A stretch of 64,000 nucleotides of DNA from Verrucomicrobiia bacterium (GTDB taxonomy: Bacteria; Verrucomicrobiota; Verrucomicrobiia; Verrucomicrobiales; Akkermansiaceae): positions 62,001-126,000 of the forward strand of contig CANHQJ010000005.1 in the NCBI GenBank assembly GCA_947462875.1, written 5' to 3'. Of the stretch, positions 1 through 64,000 are shown in pieces. Every line of letters begins with the position of its first letter. Position 1 is the stretch's first letter. Below the pieces are notes generated by a model. That model ran no database searches. It was given only the letters and a program-made list of their open reading frames with translations, and was not told the DNA's origin. The position numbers and the translations under genes were made by a program.

Positions 1-600
1 GCCATCGATGACCTGGATGACTGGAACCTCGTGCGTCTCGGTGTCAGAAACCGCCTGGTCACCCAGCGCAATGGCGCGAGTTATCAATGGCTTTTCATGG
101 ACACCTATCTCGACAGTTACGTCGAGGATCCTGAGCTGCAGCGCGATTTTTCCAACCTCTACAACGACATCACCTGGCTTCCTCTCCCCTGGCTGGCAGT
201 CGATCTGCAAACCCAGTTTCCCATCATCAGCAGCGGCTCCGGCTATAGCGAATTCACCACCGGTCTGCGTTTCATGCCCACGCCGAACTTTGAGTTTGCC
301 GTGCAACAACGCACCTTGAGCGGGCATCCTTACTTGCTCGATTCGAACCGCGTCAACATCCGGGCCTACAATCGCTTCAACGAAAACTGGGGCGCGGGGC
401 TGCTACACCAATGGGAATTTGATGACTCCACGCTCGAGCTGGAACAATACACCCTTCATCGCAGTTACGAAAACTGGATCGTCAGCGCCGGTCTCACTCA
501 TCGTAACAACCGCAGCCGCGATGAATACGGCTTCCTCATCAGCTTCACCCTCAAAGACTTCCCCTCCGCCTCGGTGCCGTTCAAGATTGATGCCTACTGA
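1..600 (+). CDS. lptD: LPS-assembly outer-membrane protein LptD, C-terminal part (partial)
   Basis: The reading frame is open from the first base, so the 5' part lies outside the window; about 199 C-terminal residues are visible. LptD is the outer-membrane beta-barrel that inserts lipopolysaccharide into the outer leaflet. The visible part consists of alternating short amphipathic strands rich in aromatic residues. It ends with a Y-x-W-x-V-x-A-G stretch, an N-N-R-S-R-D-E-Y-G motif and a final F-T-L-K-D-F-P strand, as LptD C-termini do. The next gene, carB, is unrelated. The assignment rests on the C-terminal pattern only; another large outer-membrane barrel is possible. Confidence 0.6.
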   Translation, partial: AIDDLDDWNLVRLGVRNRLVTQRNGASYQWLFMDTYLDSYVEDPELQRDFSNLYNDITWLPLPWLAVDLQTQFPIISSGSGYSEFTTGLRFMPTPNFEFAVQQRTLSGHPYLLDSNRVNIRAYNRFNENWGAGLLHQWEFDDSTLELEQYTLHRSYENWIVSAGLTHRNNRSRDEYGFLISFTLKDFPSASVPFKIDAY

Positions 601-758
601 GTCAAGGGGATTAGGTGTAGCGACCCAGGGCCTTTAGCATGGCCGCGCGACCGCGGAATGATGCCTCACAACAAAATTCAGCTTTTCCACATCCAATCCT
701 TTACAAATCCGCTGGTAACTGCCAAATCCCTGCGAGTTTACACCCGACACGCCCGCTT

Positions 759-3959
<3,201 letters not shown>

Positions 3960-4059
3960 ACGATTGACCCTGAGTACGCCACCACCCTTGTGCGCAAGTG
4001 CGGTGGCGTGAGGCGATTTTCCGCTTGCGGCGCGGGCAAGAACGGACGATGGTTCGGGT

Positions 4060-4731
4060 ATGTTCCTGAATACCTCTCGCAAGTCACCGTTATCGCGCCG
4101 GGATTTTCTCGCCAAGGCCGCGCTGGGCGCGGCGTTTTTCAGCACCGCGGGTGTCTATGCCGAGGCGCTCACGCAAACGCCCAAGCAGACCGAGGGACCT
4201 TTTTATCCCGATCACCTGCCGCTGGATACGGACAATGACCTCATCATTCTCAACAGCGCGCTCACACCTGCCGTGGGCGAGGTGACCTACCTGAGCGGTC
4301 GCATCCTCGATGCCCGCGGCGAACCGATGCGTGGCGTGGAAGTGGAAATCTGGCAATGCGATCACGAGGGCGCCTATCTCCACAGCAAGGGCCAGAGCGG
4401 CGACAAGCGCGACAAGAACTTCCAGGGCTTCGGCCGCTTCGTGACGGGCGAAAAAGGCGAGTATCTGTTCCGCACGATCAAGCCCGTGAGCTATCCCGGG
4501 CGCAGTCCGCACATTCACTACAAGATCAAATCGAAAGGCAAGGATCTGTTAGTGACGCAGTGCTACATCAAGGGTGACGAGCGGAATGCGAAGGACATGG
4601 TGTTCAAGAACATCAAGGACGAAAAAGCGCGCGCCTCGGTGGAGGTGGCATTCGTGCCTCTGGCGAACAGCAAGGCCGGCGAACTCACCGCGCGATTCGA
4701 TGTGGTGCTGGGCCTCACGCCGGAAGGGTGA
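4060..4731 (+). CDS. Tat-exported intradiol ring-cleavage dioxygenase (protocatechuate 3,4-dioxygenase-like)
   Basis: A 223 aa protein of the non-haem Fe(III) intradiol dioxygenase family, which opens catechol-type rings between the two hydroxyls. A twin-arginine signal (SRRDFL, residues 12-17, then a hydrophobic stretch to about 35) predicts export of the folded enzyme. Family motifs follow: TEGPFYP (44-50), GAYLH (105-109), FQGFGRF and YPGRSPHIH (145-153). Tyr106, Tyr145, His151 and His153 are the likely iron ligands. There is one subunit gene only and no neighbouring aromatic pathway genes, so the real substrate is unknown. Confidence 0.88.
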   Translation: MFLNTSRKSPLSRRDFLAKAALGAAFFSTAGVYAEALTQTPKQTEGPFYPDHLPLDTDNDLIILNSALTPAVGEVTYLSGRILDARGEPMRGVEVEIWQCDHEGAYLHSKGQSGDKRDKNFQGFGRFVTGEKGEYLFRTIKPVSYPGRSPHIHYKIKSKGKDLLVTQCYIKGDERNAKDMVFKNIKDEKARASVEVAFVPLANSKAGELTARFDVVLGLTPEG

Positions 4732-4825
4732 GAAGGCGGCATCGTCGTTCGCCGCTGAGCGGATTTGCGGCATGTTTGCTGATGAATTACCGGCATTGCC
4801 GACGTATCTCTCTCTGTCTCGCATC

Positions 4826-5842
4826 ATGAAACTTCTATCACGCACCCTTTTTCCGTTAGGCCTGTTGTTCGCAGGCACGGGGATGATGTGCGCACAAGGA
4901 CCTCCTGCGTCGGTGAAAGCGGAGACCTTCCGGGTCCGCAGTGCTCCGTTTGACGAAACGATCCAGACGGTGGGCACTTTGCGCGCGAATGAGGCGGTGA
5001 CCCTGGTGGCGGAGTCATCGAATCGACTGGCGAAAGTCCTATGTGCCGAGGGCACGCAGGTCGAGGCAGGGGCGGTGCTTTTCCAGCTCGATGATGCCGA
5101 ACTGCGGAGCGAGCTGCAAGAGATCGAATCACGCCTGGCCCTGGCTCTCGCGAACAAGCAGCGTGCCGAGGAATTGCTGCCGAGCAAGGCGATCAGCCAA
5201 CTGGAAGCAGACGTGGCGTCAGCGGAGTGGCGTGTGCTGGATGCGCAAAAGCAAACGAAGTTGGTGCAGATCGCGCGGGCGAAAATCGTGGCACCCTTTG
5301 CGGGAAAACTGGGCACGCGCAAGGTCAGCGAGGGTGCCTATCTCACGCCCAGCTTGCCCTTGATCGATCTGCAGGATCTCTCGCGGATCAAGGTCGATAT
5401 CTCGCTGCCGGAACGCTATGTGCCGGTGATCAAGGAGAAGCAGAAGTTTACGTTTACCGTGGCCGGTCAAGGTCAGGTGCGCGAGGGTGAGATCACGGTG
5501 ATCGAGCCGGTGATCGATCCACGGACGCGCAGTTTGTTCGTCACCGGCGTTTGCACGAAGCCCGAGGGTCTGGTGCCCGGCGGCTTTGCCGATGTGACGA
5601 TCCCCATCGCCGCCGCGTCTTCCCTGATGGTGCCCACGCAGGCGATCGTGCCATCGCCGCGCGGACATGGCGTCTATCTCATCATCGATGGCAAGGCGCA
5701 GTTCCGCGATGTCACCATCGGCACACGCACGGAGCAGCAGGTGCAAATCCTGCGAGGCCTCGCCGAGGGCGACGTGGTGGCCACCACCAATCTCAACCGC
5801 ATCCGCCCTGGCGTGGAGGTATCCATCGTAGCCGCGCCATGA
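4826..5842 (+). CDS. RND efflux periplasmic adaptor (membrane fusion protein)
   Basis: A 338 aa adaptor that links an inner-membrane RND pump to an outer-membrane channel. It has an N-terminal signal peptide, a barrel-sandwich (lipoyl-like) half ending G-x-Q-V-E-A-G, a short alpha-helical hairpin at about 95-150, and the returning half with APFAGKLGTR, then beta-barrel and membrane-proximal regions. The ORF runs upstream to 4574, inside the dioxygenase gene; the ATG at 4826 is chosen because a signal peptide begins there. Its TGA overlaps the pump gene start in ATGA, so the two are translationally coupled. No TolC-like gene is adjacent. Confidence 0.92.
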   Translation: MKLLSRTLFPLGLLFAGTGMMCAQGPPASVKAETFRVRSAPFDETIQTVGTLRANEAVTLVAESSNRLAKVLCAEGTQVEAGAVLFQLDDAELRSELQEIESRLALALANKQRAEELLPSKAISQLEADVASAEWRVLDAQKQTKLVQIARAKIVAPFAGKLGTRKVSEGAYLTPSLPLIDLQDLSRIKVDISLPERYVPVIKEKQKFTFTVAGQGQVREGEITVIEPVIDPRTRSLFVTGVCTKPEGLVPGGFADVTIPIAAASSLMVPTQAIVPSPRGHGVYLIIDGKAQFRDVTIGTRTEQQVQILRGLAEGDVVATTNLNRIRPGVEVSIVAAP

Positions 5843-8800
5843 ATTTGTCCGATGTCTGCATACGCCGTCCGGTGTTGGCCATCGTGATGTCGGTGATCAT
5901 CGTGCTGTTTGGCGCGACGGGATTTTACTACCTCGGCGTGCGGGAATACCCGGCGGTGGACCCTCCCATCATCACGGTGCAAACGACCTACCCTGGCGCG
6001 AATCCGGATGTGGTGGCGGCGCAGATCACCGAGCCGCTGGAGCAGGTGATCAACGGCATTTCCGGCATCCGCACGCTGAGTTCGGAATCGCGTGAGGAAC
6101 GCAGCACCATCACGGTGGAGTTCACGCTGGATTCCGATCTCGATGCCGCCGCCAACGATGTGCGCGACCGCGTCTCCCGTGCGGCGCGCAATTTGCCCGT
6201 GGATGCGAATCCGCCGGTGGTGGAAAAAGCGGATGCGGACTCGATGCCGATTGTGTTTCTCTCGATGGAAAGCGAGAAGCGCGGTATCCTGGAAGTGAGT
6301 GATTTCGCGGATCGGGTGGTGCGTGAGCGGATGGAGACGATACCCGGCGTTTCCTCGATCCGGATTTTCGGGGAAAAGCGCTACGCGATGCGCTTGTGGA
6401 TGGATCCGGTGAAGATGGCGGTGCATCGCATCACGCCGCAGGATGTGCAGGAGGCGCTGGATCGCGAAAATGTCGATTTGCCCAGCGGCCGTATCGAGGG
6501 CGCGAACAATGAATTGACCTTGCGCACGCTCGGTCGGTTGAAAACGCCGCAGGAGTTCGACGCGCTGATCATACGCCAGGAAAACGGCCGGCAGATTTTG
6601 TTTCGAGACATCGGCTACGCCGAGCTCGGCCCGGAGGTTCTGCGCACGGGTCTGAAGGCCAAGGGCAATCCGAAGATCGGCGTGGCGCTGATTCCGCAGC
6701 CGAACACCAATGCGATCGCGATCGCGGATGAGTTCTATCGCCGCATGGAGCAGGTGCGCAAGGAACTGCCCGATGACATCACGGTGGAAATCGGCTACGA
6801 CTTCACCCGCTTCGTGCGCAGCAGCGTGCGCGAGGTGAAGGAGACGCTGGTCGTGGCGTTTGTGTTGGTGGCATTGATCATCTTCGGATTCCTGCGCGAC
6901 TGGCGCTCCACCATCATCCCGGTGCTCGCCATTCCCGTGAGCATCATCGCCGGATTTTTCATCATGTATGTGGCGGGGTTTTCGATCAATGTGCTCACGC
7001 TCGTGGCCATCGTGCTCTCGATCGGTCTCGTCTGTGATGATGCCATCGTCGTCCTGGAAAACATCTACGCGAAGATCGAGGCCGGCCTCTCGCCGCTGGA
7101 GGCCGCACAAGAGGGCTCGCGGGAAATCTATTTCGCGGTGATCTCCACCACCGTGGCTCTCGCGGCGGTGTTCACGCCGCTGGTCTTCCTCTCCGGATTG
7201 ACAGGGCGCTTGTTTCGCGAATTCGGCATCACCATCGCCGGCTGTGTGATTGTCTCGGCCTTCGTCGCCCTGACCCTGTCGCCGATGATGTGCCGCTACC
7301 TGCTCAAGCCGCACGGTGATCATCCGCACTGGCTCTATCGCTCCACCGAGCCGTTTTTCCGCTGGCTGACCGCCAGCTATCGTGCGATGCTGACTCCGTT
7401 TCTGCGCTGGCGCTGGCTGGCCTGGCCGATTCTGTTAGGCAGTGGCTATCTGATCTGGCAAATGGCGATCATCCTGCCACGCGAGCTCGCTCCGCTGGAA
7501 GACCGGGAAAACATCCGCGTCAACATCACCGCACCCGAGGGGGCGACGATGGAATACACCGAGAGCTGGATGGAAAAAATCGATACCTACGTCAACGACA
7601 ACGTGCCGGAAACCTATCGGACTTTCAGCATTCTGGGCGGCGGCATGGGGCGCACCGATGCCAATGCGGCGATCCAAAACATCTACCTCACCGCGCCCTC
7701 GGAGCGCAAACGCAGCCAGGCGGAAATCGCCGAGCAGGTCACGCGCGACATGGCCCAGTTCACCGGCGTGCGCGCATTCCCGACACAGCCGCCGACGATC
7801 GGCGATCGCCGCGCCGGGCAGCCGCTGGCCTATGTGTTGCAGGCACCGGACTTCGAATCCATGGTGCAGGTCCTGCCGAAATTCCTCGAAGCCGCGAGCA
7901 AGAGTCCCAAGCTGCGGCAAATCGATGCCGATCTCAAAGTCAACCGGCCCGAGGGCGTCATCTCGATCAACCGGCAGCGCGCCGCCGAGTTGGGCGTGTC
8001 GGTGCAGGAAATCGCCCGCACCATGGAATACGCCTATTCCGGCAGGCGCTTCGGGTATTTCCTCAAAAACGGGAAGCAGTACCAGGTCATCGCACAAATC
8101 CAGCGCGAGGACCGCAACGATCCCGGAGATTTGAAAAACCTCTACGTGCGCACTCCCGCAGGCGGCATGGTCTCGCTCGATAACTTTGTCAGCTTCAGCG
8201 AATCCGCCAGCCCGGCCGCGATCTTCCGTTTCAACCGCTCCGTCTCCGCGACCATCAGCGGCACTCCTGCGCCGGGCTTTACGTTAGGCGACGGCATCAC
8301 GGAGCTGGACCGCATCGCCGCCGAGATCCTGCCGGAAAATTTCCGCACCTCCCTCTCCGGTCAGTCGCGCGACTTTGCGGATAGCTCCTCCTCCCTGCTG
8401 TTCGCCTTCGTGCTGGCATTGCTGATCATCTACCTCATCCTCGCGGCGCAATTCGAAAGTTTCCGCGATCCGCTCATCATCATCCTCACCGTGCCCTTGT
8501 CCCTGGCGGGCGCTCTGCTTTCCCTCCACTGGACCGGACAAACGTTGAATGTTTTCAGTCAGATCGGCATCATCATGCTCATTGGCATCGTCACGAAAAA
8601 CGGCATTCTCATCGTGGAATTCGCCAATCAGCAGCGCGATGCCGGATTGGGAAAACGGGAAGCCGTGCTCGAGGCCTCGATCAGCCGTTTCCGCCCGATT
8701 CTGATGACCAGCCTCTCGACGATTTTCGGCATCCTGCCCATCGCCCTTTCCCTCGGCGGTGCCGGGACATCGCGCCAATCGCTGGGCATCGCGGTGGTAG

Positions 8801-8898
8801 GCGGTCTCCTGGTATCGGGTTTCCTCACGTTGTTTGTCGTGCCCGCCGTCTATGCCCTGTTCTCCAGCAAGCACCGCCACACGGGGCAGGAACCGTAA
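5839..8898 (+). CDS. RND multidrug efflux permease (AcrB/MexB-like)
   Basis: A 1019 aa inner-membrane proton-driven exporter of the hydrophobe/amphiphile efflux family. TM1 is at about 10-30. Two large periplasmic loops alternate with blocks of six or so membrane helices. GLVCDDAIVVLENIY in the TM4 region carries the paired Asp residues of the proton relay, and the second half ends with the matching helix block (IGIVTKNGILIVEFAN). The ATG at 5839 overlaps the adaptor stop by 4 bp. Substrate cannot be told from sequence. Confidence 0.95.
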   Translation: MNLSDVCIRRPVLAIVMSVIIVLFGATGFYYLGVREYPAVDPPIITVQTTYPGANPDVVAAQITEPLEQVINGISGIRTLSSESREERSTITVEFTLDSDLDAAANDVRDRVSRAARNLPVDANPPVVEKADADSMPIVFLSMESEKRGILEVSDFADRVVRERMETIPGVSSIRIFGEKRYAMRLWMDPVKMAVHRITPQDVQEALDRENVDLPSGRIEGANNELTLRTLGRLKTPQEFDALIIRQENGRQILFRDIGYAELGPEVLRTGLKAKGNPKIGVALIPQPNTNAIAIADEFYRRMEQVRKELPDDITVEIGYDFTRFVRSSVREVKETLVVAFVLVALIIFGFLRDWRSTIIPVLAIPVSIIAGFFIMYVAGFSINVLTLVAIVLSIGLVCDDAIVVLENIYAKIEAGLSPLEAAQEGSREIYFAVISTTVALAAVFTPLVFLSGLTGRLFREFGITIAGCVIVSAFVALTLSPMMCRYLLKPHGDHPHWLYRSTEPFFRWLTASYRAMLTPFLRWRWLAWPILLGSGYLIWQMAIILPRELAPLEDRENIRVNITAPEGATMEYTESWMEKIDTYVNDNVPETYRTFSILGGGMGRTDANAAIQNIYLTAPSERKRSQAEIAEQVTRDMAQFTGVRAFPTQPPTIGDRRAGQPLAYVLQAPDFESMVQVLPKFLEAASKSPKLRQIDADLKVNRPEGVISINRQRAAELGVSVQEIARTMEYAYSGRRFGYFLKNGKQYQVIAQIQREDRNDPGDLKNLYVRTPAGGMVSLDNFVSFSESASPAAIFRFNRSVSATISGTPAPGFTLGDGITELDRIAAEILPENFRTSLSGQSRDFADSSSSLLFAFVLALLIIYLILAAQFESFRDPLIIILTVPLSLAGALLSLHWTGQTLNVFSQIGIIMLIGIVTKNGILIVEFANQQRDAGLGKREAVLEASISRFRPILMTSLSTIFGILPIALSLGGAGTSRQSLGIAVVGGLLVSGFLTLFVVPAVYALFSSKHRHTGQEP

Positions 8899-9030
8899 AT
8901 TTCCCCTCAGGTTCATCCGCGATGAAAAGTAGCGGCTGATGACACAGTATCTTCCACGGACACCGTGAAATCAGGAGCATCCATGATAGGCTCCTGTCAG
9001 AAAACGTTCCGGCAACCACTTCCTTCCTCT

Positions 9031-10479
9031 ATGAAACCGACAGTCCCCACGTATGATCAGCTGATGCTGCAGACACGGCGTCACTTCCTCGGCAGCACAG
9101 GCCTGGGGCTCGGTGCGATGGCGATGGCGCAGATGTTCGGCACCGGCCAAGCGTCCGCGTCTGCCGCTGGCATTCTCGGCGCGCCGCACCATTTCGCCAA
9201 GGTGAAGCGTGTGATCTATCTGTTTCAGGCCGGCGGACCGTCGCATCTGGAGACCTTCGATGACAAGCCGGTGCTGCGCGAGGGACATGGCAAGGCCTTG
9301 CCGAAGTCGGTCATCGGCAATCAACGCCTCTCGACCATGAGCGGCAATCAGAGCCTGTTGCCCATGGCCGGCTCGTTCGCGAAGTTTACCAAGAGCGGCA
9401 AGTGCGGCACCTCCATCAGCGACACCCTGCCGCACACACAGAAGATCGCCGATGAGATTTGTGTGATCCGCAGCATGCACACCGAGGCGATCAATCACGA
9501 CCCCGCGATCACCTTTTTCTGCTCCGGCAGTCAGATACCCGGGCGCCCGTCGATGGGAGCCTGGGCCTCGTACGGCCTGGGCAGCCTCAATCAAAATCTC
9601 CCCGGCTTCATCGTGCTGGTCTCGAAAAATGCCAGTCGCGATCAACCGCTCTACACCCGCTTGTGGGGATCCGGCTTTCTTCCCAGCGAGCACCAGGGCG
9701 TGCAGTTCCGTTCCGGCAAGGAGCCGGTGCTTTATCTCACCAATCCCGAGGGAGTCTCGCCGCACGTGCGCCGCAGCATGCTCGATGCCCTGGGCAAACT
9801 CAACATGGACCAGGCCGCGCAAGAGCTGGATCCGGAGATCAACGCCCGCATCGCCCAGGCGGAGATGGCGTTCCGCATGCAAACCAGCGTGCCGGATGCC
9901 ACGGACCTTTCCGACGAAAGCGAGGAAACCTTCGCCCTCTACGGACCTGACTCGAAAACGCCCGGCACCTACGCGGCGAATTGTTTGTTAGCCCGCCGCC
10001 TGATCGAGCGCGACGTGCGTTTTGTGCAACTCTTCCATCAGGGCTGGGACCAGCACGGCGATGTGGTGGGTGGCATTACCCGCCAATGCAAACAAACCGA
10101 TCAGGCCTCCGCCGCGTTGGTGATGGACCTGAAACGCCGCGGCCTGCTCGATGACACGCTTGTCGTCTGGGGCGGCGAGTTCGGCCGCACCGCCTATTCT
10201 CAGGGGAAAATGAGTGCCAACAATTACGGCCGCGATCACCACCCGCGCTGCTTCAGCATTTGGCTCGCCGGCGCCGGCATCAAGGGTGGCATCTCGCACG
10301 GCCTCACCGATGAATACGGCTACAACATCCTCGATGGCGCCGTGCACGTGCACGACCTGCACGCCACCATGCTGCACCTGATGGGCGTGGATCACGAAAA
10401 ACTCGTGTATAAATTCCAGGGCCGCTACTTCCGTCTCACCGATATCGCCGGGCACATCGTGAAGCCGATCTTGGCCTAG
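9031..10479 (+). CDS. DUF1501 domain protein, Tat-type signal
   Basis: A 482 aa member of the DUF1501 family, a sulfatase/alkaline-phosphatase-fold group abundant in Planctomycetes and Verrucomicrobia. A Tat-like leader (TRRHFLGSTGLGLG) is followed by family blocks such as YLFQAGGPSHLETFDDKP and VVWGGEFGRT near residue 400, then the DHHPRCFSIWLAGAGIKGG block. An in-frame ATG at 8965 would add 22 residues, but the leader fits the 9031 start better. DUF1501 genes usually sit beside a DUF1549/DUF1553 gene; here that partner type is about 25 kb away (35903), so this copy stands alone. Biochemical role unproven. Confidence 0.9.
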   Translation: MKPTVPTYDQLMLQTRRHFLGSTGLGLGAMAMAQMFGTGQASASAAGILGAPHHFAKVKRVIYLFQAGGPSHLETFDDKPVLREGHGKALPKSVIGNQRLSTMSGNQSLLPMAGSFAKFTKSGKCGTSISDTLPHTQKIADEICVIRSMHTEAINHDPAITFFCSGSQIPGRPSMGAWASYGLGSLNQNLPGFIVLVSKNASRDQPLYTRLWGSGFLPSEHQGVQFRSGKEPVLYLTNPEGVSPHVRRSMLDALGKLNMDQAAQELDPEINARIAQAEMAFRMQTSVPDATDLSDESEETFALYGPDSKTPGTYAANCLLARRLIERDVRFVQLFHQGWDQHGDVVGGITRQCKQTDQASAALVMDLKRRGLLDDTLVVWGGEFGRTAYSQGKMSANNYGRDHHPRCFSIWLAGAGIKGGISHGLTDEYGYNILDGAVHVHDLHATMLHLMGVDHEKLVYKFQGRYFRLTDIAGHIVKPILA

Positions 10480-10577
10480 GTAAGGCGATGTTCCTGTGAG
10501 AGAGCGTGGCGAGCACGTTCTGACATACCGGCATGACCGCCCTTGTCATCGGTCCGCCGCTGTGCTACAGGAAAGGC

Positions 10578-11189
10578 ATGTCGCGCGAGACCATTTTGGC
10601 CAAGGTGAAACAAGCAACGCAAGGGATAGGGGATAAAGCTGCCTATCCTGCGTATGATGTCAGTGATCTTCATTCGGCTCCTCGCTTGGAAGGCACGGGC
10701 TTGTGGGAGATTTTCGCGCGTAATTTCCGTGCGGTAAATGGCAAGACCATGCGTTCGCTGGGAGAATTGCTGGCATTTTTGCAAAGCACGCAGCAGACCT
10801 GCGGCTACTGCGATCCGGTCCTGTGGGATGCCGTGGGCAAAGGATTGAGCGAAGCCGGATTGACAGTGGAAACGGTGTATGACCGCGACCAATACGATCG
10901 CTATCAGTTCGGCATCACGCGCGCCACCGGGGCGATCGCGGAATCGGGCTCCCTGATTCTCGATGACGATCAGACCTCGGACCGCCTCGCGGCTTTATCG
11001 CCGTGGACGCACGTCGCCGTGTTGTCAGAGACTTCGATTCACCGGACCATTCCTGAGGCGATCGATGCGTTAGGAGACGCGCCCAACATCATCTGGGCGA
11101 CGGGTCCCTCGAAAACGGCGGACGTGGAAGGCATTCTCATCGAAGGCGTGCACGGTCCCGGCGAGCAGATCGCCTTGTGCCTCGCGTAA
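10578..11189 (+). CDS. LUD domain protein (LutC/YkgG family)
   Basis: A 203 aa protein of the LutC/YkgG group, a subunit of the iron-sulfur lactate oxidation system LutABC in other bacteria. The family signature is the C-terminal segment with ATGPSKTADVEGILIEGVHG, where glycine and acidic residues are conserved, and an ATGAIAESGSL block at about 115-125. The start at 10578 is chosen over 10533 because AGGAAAGG-like purines (10568-10575) precede it. LutA and LutB are not adjacent, so either the other subunits lie elsewhere or this copy has another role. Confidence 0.85.
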   Translation: MSRETILAKVKQATQGIGDKAAYPAYDVSDLHSAPRLEGTGLWEIFARNFRAVNGKTMRSLGELLAFLQSTQQTCGYCDPVLWDAVGKGLSEAGLTVETVYDRDQYDRYQFGITRATGAIAESGSLILDDDQTSDRLAALSPWTHVAVLSETSIHRTIPEAIDALGDAPNIIWATGPSKTADVEGILIEGVHGPGEQIALCLA

Positions 11190-11268
11190 CGGCAGGGACC
11201 GCCTTTTTGACACTCATGACGTCTTTTTATCGTAAGATCAGCAAGGCTTTGGGCGTTAGTGATTGATC

Positions 11269-13092
11269 ATGAAACCCACTCTATTTTCCTCTCTGGCATG
11301 TGCCGTACTTTCCCTAGCCCACGCTGACTCGTTTTTGGTGGAAGCGGAACAATTTTCGCAGAAAGGCGGCTGGATGGTGGACACCCAGTTCATCGAAACC
11401 ATGGGCTCGCCCTACCTGATCGCGCACGGCATGGGCAAGCCGGTGGCCGATGCCACCACCGCCGTGAACGTGCCCGGCGATGGCAACTACCAGGTCTGGG
11501 TCCGCACCATCGACTGGACCAAGCGCCTCAAGCGCAACGACAGCGCCGGCACTTTTTCCGTATCGGTGAACGGCAAGGATCTCGGCACTGTCCTGGGCCA
11601 GGGGAATACGGCTTGGTCATGGGTGAAGGCCGGCAAGGTGGATTTGAAAAAAGGCCAAGCGGAACTGGCACTCAAGGACCTCACGGGATTCGACGGCCGT
11701 GTCGATGCGATCCTTTTCAGCAGTGAAGCCTCCTTCACCCCGCCGGAAAAATGCATGTTGCAGGATCGTTCCTCCTGGAAAATCGCTGGAGCGCCTGCGG
11801 CCATCGAAGATGCCGGAACCTATGACCTCGTGGTGGTGGGTGGTGGCTACGGCGGCATGGGAGCTGCCATTTCCGCGGCACGGCTCGGAGCCAAGGTGGC
11901 CCTGATCCAAAACCGCAAGGTTCTGGGCGGCAACGGTTCGTCAGAAGTGCGCGTCTGGGCCAAGGGCGATACGCCACCCAGCGAATACGCCCTTTCCGAT
12001 ATCGTCAATGAGTTCCAGGACGACGCGAAGGCCTCGCCCGCGCCAGCCGAACAATTTGAAGACGAGAAAAAGGAAAAAATCGTGCGCGCGGAAAAAAACA
12101 TCACCTTGTTTCTCGGCCACCATGCCTACGGGCTCGATCTGAAAGGCGGTGCCATCAGCGCGGTGAACGTGCTGGAAGTGGAGTCGGGCAAAAACAAAAA
12201 AATCTCTGGCGTCTTGTTTGCGGATTGCACCGGTCACGGATTCATCGGCCAATGGGCCAAGGCGGATTCCACCATGGAGGAAAAAGGCCGCATGGGCATG
12301 AGCAACATGTGGATGTGGGAAAACCGCGACAAACCCGTGGCCTTCCCTCCGCAAAAATGGATGCTTTCTCTCACGGAAAAAGACTTCCCCCATCCCCGCC
12401 GCGGTCACGCAGAGTGGTTCTGGGAAAGTGGTTTTGACCGCCACCCCATCGAGGAGCTCGAAATCACCCGCGACTGGAATTTGATCTCCGCCTACAGCGC
12501 CTTCAGTGCCATGAAAAACTACGGTGCCCACAGCGCGCGCGATCCCCAGCAGCATGCCAATGCAGACATGGTCTGGCTCGCCTACGTCGGCGGAACCCGC
12601 GAAACCCAGCAGTTGTTAGGCGATGTCATCCTCAGCGGCGCAAACATCGAAAAGGACAAAACCGTGTTCCCCGATGGCTGCGTGCTCACCACCTGGTCCA
12701 TCGACCTTCACATTCCCGAGCAAAAATACGTCCAGGGCAATCCCGAGCATCCTTTCATCTCCAAGGCCATCCATCGCCACGCCATCGACAAACGCATCGG
12801 CTACCCCATTCCCTACCGCTGCTTCTACTCGCGCAACGTGCCGAATCTGTTCATGGCCGGTCGCAATATCAGCGTGGATCGCGATGCTCTCGGCACCATC
12901 CGCGTGATGAACACCATCGGCATGATGGGCGTCTGTGTCGGTCGCAGCGCCGCGCTGTGCCGTGTGCACGACTGCCTGCCTCGCGACATCTACGCGAAGC
13001 ACCTCGATCAGGCCAAGCACCTGTGGAAACTTCCCGGCAAGGAGCGCTTTGCCTCGCTGACCGAGATGAAAAAAGCGCTGCCCTCGAAGTAA
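11269..13092 (+). CDS. Secreted FAD-dependent oxidoreductase with N-terminal CBM-like domain
   Basis: A 607 aa protein of the FAD_oxidored group. After a signal peptide (1-19) comes a beta-sandwich-like module at about 20-155, starting FLVEAEQF and containing DGNYQVWVRTIDW, which resembles carbohydrate-binding-like modules. The flavin domain starts near 185 with YDLVVVGGGYGGMGAA, the ADP-binding GxGxxG fold, followed by GGNGSSEVR. The C-terminal part has NLFMAGRNISVDRDALGTIRV, a typical flavin-contacting segment. The context of sugar-active and DUF1501 proteins suggests oxidation of a polysaccharide-derived compound; the substrate is not known. Confidence 0.85.
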   Translation: MKPTLFSSLACAVLSLAHADSFLVEAEQFSQKGGWMVDTQFIETMGSPYLIAHGMGKPVADATTAVNVPGDGNYQVWVRTIDWTKRLKRNDSAGTFSVSVNGKDLGTVLGQGNTAWSWVKAGKVDLKKGQAELALKDLTGFDGRVDAILFSSEASFTPPEKCMLQDRSSWKIAGAPAAIEDAGTYDLVVVGGGYGGMGAAISAARLGAKVALIQNRKVLGGNGSSEVRVWAKGDTPPSEYALSDIVNEFQDDAKASPAPAEQFEDEKKEKIVRAEKNITLFLGHHAYGLDLKGGAISAVNVLEVESGKNKKISGVLFADCTGHGFIGQWAKADSTMEEKGRMGMSNMWMWENRDKPVAFPPQKWMLSLTEKDFPHPRRGHAEWFWESGFDRHPIEELEITRDWNLISAYSAFSAMKNYGAHSARDPQQHANADMVWLAYVGGTRETQQLLGDVILSGANIEKDKTVFPDGCVLTTWSIDLHIPEQKYVQGNPEHPFISKAIHRHAIDKRIGYPIPYRCFYSRNVPNLFMAGRNISVDRDALGTIRVMNTIGMMGVCVGRSAALCRVHDCLPRDIYAKHLDQAKHLWKLPGKERFASLTEMKKALPSK

Positions 13093-13144
13093 GCGCTCGC
13101 CGAGCCCGGCGAAGCGCGCATTCCCGATGGACACTCCCCCCGAC

Positions 13145-13720
13145 ATGAAAAAAGCCCTCCTCCTGATCGTCACGGCAGCCCTTGTGCTTGCGGCGGGCAT
13201 CGGTCTCTTTCGTTCCTTGAACGCCCGCGAGGTTCATGTGCGACTCCGCCAAAAGGAAATCGATGCGATTCTGACACGCCAATTTCCCATCGAAAAAACG
13301 CACCTCAAGGTGGTGCGCATCACCTACAGCGATCCCCAGGCCACACTCGTTCCGCAGTCGAATCAGGTGCGTGTCGGAGTCAATGCCACCGTCCGCGTTG
13401 GCATTCCCCCGTTTGAAAAGGAATACCGGACGGGAATTACCCTGCTGTGCGGACTGGCGTATGATGGCAAACAAAAAAAGCTCTGCCTCACCAATGCCAT
13501 TTGCGAACGCTTCGATCTGCCCGTGATTCCTGAAACCTATCGCGAAATCACAAAACAGGCGCTGAACCTCACCTCCATCGCCTGTTTCGAAAAAATCCCC
13601 GTTTACGAACTGAAACCGCGCAACAAAACACAGCAACTCGCGGTCATGGTCTTACATGACTTGCAGGTGAAGGACGACAGCCTGACATTTACCCTCAAGC
13701 TGCCGGAGACCCCACCGTAA
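13145..13720 (+). CDS. DUF1439 (YceB-like) protein
   Basis: A 191 aa protein with an N-terminal membrane anchor or signal (about residues 3-25) followed by a YceB-like DUF1439 domain. The block REVHVRLRQKEIDAILTRQF is the typical start of that domain, and it ends with a strand KDDSLTFTLKLP. Unlike E. coli YceB there is no lipobox cysteine. The ATG at 13145 is preferred over 13127 because the hydrophobic leader starts there. Family function is unknown. It lies 52 bp after the FAD oxidoreductase gene and faces the next gene convergently. Confidence 0.75.
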   Translation: MKKALLLIVTAALVLAAGIGLFRSLNAREVHVRLRQKEIDAILTRQFPIEKTHLKVVRITYSDPQATLVPQSNQVRVGVNATVRVGIPPFEKEYRTGITLLCGLAYDGKQKKLCLTNAICERFDLPVIPETYREITKQALNLTSIACFEKIPVYELKPRNKTQQLAVMVLHDLQVKDDSLTFTLKLPETPP

Positions 13721-13724
13721 AAGA

Positions 13725-14737
13725 TCAACGACGGCGACGCAGAGCCAAGCCCAACACACCGCAAGCGCTCAGCAGGATCGTGCTCGGCTCCGGGATAGCG
13801 ATCAGATAGGTGCCGCTGGCCGCATTGGCTATCACAACAACTGACCCACACTGATGATGGCTTGCTCCGGCCCTGCCACGCCCAGCGTTCCCGAAACAAA
13901 GGAATCCATGGTAGCGTAAACGCCTACGTTGCCGGAAGTAGTGCTGCTGATGATTTGATACACAGCGGAGGAAGCGTAGTTGGTTGGATTGTCAAGAAAT
14001 GGGATAGCTTGCGTCGCGTCACTCATCACCGTGACAGCCCCGTCCGTAAAGATCAGATCCAGCGTCGTACCGCTCAAAATGAACGAGCCCACCGTCAGTG
14101 CATCGCGATCGGCTACCGCTACACCGCCTACGCGGAATCGCATCGTGCCGGTGGATGTCACCGAGCCACTGATGGCAAGAGTGCGATCCGTTGCGCCTCC
14201 AAGGCCAACATCCAAAATATCACCCGAACCGATCGTCAGGTCACCTACGCGCGTGCCGCAACTGTTGGCGGTGAGATTGCACCCGATGGTGGTGCCCGTA
14301 GCCAGAGTCGTGGCTCCCGTGTAGGAATTCGTATTGTTCAACGAAAGCGTGCCACCACCCGAAATGCTCAATCCACCGGCACCACTCATCGCTCCCATAA
14401 TGACCGTCTGACCACTGGTAGCAGTAGGCACAGGAATAGCCCCCGTCAGAGTCATTGCCAGACTTAAGCTTTGGACATTGGTCTTATTGTTGTTGAGCAG
14501 TCCGATCGTGGAACCGAAGGTCAGCGCGTTGCCACTCAAAACTGGATGCGAAGGAATCCAATTTCCGTTATCATTCCAGTCGCCGGCACCCGATCCGCCT
14601 GTCCATGTTTTCACATTCGCGCTCAACTGCGAAAACGAAAACGCTACAATCACAGAGCAGGTGGCAAGGAGGGATAACCGGTAATTTCGCAGCGACCATG
14701 GCTGACTCTCTTTGTTCAAGACAGGGAGTCTTTTCAT
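13725..14737 (-). pseudogene. Autotransporter-repeat/PEP-CTERM-like surface protein, frameshifted near its 3' end
   Basis: Secreted beta-repeat protein. A signal peptide (LLATCSVIVAFSFSQLSA) is followed by TWTGGSGAGDWNDNGNW, the usual opening of PVC autotransporter-associated proteins, then Thr/Ser/Gly-rich repeats including GGGTLSLNNTNSYTGATTL. The main frame stops at about 13832 after ISVGQLL. In another frame the sequence continues straight into IPEPSTILLSACG and a C-terminal RRRR, a PEP-CTERM-type sorting tail, ending at 13725. Restoring one base near 13838-13850 joins the two. It could be a real inactivation, phase variation or a sequencing error. The start at 14737 is chosen because the leader begins there. 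Confidence 0.8.
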
Positions 14738-15093
14738 AGGTAAGGCCAGTTGAATTGTGAAAAGGGGAGAACTTCGGGCTTGGCAGAAAAAATGACGCGT
14801 AAAGCCAGTAAAATCGAGATGATTGTTTGACTTTTCCGTAACCGCTTCTTTGCACACAATATGTTAGAGCAGGCAACATGCCAAGAATTACGATCATGGT
14901 GAAAAGCGTGATGATCATTTTTCATCTCTCGCAGAGGTCCGATACACAAGGCAGGGACCGCCTCTCCGAGCGGTCCGGTGGGAAGCGGCCCCTTCAGTCA
15001 CCAAGATCCATCCGAATCTTTCCCCATTCTTCGCGAACCAGTCCAAGGCATGCCATTCGGCACACTGCGCGCGGCATCGCTGGCTGCGCCAAG
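14738..15093. other. Intergenic stretch, no gene recognised
   Basis: About 350 bp between the surface-protein gene start and the terminator of the RRM gene. Short ORFs here have no recognisable similarity. It should hold the promoter of the surface-protein gene on the minus strand, but no convincing -35/-10 pair was found. Confidence 0.5.
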
Positions 15094-15094
15094 G

Positions 15095-15126
15095 CACAAA
15101 AAAACCACACTCCCGGAGGAGTGTGG
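15095..15126 (-). terminator. Rho-independent terminator of the RRM gene
   Basis: A 9-bp perfect stem (15105-15113 with 15118-15126, CCACACTCC/GGAGTGTGG) with a 4-nt loop. On the minus strand it is followed by a T run (complement of the A run at 15098-15104). It lies about 28 bp past the RRM stop codon. Confidence 0.9.
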
Positions 15127-15153
15127 TAAAAAATGTTTGTGAGTTAGCGAGGA

Positions 15154-15609
15154 TTAACCCCAGTCGCCACCACCGCCGCCGCCTTTGTAGCCGCCGCCGC
15201 CGCCACGACGATCACCGCCGCCGCCTTTGTAGCCGCCGCCACCGCCGCCGCCTTTATAGCCACCGCCGCCGCCGCCACCTTTGTAGCCACCGCCGCCGCC
15301 TTTATAGCCGCCGCCACCGCCGCCGCCTTTGTAGCCACCGCCGCCGCCACCACCGCCAGTGCGGGGTTCGCGAGCTTCCGCTGCATTGATACGCAGGGCA
15401 CGGCCCTGGTAGTCCTGGTCATTCAATGCGGCAATCGCTGCATTCGCTCCCGCCACTTCGCCCATGGAAACAAAGGCAAAGCCACGAGGACGGCCTGTTT
15501 CACGATCGGTGACGATTTTAACACGTTCCACTGTGCCGTAAGGGCTGAAGAGCTCGGTAATTTCTTCTTCAGTAGCGGAGAAGGGCAGATTGCCCACATA
15601 GATATCCAT
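15154..15609 (-). CDS. Glycine-rich RRM RNA-binding protein
   Basis: A 151 aa protein with one RNA recognition motif (residues 1-80; RNP2 IYVGNL at 3-8, RNP1 RGFAFVSM at 42-49) followed by a low-complexity tail of Gly runs broken by six YKG units and one DRR, ending GDWG. The same architecture occurs in cyanobacterial and PVC cold-inducible RNA-binding proteins, which bind single-stranded RNA. The tail is encoded by a near-perfect (ccgccgcctttgtagcc)-type DNA repeat, so its length may vary by slippage. Monocistronic with its own terminator. Confidence 0.95.
15174..15357 (-). repeat. Tandem coding repeat for Gly-Tyr-Lys-Gly units
   Basis: Repeats of roughly 18-24 bp made of ccgcc triplets plus ctttgtagcc or ctttatagcc, within the RRM gene. 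Unit lengths differ by multiples of 3, so the frame is kept. Synonymous TAT/TAC differences between units show the copies are not all recent. Confidence 0.85.
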
Positions 15610-15942
15610 AATAGTAACTGTAATAAAAAAACGCTGTTTGGATTAACACTACCCAGGCCAACAGCGAATAGACCCAAGCAGCGACCACTGCATAACTGCC
15701 GTGGGACATCGTTCGCTTACGGGAATTCCGCAGTTTGCACAAGAAAAAAAAGAAAAATCCGGGAAATAACCTTGGACGCGACAGGGCGGGTGCCGCAACA
15801 CTCTACGGAAAAATCCAGCGGAAAGAGGATGCAGCTTGGGAATTTTCCGACCTTGCCCGTGATTGCCCGGCTGCCGCCATGGCGCTTCCCAGGGGCACAA
15901 AAACAGTTGAAAAATGACCTTCCTCATCGATGTATTACCCTT
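15610..15942. other. Divergent intergenic region between the RRM gene and the Gfo/Idh/MocA gene
   Basis: About 330 bp that must carry promoters in both directions. It contains an A-rich tract at 15740-15755. No start codon with Shine-Dalgarno and no hairpin with T run was seen. An in-frame extension of the downstream gene back to 15772 lacks any recognised domain and is treated as non-coding. Confidence 0.45.
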
Positions 15943-17226
15943 ATGTCACCTCAACTACCTTCTGACCGACGTCATTTCCTCAAAACCGGCGCCCTGCTCG
16001 GCGCGGTCTCTCTTTTGCCTTCCATCGGCTCCGCCGCCGATGAGGCCAAGCCCATCAAGGTCGCTCTCGTCGGCTGTGGCGGTCGCGGCACCGGTGCCGC
16101 CGCCCAGTCGCTGGCCGTGGCCGGCACCACACTGGTCGCCATGGCCGATGCCTTCGCCGACAATCTTGCCTCCTCGCACAAAGAGCTGGTCACCAAATTC
16201 GGCGACCGCGTGGATGTGCCGGAAGCCCGCCGTTTTGTCGGACTGGATGCCTACAAGGCCGCCATCGATGCCGCCGATGTGGTGCTGCTGTGCTCCACAC
16301 CCGGTTTCCGCCCGCAACACTTCGAATACGCCGTGCAGCAAGGCAAACACGTGTTCATGGAAAAACCCGTCGCCGTCGATGGTCCGGGCATCCGCAAGGT
16401 GATCGAAGCCGCCAAGATGGCCGACAAGAAAAATCTCAAGGTCGTCTGCGGTTTGCAACGCCGTTACCAGAAGAGCTACTTGGAGACCTTGGAAAAGGTC
16501 AAGGAAGGCATGATCGGCGACATCACTTCCTCGCAGGTCTATTGGGTCAGCGGCGGCGTCTGGACCCGTCCGCGCAGCGAGGGGCAAACGGAAATGCAAT
16601 ACCAGGTGCGCAACTGGTACTACTTCAACTGGCTCTGCGGCGATCACATCGTGGAGCAGCACGTGCACAACATCGACGTCAGCAACTGGTTCAAAGGCGC
16701 GCATCCGGTCAAGGCCGTGGGCATGGGCGGCCGCACCAGCCGCGTCGGCAAGGATTGGGGTGAAATTTTCGACCACTTCTTCGTGGAATACCACTACGCC
16801 GACGGCAGCATCATGAACAGCCAGTGCCGTCAATGGAACGGTGTGTGGTCGAAGGTCTCCGAGACCATCGTCGGCACCAAAGGCACGGCGGAACCCGGCG
16901 TGATCAAGGACCGCAGCGGCAAAATCATCTGGCGCTTCCGTGGTCCGGACAACAACCCGTATCAGACCGAGCACGACATGCTCTATCAATACATCCGCGA
17001 AAACACCGCGCACAACGATGCCTACTACACCGCCGAGGCCACGCTCACCGGCATCATGGGCCGCATGGCCTGCTACACCGGCAAGGAAGTCACCTGGGAC
17101 ATGGCAATGAATTCGCAAGTGGACACCATGCCGAAAAATCTCAACTGGGACGCCCAACCCGGCCCGAAACCCGAAGCCGATGGTTTCTACGCCTGTCCCA
17201 AGCCGAGCAAGGAAGCGGTGATCTGA
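15943..17226 (+). CDS. Tat-exported Gfo/Idh/MocA family oxidoreductase
   Basis: A 427 aa NAD(P)-dependent oxidoreductase of the glucose-fructose oxidoreductase / inositol dehydrogenase type. A Tat leader (DRRHFLKTGALLGAVSLLP) is followed by a Rossmann fold with VALVGCGGRGTG and the family motif MEKPVAVDGPG, in which Lys is catalytic. The C-terminal domain has CGDHIVEQHVHNIDVSNW, with the His residues expected in the substrate site. Export by Tat fits a periplasmic enzyme with tightly bound cofactor. The start at 15943 sits directly before the leader. Substrate unknown. Confidence 0.92.
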   Translation: MSPQLPSDRRHFLKTGALLGAVSLLPSIGSAADEAKPIKVALVGCGGRGTGAAAQSLAVAGTTLVAMADAFADNLASSHKELVTKFGDRVDVPEARRFVGLDAYKAAIDAADVVLLCSTPGFRPQHFEYAVQQGKHVFMEKPVAVDGPGIRKVIEAAKMADKKNLKVVCGLQRRYQKSYLETLEKVKEGMIGDITSSQVYWVSGGVWTRPRSEGQTEMQYQVRNWYYFNWLCGDHIVEQHVHNIDVSNWFKGAHPVKAVGMGGRTSRVGKDWGEIFDHFFVEYHYADGSIMNSQCRQWNGVWSKVSETIVGTKGTAEPGVIKDRSGKIIWRFRGPDNNPYQTEHDMLYQYIRENTAHNDAYYTAEATLTGIMGRMACYTGKEVTWDMAMNSQVDTMPKNLNWDAQPGPKPEADGFYACPKPSKEAVI

Positions 17227-17250
17227 GGAAACTCCCCATCTTACTCGCAA

Positions 17251-17282
17251 AGCCTCTCATCACCAGGTGAGGGGCTTTTTTT
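17251..17282 (+). terminator. Rho-independent terminator
   Basis: The inverted repeat AGCCTCTCA ... TGAGGGGCT has one G-U pair and an 8-nt loop and is followed by a run of T. It lies 25 bp after the oxidoreductase stop. Confidence 0.85.
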
Positions 17283-17373
17283 GTCACGGTCTCGGCGCCA
17301 GACGACTGCTACTGGACGTTTGGATCGATTCTCTGACACAGGACAGACGCGCGATTTCCGACGAATTCCGCGG

Positions 17374-19479
17374 TTACTTTTCTGATTCGGTAAGCTGCAT
17401 CGCCTCAAGCACATCCTGCTGCGCACCGCGCAGGATCTCAGCTTCATACACGGAGCACATCAGGTAAGGATCAATGGCAGTGACCTTGTCCTGATTCACC
17501 CAGTAGGTTTCCACTCCACGCAAGGCACCGTAGGCGAGCACCAGCACCATGATGACACTGGCGGTGGTCACTCCCACCACACGACAGCGCACGCCGTTCA
17601 TCACCCGATCATAAAAATCGCCAATGCCGATTCGTGTGATCGCCCCTGCCAAGAGCCACAGCAAAGCAGGAAGCCAGAATATGCCGAGCAGGATGATAAT
17701 GGTAAGATATTCTTTTATCCATGGCAGCAGAAAAGTCATACCGTGCAAGGGCACCAGCAGCAGAACCACCGCAGCCCATCCGCTATAGTGATAGACTCCG
17801 CGAGGATTTGCGCGCAGGCGCTCCCATGGCAAAAAACAACGCACCGCCAGCAAACGCGTCAACAACAGGATGAGCAGAAACACGCTGATCGCGGGAACCC
17901 AGGGAAACAGGTAGCCATAATCGACAGCCCACTTCTTTCCCGTGAGATCCGTGGCAAAGGTAAGCAGGGCATAATACAACAACGGAGCCACCACCGTGAG
18001 GAGCACGAGTCGAAAAAGGTCGCGGGTAGGAACCGCCTGCCAAACCTCGTAGCTGACGCGGTGGAGGAAGGCGTTTCTCTTGCCTAACAAGTGATAGGGA
18101 ATCATCAGAAAACACAGCGCACAGCCAGCGGCGCACAATCCCTTCAATACCACACAATGATCCGCATAGCGCATGGGCGCGAGTAGCTCGATGTCCAGAT
18201 AGGGTGGGCGGGTGGTGATAAATGCTGTGCGCACCTGAGTGATACCACCGAGCAAGTAACCGTGTTGCATCGAGAGATCGGAGCGATTCAGAGCGGCATT
18301 GCGCAGGTGTTGCTGCAGCGCATGCAACGATTGATAACGTTCCTTCCACAAACCAACCAATGCCGGATCCAATCCGTTTGTATCGATCACAAGGATTTGT
18401 CTATAGATGAGCAAAAACACATATTTTTTTACGATATGCTCCGAATCGGTGCGCGCCATGCGCTCGGTGAAAGTGGTGACGTCGCGAAACAGCTGCTGGC
18501 CCTCGGGTGTGGAAAAATCCGCTTCTTGAAGACTGGCGACGATGACGACTGCCAGTTGCTCTGTGGCATCAGAGGTCGACTTGAGACCAGAGAGATAAGT
18601 GTAAGGTGCTGACTGATCATTCCAACCGGAGCGCCGGTTGAGGATATCCACCCGCATGTGATGCAAGGCACTCTGATGGGACTCGTAATGGTCTTTTTCT
18701 AGCGATTTCCGCCACAGGTCCATCACGATCTTGGCCTTGGCGGGATCTTTGATGGTGGGCTGATAAACAACCTTTTCGCGAAGAGCATGGCGATCAGAGA
18801 TTGTCGCCGCTTCAATTTGTGCCTTCGTCACAGGACTGCGCGGATGGACGCCTGCGTGGGAAATCCCCACATTTCCCGCATAACTCTGCGCTGCCAGTAA
18901 AAAATACCACCCATTTCGCGGATCGAGTTTTTCCGCGACTTCCAACGCCTCGGGAGGAAGCGCTCCCGCCATCATGGCGTAGTTTTTCACGTAGTCGGCG
19001 AAAAACACGACATTGTCCGGATCGTTTTCCCACAGGGACTTCCACGGTGCCGCCGTGCCTATACGGCTCTCATCGCCATGAAGCAGATGCTCTTCTTGCG
19101 GCGTCTTTGTTTTCACGGGCACTATGGGTGCGGCAGAGTCATTGAAGTCAAGATGAGTGGCCACATCCTCCCACCAACGCCAGCCCCGGAAACCCATGAA
19201 TGCCACGAGCAACATGGCCGCGATCGTGAACAATACGAAGCCTTTGTGCCGTCGGGCCCGGGAAACAAGTGTCACCGCCTGCATCAGCGCGCTGGCCTGC
19301 GGTAGCGAGTCCGCTTGCACATCGATGGATTCGACTAACAACCCGTAGGCCTGATACTGCTGCTCGGGGTTATCGGCCAGGGCTTCCGTCCATTGACGCA
19401 GCAGTTCCTGCTTGGGCGTGATGTCACCCGAATCCTGTTTATCGTCCAGACTACTCACTTTTTTTGTGGACCGAACCAT
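17374..19479 (-). CDS. Large multi-pass membrane protein of unknown function
   Basis: About 701 aa, not recognised. A soluble N-terminus (about 75 residues, Gln/Asp-rich) precedes TM1 (GFVLFTIAAMLLVAFMGF). A hydrophilic, largely helical domain of about 320 residues follows, then about six hydrophobic segments toward the C-terminus (including LVLLTVVAPLLYYALLTF, AISVFLLILLLTRLLAV and YLTIIILLGIFWLPALLW). The start could be the ATG at 19479 or a GTG at 19458 that overlaps the CIA30 gene's TAG stop. Either way it is coupled to that gene and probably belongs to the same transcript. The large extracytoplasmic domain suggests a sensor or scaffold, but nothing proves it. Confidence 0.75.
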   Translation of the reverse strand: MVRSTKKVSSLDDKQDSGDITPKQELLRQWTEALADNPEQQYQAYGLLVESIDVQADSLPQASALMQAVTLVSRARRHKGFVLFTIAAMLLVAFMGFRGWRWWEDVATHLDFNDSAAPIVPVKTKTPQEEHLLHGDESRIGTAAPWKSLWENDPDNVVFFADYVKNYAMMAGALPPEALEVAEKLDPRNGWYFLLAAQSYAGNVGISHAGVHPRSPVTKAQIEAATISDRHALREKVVYQPTIKDPAKAKIVMDLWRKSLEKDHYESHQSALHHMRVDILNRRSGWNDQSAPYTYLSGLKSTSDATEQLAVVIVASLQEADFSTPEGQQLFRDVTTFTERMARTDSEHIVKKYVFLLIYRQILVIDTNGLDPALVGLWKERYQSLHALQQHLRNAALNRSDLSMQHGYLLGGITQVRTAFITTRPPYLDIELLAPMRYADHCVVLKGLCAAGCALCFLMIPYHLLGKRNAFLHRVSYEVWQAVPTRDLFRLVLLTVVAPLLYYALLTFATDLTGKKWAVDYGYLFPWVPAISVFLLILLLTRLLAVRCFLPWERLRANPRGVYHYSGWAAVVLLLVPLHGMTFLLPWIKEYLTIIILLGIFWLPALLWLLAGAITRIGIGDFYDRVMNGVRCRVVGVTTASVIMVLVLAYGALRGVETYWVNQDKVTAIDPYLMCSVYEAEILRGAQQDVLEAMQLTESEK

Positions 19480-20038
19480 ACGTGCGGATCCAGTCCACGT
19501 GCAAGGCAAATGGTCCTTGTTTTTTATCGCCTAACAACAAGCCGACGCGGCGGACTTTGGCGGCATCGAAGGTTTTATCGGGAAGTTTCACCCCGCGCCA
19601 CGAGCCTAGCAGATTCTTGAAGGGCACCTTGACTTCGGTCCATTCGTCTTTTTTCGTGGCGAACTCCGCTTGGAAGGAAACCTCGCCGCCGCGGAATTCG
19701 GCATCGGTGGACAGGCGCACCTGATAGCTGCGGCCATCGCCTTTGACACGTAAGACCAGACCCTCGGCATCGCTCAAGTCCATCGCCACATTTTTCGAGC
19801 GCAGTGAGGAAAAGCCGCCGTTGTTTTCCAACGACAGTGTGCCGAAAAATCGCAGAATGCCATCCTTTCCGATCTCGCGCTGGCCTTGGGAAAGTCCGCC
19901 CATCACTCCGTCATCGACGATGGTCCACCCGAGCGTTTCCATTTCCTCGGGAGTAAATTCGGCAACGGTTCCGGCTGTTACCGCACTCATAGGAAGGATG
20001 ATGGCAAAAGCGGCAAGGAAAGCGGATCGGTTTTTCAT
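19451..20038 (-). CDS. Secreted CIA30-domain protein
   Basis: A 195 aa protein with a signal peptide (about 1-22) and a CIA30 domain (named after complex I intermediate-associated protein 30), a galactose-binding-like beta-sandwich. Typical blocks are WTIVDDGVMGGLSQGQ, LSLENNGGFSSLRS and LLLGDKKQGPFALHVDWI. Bacterial members are not necessarily linked to complex I; no nuo genes are here. It lies 49 bp after the PEP-synthase-like gene, and its 3' end overlaps the start of the following membrane protein gene. Confidence 0.88.
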   Translation of the reverse strand: MKNRSAFLAAFAIILPMSAVTAGTVAEFTPEEMETLGWTIVDDGVMGGLSQGQREIGKDGILRFFGTLSLENNGGFSSLRSKNVAMDLSDAEGLVLRVKGDGRSYQVRLSTDAEFRGGEVSFQAEFATKKDEWTEVKVPFKNLLGSWRGVKLPDKTFDAAKVRRVGLLLGDKKQGPFALHVDWIRTYGSVHKKSE

Positions 20039-20087
20039 CGTTTGTCAATCAGCCACAGTTTCGGGATCGCGCAACTGAAATGTGCGC

Positions 20088-22610
20088 TCACTCGATCCGC
20101 GTGATGATGCCGCGCGCGCCATCGATGCGCACGATCTCTCCATCGCGCAGTTGTGACAGGCAACCGCGCACCGACATCACGGCGGGGATGCGCATTTCAC
20201 GGGCGGTGACGGCACCGTGCGACAGCGGTCCGCCGCTTTCGGTGATGACGCCGCTGGCCGCGTAAAACAAGGGCGTCCACGCCGGGTTGGTGGTACGGGC
20301 GACAAGGATGGCACCATGCGGAAACGCGGCGAAATCCTGCGGCGACTGCACCATGCAGACAGGTCCCTGAGCGATGCCCGGGCTGCCGGGCGTGCCGCGC
20401 AGTTCGGTACCTGCCGCTACCTCCTGCGGCGCATCGGTCGTGTGCGGTTCCCAGCCGGGGGTTTTTTCCACAGCCTCCTGCCAGGATTGTTTGCGTTCGC
20501 GCACACGCCGCGAGAATTCCTTCCACTCGCCGATTTCATTGTGTTCGATGGCTTGTTCGATCTCGGTCTCGTGCGCAAAAAAGATGTCCATCGGCTCATC
20601 GATGATATCGCGCAGATGCAGGCGCTCGCCCAGTTTCTGCAGGCCCTTGCGCATGGGCAGGGCGAGTCGCGTGGTTTGATAATGCTCCAGGTCATCCAGG
20701 CTGGTGTAGAGCCGCGCGAGGCGGATGATTTCGTGCATGAAAAAATGCAGTTCCTCGGGAATGCGTTGGAACACCTGGTATTCCGCCGATTGCGAGCGGA
20801 TCTTGAGCTCGCGCTCGCGTTGGGACGGCGTCTGTTCGCTGGAAGCGTCGAGAATCAGCCGGATCTGGTCGAGCACGATCCACGGCACGCTGATCCATGT
20901 CGGATGATAGGGATCGAAGTCCGTCTCCCTGTGCCCGTGGTCGCGCAGGAAACGCAGCAGCCGTTGGTGAAAGCCATGGTGTTCTTTTTCCAACAATCCC
21001 GACTCCCACAGCGCGCGGCTGCCGCCTTCCACACGCAGGCGTTGCTCTAACAAGACATCCCGATGCACCCACTGCGCCAGATCGAAAAACTCCTTGTTGA
21101 TGGCTCCCGTTTTCGTCTCGCAAAACGCCAGCAGGTCGCCCATCAACTGCGCGCCCTGGTCCGCGCCGAACTGCGCGTGCAGCAGGAAATGCAGTAACTT
21201 GTAGAGCACGCCCTGGGTGATGGAAATGGCGATGTTCGGCAGGAAATAATCCGAACCGTGTTGCTGCACCTCCTGCACAAAGGCCCACAGCTCGCGCAGG
21301 CTTTTTTGATCCAGCGGTTCGGCCATGAACTCGCCGATGCGGATCAGATAGAAATCGAGATCGCGCGACCACTGCACCGGCAGGCTCTGCACCCAGCTGT
21401 ATTCCTCCCGCAGTTTCGGGATCAAGTTCGGCAGGTCGTGCAGCGAGCGCAGCGTGAAGGGCATGCGTTTCGCATAGAGATCCACGGCATTTTGGTTGCC
21501 GTAAATGTAATGATCGTGCATGCCGAACCACTCGCCGGAAAACGGCGGAAAGCCCATCAGACGGAACGAATGGTCCATCGATCGCTTGAAGCCTTTTTTC
21601 ACAAAATCCCAGGTCAGCGGCGTGATCGCGTTGGGAAAGCGTTCCGCCGATTCATCGCGTGTCCAGCGCGGCGGAATGGTGGTGATGGCGCGCGATTGCA
21701 GCAGGTGAAGGGTATCGCCACAAAAGCCCCACTCGATGTCCTGCGGAAAGCGATACCAGGCCTCCACGCGGCGCAGCAGATCGGTCACCTGCGCGAGTTG
21801 CGCGTCGCTCAGCGAAGGAGCATCGGCCATGTGTTCCTCCACCGGCAGGAGCTCCACGCCGCCATCTTCGAGGCAGACGGTGCGCACGGATTTTTGCGCG
21901 ATCTTGCGCGCGAGGATAGTCCCGGTGGCTTTCTCCACTTCCCAGTCATCCACATCGCACTCACCGCTGACCACCGACTCGCCGAGGCCGTGGTTGGCCT
22001 CGATCAGCGCGACATCCATATCGCCGGAAATCGGATTGATGCTGAAGGCCACGCCCGCCACATCACAGCGCACCATTTCCTGCACCACCACGGCCATTTG
22101 CGCGGCGCAGGGATCGAAACCCTGCCGGTGCCGATACGAAATCACCCTGTCATGCCACACCGACAGGAAACAATCGAGTATCGCCGTGAGCACCTGCTCC
22201 TCACCACGGCAATTGAGAAACGTATCATGCTGCCCGGCGAAGGCCGACTGCGCCAGATCCTCCATCGTCGAGGAAGAGCGCACGGCGAAACAAGCCCCCG
22301 TGGCAACGCCCGCCAGGCGCTCGCGGATCTCGCACACCAGAGGCTCAGGCAAAGGCACCTCACGCAGCCGATCGCGCAGCGCTTCCGCCGCAGGCACCAA
22401 GGCCGCGGCATCGTCGAAGGGCAAACGCATCACCCTTTCCTGCCAGTCCGCACAACCATCGAGCCACACGCGATAGGCATCGGCCACGATAAAAAACCCC
22501 TGCGGCACGGGAAAGTCACCGCTGGTGAGCGAGGCGAGATTCGCCCCCTTGCCGCCGGTATATTCGGAGCGCTGGGCGAGGGCATCGGTGAAGGCGAGGG
22601 TATGTTTCAT
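20088..22610 (-). CDS. PEP-synthase-like dikinase (PPDK N-domain plus phosphohistidine domain)
   Basis: An 840 aa protein. An ATP-binding PPDK/PEP-synthase N-terminal domain starts at residue 1 with YTGGKGANLASL. A long central region (about 340-720) contains TPLTWDFVKKGF and FGMHDHYIYGNQNAVDLYA and differs from canonical PEP synthase. The C-terminal mobile domain has GGPLSHGAVTARE, with His798 the likely phosphohistidine. The central region and length recall rifampicin phosphotransferase-type enzymes, in which ATP's beta phosphate is passed through His to an acceptor. The ATG at 22610 overlaps the preceding PAP2 stop (ATGA); a spurious 5' extension to 23144 is ignored. The acceptor is unknown; the lipid-gene context suggests a lipid or head group. 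Confidence 0.85.
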   Translation of the reverse strand: MKHTLAFTDALAQRSEYTGGKGANLASLTSGDFPVPQGFFIVADAYRVWLDGCADWQERVMRLPFDDAAALVPAAEALRDRLREVPLPEPLVCEIRERLAGVATGACFAVRSSSTMEDLAQSAFAGQHDTFLNCRGEEQVLTAILDCFLSVWHDRVISYRHRQGFDPCAAQMAVVVQEMVRCDVAGVAFSINPISGDMDVALIEANHGLGESVVSGECDVDDWEVEKATGTILARKIAQKSVRTVCLEDGGVELLPVEEHMADAPSLSDAQLAQVTDLLRRVEAWYRFPQDIEWGFCGDTLHLLQSRAITTIPPRWTRDESAERFPNAITPLTWDFVKKGFKRSMDHSFRLMGFPPFSGEWFGMHDHYIYGNQNAVDLYAKRMPFTLRSLHDLPNLIPKLREEYSWVQSLPVQWSRDLDFYLIRIGEFMAEPLDQKSLRELWAFVQEVQQHGSDYFLPNIAISITQGVLYKLLHFLLHAQFGADQGAQLMGDLLAFCETKTGAINKEFFDLAQWVHRDVLLEQRLRVEGGSRALWESGLLEKEHHGFHQRLLRFLRDHGHRETDFDPYHPTWISVPWIVLDQIRLILDASSEQTPSQRERELKIRSQSAEYQVFQRIPEELHFFMHEIIRLARLYTSLDDLEHYQTTRLALPMRKGLQKLGERLHLRDIIDEPMDIFFAHETEIEQAIEHNEIGEWKEFSRRVRERKQSWQEAVEKTPGWEPHTTDAPQEVAAGTELRGTPGSPGIAQGPVCMVQSPQDFAAFPHGAILVARTTNPAWTPLFYAASGVITESGGPLSHGAVTAREMRIPAVMSVRGCLSQLRDGEIVRIDGARGIITRIE

Positions 22611-23449
22611 GAGGGTTGTTGTTGGGGATAGGTCAGTCGCAGACACAGGCTGCCGAGAAGAATGCCTGCAATCACATCCAAACCATAATGATAGCGCAGA
22701 TAGAGTGTGGCGAGAAATAAACCGCAGGCCGGTAACAAACAAAGCCAGAACACCGGCCGCTTCGTTCGCCACCAATGGCCGAGAAAAAACCAGGTGATGC
22801 CGCTGTGCAGGCTCGGGAACACATCCACGTGATTGCTGCCCTGCGCGACCAATACGGCATTCACCCGCGTGAAAAATCCCATGTCCTGCCAATCGGGAAA
22901 CATCTCCGGCCAGGCGAGATGCGGGCCTGCCGCCGGCACCAGCGAGTAACCCAGAAAGCCGATCGCATACAGCGATATCAAGCCGCGGAACAGAGCCGCG
23001 CCTCCGCGTGGCCCTTGCCAAATCGCGATCACATACAAGGCCATGACCGCAGGGAAAAACAGCAGGTAACAGAGACTCAGCAGTTCCGTGAGCCATGGCT
23101 GCAGACAAGGAATCAAACTCACAGCCGGGGTGCGACCGAAACACTTTTCATCCCACGCCAGCAAGGTCGCATCCCACGATGAGTAGCCGATGCATCGCAT
23201 CGTCGTGCCCAACCGCGCATAGAACACGTTGATCAGGACCGGATACCACAACAGCCGGATGCGCTCGCGCCACGGCTCCTCGGAACGCGGTGCCCAAAGC
23301 GCCAGCCCGATGCCCACCACACCCAACACGACATACAACAGCATTTCGGCATACGCTCCCGCGACGAGCAGACGCAGCGCGAGACTGCCTAACAGAACGA
23401 TGCACATCACCTCGTAGTTTCGCAGGACCTGATGCCATTTCCGTTTCAT
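22607..23449 (-). CDS. PAP2-superfamily membrane protein (Aur1/inositol-phosphotransferase-like)
   Basis: A 280 aa protein with about six membrane helices. The catalytic core is VPAAGPHLAW (171-180), FPSLHSG (211-217) and RYHYGLDVIAG (252-262). His215, His254 and Asp258 match the PSLH and H-x3-D pattern of the PAP2_3/Aur1 group, which transfers phosphorylated head groups between lipids rather than only dephosphorylating. It overlaps both neighbours by 4 bp (ATGA at 23446-23449 and 22607-22610), so the three are translationally coupled. Whether it is a phosphatase or a transferase cannot be decided here. Confidence 0.85.
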   Translation of the reverse strand: MKRKWHQVLRNYEVMCIVLLGSLALRLLVAGAYAEMLLYVVLGVVGIGLALWAPRSEEPWRERIRLLWYPVLINVFYARLGTTMRCIGYSSWDATLLAWDEKCFGRTPAVSLIPCLQPWLTELLSLCYLLFFPAVMALYVIAIWQGPRGGAALFRGLISLYAIGFLGYSLVPAAGPHLAWPEMFPDWQDMGFFTRVNAVLVAQGSNHVDVFPSLHSGITWFFLGHWWRTKRPVFWLCLLPACGLFLATLYLRYHYGLDVIAGILLGSLCLRLTYPQQQPS

Positions 23450-24642
23450 AAACCCAGTGCCTTCATAACCGCCGCATGCCACCCGAGCGCCGCCGCCCGC
23501 AGGTCCCGATGCCAGATTCCATTCATCGTCACGACAATCGTTTTTTTCCAGCGATACCAAGAAAACCACATGCCAGCACTGAAAGCCCAGGCCGCGAGAA
23601 GCCACCACCACGCACCCGCCCAGAGCAACACAGCCGCCAGCGCCACATTCCACAACAAGGCCAGCGGCACGCCTGTCAGGATGCGCCAGAGCGCGATCAC
23701 ATTCGTGTCATCCGCCAGCATTTTTCCGGCCATGGCCGCCACGCCCAGCGGCACGCACTGCACGACCACACCCGGCAGAACCACGGCGCTCAACACAAGC
23801 GCCGCCAGCGCATAGAGAGCCACCGGACGCAACGGAAACAAAGGCACGCCCTGATGCCGCCACAGGCGTCGCCCGGCGCAGCGTTTCTCCCACGTTTCCT
23901 CGGCCTGCCGGATCTCTCCGGGGATGCCCGCCGCGCATTGTTGCAAGACCTTCGCATACGAATGAGTCGTGCCCAAGGTCGCCGCGTAGGCGAGTCGCTC
24001 GGCGAGTTGCTGGGTGGCGGCATCGGGGAAATTCGCACCAGCTTCCTCCAGCGCGGCCGTGAATTTCCTCCGGATCGTGCCCAACGAATCGCCCGCCTCC
24101 AGCGCGATGGGCGCGCCGATGACGATCTCCACGCGCGAGCGAAACGCCCACGCCCGTTCGTAATGAATGCCACAGGGCAGCACGCGAAGGTCATCGCGCT
24201 CGCTCCGGTACTGCTGGGCGATGCGGGCCGCGCCGCTGCGGAAGGGCAAATGCGCCGGGCCCAGCTTGCTGGTGCCCTCGGGGAAAATCCCCAATCCGGC
24301 CCCTTGTTGCAGCACCTCGACGCACCGGGCGATCACCGCACGATTTTCATCGGCATCCGATCCGTCATGATTGCGCACGATTTCCAGGCCATCGAAAAAG
24401 ATCCGGCCTAACAACGATTTGCGCAAGTTCGCCTTGAGGGTGTAACAAATCTCCGGCCAGAGCGCGCGATAGACAAATCCATCCACCGCGCCATTCCGAT
24501 GCAGCATGACCATCAGCAAGGGTCCGGAGGATGGCAGATGCCCGCGCCCATGCACGCTGACACGGCTGTAATAAAGCGCGTGAATCAGCCCCTGAAACCA
24601 CCCATGCCACGCACTGGCGCGATACGCGACATCCCCTTTCAT
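23446..24642 (-). CDS. Lysophospholipid acyltransferase-like (PlsC family) protein with C-terminal membrane domain
   Basis: A 398 aa protein. The N-terminal acyltransferase domain has LHRNGAVD at 47-54 and IFPEGTSKLG at 119-128, the catalytic and glycerol-phosphate-binding motifs. The first motif is H-x5-D rather than the usual H-x4-D. A C-terminal region from about 270 has several hydrophobic segments (LYALAALVLSAVVLPGVVV; LLWNVALAAVLLWAGAWWW). It likely transfers an acyl chain to a lyso-lipid at the inner membrane. It is first of three overlapping genes and lies 51 bp downstream of pgsA. Confidence 0.85.
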   Translation of the reverse strand: MKGDVAYRASAWHGWFQGLIHALYYSRVSVHGRGHLPSSGPLLMVMLHRNGAVDGFVYRALWPEICYTLKANLRKSLLGRIFFDGLEIVRNHDGSDADENRAVIARCVEVLQQGAGLGIFPEGTSKLGPAHLPFRSGAARIAQQYRSERDDLRVLPCGIHYERAWAFRSRVEIVIGAPIALEAGDSLGTIRRKFTAALEEAGANFPDAATQQLAERLAYAATLGTTHSYAKVLQQCAAGIPGEIRQAEETWEKRCAGRRLWRHQGVPLFPLRPVALYALAALVLSAVVLPGVVVQCVPLGVAAMAGKMLADDTNVIALWRILTGVPLALLWNVALAAVLLWAGAWWWLLAAWAFSAGMWFSWYRWKKTIVVTMNGIWHRDLRAAALGWHAAVMKALGL

Positions 24643-24693
24643 TCATCAGTCTCCTATCACAAGCAAAAACGTGTGACAATGCCATTGTTTGCC

Positions 24694-25284
24694 CTATCGG
24701 CGGGCGGGGGGCTCTACAAAAAATCCCCATGAGGCCCGCAGGTAGTTCCAGCCGGAGAGACAGGTGAGAAACAGCGCGATCCACATCAGCGCGGGCGTGG
24801 CGAATTGCGCGGGGTCCACACACCAGCGCAGGCCACGGAGAAAAACAGGCGCATCCGCAGGCAAACAAAGCCACAACAGGGCGGCGATGACGAAGACCAT
24901 CTGGAACGTGGCTTTCCATTTCCCCCAACGATCCGCCGCCATCACGATGCCACGCTCCACCGCAATCTGGCGCAGGCCGGTGACGAGGAACTCGCGGCCG
25001 ATGATCAGAATCGTCACCCACATCGGGCACAGATGCTCCAGGCTCAGGTGGACAAAAGCGGCGCAGACGAGAATTTTATCCACGAGCGGATCGAGCAATT
25101 TCCCCAGTGCCGTGACGAGATTGAGCTTGCGGGCGAGGTAGCCATCGAGCCAGTCCGTGGCCGCGGCGATGACAAATGCCGCCAGCGCCACCCAGGCCGC
25201 GGCGTTACCGGGGATCGATGCCGCCACGACGTAGATCACGGTGAGGAAAAGTCGTGCGAGGGTGATCGAGTTGGGCAAATTCAC
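24694..25284 (-). CDS. pgsA: CDP-diacylglycerol-glycerol-3-phosphate 3-phosphatidyltransferase
   Basis: Makes phosphatidylglycerol phosphate, the committed step to phosphatidylglycerol and cardiolipin. The CDP-alcohol phosphotransferase motif DG-x2-AR-x8-G-x3-D-x3-D is complete in DGYLARKLNLVTALGKLLD and the following PLVD. Several membrane helices are present. The GTG at 25284 (protein MNLPNSITLARL, 196 aa) matches the usual family N-terminus; the frame is open upstream to 25359, and a GTG at 25323 is the alternative. It lies between scpA and the acyltransferase on the same strand. Confidence 0.93.
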   Translation of the reverse strand: MNLPNSITLARLFLTVIYVVAASIPGNAAAWVALAAFVIAAATDWLDGYLARKLNLVTALGKLLDPLVDKILVCAAFVHLSLEHLCPMWVTILIIGREFLVTGLRQIAVERGIVMAADRWGKWKATFQMVFVIAALLWLCLPADAPVFLRGLRWCVDPAQFATPALMWIALFLTCLSGWNYLRASWGFFVEPPARR

Positions 25285-25355
25285 AGCGCTAGGATGGGCG
25301 GGATTTTGCGATTTGGCAATCACGCATGGAAGAATTCGCGTGCGGCTGCGTCGCG

Positions 25356-26123
25356 TCACTCTTCCATCGCGCCTAACAACTCCGCCGCCGTGCTGCTGCC
25401 GGCGACGCGGCGTTCCACCTGGATCTCGCCAAGGATGCCGCTCTGGCGGATGATGAACTGGTTCATTTTCATGAGCTCCAGCACCGCGAGGAAAGTCACG
25501 ATCACTTCCGCCTTGGTGGTGGCTTCGTCGAACAAATTCTCAAAGGGAATCGACTGCCCCGGCTGGAAGCGATCCATCAGCATTTCGATTTTATCCGCCA
25601 CCGTGTAGCGGTCATCCACGATGGAGCCGAAATCATGCGCCTCCTCGAAGCGCTTGAGCACGTTTTGGAACGAGCGGATCAGATCGAAAATCGACACCTC
25701 CGCCAGCGTGGCCGGCGTTTCATCTTTGGGCACGTCCGCTTGGTAGGCGAAGGCGCCATCCATTTCGACCTCGCGTTTGATCAGAAACGAAGCGGCGTCC
25801 TTGAATTTTTTGTATTCGATGAGCTGCCGGATCAGGTCCCAGCGTGGATCATCGTCCTCGCCCTCTTCTTCCGGCGGCTGTTCGGATTTCGGCAGGAGCG
25901 TGCGGCTTTTGATGTACATCAGGTTCGCCGCCATCAGAACAAATTCGGCGGCGATGTCGATGTTGAGCAGCTTGAACGTATTGATATACTGCAGATACTG
26001 CCGCGTGATTTTCTCCATCGAAACCTCATGAATGTCGACTTCCTCTTTTTTGATGAGGTAAAGCAAAAGGTCGAGCGGTCCCTCGAAAATCTCCAACTTC
26101 ACTTTGTAATCCTGTTCTTCCAC
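25356..26123 (-). CDS. scpA: Segregation and condensation protein A
   Basis: A 255 aa kleisin subunit of the SMC-ScpAB condensin that organises the chromosome. The N-terminal block LEIFEGPLDLLLYLIKKEEVDIHEV is the hallmark. IDIAAEFVLMAANLMYIKSR and an acidic linker follow, then a C-terminal winged-helix region ending near VTFLAVLELMKMNQF. A GTG start at 26123 is used. It heads the long minus-strand gene run; scpB is not visible in the window. Confidence 0.95.
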   Translation of the reverse strand: MEEQDYKVKLEIFEGPLDLLLYLIKKEEVDIHEVSMEKITRQYLQYINTFKLLNIDIAAEFVLMAANLMYIKSRTLLPKSEQPPEEEGEDDDPRWDLIRQLIEYKKFKDAASFLIKREVEMDGAFAYQADVPKDETPATLAEVSIFDLIRSFQNVLKRFEEAHDFGSIVDDRYTVADKIEMLMDRFQPGQSIPFENLFDEATTKAEVIVTFLAVLELMKMNQFIIRQSGILGEIQVERRVAGSSTAAELLGAMEE

Positions 26124-26243
26124 AGCGCCGATGTACTAGAGGAAGGGCTTTCGCGCGAGGCAATTTTTTTTCGTCGCAATTTTCATCTGGCTATTTGACG
26201 CGATTTGTCACTTATTGTCTGCGTCTTCGGCGATTCACGCACT

Positions 26244-27956
26244 ATGGATTCAGAATCAACCAAGTTATTCAATGATCGACTCGCGCAATGGGTCGCGAAA
26301 CAGGGATTCTGGTTTCAATTGCGCTACTCGATGGCGGGCGGCGGGGCCGCCGTACTGATGTATCATTTCCTGAGGCTGCTGTTGCGGGTGCTGATTTTCC
26401 TCGCGGTGGTCTCAGCCGTGATCTTTTTCCTGCTGCTGCGTCGCACGGATCAACCCGCTTTCAAGGTGAAATTGCGTGATCAGATCATCAGCGGCTTTGA
26501 CTGCGAAGCGGGTCAGATGCGCAGTTTCAATCGTATACAGAACAAGGCCTCCATTCGCTATCTGACACTGAAAGGCGGGCCGAACAGCTACATCAACACC
26601 TGCGAGGCGGCCGGAATCACCTTCCGCATGGGCTTGTTGGATGGCATCATGGGCACTTGGAATGCCAACCAGATCAGCGTCGACCGCCTCTCCCTCAATG
26701 TCAAGGCCGGCGCGGAAACCGCGGAAGAGGCAGAGGTCCTCGGGCGCTCGCTGAACAAACGTTTCGAATCGTTGCGGTTTCAGGCGCTGGAGTGCAAAAA
26801 CGCCCGCATCTCCTGGGGCTATTCCTCACGCACCATGGGCAGCATCGCGCAGAGCCAGATGTCGGTCATCCGTACGGAGGAAGGATGGCGCCTGCGCTTC
26901 ACCGGCGGCACGTTTTCCCAAAACTGGCTGCGCAATCTCCAGATCAAGGAGCTGATTCTGGTCTGCACCGATGAAGCCGTGATCGTGGAAAAAGGGGAAT
27001 TTTCCGTGTTCGACCCTACGTCCGATCTGGCAGCGAGAGAGGAAACGGGCAAGGTATCCTTTCTGGGTGTGCGGGTGAAGGGCGGACTGCGTCCTGAATT
27101 TTCAGGCTCCATCACTCTCGAAAATTTGCCACTGGAGCAACTGCTGCCCGAAACCTACCACGGCTATGCGGAAGGCTTCATCTCAGGGGATCTGAAAATC
27201 GCAGGTTCCACGAATTCGCCTGATGGCGTCAGCCTCGCGGGCCGGATCTCACTCAATGAATCCGACGGCATCATCCTGCGCAACCGCCTGCCATTGTTGA
27301 ACAGTCTGTCGATCCTCAGTCCCTCGGGCAGCTATCGCAAAACAAACTTCAGCGAAGGGTATTTCTCCATCAAAACGGGTGCCGGCAGCTTGCAAGTGAG
27401 CGATATCTATCTCAGCGCGCCCGAGCAAATGGATCTGCGCGGCAGCTTCGTCGTGCGCACTCCAAAAGCGGAGGAGTTGGAAAAAATGGTGCGCAAAGGG
27501 ACGATCAGCAGTGAAATCGCACAATCCCTCATCGTTCCCGGGGCGGAAAGCTCGCCCTTGCCCGGCAGGGATGATCTGACGCTGCGCAAGGCCATGGAAT
27601 TGGTCAACAAGGAGGGCAATGATCAAACGCTCGGATTCGACGATGACATTGTCGACAAGGCCGTGCCTTTCCAGAGCGAATCCTCACAAATGGAAATGCA
27701 GCTCAAAACAGCGGAGAACGCGGCGATCACCGCTATATTTGATGGCCGGGTGACACTGAACCTGCCCGTAGCCGCCTTCCCGAAAAACTCCTCAAGCCTG
27801 AACCGGCTGAAGACCTCGCCCAACGGCCAGTTCTATCTGCTCGAATGCCCGCTGAACGGCAACCTGCTGGATCTCACTCTCGCCCAGGCCGAAGAGTTGC
27901 TCGTGCTGGAAAAGTCCGGACAAAGCACGCCACCTGTCAAGCCGGACGAGCCGTGA
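26244..27956 (+). CDS. AsmA-like membrane-anchored protein
   Basis: A 570 aa protein. A cytoplasmic N-terminus (about 35 residues) is followed by one membrane helix (LLLRVLIFLAVVSAVIFFLLLRR), then a large beta-rich extracytoplasmic domain. Segments such as FSGSITLENLPLEQLLPETYHGYAEGFISGDLKIAGS resemble AsmA/TamB/DUF3971-type repeats of envelope-spanning lipid-transport proteins. The start at 26244 is chosen over 26205 on protein pattern. It diverges from scpA and is convergent with the DUF1080 gene. Specific function unknown. Confidence 0.65.
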   Translation: MDSESTKLFNDRLAQWVAKQGFWFQLRYSMAGGGAAVLMYHFLRLLLRVLIFLAVVSAVIFFLLLRRTDQPAFKVKLRDQIISGFDCEAGQMRSFNRIQNKASIRYLTLKGGPNSYINTCEAAGITFRMGLLDGIMGTWNANQISVDRLSLNVKAGAETAEEAEVLGRSLNKRFESLRFQALECKNARISWGYSSRTMGSIAQSQMSVIRTEEGWRLRFTGGTFSQNWLRNLQIKELILVCTDEAVIVEKGEFSVFDPTSDLAAREETGKVSFLGVRVKGGLRPEFSGSITLENLPLEQLLPETYHGYAEGFISGDLKIAGSTNSPDGVSLAGRISLNESDGIILRNRLPLLNSLSILSPSGSYRKTNFSEGYFSIKTGAGSLQVSDIYLSAPEQMDLRGSFVVRTPKAEELEKMVRKGTISSEIAQSLIVPGAESSPLPGRDDLTLRKAMELVNKEGNDQTLGFDDDIVDKAVPFQSESSQMEMQLKTAENAAITAIFDGRVTLNLPVAAFPKNSSSLNRLKTSPNGQFYLLECPLNGNLLDLTLAQAEELLVLEKSGQSTPPVKPDEP

Positions 27957-27965
27957 TGGATGACT

Positions 27966-28766
27966 TCAGGGTGCCTTGCCGGCCTTGGCGGGTTTTTCGA
28001 GTTCTTTGATTTCGATGTTGCGGAACCACACACCGTGGCCTTCGGCTTGCAGGGCGATGTGACCTGCGCCGAGTTTTTTATCGGCCCCGGCTTCGATGAG
28101 TTTCCCGGCAGGGGAAATGCGGCAGTCGGGATCGAGCACCGGGTGCTGGTAGCGCAGGACTTCCCTGCCGTTGACGCGGTGGATGATTTGCTCGTGGCCA
28201 TGCACTTCGATTTCGATCTTCACCCATTCATCGGGATCAAAGGTGGGGGCGGAGGATTCGACGATGTGCTGGGTGACCAGCTTGCCATCCATGTGAATGT
28301 GGGTGCCGGGTGTGCAGACGTTGCCCGTGGCGCGGGGTGCCCCTTTGCCTTCCTGGGCGAGAAATTGGAACTCGAGGCTGGCAGGAAATCCCTGATCGAG
28401 TGGCATGCTCTCCGCGGATTGCGAGTGAAACATCACGCCGCTGTTGAAATTCACGTAGCTGGGGGCATCCGGCATTTTCTGCCCCTCGAAGCGGTACTGC
28501 ATGCGCAGGATGAAGTGCGAATAGGAGGTCTTGGTGTAGAGGTGGCCGAATTTTTTCCCGAATTCCTTGTAGTCGGCATAAGAGACTTTGAGGATGCCGT
28601 CTTCCACGCGAAAGGTATTGAGGGCGTTTTCGCCCACGGGAAATCCGGAGATTTTCGGCGTCCAGCCATCGAGATCCTTGCCATTGAATAACCGCACCCA
28701 GCCGGGCTCGGCGGCTTGGGCAAAGGAGGATACGGCCAGGGACAAGAGGCAGATGAGGTTTTTCAT
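27966..28766 (-). CDS. Secreted DUF1080 (3-keto-disaccharide hydrolase) protein
   Basis: A 266 aa protein with a signal peptide (1-18) and one DUF1080 concanavalin-like beta-sandwich. Family blocks are GWVRLFNGKDLDGWTPK near the N-terminus, SGVMFHSQ in the middle and GHIALQAEGHGVWFRNIEIKEL at the end. Characterised members hydrolyse 3-keto sugars made by Gfo/Idh/MocA-type oxidation, and an exported enzyme of that class is encoded at 15943. Convergent with the AsmA-like gene, 9 bp apart. Confidence 0.93.
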   Translation of the reverse strand: MKNLICLLSLAVSSFAQAAEPGWVRLFNGKDLDGWTPKISGFPVGENALNTFRVEDGILKVSYADYKEFGKKFGHLYTKTSYSHFILRMQYRFEGQKMPDAPSYVNFNSGVMFHSQSAESMPLDQGFPASLEFQFLAQEGKGAPRATGNVCTPGTHIHMDGKLVTQHIVESSAPTFDPDEWVKIEIEVHGHEQIIHRVNGREVLRYQHPVLDPDCRISPAGKLIEAGADKKLGAGHIALQAEGHGVWFRNIEIKELEKPAKAGKAP

Positions 28767-28862
28767 GACTTCATGATGCGCGCGGGATCACGGGCTGGCA
28801 AGGCGAATGTGTTGACGTGCTTCGTGCTTGTCAGGTGGTGGCGGATTTTTCAGGATCGCGCG

Positions 28863-29702
28863 ATGATGCGCTGCTTGATGATGTTGTGGGCCGTGACGAC
28901 GCTGCTGGGAGCGCAGGAGCACTGGATGTTTCTGGACAATGGCAAGGTGCGCGTGGGCATCAATCTGAATGCGGGCGGAAGCATCGGGTGGTTGTCGAAA
29001 TCGCACTCGCCGGACAATCTGCTGAACAGCTACGACCATGGCCGCTACGTGCAACAGTCGTTTTATGGCGATGCCGATGGCTCCGACTGGAATGGCAAAC
29101 CCTGGCGCTACAATCCGGTACAGGGAGGAAGCTGGAAGGGCGTGCCCGCCGTTTTGTTAGAGCACAAGGAAACGGCAACGGACTCCTACGTCAAAACGCA
29201 GCCACGGCAGTGGGCGAGCGGCGTGCTGGTGGAGGACATGGTGATGGAGCAATGGCTGCGGCTGGAGGGAGATCTGGTGCACGTGCGCTACCGCATGCGT
29301 TACAGCGGTACCCTGACGCACAAGGCGCGCCATCAGGAAATGCCCGCGGTGTTTGTCACGCCGCGCCTGGATACGCTGGTCTTTTGTGAAAAACAAAGCG
29401 GCGAAATCCAGCGCAAGCAACCGGGCCAGGGCAATGAGTATTTTCACACGCGCGAGCCATGGGCGGCGTGGGTGGACGCGCAGGATGAGGGCGTGGGCAT
29501 TCATTTTCCCGGCACGGATTTCCTCACCGCCTATCGCGTGCGCAAGACGGGGAAAGGCGATGTCTCGTATGTGGCACCGCTGCGCACGCTGGCGCTGAAG
29601 CCGGGATTCGAGCTCGAATACCGCGTGGTCCTGGTGCTGGGGAAACTCGAGCGCATGCGCCAGGTCTTTCAGACGCTCCCGCCATCTGCGCCGAAAAACT
29701 AA
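28863..29702 (+). CDS. Secreted protein of unknown function
   Basis: A 279 aa protein with a signal peptide (MMRCLMMLWAVTTLLGAQ). The mature part is rich in aromatic residues and predicted beta strands, with blocks such as LLNSYDHGRYVQQSFYGDADG and WVDAQDEGVGIHFPG. I do not recognise the family; the pattern recalls galactose-mutarotase-like sugar-associated folds, which is only a guess. The frame is open back to 28716 through the divergent DUF1080 start; the ATG at 28863 begins the leader. Confidence 0.7.
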   Translation: MMRCLMMLWAVTTLLGAQEHWMFLDNGKVRVGINLNAGGSIGWLSKSHSPDNLLNSYDHGRYVQQSFYGDADGSDWNGKPWRYNPVQGGSWKGVPAVLLEHKETATDSYVKTQPRQWASGVLVEDMVMEQWLRLEGDLVHVRYRMRYSGTLTHKARHQEMPAVFVTPRLDTLVFCEKQSGEIQRKQPGQGNEYFHTREPWAAWVDAQDEGVGIHFPGTDFLTAYRVRKTGKGDVSYVAPLRTLALKPGFELEYRVVLVLGKLERMRQVFQTLPPSAPKN

Positions 29703-29766
29703 CGGTTGGATCGGGTTGCCGTCATTTGTCGCTGACAAACGGTTTCCCACGCCCTACCTTCGCGCG

Positions 29767-30555
29767 GTGGAGGAGGCATTTTTCGAACTACGGAACGTGA
29801 CGGTCTGGCGCGGCGAGCATCGGGTATTGCACGATTTTTCGCTGACCCTGCGGCGCGGCGAAAGCGTGGCCATTCTTGGGCCGAACGGCTCGGGCAAAAG
29901 CACGCTGGTGCAGTTGCTCACCGGTGACTTGTCCGCGGAGTTTTCCCGGGACCGGGTGTGCCGTCTGTTTGGCGAGGATAGCTGGTCGCTGGAGGAGCTG
30001 CGGCACAGGATCGGCTTCGTGGCTCCGGAGCAGGCGCGGCATTTCGATGACGATGAAACTACGATGAACGTCGTACTTTCGGCATTGCGCGGCGCCTACG
30101 GTCGCACGCGGGAGATGCGGTTTTCGCAAAAGGAAAAAGAAGCGGCGAAAGCGGCGATGGAAATCACCGGGGTGGCCGGACTGGCGCAGCGCACGATCGG
30201 CTGCCTGTCCTCCGGCGAAAAACGGCGTCTGTTGATCGCGCGGGCGCTGGTACACAGGCCGGAAATCCTGGTGATGGATGAGCCGACGACGGCACTGGAT
30301 TTCGCCGGAGCGCAGTTGCTCATGCGTTGCCTGCGTCAGGCGATGGCACAGGGCTGCACCGTGGTGCTGGTGACGCATCATCCCGAGGAAATCGCGCCGG
30401 AAATGGCGCGGGTGATACTGCTCAAGAACGGCGCGGTATGGGCGGATGGCCCCACGCGCAAGACCGTGCATGCGGCCTCGCTCACAGCCCTGTACGAAAT
30501 CCCCATCGAGGTGCATTGGCGGCAAGGCTGGTGTCATGCGCGGGTGGGTGCCTAA
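29767..30555 (+). CDS. Stand-alone ABC transporter ATP-binding protein
   Basis: A 262 aa cytoplasmic ATPase with Walker A GPNGSGKST (38-46), signature LSSGEKRR, Walker B EILVMDEPTTALD and an H-loop VTHH. The sequence resembles single-domain ModF/YlmA-like ATPases. No permease or binding-protein gene is adjacent, so its partner or non-transport role is unknown. A GTG start at 29767 is preferred to the ATG at 29716 by alignment with typical N-termini. The TAA stop is inside a dispersed palindromic repeat (30551-30587). Confidence 0.88.
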   Translation: MEEAFFELRNVTVWRGEHRVLHDFSLTLRRGESVAILGPNGSGKSTLVQLLTGDLSAEFSRDRVCRLFGEDSWSLEELRHRIGFVAPEQARHFDDDETTMNVVLSALRGAYGRTREMRFSQKEKEAAKAAMEITGVAGLAQRTIGCLSSGEKRRLLIARALVHRPEILVMDEPTTALDFAGAQLLMRCLRQAMAQGCTVVLVTHHPEEIAPEMARVILLKNGAVWADGPTRKTVHAASLTALYEIPIEVHWRQGWCHARVGA

Positions 30556-30587
30556 GGAGCAGGGATTGCAAATCCCTTCTCCATATT
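30551..30587. repeat. Dispersed palindromic repeat at a gene 3' end
   Basis: A hairpin: GGAG (30556-30559), AGGGATT (30561-30567), loop GCA, AATCCCT (30571-30577), CTCC (30579-30582), flanked by CCTAA and ATAT. The same words recur at 47662-47688 and 47717-47744. It could work as a terminator, but no T run follows. Confidence 0.85.
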
Positions 30588-30628
30588 CCTCGACAAATCT
30601 GCATGAAACCTGCTTACCCTGAGGGCGG

Positions 30629-33334
<2,706 letters not shown>

Positions 33335-33360
33335 TGCGAGGTGAGACGCCTCCACCAAGG

Positions 33361-35799
33361 TCAATCACGCAAAGTCCCTTCGGTGACGCCGAGTTTTTCG
33401 GTGACTTCCAGTTCCTGTTGCAGGGCGGCGGGGGTGCATTGGCCGGCGAGGAGCTCGCGATAAAGAGTCAGCGTTTGCAGGGACTCGGCGCGGGTTTCGG
33501 CTAACAGCTCGACGCGGAAATTCCGCAATCCGGCACCAAGCAGCGCGGGCAGGAATCGCGCGCCGGTCTGGGCGCGGCCGTTGAAGAGGGTGTTGCGGCA
33601 GCCGACATCGGCACTGAGACGGTGGAGCTGTCCCACGCGGTCGCGCAAATGCACGACGTGCGTTTCGCAGGGACGGCCGCAGTTTTTGTAGTCGGTGCCG
33701 GAAGACAGGAAGGTGCAGAAGACGCAGTGCTCCATGTGAAACATCGGCATGTGCTGGTGCAGCGTCAGTTCCAGCCAGGCCGGTGGCGTGCCGGCGAGCA
33801 GATCGCGCACCTGGCTGATGTTGAGGTCGTAGGAAATCGTCATGCGCTCGAGCGAGCTGTGTTCGCTCAGCAATTGCGCGGTGAGCGGATTCGCCACGTT
33901 CAGGGAAAAGTCGCCGATCTGGCGCAAACTACTATGTTTATAGTATTGCAGCGCGGCGAGGTTGCGGATGAGCACACCCCGCGTACCGCTGCGCTCGATG
34001 AGTTTCAGATACCCTTCTTCGCCGGGCTTGAGGATGCGCGGCGTGGCGACGATCACGCCCGGGCACAGTGCGACGGCTTCTTTGTAACGACGCGGATCTT
34101 CGAAGTCGCAGTAGATGGTTTCGGCACCCGCTTCCATCGCGGCTTCCAGTTGCTCCATCGTGCGACAGAGACAGGACAACTGTGGCAAGGCACTGGCGGG
34201 CTCGCGGCTGTCCTGCGGCAGCAAGGCGCTGTAGTCAGGCGTCGCACCAAGCACGGGCTCGGGGTCTTCGCGCTCTTCATCGAGCGCTTGCACGAGTTGC
34301 CGGCGCAGTCGGTTCAGTTCAGAAATCGCGATGTGGCAATCTCCGGTGAGTCGGTTGTCGAGCGAGGCCAGTTCGTAATCGGTATCACCGAGCCGCGAAA
34401 GCTGGGCCTCCAGGGTCTCGGTGCTGAGCGGATGTTTTTCCGCCGTGCCCATGGGCTGCGATGAGGTGACGCTGTGGCCTTCGCAGGAAAGGGTCAGCAG
34501 CTCGCCCGGAGCACCGGTGACGGTGAGATGCAGCGGTGTTTTTTTCGGCTGCAGTTTCGCCTGCTGCCAGGACTTGCGCAGTTCGGTTTCGAGTTTCGGG
34601 TCGGAGGTTTTCCAGACCTGATGGCCGATGCGAATGCGCTCCCAATCGAGCGGGGAAAAGGTTTTGTGAAAATAGATGCGCTTGTTTTCGATCTTCCAGA
34701 TCCGCCCGCCCTGTTCGTGATTGCGGTCTTCCCCGGCATCGAAGACCACTCCATCGCCCGCTTGCAGCGGCAACGGATGCGTTTGCGCCAGCTCGATCCA
34801 GCCACTGCCGAGCGCGATGATTTCGCCGAGCAAGGCACCGCGTTTTTTGCCGAACTTTCCGTGGGTGAGATACGGGTGATTCGTACCCGCCAGCCAACCG
34901 GTGGAGAGTCCGCGAGAGAAGGTCATCTCCAACGCATAGCGGTCGTGATCGCTGATCGCCGCGGGTTTTTCCGCCATCGCTGCATCGAGTGCCTTGCGAT
35001 AGACACGCGTGACAGCGGCGACGTATTCCGGTGATTTCAAGCGGCCTTCGATCTTGAACGACTTCACGCCCGCTTGCACCAGATCGGGGATCAGATCAAC
35101 GGCGGCAAGGTCCTGCGGCGAAAGCAGATAGCGCACTTCGCCGAGCGGCTGCTGCACACCATCGACGATGAGATCATACGGCATGCGGCAGGCCTGCGCG
35201 CATTCGCCGCGATTCGCCGAGCGCTGGCCGAGACTTTCGCTGGTGAGGCATTGACCGGAGTAGGCCACGCACAGGGCACCATGCACGAACACTTCCAACG
35301 GAGCATGCGCCTCGACGGTGGCTCGTGAAAAACGATGCAGCTCTTTCACCGAGAGTTCGCGTGCGAGCACCGCGCGTTCGAGAGGGAAGAGCGATTCCAC
35401 AAACGCCAGTCCCTCGGGCGAGGTGATGGTCATTTGCGTGGAGGCATGCAAGGCGAGATTCGGTGCGATGGTGTGGGCGAGTTTCGCCAGTCCGAGATCC
35501 TGCACGATGATGGCATCGACCTTGCAGGCTTCGAGCCACAGCAACTGCCGCGCGGCATCCTCGATTTCCGAAGGGAAAATCAGCGTGTTCATCGTCACGA
35601 AGCCCTTCACGCCGTGGCGGTGGAGAAATTTCATCAACTCCGGCAGGTCCTTCTCGGTGAAATTGTCCGCGCGCAGTCGGGCATTGAAACGCGACAATCC
35701 GAAAAAGATCGCATCGGCCCCATGAGCCACCGCGGCGCGGGCACAGTCCCAGTTGCCGGCGGGTGCGAGAAGTTCGGGCGTGGTGTCGGTATGACTCAT
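33361..35799 (-). CDS. U32-family protein with DUF3656, RlhA-like 23S rRNA hydroxylase
   Basis: An 812 aa protein annotated as peptidase U32; E. coli RlhA of this group hydroxylates C2501 of 23S rRNA. The N-terminal PELLAPAGNWDCARAAVAHGADAIFFG is typical. The cysteine cluster Cys177, Cys184, Cys200 and Cys204 in GQCLTSESLGQRSANRGECAQACR probably binds an Fe-S centre. A DUF3656-like middle (about 330-500) and a second U32-like segment with FHMEHCVFCTFLSSGTDYKNCG follow. The ATG at 35799 is chosen; the upstream frame to 36024 crosses the divergent gene. Confidence 0.88.
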   Translation of the reverse strand: MSHTDTTPELLAPAGNWDCARAAVAHGADAIFFGLSRFNARLRADNFTEKDLPELMKFLHRHGVKGFVTMNTLIFPSEIEDAARQLLWLEACKVDAIIVQDLGLAKLAHTIAPNLALHASTQMTITSPEGLAFVESLFPLERAVLARELSVKELHRFSRATVEAHAPLEVFVHGALCVAYSGQCLTSESLGQRSANRGECAQACRMPYDLIVDGVQQPLGEVRYLLSPQDLAAVDLIPDLVQAGVKSFKIEGRLKSPEYVAAVTRVYRKALDAAMAEKPAAISDHDRYALEMTFSRGLSTGWLAGTNHPYLTHGKFGKKRGALLGEIIALGSGWIELAQTHPLPLQAGDGVVFDAGEDRNHEQGGRIWKIENKRIYFHKTFSPLDWERIRIGHQVWKTSDPKLETELRKSWQQAKLQPKKTPLHLTVTGAPGELLTLSCEGHSVTSSQPMGTAEKHPLSTETLEAQLSRLGDTDYELASLDNRLTGDCHIAISELNRLRRQLVQALDEEREDPEPVLGATPDYSALLPQDSREPASALPQLSCLCRTMEQLEAAMEAGAETIYCDFEDPRRYKEAVALCPGVIVATPRILKPGEEGYLKLIERSGTRGVLIRNLAALQYYKHSSLRQIGDFSLNVANPLTAQLLSEHSSLERMTISYDLNISQVRDLLAGTPPAWLELTLHQHMPMFHMEHCVFCTFLSSGTDYKNCGRPCETHVVHLRDRVGQLHRLSADVGCRNTLFNGRAQTGARFLPALLGAGLRNFRVELLAETRAESLQTLTLYRELLAGQCTPAALQQELEVTEKLGVTEGTLRD

Positions 35800-35902
35800 G
35801 GGCGGGAAAGGACCATGACACAACAACGCCGTGTTTTCTAGCGTTGATTTGTTGATAATTCCAAGGCTGGTGCGACGTATCGATGCCACCTGTTGAATCC
35901 CC
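35800..35902. promoter_or_regulatory. Divergent intergenic promoter region
   Basis: A 103 bp gap between two divergent starts. It is AT-richer than the flanks around 35826-35870 (TTCTAGCGTTGATTTGTTGATAA). Promoters for both genes are expected here by position; individual elements were not resolved. Confidence 0.4.
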
Positions 35903-38900
35903 ATGATGCCTCTGAAGACCATGATTGTTTCCCCGCATTGGCGCGCGCCGTTTGTCGCCGCGTTGTGCCTTGCGGGCTGTGATTCGCGCCCTTCGGCCAA
36001 ACCGGCGGCGGAACAGGAAACCAATGCCTCATCACCGACGCTCGTCCGTCACGTGCCGGAAACCATCGACTTCAACCGCCACGTGCGGCCGATTCTATCG
36101 GATCGCTGCTTTGGCTGTCACGGACCGGACGGAAACAAAGGCCGCGAGGCGGGACTGCGGCTCGATACTTTCGAAGGCGCCACGATGGAACTCGAAAGCG
36201 GCAACCGCGCCATCGTGCCCGGTGATCTGAAAGCCAGCGAAATGGTGGCGAGGATGCGCACCCACGATGCCGATGACATCATGCCGCCGCACAAACTGAA
36301 CCGCCCTCTGACAGATGAGGAACGCGCCATTCTCGAACGCTGGATCGAGCAGGGCGCGGAATACCAGCCGCACTGGGCCTTTGTCGCACCCAAAAAGCAC
36401 CCAGCGCCCGCCGTGAAAAATGAGGCATGGAGCAAGGACGACATCGATCGTTTCACCCTTGCCAAAATGGAAGAGCAGGGACTGGCGCCGAATCCACCCG
36501 CGGATCCCGCGACGCTGCTGCGCCGCGCTTCCCTGACACTCACCGGCTTGCCGCCCTCGCCCGCCGAAGTGCAGGCCTTTCTCGCTGATACAGCGCCAGA
36601 TGCCTATGAAAAACGCATCGACGCGCTGCTGGCATCGCCCCGCTATGGCGAGCGCCTCGCCCAGGACTGGCTCGATGTGGCGCGCTTCGCCGACACCTAC
36701 GGCTACCAAAGCGACAAGGCCTGCTTCGTCTGGCCCTGGCGCGACTGGGTGATCAAGGCATTCAATGACAACCTGCCCTTCGATCAATTCGCCACCTGGC
36801 AGATCGCGGGGGACCTGTTGCCGAATCCGACACAGGAACAGCGCCTGGCCACGATGTTCAACCGCCTCCACCGCCAGACCGAGGAAGGCGGCTCCATCGC
36901 CGAGGAGTTCCGCATGGAAAATGTCTCTGATCGCGTGCACACCTATGGCACCGCGTTTCTCGGCCTGACGATGGAATGTTCAAAATGCCACGATCACAAA
37001 TACGATCCGATCCCGCAAACGGATTATTACAGCATGGCATCGATGTTCGGGCAGATCGATGAAACAGGCCTCTATCCCTACTCCATCGGCACCTCCGCGC
37101 CGCCGCCCTCCATGCGTCTGATGGAGCCGCATCATCCCGCCGAGGTGGCCAAGCGCCAGGCCGCGCTCGATGCCGCGCGCAAGACCTATCAGGATCTTCT
37201 CGGCACGCGCAACGCAGCCTTTGATGCCTGGCTAGCCGCCACTCCCAATCTCGTGCTCCCGCCCCCCATCGCCCACTATCCGCTCGACTCCGTGCAAGGA
37301 AACAAAACGGCGAATGCCATCCCCGGCGCGAGCCCGGCTACCCTGGGCGGTGCGGGGTATAAAGCGGTGCCCGGTGCCGTCGCACAGGCTCTGGAGTTCG
37401 ATGGTGACACGACCTTGCAGTTGGATGGCGTGCAAGGCATCACGCGACACGATGCGCTCAGCATCTCCCTGCGTATCCATTGCCCCGAGCCCAAAGACCG
37501 CGCCGTGATTTTGCACAGCGGTCCCGGCTTGTATTCGCAATCCGCCGATGCATCCGGCTATGAAATTCTGTTGGAAAAAGGCAAACTGCGCTGGAGCTGC
37601 ATCCACATCTGGCCGGGCTGTGCGGTTTCGATCGAAACGACCGAGCCTTTCCCCGTCGGCAAATGGGTGCAGGTCACCGTCACCTACGATGGCACCTCGC
37701 GCGCCGACGGACTCAAGCTTTACTACGACGGCCAATTGGCGAAGACCGCCGTGTTGCGCGATCATCTCGATAAAAACATCGTCGCGCAGACCTTCCGCCT
37801 CGCCGCGCGTCCGCGCGATGACCGGGGATTCGCCCAAGGGAAAATCGACGACCTCTCGATCTTCCGCCGCGCGCTCACACCTGTGGAAGTGGCGGAACTC
37901 GCGGGCCAGCAGGCGGATGCCGTTTTCCAACAAGCCAAACAAGGGGACGTTGCGGCCAAGGCGCGCATCAGGGAATACTACCTCGCCCATGTCGATGCCG
38001 ATCTCGCCGCCGCCCGTCTGGCAGTGACGAATGCCACGAAGCAATTGCACGATCAATACCTGGAGCACATCCCGCTGATCATGTGCATGGAGGAAACGAA
38101 AACACCCATCCGCTATCACGTGCTGACCCGCGGTGACTACGCCTCTCCCGATCTCACGAAACCGGTGCAGCCCGCACCGCCCTCGGCCGTCATGGCCTTC
38201 GATCCCGCATTGCCGAAAAACCGCCTCGGTCTGGCGAAATGGACGACCCATCCGCAGAATCCGTTAGTCTCGCGCGTCACTGTCAACCGCTTCTGGATGA
38301 TGTGCTTCGGCAACGGCATCGTGCCCACGCAGGAGAACTTCGGCCTGCAAGGCGATGCGCCCACGCACCAGGAATTGCTGGACACGCTGTCGCGCGATTT
38401 CATCGAATCCGGCTGGGATGTGAAAAAACTGCTCAAGCGCATCGTCATGAGCCAGACCTTCCGGCAATGCTCCGCCCTCACCAAAGAAAAGCTCGAACGC
38501 GATCCGAAAAATCTCCTGCTCGCCCGCGGTCCGAGCTACCGGCTTTCCGGCGAGGCGATCCGCGATCAGGCGCTGTTTGCCGCCGGATTGCTGGTGGAAA
38601 AAATCGGCGGCCCCAGCGTGAAGCCATGGCAACCCGCCGGCGTGTGGTCGGAGGCCGGAGCTTCGGGCGGTGATTATACTCCCGACAAAGGCGAAGGACT
38701 CTATCGCCGCAGTCTCTACAGTTTCATCAAACGCACCGCCCCGCCGCCGATGATGGTCACGCTGGATGCCGGCAGCCGGGAAATCTGTCAGCCACGCCGC
38801 CTCAGCACGAACACACCCTTGCAGCCGCTGATTTTCCTCAACGATCTGAGTTTCTTCGAATGCGCACGCAAGCTGGCGGATCGCTGCATGAAAGAACAAA

Positions 38901-39133
38901 CGGAAAGCCCCGCCGCGCAGGCCAGGCACGCCTTCCAAATTCTCACCAGCCGCGCCCCCCGCCCCGCCGAACAGCAGGCGATGGAGGAACTGTATGCGGC
39001 GCAAAAAGAAATCTACCAAAAAGATCCCGCCGCCGCCAAGTCCGTGTGCGGAGCCGAGGACGCCCATCGCGCGGCACTCACAATCGTCTGCTCCACCCTG
39101 TTGACCTCCGATGCGGTGATCACGAATCGTTAG
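35903..39133 (+). CDS. Planctomycete-type cytochrome c / DUF1549 / LamG / DUF1553 lipoprotein
   Basis: A 1076 aa protein. LCLAGC with Cys26 is a lipobox. A PSCyt1 haem domain follows (FNRHVRPILSDRCFGCHG, CxxCH at 69-73). DUF1549 (PSCyt2) comes next at about 175-380, with a second Cys pair in TMECSKCHDHKYDP. A concanavalin-like LamG insert spans about 455-640 (IAHYPLDSVQGNK; KIDDLSIFRRALTPVEVAEL). DUF1553 (PSD1) is at about 770-1050 and contains LGLAKWTTHPQNPLVSRVTVNRFW. The family is typical of PVC bacteria and is thought to work on sulfated or complex polysaccharides with DUF1501 partners. Haem attachment is inferred from the motif. Confidence 0.93.
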   Translation: MMPLKTMIVSPHWRAPFVAALCLAGCDSRPSAKPAAEQETNASSPTLVRHVPETIDFNRHVRPILSDRCFGCHGPDGNKGREAGLRLDTFEGATMELESGNRAIVPGDLKASEMVARMRTHDADDIMPPHKLNRPLTDEERAILERWIEQGAEYQPHWAFVAPKKHPAPAVKNEAWSKDDIDRFTLAKMEEQGLAPNPPADPATLLRRASLTLTGLPPSPAEVQAFLADTAPDAYEKRIDALLASPRYGERLAQDWLDVARFADTYGYQSDKACFVWPWRDWVIKAFNDNLPFDQFATWQIAGDLLPNPTQEQRLATMFNRLHRQTEEGGSIAEEFRMENVSDRVHTYGTAFLGLTMECSKCHDHKYDPIPQTDYYSMASMFGQIDETGLYPYSIGTSAPPPSMRLMEPHHPAEVAKRQAALDAARKTYQDLLGTRNAAFDAWLAATPNLVLPPPIAHYPLDSVQGNKTANAIPGASPATLGGAGYKAVPGAVAQALEFDGDTTLQLDGVQGITRHDALSISLRIHCPEPKDRAVILHSGPGLYSQSADASGYEILLEKGKLRWSCIHIWPGCAVSIETTEPFPVGKWVQVTVTYDGTSRADGLKLYYDGQLAKTAVLRDHLDKNIVAQTFRLAARPRDDRGFAQGKIDDLSIFRRALTPVEVAELAGQQADAVFQQAKQGDVAAKARIREYYLAHVDADLAAARLAVTNATKQLHDQYLEHIPLIMCMEETKTPIRYHVLTRGDYASPDLTKPVQPAPPSAVMAFDPALPKNRLGLAKWTTHPQNPLVSRVTVNRFWMMCFGNGIVPTQENFGLQGDAPTHQELLDTLSRDFIESGWDVKKLLKRIVMSQTFRQCSALTKEKLERDPKNLLLARGPSYRLSGEAIRDQALFAAGLLVEKIGGPSVKPWQPAGVWSEAGASGGDYTPDKGEGLYRRSLYSFIKRTAPPPMMVTLDAGSREICQPRRLSTNTPLQPLIFLNDLSFFECARKLADRCMKEQTESPAAQARHAFQILTSRAPRPAEQQAMEELYAAQKEIYQKDPAAAKSVCGAEDAHRAALTIVCSTLLTSDAVITNR

Positions 39134-39136
39134 ATC

Positions 39137-39778
39137 TCAACTCGCGCGGTGCAGATGAATCGCGGCGGCGATGATGGGCTGGGCCCACTCGGGCGCGTTC
39201 GAGAGATCGGCGGGCGCGGTGATTTTGCGCGATTTCATTTCCAACAGAAGCTGCGGACGAGGTGCCTGACCCTTTGCGGGATCAGCCTCGGTGGAGTTGT
39301 CGTAGAGACGCAGATGATGGATGTGCGGCAGCAGCCGGATGAGATTCTCGCGACTGCTGTTCCAGCGTTCGCGGATTTTTTCCTCGGGAATGTCATGACC
39401 GCCGCGGCTGACGCGCGAACGCACGCGACGCAGGTGGAGCTCGGGACTTTCCAGTCCGCAGAACCAAATGTGCAGCAGGTGGCCCTCGCGCGCGGCACTC
39501 TGGAGCAAGCGTGCGATGCTGCGGCCGCCGAGCGTGGTCTCGAAGCGGTAGTCGCGTTTCCGCGCGATGGCTTCTTCTAACAATTCTTTGCCGATGGACC
39601 AGGCGTGTCCGTTGGCTTGCGCGGCAGAGATGTCAGGATGCAGCGCGCGGATTTTGAGGGCGATGGTATCAGGGTTGAAGACCACCGAGCCTTCCGCGCG
39701 GAAAATCGTTTCGCCAATGCTGGACTTACCCGCTCCATTCACGCCAGCGAGCACATAAAGTAATGGTTGGTGGCTCAT
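39137..39778 (-). CDS. Zeta-toxin-family P-loop kinase
   Basis: A 213 aa protein with Walker A GVNGAGKSS (12-20), NPDTIALKIRALHPD, and FETTLGG, the substrate-binding strand seen in zeta/COG4185 small kinases. Zeta toxins phosphorylate UDP-N-acetylglucosamine and block wall synthesis; other members of this fold have different substrates. The start overlaps the stop of an upstream Phd-like antitoxin (ATGA, 39775-39778), which supports a toxin role. The usual epsilon or PezA partner is absent. Confidence 0.85.
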   Translation of the reverse strand: MSHQPLLYVLAGVNGAGKSSIGETIFRAEGSVVFNPDTIALKIRALHPDISAAQANGHAWSIGKELLEEAIARKRDYRFETTLGGRSIARLLQSAAREGHLLHIWFCGLESPELHLRRVRSRVSRGGHDIPEEKIRERWNSSRENLIRLLPHIHHLRLYDNSTEADPAKGQAPRPQLLLEMKSRKITAPADLSNAPEWAQPIIAAAIHLHRAS

Positions 39779-40143
39779 GGCTGTTTTGCGGCGGCGCGTT
39801 GGGCTCCTAACACAGCGGCGGCCCCCAGTTCCTCGGGGGTGGCGTTGAAGGCGCGCAGTGCCGCCGCTTTCTGCTCGGGTGACTGCATTTCATCGAGCAT
39901 GGTGCGGTATTCCGTTCTCAACTCGGAAAGCAGGTTGCTTTCCTGTGCGGTGAGTTTGTTATACTGCTCCACGGAAATGAGCACGACGCGGACCTTGTCG
40001 TGGCGGGTCACGGCGACGGCGTTGCCGGCACTCACTTGATCGAGCACATCGGCGGTCGAGTGCTTCAACTGCGTGGCCGTGACCGTGGGGAGTTCTTGCA
40101 GACGGGGGCAGGGGCTGTGGGATGTGGTGTAAGTAATGCTCAT
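39775..40143 (-). CDS. Phd/YefM-like antitoxin
   Basis: A 122 aa protein. The central Phd/YefM fold (about 18-60: TVTATQLKHSTADVLDQVSAGNAVAVTRHDKVRVVLISVEQY) is a DNA-binding antitoxin domain. The C-terminal tail (LSELRTEYRTMLDEMQSPEQKAAALRAF) probably wraps the toxin. It is upstream of, and overlaps, the zeta-like kinase gene. The ATG at 40143 is preferred to upstream ATGs because those lie inside the promoter. Confidence 0.85.
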   Translation of the reverse strand: MSITYTTSHSPCPRLQELPTVTATQLKHSTADVLDQVSAGNAVAVTRHDKVRVVLISVEQYNKLTAQESNLLSELRTEYRTMLDEMQSPEQKAAALRAFNATPEELGAAAVLGAQRAAAKQP

Positions 40144-40145
40144 TT

Positions 40146-40181
40146 GAGTTAAAATAGTCATTTTCACTATTTTGTCAACTC
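40146..40181 (-). promoter_or_regulatory. Toxin-antitoxin promoter with palindromic operator, leaderless start
   Basis: On the minus strand a -35 TTGACA (40178-40173), 16-bp spacer and -10 TATTTT (40156-40151) precede the antitoxin ATG by only 7 bp. AAAATAGT (40151-40158) and ACTATTTT (40166-40173) form an inverted repeat with a 7-bp centre, flanked by GAGTT and AACTC, and cover both promoter boxes. This fits autorepression by the Phd-like protein. Confidence 0.75.
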
Positions 40182-40317
40182 AAAACCGCCGAGTGCCGCT
40201 CCTCCTCTGGCACAACAGAGGCGTGTCAGCGTTGCATGGATCCCCTGCTGGCAAGCCGCAAGTCCCTTGACACGAGGCATGATGAAGGAACAGGGTTTTC
40301 AGCTCCGTAACTCCACC

Positions 40318-41292
40318 ATGCCGATTCGCGTTTCATTTCTTTCTCTGCTCCTGTCCACCGCAGTGGTAGCAGCGGAAAAGTTCACCTTTGAACGCCCGCT
40401 CATGGGCACGCGATTTTCGGTGGTGTGCTACGCCGAGGATCGCTCCGCCGCCGCCAAGGCCGCGAAAGCCGCCTTCGCGCGCGGCGAGGAAGTCAACCAG
40501 GTCGCCTCGGATTACCTGCCCGATAGCGAACTCTCCCAGCTCGGCAAAAAACCGACTGACACACCTGTTGCGCTGTCACCCTTGCTCTACGACTTGTTAG
40601 ATCACTCGCGGAAATTTGCCGAAGCGACGAACGGCGCGTTCGATCCCACCCTCGGCCCGCTCACCAAACTCTGGCGCACCACGCGCGATAGCGCGCGTTT
40701 GCCCGATGCCGAAACGCTGCGCCTCGCCAAGGAGTCCGTCGGTTGGCAGCATTTCACGCTCGATCCGCAAACGCGCAGCATCACACTCCTCAAAAAAAAC
40801 ATGTCCTTCGATCTCGGCGGCATCGCGAAAGGCTACGCCGCCGATCTCATGCTCGAGGCCATGATTGCCGCCGGATTTTCCCGCACCATGATCACCGCGG
40901 GGGGCGATATCCGCCTCGGCGATGCCCCGCCCGACCGCGAGGGCTGGAATGTCGCCGTGCAAACCTTCGATCCCGCCCAGCCGGATGAAATCCTCACGCT
41001 GGCGAACTGCGCCGTTTCCACCTCGGGCGATCTCCATCAATCGGTGAAAATCGAAGGCGTCACCTACTCGCACATTCTCGATCCCGCCACCGGCCTCGGC
41101 CTCACACATCGTATCGCCGTCACCGTCATCGCCGATCAAGGCAAACGCAGCGATGCGCTCGCCACCGCCGCCTGTGTGCTCGGCAACGCCGGCATTTCTT
41201 CCCTGAAAAAACTTCCCGGTGTGCGCGAACTAACACCTCGTGTCTTGCAAAATGAGCCGCTACCACTACGTTCCCATCCATCCAACCCATGA
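40318..41292 (+). CDS. apbE: FAD:protein FMN transferase (ApbE), exported
   Basis: A 324 aa enzyme that attaches FMN covalently to Thr/Ser of extracytoplasmic redox proteins. It has a signal peptide (1-19) and the ApbE motifs PLMGTRFSV, GAFDPTLGPL, FDLGGIAKGYAADL, ITAGGDIRLG and SVKIEGVTYSHILDPATG. The ATG at 40318 begins the signal peptide; an ORF extension to 40267 is unlikely. Its stop overlaps the next gene (ATGA 41289-41292), so it leads a three-gene redox operon. Confidence 0.95.
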   Translation: MPIRVSFLSLLLSTAVVAAEKFTFERPLMGTRFSVVCYAEDRSAAAKAAKAAFARGEEVNQVASDYLPDSELSQLGKKPTDTPVALSPLLYDLLDHSRKFAEATNGAFDPTLGPLTKLWRTTRDSARLPDAETLRLAKESVGWQHFTLDPQTRSITLLKKNMSFDLGGIAKGYAADLMLEAMIAAGFSRTMITAGGDIRLGDAPPDREGWNVAVQTFDPAQPDEILTLANCAVSTSGDLHQSVKIEGVTYSHILDPATGLGLTHRIAVTVIADQGKRSDALATAACVLGNAGISSLKKLPGVRELTPRVLQNEPLPLRSHPSNP

Positions 41293-42551
41293 ACGACCCG
41301 GAAAAACACAGCCGCAGAAATTTCCTCCAGCATTCGTTGTGGGGCACGCTGGGCCTCGGCATCGCCTCGACGTCCGACGTCACCGCACAACCCGCCGCGC
41401 AGAGCGCTGATCCCGAGATCACGCAAGAGGTCGATGTGCTGGTCGTCGGCGGCGGCACCGCCGGGCACGTCGCCGCGATCCAGGCCGCGCGCGCGGGCGC
41501 GAAAACATTGCTCATCGAGCGCGGCGCGCAACTCGGCGGCACCATGACCACGGGCGGCGTCGCGTTTCCTGGCCTCTTCGATGCCTGGGGCAAACAAGTC
41601 ATCGCCGGCATCGGTTGGGAATTGGTGAAAGAGAGTGTCGAACTCGATAGCGGCTCCTTGCCCGACTTTTCCAAAGTCCCGCAGCGCCACTATGAAAACC
41701 AGGTTTTCATCAACCAATTCCTCTACGCGCTCCTCGCCGAGGAAAAATGCGAAAAAGCCGGTGTGCAGATCGCTTACTACGAATTTCCCCAGGCGGTCGC
41801 CAAAACGGACAAAGGCTGGCAAGTCGATTGCATCGGCTTCGGCACCAAGCGACGCGTGCTCTGCAAGCAAATCATCGACTGCACCGGCGGCGCGGAGGTT
41901 GTCGGTCTGCTAGGCCTGCCGCGCCTGCGCGAGGACGAGCGCCAGCCCGGCTCCTTTCTCTACATGATGGGCAAGGCCCACGAGCCCGGGCGCAATCAAA
42001 TCCACCGCCTCTACGTCCATGGCGCCGACTCCACCAACTCCCGCACCGTCACCACCGCCAACCTCACCGGCCGCAAATCCATCCTCGCCGAGCTGCGCAA
42101 AAAAGGCCAGCGCCTCATGCACCTGCAACCCGAGACAGGCTTCCGCGAAACCTATCGCATCGATGGTGAAACGCTCATCACCGCGAACGACTACCGCTCG
42201 GGGAAAAAGTTCGACGATGCCATCTGCCACGCGTTTTACCCCGTGGATCTCCACACCAAAAACGGAGTGAAGCCCGAGCCCCTGAAGCCCGGCATCCTCC
42301 CCACCGTGCCCCTGCGCGCCCTCATCCCCAAGGGCAGCCGCAATATCATCGTCGCCGGGCGCTGCGTCAGCAGTGACCGGATCGCGAACTCCGGACTCCG
42401 CGTGCAGGCCTCCTGTATGGGCATGGGCCAGGCCGCCGGTGCCGCCGCCGCGCTCGCCGCCAAGGCGAACACCACACCACTCGAAGTGCCGCTGAAGGAA
42501 ATCCACGATCTCCTCCGCGCCCACGGCGCCATCATCCCGGGCGATGTCTAA
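41289..42551 (+). CDS. Tat-exported FAD-dependent oxidoreductase
   Basis: A 420 aa protein with a Tat-type leader (SRRNFLQHSLWGTLGLG) and an FAD_oxidored domain starting VDVLVVGGGTAGHVAAIQAARAG. A GGTMTTGGVAFPG block and the C-terminal NIIVAGRCVSSDRIANSGLRVQ contact the flavin. The family is shared with the enzyme at 11269. It overlaps apbE by 4 bp and the membrane protein by 8 bp, suggesting assembly into one respiratory or detoxifying unit. No ApbE target motif (D-x-x-x-S/T-G-A-T/S) was spotted in it. Substrate unknown. Confidence 0.88.
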   Translation: MNDPEKHSRRNFLQHSLWGTLGLGIASTSDVTAQPAAQSADPEITQEVDVLVVGGGTAGHVAAIQAARAGAKTLLIERGAQLGGTMTTGGVAFPGLFDAWGKQVIAGIGWELVKESVELDSGSLPDFSKVPQRHYENQVFINQFLYALLAEEKCEKAGVQIAYYEFPQAVAKTDKGWQVDCIGFGTKRRVLCKQIIDCTGGAEVVGLLGLPRLREDERQPGSFLYMMGKAHEPGRNQIHRLYVHGADSTNSRTVTTANLTGRKSILAELRKKGQRLMHLQPETGFRETYRIDGETLITANDYRSGKKFDDAICHAFYPVDLHTKNGVKPEPLKPGILPTVPLRALIPKGSRNIIVAGRCVSSDRIANSGLRVQASCMGMGQAAGAAAALAAKANTTPLEVPLKEIHDLLRAHGAIIPGDV

Positions 42552-43473
42552 CAAAAAAAATCCCCAGCTCGGCACACTCAAAAGGCGCAGCGTCTCCCTG
42601 CTCACCGCGCTGACTTTTCTCGTGCTCGCCCTCACCGGCGTGCTCGCCTTCATCCAGCCGTTTTCGCTAGGGATTATCGGCCTGCACTCCTTGATGGGCT
42701 TTGTTTTCATCGCTCTCATCGTCCTCCACATCACCAACAACAGCCGCCCGCTGACGAGCTACCTGCGCAGCAAATCCTTGTGGACCACACTCGCCCTCAC
42801 CGCGCTGCTCACCGCCCTTTTCTGGTGGCAACCCGCGCCCGTGAAACAAATCCTCTCGCTCAGCGGCAACCTCGGCCCCGCGATGGAGCGCTTCGACATG
42901 AGTGAGGATCAGATGGTTTTCCACTACAGCCCCTCGCCCGACTACAAAATGCGGCTCGATGTCAAAACCGGCCCCGCCTATGACACCACCCCGCCGCCCG
43001 TGGTCAGCATCTGGCTGGAAAACCAGGGCGGCTATCACATCAAGACCCTGCTCGCCCCCACCGACCCGAACGAAACTCCCTACTGGAAATTCAAACACGC
43101 GGGCTGGGAAAAAGCCAAGGCCGATGCAGAGAAAACGCCCATCGACGCCGTCACGTCCCCCACCCCCAACGGCTCCTTCGACCCCGCCGACTACATCCTC
43201 CCCAGTGCTAACAAAGAAGACGCCACACCCTACAGTCTGTTCCTGGAAATCAATCAACCCGGCGACAACCAGGCATCGTTGGTCTATTCCGTGGAGATCG
43301 ACAACACCCTGCCGCGCACCTACCAATTGTTGGACCAACGCGGCTTCCCCAAACGCGAGCCCGACGATGAAAACGGCAAGGAAACCTGGGGCCTGTACTA
43401 CGTCGATAGTACCTTCACCACCGCCCTCGACCTCATCGACAGCGCCTTGCTGACCCTGGAGCGCGGACTTTAG
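42544..43473 (+). CDS. DUF4405-like membrane protein with DUF2271-like periplasmic domain
   Basis: A 309 aa protein. Three hydrophobic helices are within residues 15-100. The second contains GLHSLMGFVFIALIVLH, in which His48 and His62 could ligate haem b as in DUF4405/cytochrome b561-like proteins. The extracytoplasmic part includes PPVVSIWLENQGGYHIKTLLAP, like DUF2271, a domain often encoded next to apbE. It starts inside the oxidoreductase gene. The stop codon lies inside an intergenic repeat (43465-43494), so the last residues ERGL come from repeat sequence. Confidence 0.75.
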   Translation: MSNKKNPQLGTLKRRSVSLLTALTFLVLALTGVLAFIQPFSLGIIGLHSLMGFVFIALIVLHITNNSRPLTSYLRSKSLWTTLALTALLTALFWWQPAPVKQILSLSGNLGPAMERFDMSEDQMVFHYSPSPDYKMRLDVKTGPAYDTTPPPVVSIWLENQGGYHIKTLLAPTDPNETPYWKFKHAGWEKAKADAEKTPIDAVTSPTPNGSFDPADYILPSANKEDATPYSLFLEINQPGDNQASLVYSVEIDNTLPRTYQLLDQRGFPKREPDDENGKETWGLYYVDSTFTTALDLIDSALLTLERGL

Positions 43474-43494
43474 TCCGCAAGGCTGCAAGGATTC
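43465..43494 (+). repeat. 30-bp direct repeat, copy 1
   Basis: Starts GGACTTTAGTCCGCA and ends AAGGATTC; 27 of 30 bases match 43613-43642. It contains the TAG stop of the DUF4405-like gene. The first 18 bases counted from 43458 (GGAGCGCGGACTTTAGTC) recur at 61525-61542 with one change. Confidence 0.9.
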
Positions 43495-43522
43495 GTAAGT
43501 TCCTCAGCACCAAGGGTGCGCC

Positions 43523-43555
43523 ACAAGCCAGTCCCGCTCAGCGGGACTGGCTTGT
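43523..43555. repeat. Perfect 16-bp inverted repeat with 1-nt centre
   Basis: ACAAGCCAGTCCCGCT (43523-43538), centre C, and its exact complement (43540-43555). It is strong enough to be a terminator for the apbE operon but lacks a T run; a cruciform or repeat-element role is equally possible. Confidence 0.9.
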
Positions 43556-43612
43556 GTAAGGCCCTTGGCCTTGAAGAGCCACTTGATCCGAACCCGAATC
43601 CTTAAAGGCATT

Positions 43613-43642
43613 GGACTTTAGTCGGCATGGCTACAAGGATTC
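43613..43642 (+). repeat. 30-bp direct repeat, copy 2
   Basis: Differs from 43465-43494 at three positions (C to G, A to T, G to A). The copies are 148 bp apart. Confidence 0.9.
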
Positions 43643-43657
43643 ATTGACGGGCAGCCT

Positions 43658-43784
43658 GGGAGCGCTGAGCCTAGCTCGGCGCGTGGATGCTTGGTGCATG
43701 ATACTTGCGCGAACACCCTGTTAGAGTCTCCTGACGGATACCGCATCACAGGGCGCACGTGCCGAGCTGGGGCTCGGCGCTCCC
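43658..43784. repeat. Inverted pair of GGGAGCGC-type elements
   Basis: 43658-43680 reads GGGAGCGCTGAGCC then TAGCTCGGC. The complement of 43761-43784 reads GGGAGCGCCGAGCC then CCAGCTCGGC. Each element is itself a hairpin (in the second, GCCGAGC 43761-43767 pairs with GCTCGGC 43772-43778). Confidence 0.85.
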
Positions 43785-43839
43785 GGGGGGGCTTCGCGAC
43801 TTTTTAAGCGTAAAAGATTGAATCATCCACCGCATGCCT

Positions 43840-44049
43840 CCCGTCCTAACGGGCAAGATCGCGTGAGGCGAGCCTTTAACGCGACGCCTCATCGGGACGT
43901 CGGAGTCTTCTGCATGATCCTCGATGAAAATCGATCTGTGGGATGGAATCGCGACACACGATGAAGCGTCCTGTTAGGACGCGAAAATTTGTTGGAAATC
44001 CTATACCCACGGTTTCTCCGTGGGCTGATATGAAATGTCCCTATAGGAC
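43840..44049. repeat. Cluster of four short hairpins
   Basis: CCCGT/ACGGG (43840-43844, 43849-43853), GCGTCCT/AGGACGC (43966-43972, 43976-43982), CCCACGG/CCGTGGG (44006-44012, 44018-44024) and GTCC/GGAC (44037-44040, 44046-44049). Regular small stems in otherwise non-coding sequence. Confidence 0.75.
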
Positions 44050-44268
44050 TAGAGACAACGGAACGCAGTTACCGATCGAATCCGAACAGGCCTTGCACTT
44101 TCGTTCACTTCCCTGAAATTGTCATTGGCCCAGCCGCTCACCGACTCCCTGTCATCGCAAAACCCGTATTTCTCATTTTTCCGGCAGCTTCGTGTTTTTT
44201 TGCCTTGCACTGCATCGCAGGTTGGCTAGTTTTTCTTTCAGCCCTTTGCGGGTTTGCCGATCTTCCTG

Positions 44269-44388
44269 ATGAAACTGCTCTCTTCTTTTCTTGTTGTGCT
44301 TTTCGCCTTGGCTGGTCTGCAATCTTGTTGTGCCAGCAAATCGGTGGAAGCTCCGCCCAAACCGACCTACCAGGCTCCCAAGGTCTAA
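44269..44388 (+). CDS. Tiny lipoprotein, 39 aa
   Basis: A 39 aa protein starting MKLLSSFLVVLFALAGLQSCC. The hydrophobic leader and LQSC form a lipobox with Cys20 as the lipidated residue, followed by a second Cys. The mature peptide is only about 20 residues and Pro/Lys-rich (EAPPKPTYQAPKV). It is followed 40 bp later by a second small lipoprotein gene that shares a terminator with it. No family recognised; the size recalls entericidin-like lipoproteins. Confidence 0.7.
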   Translation: MKLLSSFLVVLFALAGLQSCCASKSVEAPPKPTYQAPKV

Positions 44389-44428
44389 TCTTCTCTTTTC
44401 GTTCACTAACCAAAAAAACACTACCAAC

Positions 44429-44587
44429 ATGATCCGCACCCTGACACTCATCGCCTTGGCCGCCACGGCCCTGATCTCCAGCTCCTGCTGCTTTTGCTGC
44501 ACCAGTGACTCCAAAGCACCTGGCTTGAAAAAGCTGCCGAAATTCCGCGAGTTCCCCACGGCTCCTGAAGTCAGCTACGAGAAATAA
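44429..44587 (+). CDS. Small cysteine-rich lipoprotein, 52 aa
   Basis: A 52 aa protein with leader MIRTLTLIALAATALISSSC. Cys20 is the likely lipidated residue, and the following residues give CCFCC, four cysteines in five positions. The mature part (APGLKKLPKFREFPTAPEVSYEK) is basic and Pro-rich. Second of two tandem small lipoprotein genes ending at a strong terminator. No family recognised; the Cys cluster might bind a metal or form disulfides. Confidence 0.72.
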   Translation: MIRTLTLIALAATALISSSCCFCCTSDSKAPGLKKLPKFREFPTAPEVSYEK

Positions 44588-44610
44588 TTTTTCTTCTCTT
44601 TCGCAATCAA

Positions 44611-44643
44611 GCAGACCTTCCCACGCGGAAGGTCTGCTTTTTT
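44611..44643 (+). terminator. Rho-independent terminator of the small lipoprotein genes
   Basis: A perfect 11-bp stem GCAGACCTTCC (44611-44621) / GGAAGGTCTGC (44627-44637), 5-nt loop, then TTTTTT. Confidence 0.95.
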
Positions 44644-44703
44644 CGTTGATTGTCGGAACTCTCCACCGCCGGGCTCTGTCGTTGGATCAACCGCATCGCA
44701 CGG

Positions 44704-44730
44704 ACGCAACCCCGATGGGGTAGGTGAATT
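44704..44730 (+). repeat. Hairpin-B module, isolated copy
   Basis: ACGCAA, then the hairpin CCCC-GAT-GGGG (44710-44720), then TAGGTGAATT. The tail TAGGTGAATT is identical to that at 45341-45350, and GGACGCAA also occurs at 45236-45243. Confidence 0.85.
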
Positions 44731-44773
44731 TTTCTATTCCATGGGGGGGGTGTACCGACGGTGCTTTGCCTTT

Positions 44774-44836
44774 CTATCCCCACGGGATTGCGTCCCAGAG
44801 CCCGGGGTTGTCGCGCGGCGGCGCGGCTACCCGGGG
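44774..44836 (-). repeat. Composite two-hairpin repeat, minus orientation
   Basis: Read on the minus strand: a nested hairpin (44836-44801) with outer arms CCCCGGGT/ACCCCGGG and inner CGCGC/GCGCG, flanks TAGC and ACAA. CTCTGGGACGCA and the hairpin ATCCC-GTG-GGGAT follow. The plus-orientation copy is at 45280-45350. Confidence 0.85.
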
Positions 44837-45279
44837 ACGTGCCACAGGATTTTCCTACCCTGTCAGAGTCACGCCCGGGTATGATTGTGTTAGACTAGCG
44901 CGTATCAAATTTTGTGCATATTGACTTTGCGCACCAACGGAGCAGATACTCGAAAGCCCAGTGCAGCGCGCTGGGGACAAATCCACCAAACAAGTCACCA
45001 AGCCCTGCAAGGGCGTAACTCGACTGTATGCCATTTCCTGGCATTTTTCACTGCGAGTATCGCACTTTCAGCGCTGAAAAATCGTGTGCACATCCATCCC
45101 AGGGCGTTGCCCATGGGCTATCGAGTGGTTGCACCTTTGGTGCGTTTGAGAGCAAAAGAATGCCGCCACTCAACATTCCGGTTATTGCAAAAACCACAAA
45201 TCTTCATGCGTGGCAGCATAGGACCGCATCGCCACGGACGCAACCCTTGCAGGGTAAAAGAAATTTGTTTGTGCATTTT

Positions 45280-45350
45280 CCTAGGGTAGCCACGCCATCG
45301 GCGTGACAACCCTAGGCTTTGGGACAGTACCCCGGCGGGGTAGGTGAATT
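45280..45350 (+). repeat. Composite two-hairpin repeat, plus orientation
   Basis: The nested hairpin has outer arms CCTAGGGT (45280-45287) / ACCCTAGG (45309-45316) and inner CACGCC (45291-45296) / GGCGTG (45300-45305), flanks AGC and ACA. CTTTGGGACAG, then the hairpin CCCC-GGC-GGGG (45330-45340) and TAGGTGAATT follow. Confidence 0.88.
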
Positions 45351-45401
45351 GGCCCATCCTCGGAATGCCCAGGGGCAGAACGAACATCGCGTCACATGGA
45401 C

Positions 45402-45434
45402 AAAAAAATGAGGTCAGACCGAAGTCTGACCTCA
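45402..45434 (-). terminator. Rho-independent terminator of the surface-protein unit
   Basis: Stem TGAGGTCAGAC (45409-45419) / GTCTGACCTCA (45424-45434), 4-nt loop. On the minus strand it is followed by a T run (complement of A 45402-45408). It sits 34 bp beyond the stop at 45468. Confidence 0.93.
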
Positions 45435-45467
45435 TCAAAGAGAAACCAATCTCAATTCAAACAAATC

Positions 45468-46139
45468 TTAGTTGCGGCGGCGACGCAGCAACGCAAGCGC
45501 ACCAATCGCACCCAGCAAGGAAGTGCTGGTTTCTGGGATGGGGACACCAAGTGATTGATTAGCTGGTCGAGCTGGATCAGTGCCAGCGCCAAGACTTGCG
45601 AAGGAAGTCGCAGAACCAGCATCCGCAGGCAATACAAATAGAGGCAACGACAGCATGCCAAATTTATCGCCTGAGGCTATAGCCTGGCCAGTTTTGGTGG
45701 TATAATCAAACCAGATAAGAGCGAATGAATCTCCTGCAGTTACGCCATTGCTATAGAGCAAACTGTTAAGGTTAGTTGGCCGGGCAAGACCAGTGGAGCC
45801 GTCACCAGTACCGGCAAGGGACATCAAGTTACTGGAAATATAAAGACGGTCATCTGTCGCAGTGCCACCGTTGATGGTGAGAGCTTGTCCACCAGGAAGC
45901 ACTGTGTTGTCGGATACTACAAGACCTGTGTGATCGTAGTAGTTACCACTGCTAATACCTTCGAATACAGAGTTCGTAGTCGAAACAACTATACCCCATA
46001 CCAGGGTCGAAGTAGCGCTTCCAGTGGAGCTTTGCAAGTTAGTAAAAACGCCAGTAGCACCAGTAGCTGCAAACTGCAAAGTTTGGGCTGCGTTAGATAC
46101 ACCAGCAAGGAGTAGGGTCAGTAGTATTACTTTTTTCAT
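45468..46139 (-). CDS. PEP-CTERM-like secreted surface protein
   Basis: A 223 aa protein. It has a signal peptide (1-17), a Ser/Thr/Gly-rich beta-type body, and a C-terminal sorting tail IPETSTSLLGAIGALALLRRRRN: a PEP-like turn (here PET), a hydrophobic helix and a basic end, recognised by exosortase-type enzymes for cell-surface anchoring. It follows the TIGR02597-like gene by 40 bp on the same strand and ends at a strong terminator, so the two form one unit. The body is not recognised. Confidence 0.85.
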   Translation of the reverse strand: MKKVILLTLLLAGVSNAAQTLQFAATGATGVFTNLQSSTGSATSTLVWGIVVSTTNSVFEGISSGNYYDHTGLVVSDNTVLPGGQALTINGGTATDDRLYISSNLMSLAGTGDGSTGLARPTNLNSLLYSNGVTAGDSFALIWFDYTTKTGQAIASGDKFGMLSLPLFVLPADAGSATSFASLGAGTDPARPANQSLGVPIPETSTSLLGAIGALALLRRRRN

Positions 46140-46179
46140 GATATGTAAGAATTAATTAGAATTTATGAATAGAATATTA

Positions 46180-47172
46180 TTAAGGGGTAACATAAGTTTG
46201 ACTATCAACCCATGCCTGCGGAGTTCCAGGTGCAGCGGCGGCGCGGCGATAAACATATGCCTGACCGCCTTGAAGGGAAAACGTTGTAGTCACAGGTTCA
46301 AAGCTGTCAGTATCAACCCAATCAAGACCATCGTATTCGAGAACGTTGGGGGCCTTGACAGTGCCGGAAGCAGCGTTGTTATAATACAAGAGCTGATCGC
46401 CTGCGGTAAATCCAATACTGGCATTACCGATAATTTCGGAGACAGGCGAGAAATAACTGATCACGTTGTCCTGACCGATGCCGGGTGTAGCATTACCAGC
46501 AAGCGAAATATTGTGCTTAGCAGTCGGCACTTCTCCAGCGATAACGAGGTTAGTAATAGCTCCGAGTGAACGCAGGAAATATCCTTCGCCTGGAAACAGA
46601 ACAGTGTCGTCAGCAGGCTCGAAGGAGTTAGTGTCTACCCAGTTGGTTCCATCCCACTCGAAAATCAAATCCGGAGCAAGAACAATACCCTGACCCGAAC
46701 CAGACCATGCTTGAAGTTGGGTGCCAATCGGCAACTGGTTACCAAGAAAATTTAAAACCGTCCATGCAGGTCTTATAGAAATCTTATGTCCAGCAGCAAG
46801 ACCAGTCAGTGTCTGGCCCGCTTGGAGAGACACAGTAACAGTATCTGTATCGTTTGCGGTAACCAGACCAATAATCCCACTCTTAGTGTTGTCTTCAACA
46901 ACCATCACGTGAGGAATAGTCGTGAGAGATGTGAGATTAGGCGCTCCCGAAAGATTGACATCAGAACCAGATACCGAACTGACGGTGCCGGTAAATACTG
47001 CGGTCTTAAGCAAAGGAATGGATACAGTTACATCAGTGTTAGCTGGCACACTGCCATTGTTGCCCAAGCTCACATAACCTACTGGAGTCGTGGTGGCTGT
47101 GGTTTGCGCGAACAAAGCGCCTGGAGCGAGCAGTGCTGCTGCCAGGATGGATTGAATTGTTTTTGGTTTCAT
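46180..47172 (-). CDS. TIGR02597-family secreted protein
   Basis: A 330 aa protein. It has a signal peptide (IQSILAAALLAPGALFAQ), then TTTPVGYVSLGNNGSVPANTDVTVSIPL, the usual start of the TIGR02597 family found in Verrucomicrobia. Repeated WDGTNWVDTNSFEPADDTVLFPGEGYFLR-like blocks follow (a second copy reads YDGLDWVDTDSFEP). Function unknown; often encoded beside PEP-CTERM proteins, as here. The start at 47172 is chosen because the signal peptide begins there. GC is lower than in the window's core genes. Confidence 0.88.
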   Translation of the reverse strand: MKPKTIQSILAAALLAPGALFAQTTATTTPVGYVSLGNNGSVPANTDVTVSIPLLKTAVFTGTVSSVSGSDVNLSGAPNLTSLTTIPHVMVVEDNTKSGIIGLVTANDTDTVTVSLQAGQTLTGLAAGHKISIRPAWTVLNFLGNQLPIGTQLQAWSGSGQGIVLAPDLIFEWDGTNWVDTNSFEPADDTVLFPGEGYFLRSLGAITNLVIAGEVPTAKHNISLAGNATPGIGQDNVISYFSPVSEIIGNASIGFTAGDQLLYYNNAASGTVKAPNVLEYDGLDWVDTDSFEPVTTTFSLQGGQAYVYRRAAAAPGTPQAWVDSQTYVTP

Positions 47173-47661
47173 ATGTTTTTGAGATTGGTAGCTTTTTGGT
47201 ATTTTTTGAGGGACACATCGGATGTTTTTTTGCTCGGGCCGGTTTGTTGATTCGCGGTTAAGCGAGGGACGCAAATGCGGCTAGGACAGAAATGTTCTCA
47301 GATGACGAAGACATAAAAACCCATTTTCGGGTGGTTCGCAAGAAAAAATCTCAGTTCGTGCAAAAAAAATTTGAGAAAGGTCCTGCCGCGTCGGCAGAAT
47401 GTCCTGGAATCCTTGTTTTTTCAAGGAAAACCCCCACTCCTTGTTTGTGACAATCAATGACACAAAGGCGCGGATTGGCAGGGAAAATGACGATTTTTGG
47501 CACCTGTTAGGAACGATTCGTGGTCGGGCATGCAAAATTTTACGGTTTTTCCGCCGATTTGTTAGATTCCGCTTGCCGGGTGTTGAGGATGTGTTGTTAG
47601 CGAGCGTAGCGGGGCGGGGATGTCTACTAAGGGCATAGTATGTTGGCGTTACGGTCGCGCA
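47173..47661. other. Intergenic region, no gene recognised
   Basis: About 490 bp, AT-richer than the surroundings. It has a small hairpin CTGCCG/CGGCAG (47383-47388, 47392-47397). It should contain the promoter of the minus-strand surface-protein unit. No convincing coding potential. Confidence 0.5.
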
Positions 47662-47744
47662 CCTAAGGAGCAGGGATTTTCAATCCCTGAACATGATCAT
47701 GACCGGGGCTGTTAAGAAAGGGATTGAAGATCCCTTCTCCATAG
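47662..47744. repeat. Two copies of the dispersed palindromic repeat
   Basis: The first copy reads CCTAAGGAGCAGGGATT, loop, AATCCCT (47662-47688). The second half-element is AAGGGATTGAAGATCCCTT then CTCCATAG (47718-47744). Both match the hairpin at 30551-30587. The second one encodes the last residues of the type III PKS. Confidence 0.85.
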
Positions 47745-48752
47745 CTCGCAGGCGTGGGCGGCGAAGCCGGCGCCGAAGGCGGTGAGCCAGTAGCGTTGGT
47801 CGGGCGGGGCGGCGTCGAGGCGCTGCTCCAGGGCCATCAGCACGGAGGGGCTGCTCATGTTGCCGCAGCGGGCGAAGACGGAGCGGGTCTCGTCCAAGGT
47901 GAAGGGCAACACATTTTCCAGAGACTCGATGACATCGCGTCCGCCGGAGTGGGCGATGACTTGATCGGGATCGGCCGTGCGGCGGGCGTAGAGCGCGGCG
48001 ACGGCTTCGCCCGCGAGCTGCGGGACGGTGCGGTGCAGTTGGTTCTTGAGTTTCCCCTGATCATTGCGGAAGCGGATTTTTTCGCGGTGCTCGGGCCGAT
48101 GCGTGGTGGTGAAATGGCCGGCTTGCCATTGGTCCGCAGTTCCCTCGCCCGTCCAGATCGAGGCCGAGGCACCATCGCCGAACAGGCAGAGGCTGATGAG
48201 CACGCCGGGGTCGTGATTGACAAAAAAAGCGGCGGAGCAAATTTCCACGGCGATCACCGCGACCTTCGCCTGCGGATGGGCGGCGAGGTAACCGTGCGCC
48301 GCGCGCATGGTGGGGATGGCGGCACCGCAGCCGAGGCCCACGAGATCGCAGAGATACACGTCATCGCGCAATCCACCGAGCTCCGCGACGTGCGAGCTGA
48401 CGCCGGGGCAAAGGTAGCCGGTGCAGGTGCAGAGAAAAACGGCATCGAGATCCGTGGCGTAAAGGCCGGCGCGCGCGAGGGCTTTTTCCAGAGCGGCAAG
48501 GGAAAGACGCGGGGCCTCGTGCTCGAAGGTTTCATTGAGCTGCTGGGCATCGGAACAAAACAAGCGCGTGAGGTCATCCGTGGCGTAGTGGCGGGTCTGG
48601 ATGCCCGATGGCCCGAGCATGACTTTTTCCACCAGCTGCCGGGCATTCGGCGAGCAAGCGGCGAACCAATCGCTGTTCTGGATCAGCGAAAAACAATCGG
48701 CTTGCGAGAGCGTCGTGGTGGGGGTGGCGGAGGCGAGAGAGAGCAGGTACAT
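47712..48752 (-). CDS. Type III polyketide synthase (chalcone/stilbene synthase family)
   Basis: A 346 aa homodimeric-type ketosynthase that condenses malonyl-CoA onto an acyl starter. The catalytic triad is visible: Cys142 in VGLGCGAA, His267 in [13 protein letters not shown] and Asn297 in CGNMSS. His is followed by SGG rather than the usual PGG. The sequence is closest in style to bacterial alkylpyrone/alkylresorcinol synthases. The ATG at 48752 overlaps the stop of the FAD gene (TGATG). The final residues (WRRDLQSLS) come from a dispersed repeat. The long 5' extension to 49124 is a shadow. Confidence 0.92.
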
Positions 48753-49768
48753 CAGCGGCGGGTGTGAGAGAAGAGGAGAGAAAACGGCAGCAATTGTTCT
48801 TGGGCGAGGATTTCCAAAGGTCGGCGGAACCATGGTGCCAGGAGCAGGCCTTGGCAAGTGCCGGCGAGCGAGAGGCGTCGGGTGAAAGCACGTCGGGCGG
48901 TCTGCCGCACGAGGGCGCACGATAGGTCCCAATCGATCTCCCCACGGGCGTAGCGCTGGAGGGGAGGGACGGCGAGCGCGGCGGCCTCCAGCGCCATGCT
49001 CATGCCATTCCCGGTGAAGGGTGGAATGATGCTGTGCGCATCGCCCAGGCTCATGAGTCCGGGCAGCGGCGGCTGGAGGCCGAGGCGGAATCCCGCCACG
49101 GCGCTCTCCGAGTGCTCCCGCCACGGCACCCGGTGCAATCGTGTGGCGAGATCTTCGAGGCCATTGTGGCGCAGGTAGGTGAGCAGGAGCGGTTCGGAGC
49201 TACGGGCGCGTTCCGGCATAAGGCGGAACAAGCCACAGACATTGACCCAGCCGTCCTCCACCGCGACGAGGCCGACGTAGCCGTGGGAGCCGAGGTGCAT
49301 TTCCAACGAGTGGTCGAGATCCAGATCGCGCACATGGGCCTTCAGGCCGATCCACGGGCCCTTCGCCGGGCGGCGTCCGGCGGTCCAGACCAGGCCGGGA
49401 GCGGGCACAGGCGCGACACGGGAATTTTCGCAAATCTCGCCACCGAGCGCGCGGAATTGCCGGCTGAGCACTTCATCCAGGGCGAAGCGGGAAAGGGCGC
49501 GGGCTGGTTCCGGCAGCGAGAAGCGGCTGAGGAAATGCGAGCCACTCCACCAACGGACTTGCTGCGGTCGGTGGGCGGGGGCGAGGGCGGCATCGATCCC
49601 CAACGACGCCAACGTTTCATCGCTCACGCCCGAGATGAACTCGCCGCACACGCGGTGCCGCGGGTAGCGCAGCGCCTCGTGCAAGGTCACCGGCACCCCC
49701 ACGCGGCGCAGAGCGATGCCCAGTGCCAATCCCGCGAGGCCGCCGCCGGCGATGGTGATCGTTTTCAT
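48752..49768 (-). CDS. FAD-dependent oxidoreductase (geranylgeranyl reductase/monooxygenase-like)
   Basis: A 338 aa flavoprotein. The N-terminal ADP-binding motif [19 protein letters not shown] has GxGxxG at 8-13. [13 protein letters not shown] follows, as in geranylgeranyl-reductase-related enzymes, and the second FAD motif is [24 protein letters not shown]. It probably oxidises or reduces the polyketide product. The start at 49768 overlaps the methyltransferase stop (ATGA) and its stop overlaps the PKS start, giving a strict three-gene operon. Confidence 0.9.
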
Positions 49769-50424
49769 TTCCTGCGCCATACACTGCGATAGGCCCCGGG
49801 CCATGATTCTTTTTCCTCGATATCCCAGTCGGCCAGCGGAGCGGTCCAGAGGCGTGGCAATTCTCCGGGGAGAAATCCGGCATCGATGCTGACATGCATG
49901 TCGCGCCGCGTCACCTCTTGCAGCCACGGGCGGAGCAGCCGGCCCCAGAAATGCGAGCTACCTCGGCGCAGCGGCTCATTGAGGATGACCAGCGACACGT
50001 GCGGCAGCCAGGCGGCGAACCATGCGAGCGAGTCATCCGTAAAATGGTGCAAAAACAAATTCGCCACCAGCACGCCGAAATCCCGCGAGGGTGCTTGCGT
50101 GGTGAGATCGCCCGAGCGCCAGTCTATGCCCTGCGGCAACTGAGAAGGCCGCTCCAGCAGATCCGCGCCACAGACCCGGCACTGGGGAAAACGCTCGTGG
50201 ATTTTCCGCGACAACCGCCCCTCGCCCGCCCCCAGCTCCAGCACGCCCTGCGCGGTGGCGGCGGGGTATTTTGCCAATTGCGCGAGAATCCAGCGCTCAT
50301 TGCCCATGAGGGCATTGATCCAGCGCAGCTCCTTTCGCGAGCGGATGGCACGCGGGTCATCGGCTGGCAATTCATCCAACCATTCCGGCACCACGATGCG
50401 CGACTGTTCGCTTTGTTTTCCCAC
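49765..50424 (-). CDS. Class I SAM-dependent methyltransferase
   Basis: A 219 aa protein with SAM-binding motif I GVLELGAGEGRLSR (60-73), an acidic residue in CGADLLERP, and motif LVANLFLHHFTDDSL. The sequence resembles small-molecule methyltransferases. It is first gene of the PKS operon and overlaps the FAD gene by 4 bp, so it probably methylates the polyketide or its quinone form. Confidence 0.9.
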   Translation of the reverse strand: MGKQSEQSRIVVPEWLDELPADDPRAIRSRKELRWINALMGNERWILAQLAKYPAATAQGVLELGAGEGRLSRKIHERFPQCRVCGADLLERPSQLPQGIDWRSGDLTTQAPSRDFGVLVANLFLHHFTDDSLAWFAAWLPHVSLVILNEPLRRGSSHFWGRLLRPWLQEVTRRDMHVSIDAGFLPGELPRLWTAPLADWDIEEKESWPGAYRSVWRRK

Positions 50425-50479
50425 GTGCTGTTACGTTAGCCGCAAATGACCGATGTGCAACGGGGAATGCGGTTAGGGG

Positions 50480-51544
50480 TCAGCGGCGGGACACTTCTTT
50501 TTCCCACTTCGGGTAGTCTTTTTCGAGCAATGATTGCGCCCAATTGCCATACCAGGAGTAGCCGTTGCGGCGTTCGTGGCCGATGGCGGCGTACGCGATT
50601 TTAGGAATGCCATCGCGGTCGCAGAAAAGTGGTTGCTGGGTTTTGAGATCGTAAAAACGCGCCCACAGGGGTCGGGCTTTCGGGTCCTTGACCACGACTT
50701 TGTCTTTCCCGCCGGGAGCCTTGGGATCGGTGATGGTCTCGATGCGGATGCCGCGTTGGGCGGATTTTTCAAACCATGCCACCGCCGCCTCCACGGCCGC
50801 GATCACTTCGGCTGACGGTTTTTCCAGACTCATCAACAGGCGTGTGATGCCGACGGATTCCGAGCCGCTGAGCGAGGGCAGTTCGTAGGAGCGCGCGGTC
50901 GCCGGGGCGAGGGTCACTTCATCGTGCTGCGCGCACCAGACGGTGAGCTTGCCATCGATGCGGATCTGACAGCGCAGGATGCAGGCGACTCCCTTATCGA
51001 AGGCGGTGGCGGCTTTTTTCCGGACATCAGCGGGAAGGAACGCATAGACGGGATCGCGGCTGACCTCGCGCAGGAACTCCATGACACGCACCATGGTGCC
51101 ATCGTTGAACGTGATGTGGCGGTGGTACTGGGTGCTGAGCGGGTAGTACTGCGGCCAACCGCCATTCGGGTATTGGGCGATGAAAATGTAGTCGAGCCCT
51201 TTCTGGAAAGCTTTCAGATACTCGGCGTTCTTGGTAGCCTGGTAACTGCGGGCGAGGAAACGCAGCTCATCCATGGTGGCGCCGTTGTCGAAGGTGGGCT
51301 TGAGATCTTTTTTGGCACCCCGATACGGTCGCTTCACGGTATCGGTATTTTTCGGCCAGGCACCGACCTCGGTCTGATAGCTGAGGATGTTCTGGGCGAT
51401 GGTGCGGGCCTCGGCCGTGGCGAACCAGTCGGCGGGTTTTTTCAGCAACTCCGCCACAGCGCTCGCAGCGGCGGCTTGGGAAAACGAAGCCACCCACAGG
51501 CAGGCGATCAGCGGAAAGAAGGATTTAGTGAAGGAACGAATCAT
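50480..51544 (-). CDS. Secreted pectate lyase, PL10 family
   Basis: A 354 aa protein with a signal peptide (1-27). It is a PelA-type (alpha/alpha) toroid that cleaves polygalacturonate by Ca-dependent beta-elimination. Family blocks are NILSYQTEVGAWPKNTD, TFDNGATMDELRFLARSY, FIAQYPNGGWPQYYPL and FYDLKTQQPLFCDRDG. There is no partner pectinase nearby, so it probably acts alone in plant- or algal-polymer use. Confidence 0.95.
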   Translation of the reverse strand: MIRSFTKSFFPLIACLWVASFSQAAAASAVAELLKKPADWFATAEARTIAQNILSYQTEVGAWPKNTDTVKRPYRGAKKDLKPTFDNGATMDELRFLARSYQATKNAEYLKAFQKGLDYIFIAQYPNGGWPQYYPLSTQYHRHITFNDGTMVRVMEFLREVSRDPVYAFLPADVRKKAATAFDKGVACILRCQIRIDGKLTVWCAQHDEVTLAPATARSYELPSLSGSESVGITRLLMSLEKPSAEVIAAVEAAVAWFEKSAQRGIRIETITDPKAPGGKDKVVVKDPKARPLWARFYDLKTQQPLFCDRDGIPKIAYAAIGHERRNGYSWYGNWAQSLLEKDYPKWEKEVSRR

Positions 51545-51658
51545 GGGAGTTCAGGGTAAGGGGCGGAAGTTTTTTGCACCATTCGCTGCCACCTGCCAAG
51601 CGCGCAGCATGGCATCTTTCCTCCTTGCTAGCGGGAGGAAGAATTTTTAGGGTGCGCC

Positions 51659-53701
51659 ATGCGTTTGGCAAAAATCCTGATGTGGCTGTGCATTTCCCTG
51701 CTCGGCGCGGCGGCAGTGGCGGTGACGGCATTTTCCCGTGGCGAACCGGTGAACTCGCTGTGGTTGGTCATCGCGGGCGTTTGCACGTTTGCGGTGGCCT
51801 ATCGGTTTTATGCATCGTGGCTGATCGCGAAGGTACTGACGGTCGATGACCTGCGCGCTCCGGCCGCGGTGACCCGGGCGGATGGCAAGGACTTCGTGCC
51901 GACGCCGAAGTGGGTGGTATTCGGCCACCATTTTGCGGCGATCGCCGGGCCCGGACCGCTGGTGGGGCCGGTGCTGGCCGCACAGTTCGGCTACCTGCCG
52001 GGGACCTTGTGGATTTTGATCGGCGCGGCGCTCGGCGGTGGGGTGCACGATGCGATCGTCTTGTTCGCCTCGATGCGACGCGATGGAAAATCGTTAGGGC
52101 AAATGCTCAAGGAGGAGATCAATCCCGTGGTCGGGCTGATCGCGATGTTCAGTCTGCTCGCCATCATGACGATTCTTCTGGCGGTGCTGGGACTGGTGGT
52201 GGCAAAGGCGCTGGCGCATTCGCCGTGGGGCTTGTTCACGATCGCCTGCACCATCCCGCTGGCGATGCTGATGGGACTGGCGATCAAGTCGGGCAAATTC
52301 GGCGTCACGCCGGTATCGATCGCCGGCGTGGTCGGACTGCTCTTTGCCGTGGTGGGCGGGAAATTTCTGCCCGACTCGTGGGATTCGGCACTCACGCTGA
52401 GCACCACCTCGCTCGCGTGGGCGATCATGATTTACGGCTTCGCGGCCGCGGTGCTGCCGGTGTGGTTGCTACTCGCGCCGCGCGATTACCTCAGCACCTT
52501 CATGAAGCTCGGCACCGTGGCGGTGCTGGCGATTTTCATTGTGTTTCTCGCGCCGCCCTTGCAAATGCCGGCGATCACGCCGTTCATCGATGGCTCGGGC
52601 TTTGTCGTGCCGGGACCGGTGTTTCCGTTTGTCTGCATCACCATCGCCTGCGGTGCGGTGAGTGGTTTTCACGCGCTGATTTCCTCGGGCACGACGCCGA
52701 AATTGTTAGCCCGTGAAAAGGAAATCAAGCTCGTGGGCTACGGCGCGATGGTGGTGGAAATGCTGGTGGCGCTGATGGCGATCATCGCGGCATCCACCTT
52801 GCCGCCGGGGCAGTATTTCGCGATCAACTCGCCCATCGATCCCGCCGACCCCGTCGCGGTGGAAATGCAGCTCGCCAAGATCAATGCCTACGGACCGACC
52901 TACGCCGTCACGCTGGAGGAGATGAAACACCTCGCCACGCAACTGCAGGAGCCGACCATGATCGGCAAAGCAGGGGGCGCGCCGACTTTCGCCGTCGGCA
53001 TGGCGGTGATGTTCCAGAAAGTCTTCAAAGGCAAGGACGCGCTGGCGCTGTGGTATCACTTCGCCATCATGTTCGAGGCCCTGTTCATCCTGACCACGCT
53101 GGATGCCGGCACGCGGGTGGGTCGTTTCATTTTGCAGGACTTTCTCGGGACCTTCGTGCCGAAATTGAAAGACACCGGTTCCTGGGGCGCGAATGTGATC
53201 TCGACCTTTCTGTTAGTCTCGGCGTGGGGGTATTTCCTCTACCAGGGAGCGAAAGACCCCGAAGGCATCGCGAAGAGCCTGTGGCCGATTTTCGGCATCT
53301 CGAACCAGTTGCTCGCCGTCATCGCCTTTTGCCTCGGCACCACGATTTTAATCAAGATGGGCAAGGTGAAATACTGCCTCGTCACCGTGATCCCGATGAT
53401 CTTCCTCACCTGCGTCACCTTCATCGCCGGATGGATGAAAATCTTTTCGCCCAAGGCTGCCGGATTTCTGCCGGCGATCGAAAAACACCGCGCACTGCTC
53501 GCCACGGCGCTCAGTGAGGAAAAGCGTAAATTCAGCGAGCAGGCGATCACCAACGCGTGGGTGGACATCGGCATCACCGGCTTGTTCCTGATCCTCGTCA
53601 CCGCGATCATCCTCGGCTGCGCGCGCGAATGGTGGTTGCTGCTGACCGGCAGAAAAGTGGCTAAGCTTCAGGAAAGCGCCTATCAGACCCATCCGTCATG
53701 A
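51659..53701 (+). CDS. cstA: Carbon starvation protein CstA (peptide/pyruvate transporter family)
   Basis: A 680 aa inner-membrane protein with about 16 hydrophobic helices. Family signature blocks are VPTPKWVVFGHHFAAIAGPGPLVGPVLAAQFGYLPGTLWI, GGGVHDAIVLFASMRRDGKSLG and SGFHALISSGTTPKLLARE. CstA-type proteins import peptides or pyruvate when carbon is scarce. The ATG at 51659 follows AGGG. The stop overlaps nth (ATGA 53698-53701), an unusual coupling of a transporter with a repair enzyme. Confidence 0.95.
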   Translation: MRLAKILMWLCISLLGAAAVAVTAFSRGEPVNSLWLVIAGVCTFAVAYRFYASWLIAKVLTVDDLRAPAAVTRADGKDFVPTPKWVVFGHHFAAIAGPGPLVGPVLAAQFGYLPGTLWILIGAALGGGVHDAIVLFASMRRDGKSLGQMLKEEINPVVGLIAMFSLLAIMTILLAVLGLVVAKALAHSPWGLFTIACTIPLAMLMGLAIKSGKFGVTPVSIAGVVGLLFAVVGGKFLPDSWDSALTLSTTSLAWAIMIYGFAAAVLPVWLLLAPRDYLSTFMKLGTVAVLAIFIVFLAPPLQMPAITPFIDGSGFVVPGPVFPFVCITIACGAVSGFHALISSGTTPKLLAREKEIKLVGYGAMVVEMLVALMAIIAASTLPPGQYFAINSPIDPADPVAVEMQLAKINAYGPTYAVTLEEMKHLATQLQEPTMIGKAGGAPTFAVGMAVMFQKVFKGKDALALWYHFAIMFEALFILTTLDAGTRVGRFILQDFLGTFVPKLKDTGSWGANVISTFLLVSAWGYFLYQGAKDPEGIAKSLWPIFGISNQLLAVIAFCLGTTILIKMGKVKYCLVTVIPMIFLTCVTFIAGWMKIFSPKAAGFLPAIEKHRALLATALSEEKRKFSEQAITNAWVDIGITGLFLILVTAIILGCAREWWLLLTGRKVAKLQESAYQTHPS

Positions 53702-54321
53702 CCAAAAAAGAACGCGCCTCCTACCTGCTCGACCGGCTCGAGCAGCTCTATCCGGAAACGCCCATCCCGCTCGATCACAAGGACCCGTTCACCCTGTTGG
53801 TCGCGGTGCTGCTCTCGGCCCAGTGCACGGATGCCCGCGTGAATACCGTCACGCCCGCCTTGTTCGCGCTGGCCGACAATCCCCATGACATGAGCCGCGT
53901 GCCGGTCGAGAAAGTCAGGGAAATCATCCGCCCCTGTGGTCTGTCGCCGCGCAAGAGTGCGGCCATCGTGGAGCTATCGCGTCTGCTGGTGGAGCATCAT
54001 CAGGGCGTGGTGCCGCAGGACTTCGCGGCCCTGGAAGCACTGCCGGGTGTGGGCCACAAAACGGCGTCGGTCGTGATGGCGCAGGCCTTCGGAGTGCCGG
54101 CGTTTCCCGTGGATACCCACATCCACCGCCTCGCCAGGCGCTGGAAACTATCATCCGGAAAATCCGTGGAGCAGACGGAAGCGGATTTGAAAAAACTGTT
54201 TCCGCGCGAGAAATGGAACAAGCTGCACTTGCAGATCATTTTCGCCGGACGCGAGCACTGCACCGCCCGCGGCTGCAATGGCAAAAGCTGCATGCTTTGC
54301 CGCGAACTCTTCGCCCGCTGA
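53698..54321 (+). CDS. nth: Endonuclease III (DNA glycosylase/AP lyase)
   Basis: A 207 aa base-excision repair enzyme that removes oxidised pyrimidines. It has the helix-hairpin-helix LPGVGHKTASVVM with catalytic Lys121 and FPVDTHIHRLARRW with Asp139. The C-terminal Fe-S loop has Cys188, 193, 198 and 201 (C-x4-C-x4-C-x2-C) instead of the usual C-x6-C-x2-C-x5-C, and the protein ends six residues later. Four cysteines are present, so a cluster may still form, but with altered spacing. Confidence 0.93.
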   Translation: MTKKERASYLLDRLEQLYPETPIPLDHKDPFTLLVAVLLSAQCTDARVNTVTPALFALADNPHDMSRVPVEKVREIIRPCGLSPRKSAAIVELSRLLVEHHQGVVPQDFAALEALPGVGHKTASVVMAQAFGVPAFPVDTHIHRLARRWKLSSGKSVEQTEADLKKLFPREKWNKLHLQIIFAGREHCTARGCNGKSCMLCRELFAR

Positions 54322-54330
54322 GCGCCAGCA

Positions 54331-56034
54331 TCACACCAACGGCTTTTCGTAGGCGCACATGCCGAGATCGACCATCGCCTGGGCGCTCTCATTTTCATCG
54401 TGAATCACCCGCGCGCCCATCAGGCTCAGCTCCAGCGCTTCCGAGGAAAATTTCGCCCGCGCCAGCACGAGGATGGCGGGATTTTCCTGTTGCACCAGAG
54501 GAATGGCCAGCTTGGTGACGTGGACCTGCGGGAAGGTGAACGCGATCAGGCGCGCCCGTTTGATTTTCGCCAGAGCCAGTGCTTCCGGATGGGTCACATC
54601 ACCGAACAATACCGGATATCCTTGTTTTTTCAGCTGCCGCACCGTGTCCGCGTTGAGGTCGATCACCACGCACTCCACGCCCACATTGAGCATCGCCTCG
54701 TGCAGCGCCTGCCCCACCGGGCCATAGCCGCAAATGACCGCGTGATCCTCCAGGCTCTTGATCGAGCTGCTGAGATCGAGCGTGCCCGGCGTCACGCGCT
54801 TGCTGCGGAACCAGCCCTTGCGTTCCAGCCAGGCGCTTAAGGGTGCGGTGGCGATCATCGTGCCCGGGATCATCGCCATGCCCAGCGCGGTGCAGATCAG
54901 GATCATTTGCTCCAGCCACGGATCGAAGGGGCGGTACTGGTTCGATTTCTGAATCAACACCAACGAAAACTCCCCCACGCTCGCGAGACTGGCGGCCGCG
55001 AGCAGGGCGGGCCGCAGCGGCAGGCGGAGCAGACGCACGACGCCGAACACCGTGAGAAACTTGACCAGAAAAATCACCAGCGTGCCTAACAAAATGATCC
55101 ACCAATTCGCCAAGACCACCTGTGTTTCGATCATCAGACCCACCGACACAAAAAAGATCGTCAGGAAAAGATCCTTGAACGGCAGGATGTCCGTCATGAT
55201 GCGATGGCTGTAGATCGACTCGCTCACCATCAGCCCGCCGGCAAAGGCACCCAGCGCCAGGCTCAACTCCATGGCTCCTCCCGCATACGCCACCCCGGCA
55301 CTCATGCCGATGATCGTCAGCGTGAACAACTCGCGGCTGCGCGTTTTCGCCACCGCGTGCAAAAGCGGATTGATGCCGAATCTGCCCAACAATGCCGCCC
55401 CTGCGAGAAAGGCCACTCCCTTGCCCAATGCCAATAAAATTTCACGCCCCATCGGCTGATCGGAGTTTCCTAACAACGCAGGCAGCACCAGAAACAAACC
55501 GATCACCAGAATGTCCTGAAACAGCGCGATGCCCAGCGCCGCCTTCGCCCCCGGACTGCCGCCGATGCCCTGATCCTGGAACGACTTCAGCGACACCGCC
55601 GTGGAGCTCAGCGCGAACACGATGCCGATGAGCAAACATTCCTCCCACGGGCGTCCGCAAACCGCCGCGATGCCCCCTGCCAGCGATGCCGTGATGCCCA
55701 CCTGCATTCCCCCGCCGAACAACGCCAGGCGCCACAGGTGATGCAGCTCGCGGATCGAAAACTCAACGCCCAACGTGAACATCAGCAGCACGATGCCCAG
55801 CTCCGCGAGTTGCGGGATGATGGCGCCCTTCGTATCCATGCCCAGCCATTCCGGCACGCCGCTATTGGCAATCAGAATGCCACAGAGAAAATAACCGACC
55901 AACAAACTCTGCCGCAGCCGTGCCATCACCAGCGACACAAACACCGCCAACAGCAACACCAGCGTCAGCAGGCCGAACAAGGGCGAGATGTCCGCCGCGC
56001 CGCTTGCCATCAGTATGTCAGGAAGGAGAAACAC
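54331..56034 (-). CDS. Monovalent cation:proton antiporter (CPA2, KefB/RosB-like) with TrkA-N domain
   Basis: A 567 aa protein. About 12 membrane helices (residues 15-390) include LAELGIVLLMFTLGVEFS and ALGIALFQDILVIGLFL, the CPA2 core with its Asp. A regulatory Rossmann TrkA-N domain at about 425-550 has HAVICGYGPVGQALHEAML. It exchanges K+ or Na+ for protons. The alternative start at 56007 is possible. It lies downstream of phoR on the same strand, 68 bp apart. Confidence 0.93.
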   Translation of the reverse strand: MFLLPDILMASGAADISPLFGLLTLVLLLAVFVSLVMARLRQSLLVGYFLCGILIANSGVPEWLGMDTKGAIIPQLAELGIVLLMFTLGVEFSIRELHHLWRLALFGGGMQVGITASLAGGIAAVCGRPWEECLLIGIVFALSSTAVSLKSFQDQGIGGSPGAKAALGIALFQDILVIGLFLVLPALLGNSDQPMGREILLALGKGVAFLAGAALLGRFGINPLLHAVAKTRSRELFTLTIIGMSAGVAYAGGAMELSLALGAFAGGLMVSESIYSHRIMTDILPFKDLFLTIFFVSVGLMIETQVVLANWWIILLGTLVIFLVKFLTVFGVVRLLRLPLRPALLAAASLASVGEFSLVLIQKSNQYRPFDPWLEQMILICTALGMAMIPGTMIATAPLSAWLERKGWFRSKRVTPGTLDLSSSIKSLEDHAVICGYGPVGQALHEAMLNVGVECVVIDLNADTVRQLKKQGYPVLFGDVTHPEALALAKIKRARLIAFTFPQVHVTKLAIPLVQQENPAILVLARAKFSSEALELSLMGARVIHDENESAQAMVDLGMCAYEKPLV

Positions 56035-56102
56035 AACAAGGCCATGCTGTCGCAGGGAAGCGACGAGATAAAGCGCAAAAGGAAAAATCCCTCAAGGCAC
56101 GC

Positions 56103-57329
56103 TCAGCCGACCCTCCCCATCACCGCGCGCTCCGCGGGGAGGAAAATGGAAAACTTCGTTTCGCGCCCCGGCGTGGAACTCACCGAAATTTGTCCGCCGT
56201 GCGCTTCGATCGCGCGCTTCACGATGGATAGGCCCAGACCCGTGCCCTTGATGGCCGAGTTGGTGTGGTTTTGGTCCACCCGATAGAATCGTTTGAACAC
56301 AAACGGCAGGTGGCTGCTGGGAATGCCGATGCCGTCATCCGCCACCGCGACATGAATGCCATCCGCCCGTTCCGCCGCCGTTACCGTCACATGCAGGCCG
56401 GGGCGAGGATTCTGTTTCAGCGCGTTTTCGATCAGATTGAACAATACCTGCGTCCAGTAAAAACGGTCGCCCGTGATCATCAGGCCGCGCTCCACGCCCT
56501 CGTAGTCGACCTTCGCCTGCTGGCTCACAATCAGATGCTCCAGCCTTTCCAACACATCCTGCACGCAGCTGAAAAACTCGAAAGGCTCGATGCTCAGCGC
56601 CGCCGCCTCGCCCGACTCCAGCCGGGAAATGACCAACATGTCCTCCACGATGCGCGACACCCGGTCCGTGTGTTTCGACATGATCGTGAGAAACCGCGCG
56701 GCCTGCTGATGATCACGCAAAGCCCCCGCTTCTAACAAATTTTCCAGATATCCCTGGATGATCGCCAGCGGAGTGCGCAGCTCGTGCGAGGCATTCGCCA
56801 CAAAGTCCTTGCGCACCTGCTCGCTCTGGAATTCCGCCGTCAGGTCGCGCAGCAACACGCGCAGCTTCGCCTGCGGGTAGGCCTCGGGCGGCAGCGGTGC
56901 CACGTCCAGCAGCCACGCGTTGACCCCACGGTTCTCGCGGGCGCCAAGCGGGGAAAGCTGCTGTGGCAGCACCAACCGCTGCACCACGGACTGGTTGTTC
57001 TGCTCGCACTGGTGGATGGCCTCGATGAAACGGGCATCCGGAAAGACCGCCTGGGGCGACTGGCCGATGACATTGCGCTCCGCGAACATCTTCCGTGCGG
57101 CGATGTTCGCATAGCACACCAGGCCTTGTTGATCGACGAGAAACAAGGCGTCCGAGAGCCCGTCGAGCAACAGCTCGTGGCGTTTTCTTTCGGCCTCCAG
57201 TGCCTCGTTATGCATCATTTTCACCCGTTGAATTTCTCGATGGAATCGTTTTTTTCTTTTGATCCGATCCGCGCACAGCCATGCGATGATCAGCAGGGCG
57301 AGGCAGAGGATGGATCTTTCGATGGTCAT
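56103..57329 (-). CDS. phoR: Phosphate-regulon-type sensor histidine kinase (PhoR-like)
   Basis: A 408 aa protein with one N-terminal membrane helix (3-22), a coiled stretch, a PAS domain (about 50-160; GLSDALFLVDQQGLVCYANIAARKMF), a HisKA domain with ASHELRTPLAII (His182) and an HATPase domain with N-box NLIENALKQNP, DDGIGIP and GTGLGLSIVKR. The layout matches PhoR. The start overlaps the phoB stop by 4 bp. It senses Pst transporter state through PhoU in other bacteria. Confidence 0.92.
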   Translation of the reverse strand: MTIERSILCLALLIIAWLCADRIKRKKRFHREIQRVKMMHNEALEAERKRHELLLDGLSDALFLVDQQGLVCYANIAARKMFAERNVIGQSPQAVFPDARFIEAIHQCEQNNQSVVQRLVLPQQLSPLGARENRGVNAWLLDVAPLPPEAYPQAKLRVLLRDLTAEFQSEQVRKDFVANASHELRTPLAIIQGYLENLLEAGALRDHQQAARFLTIMSKHTDRVSRIVEDMLVISRLESGEAAALSIEPFEFFSCVQDVLERLEHLIVSQQAKVDYEGVERGLMITGDRFYWTQVLFNLIENALKQNPRPGLHVTVTAAERADGIHVAVADDGIGIPSSHLPFVFKRFYRVDQNHTNSAIKGTGLGLSIVKRAIEAHGGQISVSSTPGRETKFSIFLPAERAVMGRVG

Positions 57330-58021
57330 GGAGCGGGATTGACGAAACGATAGCCCACTCCGCGTATCGTTTCAACCTTATCCGCATGACCGCCCAATTT
57401 TTGCCGCAGGCGTTTCATGTGGGTGTCCAGCGTGCGACTGATCACATCGTCGCTGTAGCCCCATACACTGCGCAGCATGTCGTTGCGCTGTTGCGGATGG
57501 TTCGCCCGCTCGCACAAAAAAAGCAGCAACTTGAATTCGGTGGAGGTCAGTTCCACCGGTTCGTTATCGATATAAAATTTCAGCGAGTTCTTGTCGAAGC
57601 GGAACGGCCCCACGGCGAAATCCGTCGATCCCGAGTTGATCTGCATGCGCTTCAGCACGGCCTGCACGCGCAGCACCAGTTCTTTGGGCGAAAACGGTTT
57701 GGTGACGTAGTCATCCGCCCCTGCGGCCAGGCCGGCGATGCGGTCCTCCGTCTGGGCACGCGCCGTGAGCAGGATGACGGGAATTTGCTGGGTGCGTGCA
57801 TCGCGACGCAATCCCTTGAGCACGCCGAGACCGTTCAAGGTCGGCAACATCAGGTCGAGCACGATGATGTCGGGACGTTCCTTCAACGCGAGCTCGAGAC
57901 CCACCTGGCCATCATACGCTTTCAACACGCGGCATCCCACCCGTTCCAAATTGAATGCGACCAGGTCGGTGATATCCGCCTCGTCTTCGATCACTAATAC
58001 TGTCTGCACGCGTTCCAACAT
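57326..58021 (-). CDS. phoB: PhoB-like OmpR-family response regulator
   Basis: A 231 aa protein. The receiver domain has acidic EDE at 12-14, the phosphoacceptor Asp56 in IIVLDLMLP, Thr in LLTAR and Lys in YVTKPFSPKEL. A winged-helix DNA-binding domain follows from about 135, ending THMKRLRQKLGGHADKVETIRGVGYRF. It is between phoU (47 bp) and phoR (4-bp overlap), so this is the phosphate two-component system. Confidence 0.93.
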   Translation of the reverse strand: MLERVQTVLVIEDEADITDLVAFNLERVGCRVLKAYDGQVGLELALKERPDIIVLDLMLPTLNGLGVLKGLRRDARTQQIPVILLTARAQTEDRIAGLAAGADDYVTKPFSPKELVLRVQAVLKRMQINSGSTDFAVGPFRFDKNSLKFYIDNEPVELTSTEFKLLLFLCERANHPQQRNDMLRSVWGYSDDVISRTLDTHMKRLRQKLGGHADKVETIRGVGYRFVNPAP

Positions 58022-58068
58022 AGGCTGTTAGTGGCGATGCGAAAGATTCCGCCTGTGACAAATTCGTT

Positions 58069-58776
58069 TCATTCGGAGCCGTCGCTTTCGGAGGCTTTCG
58101 AGGCTTTTTTGGTGGCATGCCGGATGTCCTGGGCGCTGCCCAAAAACACGGCATCTTCCCCGATGTTCACGGCCAGATCGCCCACGCGCTCCAGCGAGCG
58201 GATCACGAAAATCAAATGCAACAGCGATTCCGATTTGCCCTCGGGATGCTCCAGCCTTTCGCTCAAGGAAGCGATGAGCGTCTTGTGCAGCCGGTCCAGT
58301 TCCTTATCGCGCGCCTTCAATCCCTCCGCCAGTGCGACGTTCTGATCGGTGAAGGAAATCATCGCATCGCGCAGCAAATTGTCCGCCATCACGTAGAGCG
58401 GCTCCACCAGCGCCACATCCGGCAGCTCCGGGCCACGGCAGATTTTTTTGGAACGCTTGGCGATGTTCACCGCGTGATCCGAGATCCGCTCCAGGCAGGT
58501 CGAAATTTTCATCGAGGAAATCACCAGTCGCAAATCCGAGGCCACCGGATGGTGACGCACCAGAATTTCCATGCCGGTCTGATCCACGCGGATTTCCAAA
58601 TCATCCACATCGCTGTCATCGCCGATGACCACGCGCGACAGCTCGATATCGCGGTCGAGAAGCGAACGCATCGCCCGCTCCAGGTTTTGCCGCGTCAGAC
58701 TCGCCATCAGCAATACTTCATCCTTCAGAGTGCGGATGGCGTTATCGAAATCACGGAAAATGTGGGGTCCATTCAT
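58069..58776 (-). CDS. phoU: Phosphate signalling complex protein PhoU
   Basis: A 235 aa protein with two three-helix PhoU repeats. The metal-binding blocks ISTCLERISDHAVNIAKRS and VIRSLERVGDLAVNIGEDA carry the E-x3-D-x3-N pattern. It links Pst transport to PhoR and dampens phosphate uptake. Between pstB (17 bp) and phoB. The C-terminal tail is Lys/Ser/Glu-rich. Confidence 0.96.
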   Translation of the reverse strand: MNGPHIFRDFDNAIRTLKDEVLLMASLTRQNLERAMRSLLDRDIELSRVVIGDDSDVDDLEIRVDQTGMEILVRHHPVASDLRLVISSMKISTCLERISDHAVNIAKRSKKICRGPELPDVALVEPLYVMADNLLRDAMISFTDQNVALAEGLKARDKELDRLHKTLIASLSERLEHPEGKSESLLHLIFVIRSLERVGDLAVNIGEDAVFLGSAQDIRHATKKASKASESDGSE

Positions 58777-58793
58777 GGTCTTGTTTTCTAAAA

Positions 58794-59588
58794 TCAGCCG
58801 AAGCGGCCGCTGATGTATTCTTCGGTGCGCTTCTCGCGCGGGTTGGTGAACATTTTGCTGGTGAGATCATATTCCACGACCTCACCCATGTAAAAAAACG
58901 CGGTGCGATCGGAGATGCGCGAGGCCTGCTGCATGCTGTGCGTGACCACGATGAAGGTATAGCTGCTGCGCAGCTCCCACAGCAGTTCCTCCACCTTCAG
59001 CGTCGCGATCGGATCCAGCGCGCTGCACGGCTCGTCCATGAGAACGACGTTCGGTTTCACCGCGATGGCGCGCGCGATGCACAAGCGCTGCTGCTGGCCA
59101 CCGGACAAACTCAGGCCGGACTCGTGCAAACGGTCCTTCACCTCATCCCACAAGGCCGACTGCCGCAGCGCTTCCTCCACACGTTGCCGGATCACCGCCG
59201 CATTGCGCTCCCCGCGCACTTGCAGGCCATACGCCACGTTTTCGAAAATGCTGCGCGGAAACACATTGGACTTCTGGAACACCATGCCCACCTCGCTGCG
59301 CAGTTTCACCACATCCACGCGCAGTCCGTAAATGTCTTCGCCGCGCAGGCAGATGCGTCCTTTGGTGATGCGCGCGCCGGGGATTTCATCGTTCATGCGA
59401 TTAAGGCAGCGCAGCAGCGTGGACTTGCCACAGCCGGAGGGTCCGATGAAAGCCGTCACTTTGTTCGCTTCGATCGCCAGATTGACGTTCTTCAGCACAC
59501 GGCTCGAGCCATAGCAAAAATCGACATCCTCCACCGCCACCGCTGTGGTAGCCGGAGTTTGAATCACGGAATCTGTCATTGGGGCCAT
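58794..59588 (-). CDS. pstB: Phosphate ABC transporter ATP-binding protein
   Basis: A 264 aa protein. Walker A is GPSGCGKST (49-57), followed by [10 protein letters not shown] as in PstB, then [22 protein letters not shown], the signature [16 protein letters not shown] and Walker [17 protein letters not shown]. The start is uncertain: ATGs at 59597, 59588 and 59579 are all possible and none has a Shine-Dalgarno. pstS, pstC and pstA are not adjacent; the gene upstream is an unrelated TVP38 protein, so the permease must be encoded elsewhere. Confidence 0.95.
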
Positions 59589-59686
59589 GGCTGTCATCGG
59601 TCGCAGTGGGGCAGGAATGACCATGGCATGCACCATCACCCCGCACGACTGGCCGATTGTGACGATTCCGTCACAAAAGGCAATCA

Positions 59687-60316
59687 TCAATGATTCCGCC
59701 GTTGTCCCAGCGAGGCGAGCGACCACAACACCGCCGGCACCGCGAAGCTCAGCACCAGCGTCAGCAGCGGTCTGTCATGCCCCGTGGCGCCGATCCAAGC
59801 GAACAGCACCGCCATCGGCAGGCTGCCGCAGGTCAGCGATAGCACAAAGGCCGCCAATGGCATGCGCAGCAGCCCCGCCGTCACCGCCAGCGCCTCCGGC
59901 AAAATCGGCACCGCGCGCGAAAGGGCGATCACCCAGCCGCCGCCCTGGGAAAACAAGGCCTTGCCGCGCACAAAATCCTTTTCGCCGAGAAACCAGCGCG
60001 CGGTTTTTTCCGTAAACAAGCGCCCGATGCCGTAGCCGATCATCCCCGCGATGAACGAACCCACAAAGCCCAGCAGCGCACCCAGCAGCGTGCCGTAGAG
60101 AAACCCCAGTGCCGACATCACCACCGTGCCCGGCACCGGCAGCACGAGATCCAGCACCAGCAACACCACACCCGCCAGTCCGGCGGAAACGCCATACCCT
60201 TGCAGCGCCTCACCCACCACCCGCACATCCGTCCACTGCGCCCAGTGCCCGCCCCAGATCATCCAAATCAAGAGGATGCAGAGCGAAAACCCCATCAACC
60301 ATGCCACCAATCTCAC
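59687..60316 (-). CDS. TVP38/TMEM64 (VTT domain) membrane protein
   Basis: A 209 aa protein with about five membrane helices. The VTT-domain blocks are [40 protein letters not shown] and [27 protein letters not shown]. Related DedA/TVP38 proteins flip or scramble lipids or polyprenyl-phosphate carriers. It is upstream of pstB by 98 bp on the same strand and downstream of alr by 48 bp. Confidence 0.88.
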
Positions 60317-60364
60317 GCCCCCACCCTACAGCGCCAACGCGCACAACGCAAGACCGCAGGCACC

Positions 60365-61474
60365 TCAGAGATACAGCCGCACCACCCGCGCCGTGATGCC
60401 GGTGAGCACGTGCCACGAAATCGTGTCCGCCTTTTGCGCCACTTCGCTCACGGAAATGTGCGCGCCAAACAGCTCCACCTCATCGCCCTCGCTCACGTCG
60501 GTGGCATCGGTGACGTCGATCATCATCTGGTCCATCGTCACCCGACCGAGAATCGGAAAATACTGCCCGCGCACATACACCCGCGGCGCGTGACCGGAAA
60601 CATGGCGCGGATAGCCGTCGCCGTAGCCCATGCCGATCGTGGCCACCCGCGTCGGCCGCGTCGTCACGTAACTACGCCCATAGGAAACCCCATGCCCCGC
60701 CGGCAAGGTGCGGATCAGAGTGACGCGGGATTTCAAGGTCATCGCCGGTCGCAGCTGCTCCTGATGCCCCGGCAGCGGGGAAATGCCATACAGCATCAGC
60801 CCCGGGCGCGCCAGATTGCACTCGCGCGGCTCATAGCCGAGCAAGCCCGCACTATTGGCCAGGTGACGCCAAACAAAGGTCTTCTCCCCGCCCAGTTCCT
60901 CGATGATGCCCGCAAACTGCGCGAACTGCGCCCGCGTGAAGGCCTCATCCTCATCCGCCGAGGGCAAATGCGAGCCGATGCCCTCGATCTGCAAGCCCGG
61001 CAATTGCCGCAACTGCGCCAGAATTTCCGGCAAATGCTCCGCCACAAAGCCGCCGCGGCCCATGCCCGTATCGACCGCCAGGTGCACCGCCAGCGTCTTG
61101 CCCCGTGCCTGCGCCAAAGCATCGAAGTGCCGCGCTTCCTCCATCGAGGAAACGCAGGGCGTCCAGTCGCGCTCGACGATTTCCTGGCGCTCCTCCCGCC
61201 ACGTCGCGCCTAACAGATAAATCCGGCACTCGATCCCCGCCTGCGCGATGCGCCGGGCCTCGCCCACATTCGCCACGCCCAGAAACGCCACCCCCGCCTG
61301 CGCAAACACCCGCGCCACCTCTTCCAGCCCATGGCCATAGGCCCCCGCCTTGACCACCGCCATCATCGCCATGCCGGGCCACACCGCGCGCGCCACTTCC
61401 AGATTGTGCCGCAAGGCCCCGCGATCAATTTCCGCCCATGCTCTGGGTGGCGATGTATGCCCGATAGAATCCAC
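60365..61474 (-). CDS. alr: Alanine racemase
   Basis: A 369 aa PLP enzyme making D-alanine for peptidoglycan. The PLP lysine is Lys42 in MAVVKAGAYGHG (most family members have KANAYGHG, so Asn is Gly here). DTGMGRGGF and the catalytic Tyr in GVSYGRSY of the partner subunit's site are present, with MGYGDGYPR and VTMDQMMIDVT toward the end. A GTG start is used at 61474. Gives evidence for a peptidoglycan wall. Confidence 0.95.
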   Translation of the reverse strand: MDSIGHTSPPRAWAEIDRGALRHNLEVARAVWPGMAMMAVVKAGAYGHGLEEVARVFAQAGVAFLGVANVGEARRIAQAGIECRIYLLGATWREERQEIVERDWTPCVSSMEEARHFDALAQARGKTLAVHLAVDTGMGRGGFVAEHLPEILAQLRQLPGLQIEGIGSHLPSADEDEAFTRAQFAQFAGIIEELGGEKTFVWRHLANSAGLLGYEPRECNLARPGLMLYGISPLPGHQEQLRPAMTLKSRVTLIRTLPAGHGVSYGRSYVTTRPTRVATIGMGYGDGYPRHVSGHAPRVYVRGQYFPILGRVTMDQMMIDVTDATDVSEGDEVELFGAHISVSEVAQKADTISWHVLTGITARVVRLYL

Positions 61475-61524
61475 CGCCCCAGCCTAGCGCCCCCGCCGCC
61501 GCTGACAAGCCCAGAGATGAAATC

Positions 61525-61542
61525 GGAGCGCGGACTTCAGTC
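61525..61542 (+). repeat. Copy of the GGAGCGCGGACTTYAGTC element
   Basis: Matches 43458-43475 at 17 of 18 positions (T to C at one site). It lies in the short gap between the small membrane protein and alr. Confidence 0.7.
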
Positions 61543-61585
61543 TCTCCCCCAGTAACAGGCACGGGTTCCGCGCAGGAGATGGCAG

Positions 61586-61969
61586 TCACACACCTGCGGG
61601 CGATACCGTGGCCATCCACAAAAATACCAAAAACGAGCATCCGTTAAAGGCCAGCGACACCAAGGCAACGCTGAGCAAGGGCCATCGATCGCCACCCTTC
61701 ACGCAACATGCGGAAACGACGCCGATCACCATCCAGACAAGAGTCGCCAGCCACAACAACATCGTGAACTGTGGGATCATCCAAATCCAGGGAAGGGAAT
61801 CCGCCCGCCAGGTTCCCGCCACGATGACTGCGGCGACCGCTGTGCTCAGGGGTCCTCCCCATTTCCACCCGCGCCGGTCCGATCTTCTCTCCAACAAAAA
61901 CCAAACGACCGATAAAATGACCAGTCCCAGGCAGCCGATCGCGAAAATCCCGTTGTATCCTGTCCACAT
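61586..61969 (-). CDS. Small four-helix membrane protein
   Basis: A 127 aa protein with four hydrophobic segments (GIFAIGCLGLVILSVVWFLL; TAVAAVIVAGTW; FTMLLWLATLVWMVIGVVSACCV; LLSVALVSLAFNGCSFLVFLWM). The ATG at 61969 begins the first helix; the longer frame upstream has no domain. Not recognised. It lies 38 bp after the coiled-coil protein gene. Confidence 0.6.
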   Translation of the reverse strand: MWTGYNGIFAIGCLGLVILSVVWFLLERRSDRRGWKWGGPLSTAVAAVIVAGTWRADSLPWIWMIPQFTMLLWLATLVWMVIGVVSACCVKGGDRWPLLSVALVSLAFNGCSFLVFLWMATVSPAGV

Positions 61970-62007
61970 AATGAATGAGGGAGTTGTTTCGAAAGATGTT
62001 CTTATCC

Positions 62008-62511
62008 TCAAGCGCCCGCTTCCGGATCGGTCTCGGTCTTCGCCTTGCCCTGGCCTAACGAAGGAATCATGCGGCGCACCATTTTCACCAGTCCGCTGTC
62101 CTGCTGTTCGGCGATCTGCTCGGCATCGCGCATCGCCCGTTCCCATGCTTGCGCGAAGCCGGGGGCCTGCTCGCGCATGGTGCGCACGGCGGTCTCGGTG
62201 ATCTGCAAGTGCCGCATTTCCGCGCGACCCGGCTTTTGCTGGGAAGCCGCGAGATTGATGCGCAAGGTCTCGTTTTGCGCGCGCAGTTGTTCCAGCTCCT
62301 TCTGCAGCGAGTCATTGCCGCTGGCGTTGATTTTCAGCTGCGTCTGCAAGTGAGCCTTGAGCTCGGCGGTTTCCTTCTCGTGCTTCTGCCGTTCCTTTTT
62401 GGCGAGAAATTTCGTGGCGAGCGCACTCTTCCATGCGAGCGCCGCAGGCAGGAGACCGACGATCAGCCCGAGCACGAATGGTTCGGAAAATAGATTCTTG
62501 AGAAAGTCCAT
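62008..62511 (-). CDS. Membrane-anchored coiled-coil protein
   Basis: A 167 aa protein. One N-terminal membrane helix (EPFVLGLIVGLLPAALAW) is followed by a long charged helix (about 30-85; Lys/Glu/Gln-rich with heptads in ETAELKAHLQTQLK), then a second helical region. The architecture is like RmuC-N-terminal or YhcB-type proteins. Not assigned. The ATG at 62511 is chosen because the helix begins there. Confidence 0.6.
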   Translation of the reverse strand: MDFLKNLFSEPFVLGLIVGLLPAALAWKSALATKFLAKKERQKHEKETAELKAHLQTQLKINASGNDSLQKELEQLRAQNETLRINLAASQQKPGRAEMRHLQITETAVRTMREQAPGFAQAWERAMRDAEQIAEQQDSGLVKMVRRMIPSLGQGKAKTETDPEAGA

Positions 62512-62750
62512 GAGCTCTGGTGCCAGCGCGGCGGGACGGCAGTGTGCGCGAATTTTTCCCGTCTGTCCAGCACGACTGCAACGTCCCGCACGCCCGCCGC
62601 CCTCTCTCATGTGGGCGGGATCCCTTCCTCAAAGAAGTGCCGTTCGAAACGAATCAACTGCGTAAGTCGCGGCAAATGAATGATGCGAGAGGTGCCGAAA
62701 AATCAACTAGCCAAACTGCCTCCTGTCGATATCATTTGCGACTGAACTAA

Positions 62751-63113
62751 TTGACTGTTCGTCAGAATAAATCGCCACTCGTGATTGAATCGCCCACATC
62801 AACCACCGACTTCGTTGCCGCTTGGGTGGCTTCACATCGCAACCAAATCGGCGGATGCGAACTGCGGCTCATACGCAACGAGCAGTATGGTCGAACACTG
62901 TGCTGGGAGTTTGAGACCCTCAGCCATTACGTTCAGTTCCTCGCTTGGGACCATGCGTTCTGCCTCGACCTTCTGGCACTCAACAAAGCTTCGGGCGCTA
63001 ATGATTTTATCGTCGCTGGACCCTTGGACAACATCGCGGGCGTAAGTGCTCGCCTTGATTCCTTTATCTCATGGATGCAGACTAATCCCGCTTATAGCAC
63101 AACATTACCATGA
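62751..63113 (+). CDS. Hypothetical protein, 120 aa
   Basis: An orphan ORF with a TTG start at 62751 and no visible Shine-Dalgarno. The protein is mixed alpha/beta (ELRLIRNEQYGRTLCWEFETLSHYVQFLAWDHAFCLDLLALN) with no recognised motif; the pattern recalls small immunity-type or DUF6911-like proteins, which is only a guess. GC is lower and codon choice less biased than in neighbouring core genes, consistent with acquired DNA. Confidence 0.5.
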   Translation: MTVRQNKSPLVIESPTSTTDFVAAWVASHRNQIGGCELRLIRNEQYGRTLCWEFETLSHYVQFLAWDHAFCLDLLALNKASGANDFIVAGPLDNIAGVSARLDSFISWMQTNPAYSTTLP

Positions 63114-63277
63114 CATTCATCACACAAACACAACGGGTGAACACGTCGTGGGTAGCAAGGACGGATAAGCTCCCTCGTTCGCTTTGCTCTATGAATCCTG
63201 TGCCGCCGTGCCAGACCTTCAAATTTGTGCAAAAAATTTGGACTGGAATTCTGAGCAGAACGAGGTAGCCTAGTGGT

Positions 63278-63484
63278 GTGAGCACATTCATTGAAATTCG
63301 AGAATCTGTCGTCGGCCTCTCCAAGCCTGAGCGGGCTGAATTGGCCGTTCTTCTTCTTGGAAGCCTCGATGACACCCACTACTGGGTTGACGATGATGAG
63401 GTCGACAATCGATCAGCGGAGATGGACTCTGGTGCCGTTGTTGGCGTAACCAAGGAAGAGTTCCGTAGGCTGTGCGGGCGATGA
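63278..63484 (+). CDS. Addiction-module antitoxin (CHP02574-like)
   Basis: A 68 aa protein starting with GTG at 63278. SVVGLSKPERAELAVLLLGSLD and the downstream EEFRRLCGR match the short antitoxins of the addiction-module component (TIGR02574) family. Its TGA overlaps the toxin start (ATGA 63481-63484). Confidence 0.85.
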   Translation: MSTFIEIRESVVGLSKPERAELAVLLLGSLDDTHYWVDDDEVDNRSAEMDSGAVVGVTKEEFRRLCGR

Positions 63485-63786
63485 GTGGCAGCATGAAGCC
63501 ACTTTTTATCCATCCCAAGGCAGCGAAGGATGCAAGCGAGATCGCCGCGATGTATGCGGAGATATCGGATGAGTTGCGCGACAAGTTCTGGAAGGAGATC
63601 GATGACGCCATCGATGACATCGAGAAGCATCCAGAGAGACATCACTACGACCCAAGCGGCAGAAGGCGGAGCAACCTAGAGAGGTTTCCCTACCATATTC
63701 TGTTTGAGGAGCGTCTTCTCCACAATCGAATCATGGTGATCAGACATCATCACAGGAATCCTCTTTACGGACTACGAAGAAGATAA
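63481..63786 (+). CDS. ParE/RelE-family toxin
   Basis: A 101 aa basic protein. IHPKAAKDASEIAAMYAEIS opens the fold, and RRRSNLERFPYHILFEERLLHNRIMVIRHHHRNPLY is the usual C-terminal strand block of ParE/RelE toxins. It is coupled to the antitoxin. A frame start at 63472 is less likely. Target (gyrase or ribosome) cannot be told; the context and sequence favour a ParE-like toxin. Confidence 0.85.
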   Translation: MSGSMKPLFIHPKAAKDASEIAAMYAEISDELRDKFWKEIDDAIDDIEKHPERHHYDPSGRRRSNLERFPYHILFEERLLHNRIMVIRHHHRNPLYGLRRR

Positions 63787-63972
63787 GCCAAGCGCAACAA
63801 ACCGCGCCGTGGCAACCCCTACCAACCGTTTTTTCGATGATTTCCCGTGATTCCAGCATCAACGCGCGCCCGCGCTGATGGGGTTGCGTGCTCTTTGACA
63901 TAGCTGGGTAATACCCGAGCACTCTGCAAATCTTCTTGGCATGAATCGTTTTCTGTTTATGGTTTTTTTGCC
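63787..63972. other. Intergenic, possible promoter
   Basis: A TTGACA box at 63895-63900 could be a -35 element, but no good -10 lies 16-18 bp downstream. A small inverted repeat GGGTA/TACCC follows near 63906-63916. Confidence 0.3.
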
Positions 63973-64000
63973 GTGAAGAACATCAAAACACTTGCCACTC
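63973..64000 (+). CDS. Possible start of a further gene (truncated by the window end)
   Basis: A GTG at 63973 opens a frame reading M-K-N-I-K-T-L-A-T, like the start of a signal peptide. Only nine residues are visible; a coding role is a guess from composition. Confidence 0.2.

Follow-up and report, generated by a model that had tools for sequence, protein, structure and literature searches.

A three-hairpin repeat of Verrucomicrobiota linked to IS200-like transposase genes: a probable family of non-autonomous REP-like elements

The window, that is the whole 64 kb stretch of DNA that was analysed, carries two inverted copies of a repeat made of three hairpins, A, B and C. The A-B-C family to which they belong is real, structure-conserved, mobile and linked to an IS200-like transposase, and it is neither a canonical REP of class 2 RAYTs nor a standard IS200/IS605 insertion sequence. 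With a probability that we put at roughly 0.84, the window repeats are non-autonomous REP/REPIN-like A-B-C elements that depend for their mobility on an IS200-like transposase acting in trans and are orphaned in this genome. A preliminary description of this DNA had offered two readings, structural selection and mobility of a hairpin element, and both are supported by the further copies, the covariation and the bracketing of a transposase gene reported here.

Anatomy of the repeats in the window

The repeat had been described as a nested hairpin followed by a second hairpin, present in both orientations, and both copies lie where that account placed them (Table 1), with the core GGGTAGCC..GACAACCC occurring at just these two sites in 64 kb. 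The stem changes that it listed are correct as well: one outer pair changes from T-A to C-G, one inner pair from A-T to G-C, and the single outer-stem mismatch of the minus copy is C-C. The nested and the second hairpin are indeed present, but the unit is larger than described, an upstream hairpin (A) having been overlooked, and each copy holds three hairpins. Specifically, a second full copy in the window genome (C22, locus L002) shares 83% identity with the plus copy in an alignment of 124 bases, and since this alignment takes in the upstream hairpin, the unit is defined as A, the nested B and C. The hairpin at 44704-44730, reported as a third copy of the second hairpin, scores instead as hairpin A of a partial third element.

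Table 1. Features of the repeat cluster, in window coordinates
Feature	Position	Strand	Evidence or remark
Intrinsic terminator of the upstream + strand gene	44609..44639	+	left bound of cluster
Partial third element	44701..44791	+	R1, 32.9 bits, E 3.4e-6; guide GGAC and hairpin A (44709-44721), B lost, C common with minus copy
Complete A-B-C element, minus copy	44773..44877	-	inverted partner; R1, 71.6 bits, E 2.3e-15
Hairpin C, minus copy	44776..44788	-	R1 match
Guide-like GGACGCA 5' of C, minus copy	44789..44795	-	
Nested hairpin B, minus copy	44801..44836	-	one outer C-C mismatch
Hairpin A, minus copy	44857..44869	-	degenerate
Complete A-B-C element, plus copy	45235..45344	+	covariance model R1, 79.1 bits, E 3.9e-17
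DNA fold centroid, plus copy	45235..45344	+	exactly three hairpins
Guide-like GGACGCA 5' of hairpin A	45236..45242	+	A/C 5' base match within elements
Hairpin A (ACCCTTGCAGGGT)	45243..45255	+	helix 1 of covariation alignment
Hairpin B, nested palindrome	45280..45316	+	helix 2 of covariation alignment
Hairpin B stems	45280..45316	+	outer CCTAGGGT/ACCCTAGG, inner CACGCC/GGCGTG
Conserved CT directly 3' of B (GGCT)	45317..45318	+	GCT invariant in element alignment
Guide-like GGACAGT 5' of hairpin C	45322..45328	+	A/C 5' base match within elements
Hairpin C (ACCCCGGCGGGGT)	45329..45341	+	fixed-offset covariation in 157 elements; helix 3
Intrinsic terminator of the convergent PEP-CTERM-like gene	45407..45436	-	right bound of cluster

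The conserved CTyTGGGAC of the earlier account includes GGAC, which is also found 5' of hairpin A, and in both places it behaves like a guide sequence of the IS200 type. The two copies are separated by 357 bp. Folded alone, the minus copy is no better than its shuffled versions (z = -0.6; plus copy, z = -2.75) and therefore looks decayed. In the window genome, whose assembly is 97.7% complete, the exact window subtype was not found within 1.5 kb of any of the four Y1 loci, so that the window copies look like orphans. The pair is probably a decaying orphan doublet. Both copies are among the 31 sequences from which the covariance model R1 was built, and independent support thus comes from the other copies and from the flank controls.

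Further repeats were seen around the pair. By eye, the interval between the two copies holds another three-hairpin unit at 45007-45150 (CCCTGCAAGGGCG ... CCCAGGGCGTTGCCCATGGGCTA ... GCACCTTTGGTGC), which is like that of the Y1 locus L008 and gave no significant match by BLAST. A repeat at 43457-43534 shows 79% identity to the sequence flanking the L008 Y1 gene on its left. About 700 bp upstream, the repeat at 43962-44014 (GAAGCGTCCTGTTAGGACGC...CCCACGGTT) has 79% identity to the sequence flanking another Y1 gene (L006) of the window genome, and hence represents a second type of such repeats.

Conservation of pairing among the copies

The covariation analysis suggested in the preliminary description was carried out on an alignment of 31 elements with three helices, and the values obtained were well over those of both types of control. 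The covariation score was 0.403, compared to 0.153 ± 0.012 for shuffled and 0.05-0.11 for slid alignments, and 94.0% of the cells were paired, compared to 27-54% after sliding by 1-3 columns. Changes on both sides were found in 17 of the 23 pairs, with 107 compensatory cells. Helix 1, corresponding to hairpin A, is 100% paired and has both-side changes in 3 of its 5 pairs, while in helix 2, corresponding to hairpin B, such changes affect 9 of 13 pairs. The pairing of the inner part of B is looser, the innermost pair being unpaired in 16 of the 31 sequences.

The A and C hairpins of this alignment had mostly been chosen as good palindromes; for this reason, an unselected test was added, in which hairpin C was read at a fixed offset after GGCT in 157 elements. 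Pairing reached 79% on average, compared to 28-49% for slid positions, and the five core positions were paired in 83-96% of the elements, with several pair types per position. Both the anatomy and the covariation were computed directly.

Preserved pairing through compensatory changes is also what a conserved RNA would display, be it a riboswitch, a small RNA or a set of hairpins stabilising or terminating an mRNA, and elements of this kind are able to act secondarily in RNA. We nevertheless consider it improbable that the window repeats are conserved as RNA. G-U pairs are almost absent from the 31-element alignment, and the copies occur in both orientations, as inverted doublets and as tandem arrays, and bracket a transposase gene. 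In addition, Rfam returned 0 matches in the window at the gathering threshold, and the cluster lies between two convergent terminators. On these last two grounds, a structured RNA was rejected and single-stranded or mobile DNA was favoured.

Transposase genes, their products and the guide-like sequences

A search for a nearby transposase had also been suggested; in relatives, a Y1 transposase gene is bracketed by the element. At the DNA level, diverged copies with the same layout were detected in a search of 145 family genomes. In genome G130, two complete inverted elements enclose a Y1_Tnp gene, with hairpin A gene-proximal and hairpin C outermost. When five such transposases were aligned and used to scan named genomes, 80 loci were obtained, mostly from metagenome-assembled genomes of Verrucomicrobiota and Planctomycetota, with a few isolates in addition; flanked genes occur, for example, in Verrucomicrobium sp. 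BvORR034 and BvORR106 and in Haloferula sp. BvORR071. The flanks of the gene form an inverted repeat (local alignment score >=40) in 66 of these 80 loci, compared to 0 of 131 shifted positions in the same loci and to a rate of 11% when flanks of different genes are paired. With a pattern for B, a minus-oriented element was found on the left side of 42 genes and a plus-oriented one on the right side of 40, compared to 19 and 10 genes, respectively, for the opposite orientations. Among 141 genomes, R1 matches and the transposase were both present in 46, the model alone in 8, the transposase alone in 19 and neither in 68 (p = 9e-14, a statistic in which related genomes are not independent). The gene bracketing, like the guide match described below, was computed directly.

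The flank controls bear on the suspicion that the likeness between copies is due to chance among G+C-rich hairpins. Short G/C hairpins are frequent in such genomes, but the R1 E-values of the window copies (1e-15 to 1e-17), the slid and shuffled controls and the 0/131 flank controls refute chance similarity, to which we give next to no credence.

The flanked proteins are ~150 aa long and match the IS200/IS605 transposase model of NCBIfam (NF033573) above its cut-off. They show the motifs D-H-u-H (79/80), WQ or WE (80/80) and Y---Q--HH (80/80); they are thus IS200-like Y1 HUH transposases with the motif signature of TnpA_Y1 subclass 1.2. The predicted structure (mean pLDDT 87.5) is nearest to the IS608 and ISDra2 transposases, with E about 4e-7, and matches the E. 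coli REP transposase more weakly (E 3e-3). In seven of these genomes, no tnpB-type gene (PF07282) was found. Subclass 1.2 has been described mostly in Cyanobacteria and Bacteroidetes, and is listed with 'no' for REP (Quentin et al. 2018, PMC6006769). The proteins studied here agree with it in DH[VI]H, WQ and Y---Q--HH, in a length of about 150 aa and in having few copies per genome, and differ in that their loci are mostly from Verrucomicrobiota and Planctomycetota and are repeat-bracketed in the proportion given above. The A-B-C element would supply a repeat substrate for a transposase subclass reported without any.

These data also weigh on a reading in which the window repeats would belong to a class 2 RAYT as canonical REPs of the GTAG type, hairpin B representing the REP and GTAG its tag. 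The window subtype does contain GGGTAG, in which GTAG immediately precedes the inner B hairpin, the layout of the G130 locus is REPtron-like, and GTAG REPs are reported from the verrucomicrobium Opitutus terrae (PMC3733652). Against this, GTAG is absent from hairpin B in other subtypes of the element (CCCAGGGTGCGC.., CCCAGGGTTCTTCG..), the class 2 motif Y---NP occurs in 0 of the 80 flanked proteins, all of which have Y---Q--HH, and the predicted fold is nearer to the IS200/IS605 TnpA than to the E. coli RAYT. With GTAG not kept across subtypes and an enzyme that is not of class 2, canonical GTAG REPs are disfavoured, and we hold them to be an improbable explanation.

The sequences preceding hairpins A and C connect the elements to the enzymes in a further way. 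Compared over seven bases, the 5' sequences of A and C agree at 54% within an element, as against 38 ± 1.4% for shuffled partners, and taking one element per locus gives 53% against 36 ± 2%. For the stems of the two hairpins, belonging to the same element brings no gain in agreement (68%, compared to 65% between elements). A shared 5' sequence next to drifting stems is not what a simple recent duplication of the hairpin would give; the matched 5' sequences of A and C fit what would be expected of IS200-type guide sequences. They vary between elements, with GGAC, TGAT and TTGT among them, and loci with more similar transposases tend to have more similar 5' sequences (Mantel r 0.34; sd 0.05 and maximum 0.17 in 2000 permutations), a relationship that can come partly from shared ancestry. 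Variation between elements together with this tracking of the transposase provides many natural guide/enzyme pairs for tests of cleavage-site choice. In IS200/IS605 elements, each hairpin is preceded by a tetranucleotide that selects the cleavage site, and TnpA_REP enzymes cut between C and T (PMC8266576). By analogy with these enzymes, the conserved CT after hairpin B is a possible candidate for the cleavage dinucleotide. A covariation scan for a base-complementary guide partner near the element gave no signal (best z 2.8 in several hundred tests).

The transposase locus has the layout [C'B'A']-tnpA-[ABC], with gene-free singles, inverted doublets and tandem arrays elsewhere; A and C are the short hairpins that follow the same guide-like sequence, and B is the long, usually nested palindrome between them, with GGCT after it. 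On the precedent of IS200/IS605 transposases acting on their ends and of TnpA_REP acting on REPs, we infer the binding, the cleavage, the transposition and the strand state as follows. When the DNA becomes single-stranded, for instance on the lagging-strand template, the transposase may bind the hairpins and cleave close by, at a site set by the 5' guide; the doublet would then be moved or copied to a new intergenic site.

Dispersal of the element and its relation to known systems

Further copies, which the preliminary description had named as a check on the repeat, are present in the window genome, where R1 has 14 matches at E < 1e-3. They include two tight doublets (C14 and C27) and flank two of the three IS200-like genes of this genome (C21 and C2). 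The doublet at C14 looks, by eye, like the repeats next to a Y1 gene (locus L042) in a genome of the same genus (G042). At E <= 1e-6, R1 matches were found in 54 of 141 family genomes and in 12 of a 145-genome phylum sample; per-genome copy numbers from these searches are lower bounds, with ~28 candidates scored per genome in the large searches. Adjacent matches are in -/+ order in 31 cases from 12 genomes and in +/- order in 9 cases from 6 genomes, and same-strand neighbours overlap by 24 bases, the C of one unit being the A of the next. Genomes G121 and G227 contain tandem arrays with C and A shared in this way and a period of 85 bases.

Dispersed doublets with spacers of 9-87 nt are common in 12 genomes. 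This bears on a sub-variant of the favoured reading, according to which the window pair did not move as a doublet and represents the ends of a full transposase locus after deletion of the gene. The inverted layout is that of gene-flanking pairs, and the gap between the window copies exceeds the usual doublet spacer. The frequency of dispersed doublets, the two tight ones in the same genome and the failure to find a Y1 match in the interval between the window copies argue the other way, and we judge gene deletion to be unlikely, if still a serious candidate, next to a doublet that moved by itself.

The evidence for mobility comes from genome G215 and not from the window copies. At least 27 copies were counted there, with one flanked cognate gene, and among 14 loci that were aligned, most consist of two inverted elements with a short spacer, similar outer ends and unrelated flanks. 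As a separate observation made by eye, the outer ends of the doublets at loci L157-L170 look like a terminal inverted repeat (ATTATTAAGGAGTGCAAAATA), often beside a start codon. The closest relative, G274, whose flanks are 94-98% identical, is without the doublet at 3 of 3 syntenic sites tested, site lengths in G274 and G215 being 46 versus 325 bp, 36 versus 352 bp and 3 versus 325 bp, respectively. Unrelated filler of 36-46 bp occupies two of the empty sites, and the third falls short of being base-perfect; over the 8.1 kb stretch with three units that was compared, 2 of 3 sites were readable. The difference shows the gain or loss of a whole unit, but neither a base-perfect event nor its direction. 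Dispersal and presence or absence between close relatives were again computed directly.

Several properties are shared with REPs and REPtrons (TnpA_REP/RAYT, class 2): palindromic, intergenic, dispersed repeats found as singles, inverted doublets (REPIN/BIME-like) and tandem arrays, which bracket a low-copy Y1 HUH gene in addition to their dispersed copies, and whose type tracks the type of transposase. A class 2 REP, however, is one palindrome of ~20-50 nt after GTAG or GTGG, whereas the A-B-C element has three hairpins, two of them with a common, variable 5' sequence, and in the window subtype GTAG lies inside B; the enzyme differs as well, with Y---Q--HH in place of Y---NP and a fold nearer to the IS200 TnpA. 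With IS200/IS605 elements such as IS608 and ISDra2, the A-B-C system shares the enzyme family, by NCBIfam NF033573 and predicted fold, and hairpin ends with a 5' guide-like sequence. It differs from them in lacking a tnpB-type gene in the seven genomes searched, in its few and divergent gene copies, and in ends that are symmetrical inverted units also spread without the gene. Near-identical copies of a gene with its ends, as in IS200/IS605, were not seen: the Y1 genes of the window genome are divergent from one another, and G215 has one flanked gene.

Di Nocera et al. 2013 (PMC3733652) presented GTAG REPs and TIRYTs, with Opitutus terrae among their sources, which are comparable in being verrucomicrobial palindromes and in having REPs or inverted repeats on the flanks of Y1 genes. 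Their families are single stem-loops of 20-40 bp tagged GTAG or CGTC, and the text sections of that paper describe no three-hairpin unit. Our literature search for the A-B-C element found no description of it. Through this element, common unnamed intergenic hairpins of Verrucomicrobiota and Planctomycetota are tied to a mobility system, and the covariance model offers an annotation route for repeats that otherwise resemble structured RNAs. More tentatively, at a little under even odds, subclass 1.2 and the A-B-C element may form a third IS200-derived system parallel to class 2 RAYT/REP, with a mobile unit made of two hairpins that have the same evolving guide and of an intervening palindrome that maybe holds the cleavage site, and with a wide spread in PVC bacteria, where one lineage of small transposases keeps many guide types per genome.

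Elsewhere in the window, the repeats at 47662-47748 and 30561-30585 (AGGGATTTGCAATCCCT) match the flanks of a fourth Y1 gene (L009), whose product carries Y---NP, the motif of class 2, and matches a REP transposase just below threshold. A tandem pair of tiny lipoprotein-like genes lies at 44269-44388 and 44429-44587, the latter with an unusual SCCFCC motif and without a Pfam match. On the minus strand, at 47712-50424, adjoining genes for a type III polyketide synthase, an FAD oxidoreductase and a methyltransferase (Pfam) possibly form a small biosynthetic cluster.
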